From Solirubrobacteraceae bacterium (GTDB taxonomy: Bacteria; Actinomycetota; Thermoleophilia; Solirubrobacterales; Solirubrobacteraceae): DNA of 9,391 nucleotides. Of the stretch, positions 1 to 9,391 are shown piece by piece. The DNA lies in NCBI GenBank assembly GCA_016462625.1, contig JAEMSV010000131.1, positions 1-9,391 of the forward strand. The letters are read 5' to 3'. The position numbers and the translations under genes are program-made. The notes beneath the pieces were generated by a model. It saw nothing but the letters and a program-made list of their open reading frames with translations, ran no database searches and was not told the DNA's origin. Every line of letters begins with the position of its first letter. Within the stretch, counting starts at the first letter, position 1.

Positions 1-399
1 CACCGGGGGGGCCGGTGCGGGGGCGGGGGACGGGGCCGGCGCCGGCGCGCTGACGACCGGTGCCGGAGCGCTGACGACCGGTGCCGGAGCGCTCACAGCG
101 GGCGTCGGCGTGCTCGCTTCAGGGGCCGGGGCGGCCGCGACGGCCTGCGGCTCGGGCGCCGGCACCACGTGCGTGACGACGCGCCGCTGCTCGATCCGGC
201 GGATGACGACCTGCGGCGGCGCCGACGCGACCTGAGCCGCGGGCGCCGGGGTGCCGGCGCCGAGCGCGGGATCGCCGCCCGCACGTACCTGCAGGGCGAG
301 CGCGGCGAGCGCGACGCAGAAGGCACCGGCGGCCGACGACCACACCCACTGGGGCGCGATCGGGCGCACCGGGCGGCGCTTCGGGGCTGCGTCAGTCAT
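1..399 (-). CDS. Membrane-anchored Pro/Ala-rich protein, 3' end beyond window (partial)
   Basis: The frame opens at ATG (397-399) and stays open for 133 codons to the window edge, so the C-terminus is missing. The visible part has a short basic cytoplasmic N-terminus (MTDAAPKRRPVRP), one membrane helix at about residues 17-37 containing two tryptophans, a segment with VVIRRIEQRRVVTHVV, and then a long low-complexity Pro/Ala/Ser/Val linker that includes tandem SAPAPVV heptads. Such a linker usually spaces a folded extracytoplasmic domain away from the membrane; that domain would lie outside the window. The start codon sits inside the end of the upstream gene: the 8-nt overlap reads ATGACTGA, and no Shine-Dalgarno is seen, so translation is probably coupled. 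The helix plus VVxRR/VVTHVV pattern resembles the neighbouring 392-787 protein. Function is not recognised. The reading frame is well supported; its role is unknown. Confidence 0.72.
   Translation of the reverse strand, partial: MTDAAPKRRPVRPIAPQWVWSSAAGAFCVALAALALQVRAGGDPALGAGTPAPAAQVASAPPQVVIRRIEQRRVVTHVVPAPEPQAVAAAPAPEASTPTPAVSAPAPVVSAPAPVVSAPAPAPSPAPAPAPPV
47..88 (-). repeat. 21-bp tandem repeat, two exact copies plus a decayed third
   Basis: The 21-bp unit at 47-67 is repeated exactly at 68-88, and a diverged copy starts at 89 (GCGCTCACAGCGGG). It lies in frame in the partial minus-strand gene and encodes the heptad SAPAPVV. Exact identity at the DNA level points to recent duplication or slippage in the linker, so linker length may vary between strains. 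Confidence 0.85.
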
Positions 400-787
400 C
401 GTCGCCGCCGTGGTCGTCGTCGGCCTCGAAGCCGTCCTCGCCGTGGTCGTCGCCGCGCTCCTCCTGCTCGTACTCGAGGTCGTCGTCTTGGCGTACGCGC
501 TGGGCGACTCGGACGGCCGTGGGCTGCGGAGACGAGGCGACGGGCGGGGCAGCCGGTGCGGTGACGGGCGCCGCGGCGGGCGCCGCAACCGTGGTCTTCG
601 GCTTCTCACGCTTGGTGACGTGGATCGTGGTCCGCACGACCTCGGTGCGAACCTGCGGAGTCGCAGCGACCGGCGCGACCGTCTTCGTCGGGGTCGGCTG
701 ACCGCCCGCGGCCAGCGCGATCGCCGCCAACGCGCCCAGGCCTGCGACGGTCCCACCCGCGACGAACATCCGGGGGCTCAGGGACAT
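392..787 (-). CDS. Small single-pass membrane protein with acidic, His-containing C-terminal tail
   Basis: The 131-aa protein begins MSLSPRMFVAGG. The ATG at 785-787 is chosen because a good Shine-Dalgarno (TGAGGAG, minus strand, 794-800) precedes it by 6 nt; a longer frame to 937 would cross the divergent regulatory region. Features in order: a hydrophobic helix at about residues 8-27; an extracytoplasmic segment with VRTEVVRTTIHVTKREKPK; a Pro/Ala linker; and a strikingly acidic tail from about residue 100 rich in D and E with two DDHG motifs. Such a tail could bind metal cations, but this is only an inference. It is first in a minus-strand operon with the gene ending beyond base 1, and is transcribed divergently from the two-component system. 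A repeat array at 837-880 lies upstream, so control by that system is likely. The family is not recognised; it resembles the 3461-3736 protein in layout. Confidence 0.8.
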   Translation of the reverse strand: MSLSPRMFVAGGTVAGLGALAAIALAAGGQPTPTKTVAPVAATPQVRTEVVRTTIHVTKREKPKTTVAAPAAAPVTAPAAPPVASSPQPTAVRVAQRVRQDDDLEYEQEERGDDHGEDGFEADDDHGGDDD

Positions 788-793
788 GGGGTG

Positions 794-800
794 CTCCTCA
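794..800 (-). promoter_or_regulatory. Shine-Dalgarno for the 392-787 gene
   Basis: TGAGGAG on the minus strand, 6 nt before ATG 787. It fixes the start codon and implies a transcribed leader, unlike the leaderless-looking plus-strand genes. No consensus -10 could be placed for this leader. Confidence 0.75.
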
Positions 801-836
801 GGTTCGGGGTCATCGTGCGGTCCACCGTGACGACCG

Positions 837-880
837 CCGGGGCAAGCCCCGCGCAACCCTGGGTAAAGCCTTGGCAAAGC
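837..880 (-). promoter_or_regulatory. Array of four 11-bp direct repeats, putative response-regulator operator
   Basis: Read on the minus strand from 880 down, the sequence divides into consecutive 11-mers: GCTTTGCCAAG, GCTTTACCCAG, GGTTGCGCGGG, GCTTGCCCCGG. The first two are nearly identical and the others decay from them. Direct repeats with one helical turn of spacing are the usual binding site of OmpR/PhoB-family regulators, and such a regulator is encoded at 919. The array lies between the divergent starts at 787 and 919, so it could serve both. The exact 10-mer CTTTACCCAG recurs in the second array at 3005-3059. Confidence 0.6.
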
Positions 881-906
881 CTGCGCGAGACGGCTTCGGT
901 GGGGGT

Positions 907-912
907 TACGCT
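907..912 (+). promoter_or_regulatory. -10 hexamer TACGCT for the two-component operon
   Basis: TACGCT matches TANNNT and ends 6 nt before GTG 919. With usual -10 spacing, transcription would begin at or next to the start codon, giving a leaderless mRNA. No -35 consensus is visible; the repeat array just upstream suggests dependence on an activator. Confidence 0.6.
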
Positions 913-918
913 CGCGTC

Positions 919-1641
919 GTGACCGGCTCCGGACCACGCATCCTGCTCGTCGAGGACGAGGCGTCGATCGCCGAGCCGTTCGCCCGCGTGCTTGCGCGCG
1001 AGGGATTCGACCCGACGATCGCGGCGACCGCCGCCGACGCGCTGGCCGCCTTCGATCGGGTCCAGCCCGACCTGGTCCTGCTCGATCTCGCCCTGCCCGA
1101 CGGGGACGGCCGCGACGTGTGCCGCGAGCTCCGCGCGCGCTCGAACGTCCCGGTGATCATGGTCACCGCGCGCGGGACCGAGGTCGATCGCATCGTGGGC
1201 CTGGAGCTGGGCGCCGACGACTACGTCGTCAAGCCGTTCTCGGGCGCCGAGGTCGTCGCGCGCATCCGGGCCGTCCTGCGGCGCACCGGCAGGGCGGAGG
1301 ATGCGCCCGCCGCCCGCGCAGCGCTGGAGGCCGGCGGCGTGACGCTCGACCCCGCCGCCCGCCGGGCGCGCCTCGACGGCAGCGAGCTCGATCTGACCCG
1401 CAAGGAGTTCGACCTGCTCGCCGAGCTCATGCGGCACGCGGGCGCCGTCGTCACGCGCGAAGACCTCATGGCGCGCGTGTGGGACGAGAACTGGTTCGGC
1501 TCGACGAAGACGCTCGACGTCCACGTGGGCTGGCTGCGCCGCAAGCTCGGCGACGACCCATCCGCTCCGAAGCTCATCCAGACGGTCCGCGGGGTCGGGT
1601 TCCGCTTCATCGCGCCCGAGGAGCTGGACCCGTCGGTCTGA
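919..1641 (+). CDS. OmpR/PhoB-family two-component response regulator
   Basis: The 240-aa protein has two standard domains. The receiver spans about residues 7-120, with acidic pocket E12/D13, phospho-acceptor D56 (in VLLDLALPDGDG), T83 and K105 followed by PF. The winged-helix DNA-binding domain spans about 133-234, with DLTRKEFDLLAEL, the recognition region STKTLDVHVGWLRRKLGDD, and the closing wing TVRGVGFRF. Phosphorylated by the adjacent kinase, it should bind direct repeats and control transcription. The GTG at 919 is preferred because the protein then begins a few residues before the first receiver strand (PRILLVEDE) and lies 6 nt after a -10 hexamer; the more upstream ATG at 871 would put the operator array inside the gene. 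Its stop overlaps the kinase start. The target process cannot be told from sequence. Confidence 0.95.
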   Translation: MTGSGPRILLVEDEASIAEPFARVLAREGFDPTIAATAADALAAFDRVQPDLVLLDLALPDGDGRDVCRELRARSNVPVIMVTARGTEVDRIVGLELGADDYVVKPFSGAEVVARIRAVLRRTGRAEDAPAARAALEAGGVTLDPAARRARLDGSELDLTRKEFDLLAELMRHAGAVVTREDLMARVWDENWFGSTKTLDVHVGWLRRKLGDDPSAPKLIQTVRGVGFRFIAPEELDPSV

Positions 1642-3005
1642 GAGCCCGCCTCCTGCTGGCTCTGGCCTACGTGCTGGTGCTCGCGATCATCGCGCTCGAG
1701 GTCCCGCTCGCGGTCAGCACCGCCGACCGGGTCGACGCGGAGATCCGCTCGCAGGCGCGCGGGCAGGCCGATGTGGTGGCGTCGTCGGCCTCCGAGCTCG
1801 TCAAACCGCCGGACCGCGCCGGGCTCGACACGCTCGTGACGAGCGCCGCCCGCTCGGTGCGTGGGCGCGTGATCGTGGTCAACGCGCGTGGCCGGCTGCT
1901 GGCCGACTCCGGCGGTTCCCCTCGGGGAACCAACTACGCCGACCGGCCGGAGATCGCCCGTGCGCTGCGCGGGGACGCCGATCAGCGAGAGCGCCATTCC
2001 GACACGCTGGATCAGTCCCTGCTCGCCACCGCGGTCCCCGTCGTCGAGGAGGCGGAGACCGTGGGCGCGGTCCGCATCACGCAGAGCATGGCCGCCGTCG
2101 ACCGTGCCGTCCGGCGGGCGTGGATCGGCCTGGCCGGCGTGGGGGTCATCGTGCTGCTGATCGGCCTGGCGGTGGGGGCGCTGATCGCCGGGCAGATCGC
2201 CCGACCGGTCGTGCGCCTCGAGGACACGGCGCGGAGGGTCGGGGACGGAGACCTCGGGGCGCGCGCCCCGGTCGAGGGCTCGGCAGAGCAGCGCACCCTT
2301 GCGCGGACGTTCAACGACATGACCGCTCGCGTGCAGCGGCTCATTGCGTCCCAGCGCGAGTTCGTCGCCGACGCGTCGCACCAGCTCCGAACCCCGCTGA
2401 CGGGCCTGCGCCTGCGCCTGGAGGAGGCGCGCGCGGAGAGCGCCGACCCGCAGGTGCAGGAGGATCTCGACGCCGCCCTGGGCGAGGTCGACCGCCTGGC
2501 CGTCATGGTCGCCGAGCTTCTGGAGCTCAGCCGGGCCGGGGAGCGCGACGCGCCGGCCGAGACCCTGCTGCTCGGGGAGGTTGCCGAGCATGCGGCCGAG
2601 CGCTGGGCCGCGGAAGCGGCAACCCGCGGGCAGCGTGTGGCCGCGGATGTCGACGAGGCCGCCGACGCGGAGGCGTTCGTCCCCCGCGCGGACATCGACA
2701 GAGTGCTCGACGTTCTCGTCGAGAACGCCCTGCACTACGCGCCGCCGGCCACGACCGTGACCATCGCCGCGCGTCCGGGGGAGCTGACCGTGCGTGATGC
2801 GGGCCCCGGACTGGCCACGGACGAGTCCGAGCTGGTGTTCGAGCGTTTCCACCGAGGGAGCGCCGCGCGCGGTGGCCCGGGTGGAACCGGTCTCGGACTG
2901 CCGATCGCACGTGAACTGGCGAGCCGCTGGGGCGGGGAAGTCCGCCTCGCCAACGCGCCCGGCGGTGGCGCGCTCGCCCGGGTATCGCTCCCGCCGCAGC
3001 ACTGA
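1638..3005 (+). CDS. Membrane sensor histidine kinase (HAMP, HisKA, HATPase_c), apparent CTG start
   Basis: This is the partner kinase of the preceding regulator; about 455 aa. Order: membrane helix 1 at about residues 3-25 (RARLLLALAYVLVLAII); an extracytoplasmic sensor region of about 135 residues; membrane helix 2 at about 161-188; HAMP at about 186-238; HisKA with phospho-acceptor H248 in SHQLRTPLTGLRLRL; and HATPase_c with N-box N363 (ENALHYAPP), G1 box DAGPG, FERFHRG, and G2 box GGTGLGLPIA. All catalytic motifs are present. The start is unusual: no in-frame ATG, GTG or TTG exists between the regulator stop and the first helix. CTG 1638 overlaps the regulator stop as CTGA, matching the ATGA/GTGA coupling common in such operons. 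GTG 1668 is the alternative but would cut the first helix. The frame extends open upstream to 1119, but that part is a shadow of the regulator gene. The signal sensed is unknown. Confidence 0.93.
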   Translation: MRARLLLALAYVLVLAIIALEVPLAVSTADRVDAEIRSQARGQADVVASSASELVKPPDRAGLDTLVTSAARSVRGRVIVVNARGRLLADSGGSPRGTNYADRPEIARALRGDADQRERHSDTLDQSLLATAVPVVEEAETVGAVRITQSMAAVDRAVRRAWIGLAGVGVIVLLIGLAVGALIAGQIARPVVRLEDTARRVGDGDLGARAPVEGSAEQRTLARTFNDMTARVQRLIASQREFVADASHQLRTPLTGLRLRLEEARAESADPQVQEDLDAALGEVDRLAVMVAELLELSRAGERDAPAETLLLGEVAEHAAERWAAEAATRGQRVAADVDEAADAEAFVPRADIDRVLDVLVENALHYAPPATTVTIAARPGELTVRDAGPGLATDESELVFERFHRGSAARGGPGGTGLGLPIARELASRWGGEVRLANAPGGGALARVSLPPQH

Positions 3006-3059
3006 CTTTCCCGAACCTTTACCCAGACCTGGACGGCGGTTTCCCGGCGGGTTCGTACC
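3005..3059 (+). promoter_or_regulatory. Second array of 11-bp direct repeats, upstream of the 3068 gene
   Basis: From 3005 the plus strand divides into 11-mers: ACTTTCCCGAA, CCTTTACCCAG, ACCTGGACGGC, GGTTTCCCGGC, GGGTTCGTACC. Units 1, 2 and 4 share TTT(A)CCC; units 3 and 5 are weak. Unit 2 shares CTTTACCCAG with the array at 837-880, and both arrays read towards the gene they precede. The array begins at the last base of the kinase gene and runs into the -10 hexamer of the next gene, so it probably makes that gene a target of the adjacent regulator. Confidence 0.6.
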
Positions 3060-3061
3060 GT
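3056..3061 (+). promoter_or_regulatory. -10 hexamer TACCGT for the 3068 gene
   Basis: TACCGT fits TANNNT and ends 6 nt before ATG 3068, the same spacing as at 907 and 3449. No Shine-Dalgarno is present, which supports a leaderless transcript separate from the kinase mRNA. It overlaps the last weak repeat of the 3005-3059 array. Confidence 0.6.
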
Positions 3062-3067
3062 CGGCGC

Positions 3068-3442
3068 ATGACTGCACAGACCCGCCGCCGGAGCGCCGCC
3101 GCTATGGCCGCACTCACCGGCCTCATTCATCTCATCCTCGCGCCGGAGTACCTGTCGGAGGAGACCTACATCGGCGTGCTGTTCATCGGCGCGGCCATCA
3201 CCTGCGGCGCCGTCGCCGCCGTCCTCTGGCGCCGCGACGAGCCCCTCGCGTGGGGCATCGGGGCGCTGACCTGCGCCGGCATGTTCGCCGGCTTCGTCCT
3301 CTCCCGCACCGTGGGCCTGCCCGGCTTCCACGAGGCCGAATGGGAGCTCTCCGGCCTCATCACGCTCGTCGCGGACGCGGCGTTCGTCGGCCTGGCCGCG
3401 ACGAGCCTGCGGTCCGAGCTGCCTGCGGCCGCAACCTCCTGA
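3068..3442 (+). CDS. Small four-helix membrane protein of unknown function
   Basis: The 124-aa protein has a basic N-terminus (QTRRRS) and about four hydrophobic segments, roughly residues 11-27, 34-54, 60-79 and 93-113. Motifs that look constrained are HLILAPEYL (H21, E27) in helix 1 and GFVLSRTVGLPGFHEAEWE (H88, E89, E91) in the loop before helix 4. Clustered His and Glu at the membrane edges could form a metal or proton site, but this is only a guess. The pattern resembles uncharacterised actinobacterial membrane proteins found near two-component systems. It has its own promoter and repeat array, so it is probably controlled by the upstream regulator rather than only co-transcribed with it. 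Start: ATG with no alternative nearby and a -10 hexamer 6 nt upstream. Confidence 0.85.
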   Translation: MTAQTRRRSAAAMAALTGLIHLILAPEYLSEETYIGVLFIGAAITCGAVAAVLWRRDEPLAWGIGALTCAGMFAGFVLSRTVGLPGFHEAEWELSGLITLVADAAFVGLAATSLRSELPAAATS

Positions 3443-3448
3443 CGGGAC

Positions 3449-3454
3449 TACGCT
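3449..3454 (+). promoter_or_regulatory. -10 hexamer TACGCT for the 3461 gene
   Basis: TACGCT ends 6 nt before ATG 3461 and is identical in sequence and spacing to the hexamer before the response regulator. It lies in the 18-nt gap after the 3068-3442 gene. No Shine-Dalgarno is seen in that gap, so a leaderless start is the simplest reading. Confidence 0.55.
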
Positions 3455-3460
3455 CCGGAC

Positions 3461-3736
3461 ATGCGCGCGCGCCTGCTTATCGGCTGGGTCCTGCTCGGCC
3501 TGGCGGGCGTCGCGCTGGCGGTCGGGGTGACCATGGCCGCGACGAGCGTGACGTCCCAGCGGATCGGGCTCGATTCCGAGCCGCTCTCCGCGGGCAGCGA
3601 CCTCGTTCCGTCGCCGGTCGAAACGACGACCCGCACCGTCACCGTGACGGTGCAGACGACGGCGGCCCCACCGACGACGGTGGAGGACTCCGGCGAAGGA
3701 CACGGCCGGGGGCGGGACCACGCCGAGGACGACTAG
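3461..3736 (+). CDS. Small single-pass membrane protein with TVTVTV segment and acidic/His tail
   Basis: The 91-aa protein has a short basic N-terminus (MRAR), one strong helix at about residues 5-27, an extracytoplasmic stretch of Ser/Thr/Pro, the beta-like ETTTRTVTVTVQTTAAPP, and a hydrophilic C-terminal tail with EGHGRGRDHAEDD. The layout (helix, alternating T/V segment, D/E/H/G tail) parallels the 392-787 protein on the other side of the kinase pair, suggesting paralogous or functionally matched envelope proteins. The tail may bind cations; no family is recognised. It starts 18 nt after the four-helix gene and ends 12 nt before the stop of the convergent gene at 3749, leaving no room for an obvious terminator. 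Confidence 0.78.
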   Translation: MRARLLIGWVLLGLAGVALAVGVTMAATSVTSQRIGLDSEPLSAGSDLVPSPVETTTRTVTVTVQTTAAPPTTVEDSGEGHGRGRDHAEDD

Positions 3737-3748
3737 CGCCGGGCGTCC

Positions 3749-5209
3749 TCAGCAGATCGCGGTCGCGACCCAGTACCGACTGGTGGTGCCCCGCAGCGGG
3801 GCGTAGGCCGTCCAGCCGAACTCGATCTCGGGCGCCGGCCCGCGGTCACGGGCGTCGAAGATGAACTGCCGGGCGATCGCCTCCGTCCGCGGCGCGAAGA
3901 TCGTGCCGCCGCGCGCGGCGAACTCGCGGGTTCCGGCCCCGTCCCACAGCCCGACGTCATCGGGCTGCCCGCCTGTCCACAGCGCGACGTACGGCACCGG
4001 CCGCCGGTTCGGCACGACGTAGCGCGGACACACCGGCCCCGGCGGGTCCTCGGAGAAGAACGTCTCGAGATCCCCCACGATCGCCTCCTGCGTCGACAGC
4101 GCTCGCTGCAGCGCATCGAGGCGATCGACCTGCTTCGGCGTGAACGCCACGAGCGCCACCACCACGACGACCGCGAACCCGATCCACCACGGCCGCGCGC
4201 CGTCATCGGGGTCGAGCACCATCCAGCCGAAGACCCCCGCGCCCGCGAAGATCGCGCCGATCGTCGCCACTGGCAGCAGGTAGCGCACGAGGATCGAAAG
4301 CCCCGCCGTCGCCAGGACGCAGAACGCCGCGACGCCCAGCAGCCCCGCGATCAGCGGCAGCCGCGACCGGTCGCGCAGCCTCCACAGCCCGAACCCGAGG
4401 CCACCGGCTGCGCCGAGCAGGACGGGCTCGCGCAGGATCTCCCCGATCCGCCGCGGCAGCGTCGTCGGGACGTTCGCGATCCCGGTCTTCCGGCCGAGCT
4501 CGGCGGCGTTGTCGCGCGTCTCGGTCAGGGAGAAGAGCGGGTTCCCGGTGATGATGAGGTCGTGCAACGCCCAGAGCAGCGGGGCGCTCGCGGCGATGAG
4601 CGCCATCCGCGCGAGCGCCGCGCCGCGCAGGCCGTCCGGGCCCCACGCCAGCCACAGCACGTAGGCGCCGCTGAACAGCCACGCCTCCGGCCGCAGCAGC
4701 CCGGCCAGCGACAGCAGTGCGAGCACCGGCCAGCCTGCGCGCGACTTCTTCGTCTCCACGAGCAGCGCGCCCAGCAGCAGGCAGAGGTAGGGGAGATCGA
4801 CGTACGCGCGCAGTCCGTACGAGAGCACCGGCTCGCGCGTGAGGATGATCAGCGCCGCCAGCGCGCCGGCCGCCCATCCGAACCACGCGCGGCCCAGCGA
4901 GAACACGAGCACGCCGAGCACGCCGAGCAGCAGGTAGGCGCCGCCGCTCACGATCCACGCCGGCACACTGCCGAACTCCGGCGCCGAGCCGTAGAACAGT
5001 GTCAGCGGGATCGCGGCGAGCTCCTGAAGCGGATGCGCGGTGGGGGCGAGGCCGACCTCGAGGTCGGGGAGCGCCCCGCGCGCCACATCGCGCCCCCAGA
5101 TCAGCGTGTAGAGCGTGTCGTAGTTGATGAGCTGCACCGCGTCGAAGACGAGGAGCAGGACCAACGCGAGCGCCACGGAGGCTGAGGCGGCAGGGAACAG
5201 GCGGCGCAT
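3749..5209 (-). CDS. Polytopic membrane protein, probable GT-C-fold glycosyltransferase
   Basis: The 486-aa protein has about 9-11 hydrophobic segments up to about residue 370, then a soluble C-terminal domain of roughly 110 residues. Features typical of GT-C enzymes (polyprenyl-phosphate-sugar users such as the ArnT/PMT-like families) are an N-terminal helix followed at once by a loop with aspartates (NYDTLYTLIWGRD, D31 and D41), where the catalytic acid normally lies, then APTAHPLQ, a later LTREPVLSYGLRAYVDLP loop, and RPEAW in the middle. The substrate cannot be predicted; cell-envelope glycan or glycolipid is likely. ATG 5209 is chosen because the basic MRRLF precedes the first helix and a -10-like TACCGT lies 9 nt upstream. 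It is divergent from dnaX and convergent with 3461-3736, so it stands alone. An uncharacterised non-enzymatic membrane protein is the alternative. Confidence 0.85.
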   Translation of the reverse strand: MRRLFPAASASVALALVLLLVFDAVQLINYDTLYTLIWGRDVARGALPDLEVGLAPTAHPLQELAAIPLTLFYGSAPEFGSVPAWIVSGGAYLLLGVLGVLVFSLGRAWFGWAAGALAALIILTREPVLSYGLRAYVDLPYLCLLLGALLVETKKSRAGWPVLALLSLAGLLRPEAWLFSGAYVLWLAWGPDGLRGAALARMALIAASAPLLWALHDLIITGNPLFSLTETRDNAAELGRKTGIANVPTTLPRRIGEILREPVLLGAAGGLGFGLWRLRDRSRLPLIAGLLGVAAFCVLATAGLSILVRYLLPVATIGAIFAGAGVFGWMVLDPDDGARPWWIGFAVVVVVALVAFTPKQVDRLDALQRALSTQEAIVGDLETFFSEDPPGPVCPRYVVPNRRPVPYVALWTGGQPDDVGLWDGAGTREFAARGGTIFAPRTEAIARQFIFDARDRGPAPEIEFGWTAYAPLRGTTSRYWVATAIC

Positions 5210-5218
5210 GCGCCGCCG

Positions 5219-5224
5219 ACGGTA
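5219..5224 (-). promoter_or_regulatory. -10 hexamer TACCGT for the membrane protein gene
   Basis: On the minus strand TACCGT ends 9 nt before ATG 5209; the following bases CGGCG match those after the TACCGT at 3056. It lies only 23 bp from the divergent dnaX hexamer, so the two promoters must overlap. Confidence 0.45.
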
Positions 5225-5247
5225 CCGCCCGTGTCGGGCTGCTGTCT

Positions 5248-5253
5248 TAGACT
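5248..5253 (+). promoter_or_regulatory. -10 hexamer TAGACT for dnaX
   Basis: TAGACT ends 8 nt before GTG 5262, implying a leader of about 0-2 nt. No Shine-Dalgarno is present in the gap. The -35 position would fall on or beside the divergent promoter at 5219-5224. Confidence 0.5.
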
Positions 5254-5261
5254 CGGTCGTC

Positions 5262-7064
5262 GTGCCCGAGGCTCCTTCGCTCTACCGCCGCCACCGCCCG
5301 CGGACGTTCGCCCAGGTGGTCGGCCAGGAGCACGTCGTGCGCACCCTGCGCAACGCCGTGCAGCAGGGGAAGGTCCATCACGCCTACCTCTTCGTCGGGT
5401 CGCGCGGCACCGGCAAGACGTCGATGGCGAAGATCCTCGCGTCCTGCCTGAACTGCGAGAACGGCCCGACGATCGACCCGTGCGGCGTCTGCTCGTCGTG
5501 CATCTCGATCGCGAGCGCGTCGTCGATGGACGTCATCGAGATGGACGCCGCCTCGAACAACTCGGTCGACGACATCCGCGACCTGCGCGACCGCGTCTCG
5601 CTCGCCCCGGTGTCCGGGAAGCACAAGGTCTACATCCTCGACGAGGCGCACATGCTCTCGTCCCAGGCGTGGAACGCGTTCCTCAAGACGCTCGAGGAGC
5701 CGCCCCCCAACACGATCTTCGTGCTCGCGACGACCGAGGCGAGCAAGGTGCTGCCCACCGTCGTCGACCGCTGCCATCGCTTCGACTTCACCCGTCCCAC
5801 GGTCGGGCAGCTCGCTCAGGTCGTCGCACGGGTCTCTGGTGAGGAGCACATCACCATCGGCGAGGACGCCGTCGCGTTGATCGCCCGCCACGCGACCGGG
5901 TCCTTCCGCGACGCCCTCGGCACGCTCGAGCAGATGGTCACCTACAGCGGGCCCACGATCACCACCGACGACGTCATCGCGGTCCTCGGCATCGCCGACG
6001 CCGACATGCTCTTCGGGATGCTCGACGCGGTCGGCAAGGGCGACGCCGCCGCCACACTGCGCGGGGCCGCCAAGCTCGTCGGCACCGGCCGCGACCCGAT
6101 GTCGTTTATCCGCGACCTCGAGGCCCACGCCCGCGATCTGCTCGTCGTGCAGACCCTCGGCACCGTGCCGGCGGAGATGCACGTCACGGCCGACCGCGAC
6201 CAGCGGCTGGCCGCCCAGGCGGGGCGGATCGGCCGCGCGCAGGTCATCCGGCTGCTCGACCTGCTCGCCGACGCGCTGCGCGCCTGCCGCGACGGCGCCG
6301 ACCCGCGCACCTACCTCGAGCTCGCGCTGGTGAAGGCCGCCGCGCCCGAGATCGATCCGGGGACGAAGGCGATCGCCTCCCGCCTCGAGCGCCTCGAGCG
6401 CGCCGTCAACGAAGGCGCAGGCGTCAGCGTCCCGCCGCCCGCGATCACGGCACCCGCTCAGCCCGCCGCTGAGCCCGCGCCGCCAGCACCGGCGCCGGAG
6501 GCATCGGCTCCGCCGCCCGCTGTCGCGTCGCCCCCGCCAGCGCCTTCCCCGGCCGCATCCGCTCCGTCCGGAGCGGCCACCGCCGTCGCCGCGGTTCCCG
6601 AGCCGGAGCCCGAGCCCGAGCCGATGCCGGCGCCGCCCCCGCCGGCTGCGGCGCCCGTGCCGATCGTCGGCATGACGCTGAACGACCTGCTCGACGTCTG
6701 GCCCGCCGTCCTCGACGGCGTGCGCGAGCGCCACGCGCTGTGCGCGGGCCTGCTCTCGACCGCCCGCCCGGTCGCGCTGGACGCCGACACGCTCACCGTC
6801 GCCTTCCCCGACGACCAGGAGTTCCTGCGCCGCAAGGCCGACGACCCGGCGATGCGCCAGTGCGTCGGAGAAGCCCTGCGCGCGGTCACCGGCTCGGCGC
6901 CGCAGATCGCCTACGAGCTGCGCGACCTGGCCGCGGCGGATGCCGAGGCCGGCGGCTCGGCCCCGGCCGGCCCGCTCCCGGGTCCCGAGTTCATCGAGAA
7001 GCTGATGGCGGCGTTCGACGCCGAGGAAATCATCCCCGAAGCAGACGCCCCGAAGGAGTCCTGA
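5262..7064 (+). CDS. dnaX: DNA polymerase III subunit gamma/tau (clamp loader)
   Basis: This is the ATPase of the replicative clamp loader, which opens the sliding clamp onto primed DNA. The 600-aa protein shows the full family pattern: SLYRRHRPRTFAQVVGQEHV at the N-terminus; Walker A GSRGTGKTS (46-54); four zinc cysteines C65, C74, C77, C80; Walker B/DEAH at 127-130; sensor-1 region LATTEASKVLPTVVDRC; and domain III (DLLADALRACRDGADPRTYLELAL). A long Pro/Ala/Glu linker follows (about residues 394-469, including PEPEPEPEP), then a C-terminal tau-like domain. The GTG start puts the protein directly at the conserved N-terminus; upstream in-frame codons would run through the divergent gene. No A- or T-rich slippery heptamer is seen, so a separate gamma form by frameshifting is not evident. 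It overlaps the next gene by 1 nt. Confidence 0.97.
   Translation: MPEAPSLYRRHRPRTFAQVVGQEHVVRTLRNAVQQGKVHHAYLFVGSRGTGKTSMAKILASCLNCENGPTIDPCGVCSSCISIASASSMDVIEMDAASNNSVDDIRDLRDRVSLAPVSGKHKVYILDEAHMLSSQAWNAFLKTLEEPPPNTIFVLATTEASKVLPTVVDRCHRFDFTRPTVGQLAQVVARVSGEEHITIGEDAVALIARHATGSFRDALGTLEQMVTYSGPTITTDDVIAVLGIADADMLFGMLDAVGKGDAAATLRGAAKLVGTGRDPMSFIRDLEAHARDLLVVQTLGTVPAEMHVTADRDQRLAAQAGRIGRAQVIRLLDLLADALRACRDGADPRTYLELALVKAAAPEIDPGTKAIASRLERLERAVNEGAGVSVPPPAITAPAQPAAEPAPPAPAPEASAPPPAVASPPPAPSPAASAPSGAATAVAAVPEPEPEPEPMPAPPPPAAAPVPIVGMTLNDLLDVWPAVLDGVRERHALCAGLLSTARPVALDADTLTVAFPDDQEFLRRKADDPAMRQCVGEALRAVTGSAPQIAYELRDLAAADAEAGGSAPAGPLPGPEFIEKLMAAFDAEEIIPEADAPKES
7053..7058 (+). promoter_or_regulatory. 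Shine-Dalgarno for the YbaB gene
   Basis: AAGGAG inside the last codons of dnaX, 5 nt before ATG 7064. It selects this ATG over the one at 7079 and fits translation of an internal operon gene. Confidence 0.8.
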
Positions 7065-7402
7065 TGCCGCAGCCCAACATGAACCAGCTGGCCAAGATGG
7101 CGCAGAAGATGCAGGCCGACATGGCCGCTGCGCAGGAGTCGCTCGCCAACGAGGTGGTCGAGGCGTCGGCCGGCGGTGGCATGGTCACCGTGAAGATCAC
7201 GGGCGACCTGCAGATCAAGGCCGTCACCATCGACCCGGACGCGGTCGATCCCGAGGACGTCGAGCTGCTGCAGGACATGGTCCTCGCCGCGGTCAACCAG
7301 GCGCTCACCCAGGCCCAGGAGCTCGCCGCGACCCGGATGGGCGCCGTGACCGGCGGCCTCGGCGGCGGCGCGGGTGGCCTGGGCGGCCTGCTCGGGATGT
7401 AG
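7064..7402 (+). CDS. YbaB/EbfC-family nucleoid-associated protein
   Basis: The 112-aa protein is a small DNA-binding dimer of the YbaB/EbfC family, thought to shape the nucleoid and possibly assist RecFOR-type repair. Visible features: N-terminal amphipathic helix NQLAKMAQKMQADMAAAQESL, the conserved strand region VVEASAGGGMVTVKITGDLQIKAVTIDPD, then DPEDVELLQDMVLAAVNQAL, which is the family signature, and a Gly/Leu-rich C-terminus (GGLGGGAGGLGGLLGM) typical of the family. It lies between dnaX and recR, the conserved order in many bacteria. The start overlaps the dnaX stop (TGATG) and has a strong Shine-Dalgarno inside dnaX, so it is translationally coupled. Length is normal. Confidence 0.96.
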   Translation: MPQPNMNQLAKMAQKMQADMAAAQESLANEVVEASAGGGMVTVKITGDLQIKAVTIDPDAVDPEDVELLQDMVLAAVNQALTQAQELAATRMGAVTGGLGGGAGGLGGLLGM

Positions 7403-7408
7403 CGCCGC

Positions 7409-7455
7409 TTCCCGTCGACGAAACCTCCGCTCACCGGAGGTTTCGTCGAGGGGAA
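7409..7455. terminator. Strong hairpin between ybaB and recR
   Basis: A perfect 15-bp stem (TCGACGAAACCTCCG at 7415-7429 with its complement at 7435-7449) closes a 5-nt loop. After one G-G mismatch it extends by 5 more pairs (TTCCC 7409-7413 with GGGAA 7451-7455). It begins 6 nt after the ybaB stop. No T-tract follows, so it is either a U-less terminator of the kind common in high-GC actinobacteria or an mRNA 3'-end stabiliser. Its position argues that dnaX-ybaB transcripts end before recR. Confidence 0.75.
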
Positions 7456-7474
7456 CGAAGACCGGCGCGTTGAG

Positions 7475-7480
7475 TAGCGT
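7475..7480 (+). promoter_or_regulatory. -10 hexamer TAGCGT for recR
   Basis: TAGCGT ends 9 nt before GTG 7490 and lies just after the hairpin, fitting an independent, leaderless or near-leaderless recR transcript. There is no Shine-Dalgarno in the 9-nt gap. Confidence 0.5.
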
Positions 7481-7489
7481 CTCCACCCC

Positions 7490-8089
7490 GTGTACGCCCC
7501 GCCGATCCAGCGGCTGATCGCCGAGCTGTCGAAGCTCCCGGGGATCGGCCAGCGCACCGCCCAGCGCCTCGCGTTCCACATCCTCCGGGAGACTGATGAG
7601 GACGCGACCGCGCTCGCCGCGGCGATCCGCGAGGTCAAGGAGAAGATCGGCACGTGCGAGATCTGCTTCAACCTCGCCGAGGGCCCCACGTGCCGGATCT
7701 GCCAGGACGATCGGCGTGATCCGCAGGTCATCTGCGTGGTCGAGGAGTTCGGCGACGTCATCCCGATGGAGCGCACCCACGAGTTCCACGGGCGCTACCA
7801 CGTGCTCGGCGGCGCCCTGAGCCCGATCGACGGGGTCGACCCCGAGGACATCCACCTCGCCGAGCTCTACCGCCGGGTGCTGCAGGACGGGGTCACCGAG
7901 GTCGTGATCGCGACGAACCCCACGACGAGCGGCGAGGCGACCGCGCTGCACATCGCCGAGGAGCTGCGCGAGGCCGCGCCCGACGTCGCCGTGACCAGGC
8001 TCGCCTCAGGACTACCCGTCGGCGGCGACCTCGAGTACGCCGACGAGGTCACGCTCGGCCGCGCGTTCGCCGGCCGTCGCCGGCTCTAA
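7490..8089 (+). CDS. recR: Recombination mediator protein RecR
   Basis: RecR works with RecO (and RecF) to load RecA on SSB-coated single-stranded DNA during gap repair; it forms a ring-shaped clamp. The 199-aa protein has the usual length and all landmarks: helix-hairpin-helix LPGIGQRTAQRLAFHIL (16-32); C4 zinc finger C56/C59/C68/C71; Toprim domain beginning ICVVEEFGDV (E85) with the conserved FHGRYHVLGGALSPIDGV; ATNPTTSGEATA; and the C-terminal LASGLPVGGDLEYADEVTLGRAF signature. GTG 7490 gives the canonical start of the family a few residues before the first helix. Its TAA stop overlaps the stop of the convergent sigma-factor gene. Confidence 0.97.
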   Translation: MYAPPIQRLIAELSKLPGIGQRTAQRLAFHILRETDEDATALAAAIREVKEKIGTCEICFNLAEGPTCRICQDDRRDPQVICVVEEFGDVIPMERTHEFHGRYHVLGGALSPIDGVDPEDIHLAELYRRVLQDGVTEVVIATNPTTSGEATALHIAEELREAAPDVAVTRLASGLPVGGDLEYADEVTLGRAFAGRRRL

Positions 8090-9282
8090 GCGGGCTTGCA
8101 GAGAACCCCGATCGGGATGTCGATCGGTCCCGAGCCCGGGGACGCCGGCCGCCGGAACGCCACCGTGACCGACGTCGCCCTCCCCAGCACGCTCGGGTCG
8201 TCCACGAGCTGCGGGCCGAACACCCCCTCGTCGAACCCCGCGCCCTCGGTCGGCGCGACCGCCGCGACCACGAAGCCGGGGCGGCAGCCCAGCGAGAACT
8301 TCGTGACCCGCGCGGGCGGCACCAGCGGCGCGGCCGGGACCCGGACCACCCGGTCGACGACCTCCCAGCCCGCCGGGACCCGGTCGCCCCGGTGCAAACG
8401 CTGACCCGCCACGACCGGCCCGCCGGGAACCGCCCGCGGCAGCGGCTCGTCGTCGCCGATAACGCGCGTGCTGACGATCCCTGCGGCGCCCGCCGTGAGG
8501 ACCGCCGCGCCCACCACGGCGGCGGTCACCTTCACCGTGGTCGACGCGCCCCCGCCGAACAGCGCGGCCAGCGAGAGCCCGCCGCCGCCCGCGACCACCG
8601 CAACGCTCGGGTCGAACACCCGCAGGCTGCGCCGCAGCCGCTTCAGATCCCGCTGGAACTCCTGGCACGCCGAGCAGCCCTTCAGATGCCGCCGTGCATG
8701 CTCACTCGGCCGCGTGCCCTCGTCGTGGGCGGTGAGCAGCTCGTCGCGGATCGCGTCGCAGTCGGCCTCGCGCGCGGCCGCCGCCTTCATGAGGTTCGTC
8801 CGTGCGCGGTTCATGAGCATCCGCGTCGCGCTCGTCGTCAGACCCAGCTCGGCGGCGAGCTCCTCGTGCGTGCGGCCGTCGATCTCCCGGCCGAGCAGGA
8901 CCGCCCGCTGCGCGTCGGGCAACGCGCTGACGTCCGCGACCACGCTGTGCAGCCGCTCACGCTGCGCGAGCACGACCACGGGATCGCCGTCGTCGGCGGC
9001 CGGCTCAGCGTCCTCGAGCGGGGTCACGAGCTTGCGCGCCCGCAGCTCGTCGATGACCCGGTTGCGCGTCAGGCGGTACAGCCACGGCTTGAGGTCCTCG
9101 ATCTCCTGGTCCTCGGCGAACGCCGCGTGCGCGCGGAGGAACACCTCCTGCACGACGTCCTCGGGCTCGATGCCCGTGCCGCGCAGCATCTTCGCCGCGT
9201 AGCGCTGGAGCGGGCGCTCGTAGCGCCGGACCGCCTGCGCGGACCGCTCGTCGGCATGGCGGGTGACGGAGGGAGGCGGCAT
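8086..9282 (-). CDS. ECF sigma factor fused to zf-HC2 anti-sigma-like domain with membrane segment
   Basis: From ATG 9282 the protein has 398 aa. Sigma region 2 spans about 18-86 (EDVVQEVFLRAH, PWLYRLTRNRVIDELR), region 4 about 108-168 (ALPDAQRAVLLGREIDGRTHEELAAELGLTTSATRMLMNRART). An anti-sigma-type zinc motif follows: C175, then 24 residues on H199, C203, C206 (HLKGCSAC), the zf-HC2 spacing. Next are two hydrophobic stretches (about 226-242, Gly-rich; 252-270, the better helix) and a C-terminal domain of about 125 residues with two cysteines, unlike known enzymes. If only the second stretch spans the membrane, the C-terminal domain is outside and could sense, with the sigma module tethered until release. 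A GTG at 9312 would add 10 residues (MDPYGACAAL); the shorter form is preferred because a TATGGT hexamer falls inside that extension. Targets are unknown. Confidence 0.9.
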   Translation of the reverse strand: MPPPSVTRHADERSAQAVRRYERPLQRYAAKMLRGTGIEPEDVVQEVFLRAHAAFAEDQEIEDLKPWLYRLTRNRVIDELRARKLVTPLEDAEPAADDGDPVVVLAQRERLHSVVADVSALPDAQRAVLLGREIDGRTHEELAAELGLTTSATRMLMNRARTNLMKAAAAREADCDAIRDELLTAHDEGTRPSEHARRHLKGCSACQEFQRDLKRLRRSLRVFDPSVAVVAGGGGLSLAALFGGGASTTVKVTAAVVGAAVLTAGAAGIVSTRVIGDDEPLPRAVPGGPVVAGQRLHRGDRVPAGWEVVDRVVRVPAAPLVPPARVTKFSLGCRPGFVVAAVAPTEGAGFDEGVFGPQLVDDPSVLGRATSVTVAFRRPASPGSGPIDIPIGVLCKPA

Positions 9283-9297
9283 CAGCGCTGCGCATGC

Positions 9298-9303
9298 ACC
9301 ATA
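9298..9303 (-). promoter_or_regulatory. Possible -10 hexamer TATGGT for the sigma-factor gene
   Basis: On the minus strand TATGGT ends 15 nt before ATG 9282, which would give a leader of about 8-9 nt. If real, it rules out the GTG start at 9312. No -35 is visible and the spacing differs from the other genes, so support is weak. Confidence 0.3.
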
Positions 9304-9312
9304 CGGATCCAC

Positions 9313-9391
9313 ACCACGACCACGGATTAGGGGCCGGGATGTCCCGGGGCAGGAGGAACTGGCGCGTAGGCGCTCGTCAGGCGGGCTGCGG
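9313..9391. other. Terminal intergenic stretch with a small GC palindrome
   Basis: No complete gene is seen. A palindrome CCGGGA-TG-TCCCGG (9334-9347) can form a short GC stem with a tetraloop. On the minus strand the last bases could be the end of a gene (four codons, then TGA at 9377-9379), which would make the palindrome a weak terminator for a gene beyond the edge. This is too short to call. Confidence 0.3.

Follow-up and report, generated by a model that had tools for sequence, protein, structure and literature searches.

The window, i.e., the whole stretch of 9,391 nucleotides analyzed here, encodes a response regulator and a sensor histidine kinase, flanked by a divergent operon of two small proteins and by a downstream operon with a four-helix protein and a further small protein (Table 1). 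A predicted operator built of 11-bp repeats lies ahead of each flanking operon, and the regulator gene itself has a −10-like hexamer without a good −35, with CGCGAG at 884–889. The nearest relatives found were Svornostia abyssi (L003, which its label places in Baekduiaceae) and the metagenome-assembled genomes L001 and L002, with kinase identities of 77–82%.

Table 1 Features of the two-component locus and its flanks, in window coordinates.
Position	Strand	Feature	Details
1..399	-	Small membrane-anchored protein, second gene of divergent operon	Cut by window end
392..787	-	Small protein, first gene behind divergent operator	One hydrophobic N-terminal stretch, motif VRTEVVRTTIHV, acidic tail ending DDD
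824..829	-	-10-like hexamer CACGGT (829-824), 10 nt past last minus-array half-site	Position conserved, 34 arrays
830..839	-	Spacer of minus array (839-830)	10 nt
840..878	-	Divergent operator, predicted; 11-bp pitch	Half-sites TTTGCC 878-873, TTTACC 867-862, TTGCGC 856-851, TTGCCC 845-840; direct reading
907..912	+	-10-like TACGCT, 6 nt from the regulator's GTG	Direct reading; putative promoter element
919..1641	+	OmpR/PhoB-type response regulator	Response_reg, Trans_reg_C; recognition helix TLDVHVGWLRRKLG
1632..3005	+	Sensor histidine kinase	HAMP, HisKA, HATPase_c; start uncertain, GTC 1632 or CTG 1638
3007..3045	+	Downstream operator, predicted; 11-bp pitch	Half-sites TTTCCC 3007-3012, TTTACC 3018-3023, CTGGAC 3029-3034, TTTCCC 3040-3045; direct reading
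3046..3055	+	Spacer of plus array	10 nt
3056..3061	+	-10-like hexamer TACCGT, 10 nt past last plus-array half-site	Position conserved, 26 arrays
3068..3442	+	Four-helix protein, probably membrane	Model mean pLDDT 89.6, four long helices
3461..3736	+	Small membrane-anchored protein	Core TSQRIGL..EPLSAGS, tail ending DD

For the four small or helical proteins, Pfam and NCBIfam gave zero matches at E 0.001, and homologs of the four-helix protein carried no Pfam domain. A fold search with the latter returned no match at E ≤ 0.001; Streptomyces copper-storage proteins headed its list at E 0.2 and were given no weight. In the window, L003, and L111, the downstream operator is followed first by the four-helix gene; in most relatives that place is taken by the small membrane-anchored protein family of 3461..3736. 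The downstream small-protein family has the core SQ.IGL..EP.SAG and the divergent family the core VRT.VV..T; the C-terminus is Asp-Asp in 14/14 and 19/23 loci, respectively, counting the pattern-recognized members, a subset of the 58 loci described below.

Both arrays share the half-site core TTTRCC and the same layout, i.e., four 11-bp half-sites, 10 nt, and a −10-like hexamer, with units 3 and 4 degenerate in each. An earlier note on this DNA had described four consecutive 11-mers on the minus strand ahead of the divergent operon, exactly as found here, and five units on the plus strand; there, the array and its pitch stand, with four units instead of five, since the claimed fifth unit (3049–3059) is the 10-nt spacer plus the first bases of TACCGT. 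The exact sequence that the note had reported as common to both arrays was recovered as well: the window contains exactly two copies of CTTTACCCAG, one in each array and in opposite orientations, and each array points off the regulator operon at the gene it precedes, again as described. In 1000 versions of the window resampled by a first-order Markov model, this sequence averaged 0.0 copies and never occurred twice. With a two-unit matrix based on the window plus three close relatives, the two top-scoring sites of the window were the arrays themselves (23.2 and 21.0), compared to a 95% level of 12.9 and a highest value of 17.3 for the maximum score in 200 resampled windows; because the matrix was hand-set after seeing the window sites, this comparison is partly circular, and the relatives provide the independent test. 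The two 11-bp arrays are real.

Next, we evaluated the arrays across Solirubrobacterales. In an order-wide set of 232 genomes, the kinase was detected at E 1e-60 or better in 71 genomes, at 74 places. Sixty regions were fetched, 59 of them kinase places; four were dropped (L131 and L141, short contigs; L157, with a regulator match of only 38%; and L169, the related second system), and the window and L003 were added, yielding 58 loci, with 13 of the 74 kinase places outside this count. At a two-unit score of at least 15, a divergent-side array was present in 31/58 loci and a downstream array in 21/58, as opposed to a mean of 0.1 on each side in first-order Markov resamplings and 0/584 in coding pieces of the same loci at gap 11. 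Both sides peaked at gap 11: for gaps of 10, 11, and 12, divergent-side arrays were counted in 9, 31, and 5 loci and downstream arrays in 3, 21, and 2. When the window and the three matrix-setting relatives were left out, arrays persisted in 27/54 (divergent) and 18/54 (downstream) loci. The periodicity that the earlier note would have expected in orthologous flanks was found on at least one side in 46/58 loci at a score of at least 12, and on neither side in 12/58. The 12 array-less loci at that score include a clade (L124, L133, L136, L137, and L138) with a small-protein gene closely behind the kinase, and in two of its members (L133 and L137) the relatives of the divergent protein sit downstream instead. 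Overall, the predicted operators are conserved in many related bacteria. The reading of the periodicity as a chance product of GC-rich sequence could draw on the two units of each array that match poorly, and on Tandem Repeats Finder and a repeat finder, neither of which reported either array as such in the window; it is contradicted by the order-wide conservation, with pitch and spacing fixed, relative to the resampling and coding controls, and we regard its probability as negligible.

A side observation concerns the kinase start. The conserved N-terminus of the kinase reads x-S/T/G-L-R...LLLALAYV, and its first codon could be compared in 50 loci (6 of the 56 in this set were not alignable by the rule used): GTA in 20, ATA, ATG, and CTG in 7 each, GTC in 6, GTG in 2, and TTG in 1, so that only 10/50 loci have ATG, GTG, or TTG at this position. 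Its second base is T in 50/50 loci, and the next 12 codons vary mainly at third positions (0.29, 0.17, and 0.54 for the three codon positions), as in translated sequence. A Shine-Dalgarno-like core of at least 4 bases lies 4–10 nt upstream in 31/33 loci with GTA, ATA, or GTC vs 3/17 of the others (Fisher p 7e-8, kinship ignored), and in seven loci (L124, L127, L136, L137, L138, L144, and L145) at most 5 codons separate the conserved first codon from the upstream in-frame stop. The kinase possibly starts at an internal GTG, TTG, or ATG instead, and the regulator's Glu codons partly impose the AGGAG. A literature search on non-standard kinase starts gave nothing on this case among the titles listed.

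The arrays also hold a fixed position relative to a predicted promoter. The column consensus of 26 downstream arrays is CTTTGCC-N4-CTTTACC-N10-TAgcgT, with the start codon shortly after, and that of 34 divergent arrays is four units, N10, and cAcgaT; in both alignments, the first core base of the last unit lies 16 nt ahead of the −10. Where the four-helix gene comes first (the window, L003, and L111), the array has two additional units and the start codon, counted from the first of its units, is at +62, compared to a commonest position of +40 in the other downstream arrays (6/25 listed), i.e., a difference of 22 bp. Across the 232 genomes, the composite TTTNCC-N4-CTTTNCC-N10-TANNNT had 17 matches and its reversed control 0, and with an N11 spacer these counts were 0 and 1. 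A kinase ortholog adjoins 8/17 composite matches. The other nine lie off the kinase, and the genes behind them are leads only: haem-binding proteins (L191, PF14376 by scan, and L192, by similarity), cupredoxin-like secreted proteins (L190 and L194), members of the downstream small-protein family (L193 and L195), a chalcone-synthase-like enzyme (L196), a DUF3089 protein (L198), and an unclear reading frame (L197).

This geometry bears on the sign of regulation. A regulator that binds the arrays could instead repress, blocking the −35 region until the kinase signal changes, and at both predicted promoters the −35 position does fall within an array; the sign is not readable from sequence alone. 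Against repression stands the base-exact N10 spacing, given that a repressor would tolerate shifts, as does the lack of a good −35 in place of the array, as expected for activators that substitute for the −35. Repression is thus an unlikely reading, and activation is the one we carry forward.

Next, we considered how far sites of this kind extend beyond the locus. Exact matches to TTTRCC-N4-CTTTRCC numbered 2, 1, and 2 in three related whole genomes (G001, G002, and G003; 4.6–5.1 Mb), and 5/5 were at the flanks of this operon; the reversed pattern had 0. The scatter of equally good sites that would have spoken against the earlier note was not observed. (The window's own downstream array opens with TTTCCC and hence has no match to the exact pattern.) Allowing one mismatch added one unrelated site each in G001 and G003, gains that do not exceed the reversed controls (1, 2, and 2 matches in G001, G002, and G003). 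In the three nearest genomes, scanning with a permissive composite gave one site vs three control matches, and we therefore claim no wider regulon in them. The circuit looks local in close relatives, and the "regulon" proposed by the earlier note needs narrowing, with no convincing site found beyond this locus in the nearest genomes.

Several observations tie the arrays to the regulator encoded between them. In the order-wide set, 21/67 exact matches of the 11-bp pattern lay within 2.5 kb of the kinase, vs 0/46 for the 12-bp version; the match counts by themselves (67, compared to about 23 for the reversed control and 46 for the 12-bp version) are less telling than this linkage. The remaining 46/67 matches were farther than 2.5 kb from the kinase; some of these adjoin a related second system, as does the single exact site of genome G172, and some look incidental. 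Within one clade, an array with unchanged geometry precedes the regulator gene itself (L155, L161, L164, and L165, score of at least 12), a weaker array does so in L158 and L159, and L160 also has a plus-strand array, a pattern that suggests autoregulation in this clade. The half-sites also co-vary with the recognition helix: among loci with a readable helix (i.e., excluding L122 and L148), 34 of the 39 with the helix pair GW had an array scoring at least 15, vs 6 of the 17 with other pairs (Fisher p 1.8e-4, kinship ignored), and the first T of the second half-site was altered in 1/53 arrays of GW loci vs 9/12 arrays of the other loci. In the receiver-domain tree, the RA type forms a single clade and L132 (CCTTACC) is placed elsewhere, so this co-variation would reflect about two independent events.

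Binding by another protein, e.g., a paralogous OmpR-type regulator, with the targets of the local regulator lying elsewhere, must be weighed against these data. OmpR-type regulators are plentiful (36 PhoB-profile matches in G001 and 44 in G003), and in other genomes the related second system adjoins similar 11-bp pairs (a pattern search for its recognition helices found none). In the three nearest genomes, however, exact sites adjoin only this operon, and it is the local regulator's recognition helix with which the half-sites co-vary, leaving a foreign binder improbable. The earlier note's link between regulator and arrays is thus supported by kinase linkage, by the arrays ahead of the regulator gene, and by helix co-variation, and the arrays are best interpreted as putative sites of the local regulator.

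Taken together, both arrays are probably operators of the regulator encoded between them, which would activate the flanking operons. In the mechanism we propose, each 11-bp half-site would take one subunit of a head-to-tail dimer of the phosphorylated regulator, and the good pair (units 1–2) would help a second dimer load on the weaker pair (units 3–4). The latter would then occupy the −35 position, at a distance of exactly 10 nt from the −10, and recruit RNA polymerase, so that both flanking operons are switched on, the one for the divergent small proteins and the one for the four-helix protein and its small neighbor. Binding, its dependence on phosphorylation, activation over repression, and the order of loading are all predicted here from sequence.

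A broader picture can be drawn, which we offer tentatively and at somewhat below even odds. Here, an undescribed two-component system of Solirubrobacterales would use a rigid promoter of TTTRCC repeats, N10, and a −10 to drive unrelated families of tiny membrane-anchored proteins with acidic, Asp-Asp-ending tails, which are possible kinase ligands or feedback partners. The kinase would usually be translated from non-standard starts (GUA, AUA, GUC, and CUG), in most cases with a Shine-Dalgarno sequence within the final stretch of the regulator gene, which would keep its level far below that of the regulator. For a little-studied actinobacterial order, the locus offers a testable circuit with a half-site, a spacing rule, a regulator, and targets; the natural variation in helix and half-site offers a specificity series for DNA recognition in the OmpR family; and unrelated small envelope-protein families become tied to one signaling system.

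Finally, we compared this system to known ones. The regulator carries PF00072 (89.8 bits) and PF00486 (102.9 bits), both above cut-off, and the sites have the form of OmpR/PhoB-type operators, i.e., head-to-tail half-sites one helical turn apart, with the 11-bp peak seen in the 58 loci. Its closest solved relatives are RegX3 (2oqr, E 1e-68) and MtrA (2gwr, E 1.1e-52). None of its 25 best NCBIfam profiles reached cut-off, and it differs from these best-scoring relatives in missing that of the MtrA equivalog profile (223.1 bits, cut-off 300). On the PhoB equivalog profile, it scored 210.5 bits vs a cut-off of 296.2, which no regulator of G001 or G003 reaches either, and the local regulator ranked 7th and 5th, respectively, among the matches in these two genomes; this profile does not tell their regulators apart. 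Membership in the Pho regulon (PhoB/PhoP) was rejected on genomic context: phoU lies away from the local regulator (G001:2692721-2693278 and G003:C2:121182-121733), with another OmpR-type match nearby in each case, and the system is therefore not filed under this regulon.

Mycobacterium tuberculosis PhoP recognizes 7-bp direct-repeat motifs with a 4-bp spacer, i.e., the same 11-bp pitch (PMC4832192, as excerpted), but half-site sequence and targets differ; its solved chains rank under RegX3 and MtrA, and, as far as tested, the local regulator falls outside its orthologous group. CutR of Streptomyces, a regulator that is paired with a kinase and has envelope and secretion proteins among its targets, was suggested by TTTA-like sites and rejected, the site given in the available part of PMC12802291 being TAWATAAA vs the TTTRCC-like half-sites found here. 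No description of this system was found in the open-access literature searched; the type of switch is known, and the system itself appears unstudied.

SARP activators combine a winged helix with a bacterial transcriptional activation domain and have no receiver. The local protein has a receiver and no such activation domain among its Pfam matches, and SARP identity was rejected. Their binding site is nonetheless instructive: the afs box, bound by AfsR, is a 22-bp site made up of two 11-bp direct repeats and centered at −29.5; at promoters whose −35 is poor, it lies over the −35 region (PMC10936776, in part). The local boxes lie at about the same place, assuming a transcription start 7 nt past the −10, with 10 nt counted from the 6-bp core to the −10, compared to 8 bp from the 3′ repeat in the afs box as described there. 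PHO boxes, bound by PhoB in E. coli and PhoP in Streptomyces coelicolor, consist of 11-nt units repeated head to tail, each with 7 conserved and 4 less conserved positions; the S. coelicolor core, GTTCACC in the excerpted account (PMC4415409), resembles the local CTTTACC, but the local half-site differs and the local targets are without a visible phosphate link. In a structural model with RNA polymerase, PhoB sits over the −35 region and touches sigma (PMC3348028, in part). The geometry of the local arrays matches these PHO boxes, the model of PhoB over the −35, and the afs box at −29.5, and we infer activation from the −35 position.

The conserved first codon of the kinase gene in the window (region 1619-1641) is neither ATG, GTG nor TTG. 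Across 50 loci, this codon was most frequently GTA (20), followed by ATA, ATG and CTG (7 each), GTC (6), GTG (2), and TTG (1). A Shine-Dalgarno-like core accompanied 31 of the 33 GTA, ATA, or GTC kinase starts vs only 3 of the 17 others. Separately, in Svornostia abyssi (L003, G001:C1:1982580-1983942), the kinase match was split into two overlapping pieces in differing frames, covering query positions 1-212 and 205-454; the gene is disrupted there, or the sequence contains an error.

Candidate kinase starts and additional features of the window
Feature	Position	Details
Candidate kinase start	GTC 1632, or CTG 1638	CTG overlaps the regulator's TGA
Inverted repeat	7409-7455	21-nt arms, 95% complementary, 5-nt loop
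ECF-type sigma factor	8086-9312	408 aa, long C-terminal extension

Elsewhere in the window, the inverted repeat sits between two genes whose sequences look YbaB-like and RecR-like, and Pfam matches in the ECF-type sigma factor were confined to residues 28-174.

The small membrane-anchored families behind the two arrays (392-787 and 3461-3736 in the window, and their orthologs) are unrelated to each other; acidic tails ending in Asp-Asp were common to both. Among pattern-recognised loci, this ending was found in 19/23 for the 392-787 family and in 14/14 for the 3461-3736 family. Locus L002 comes from a record whose title, probably mistaken, names a Bifidobacterium breve metagenome-assembled genome; the sequence at this locus instead resembles that of relatives in the Solirubrobacterales.

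Away from the kinase, the full composite promoter also preceded cupredoxin-like and haem-binding proteins (L190, L191, L192, and L194), which in some genomes may point to a theme of redox or metals. Finally, similar 11-bp TTTRCC pairs adjoin a related second regulator with 51-57% identity (L169, L170, L171, L173, L174, and L183). In four genomes (G064, G172, G173, and G178), these pairs adjoin relatives of the four-helix protein, and at L173 a further site lies upstream of a protein similar to a DUF2231 protein that accompanies a site in L060.
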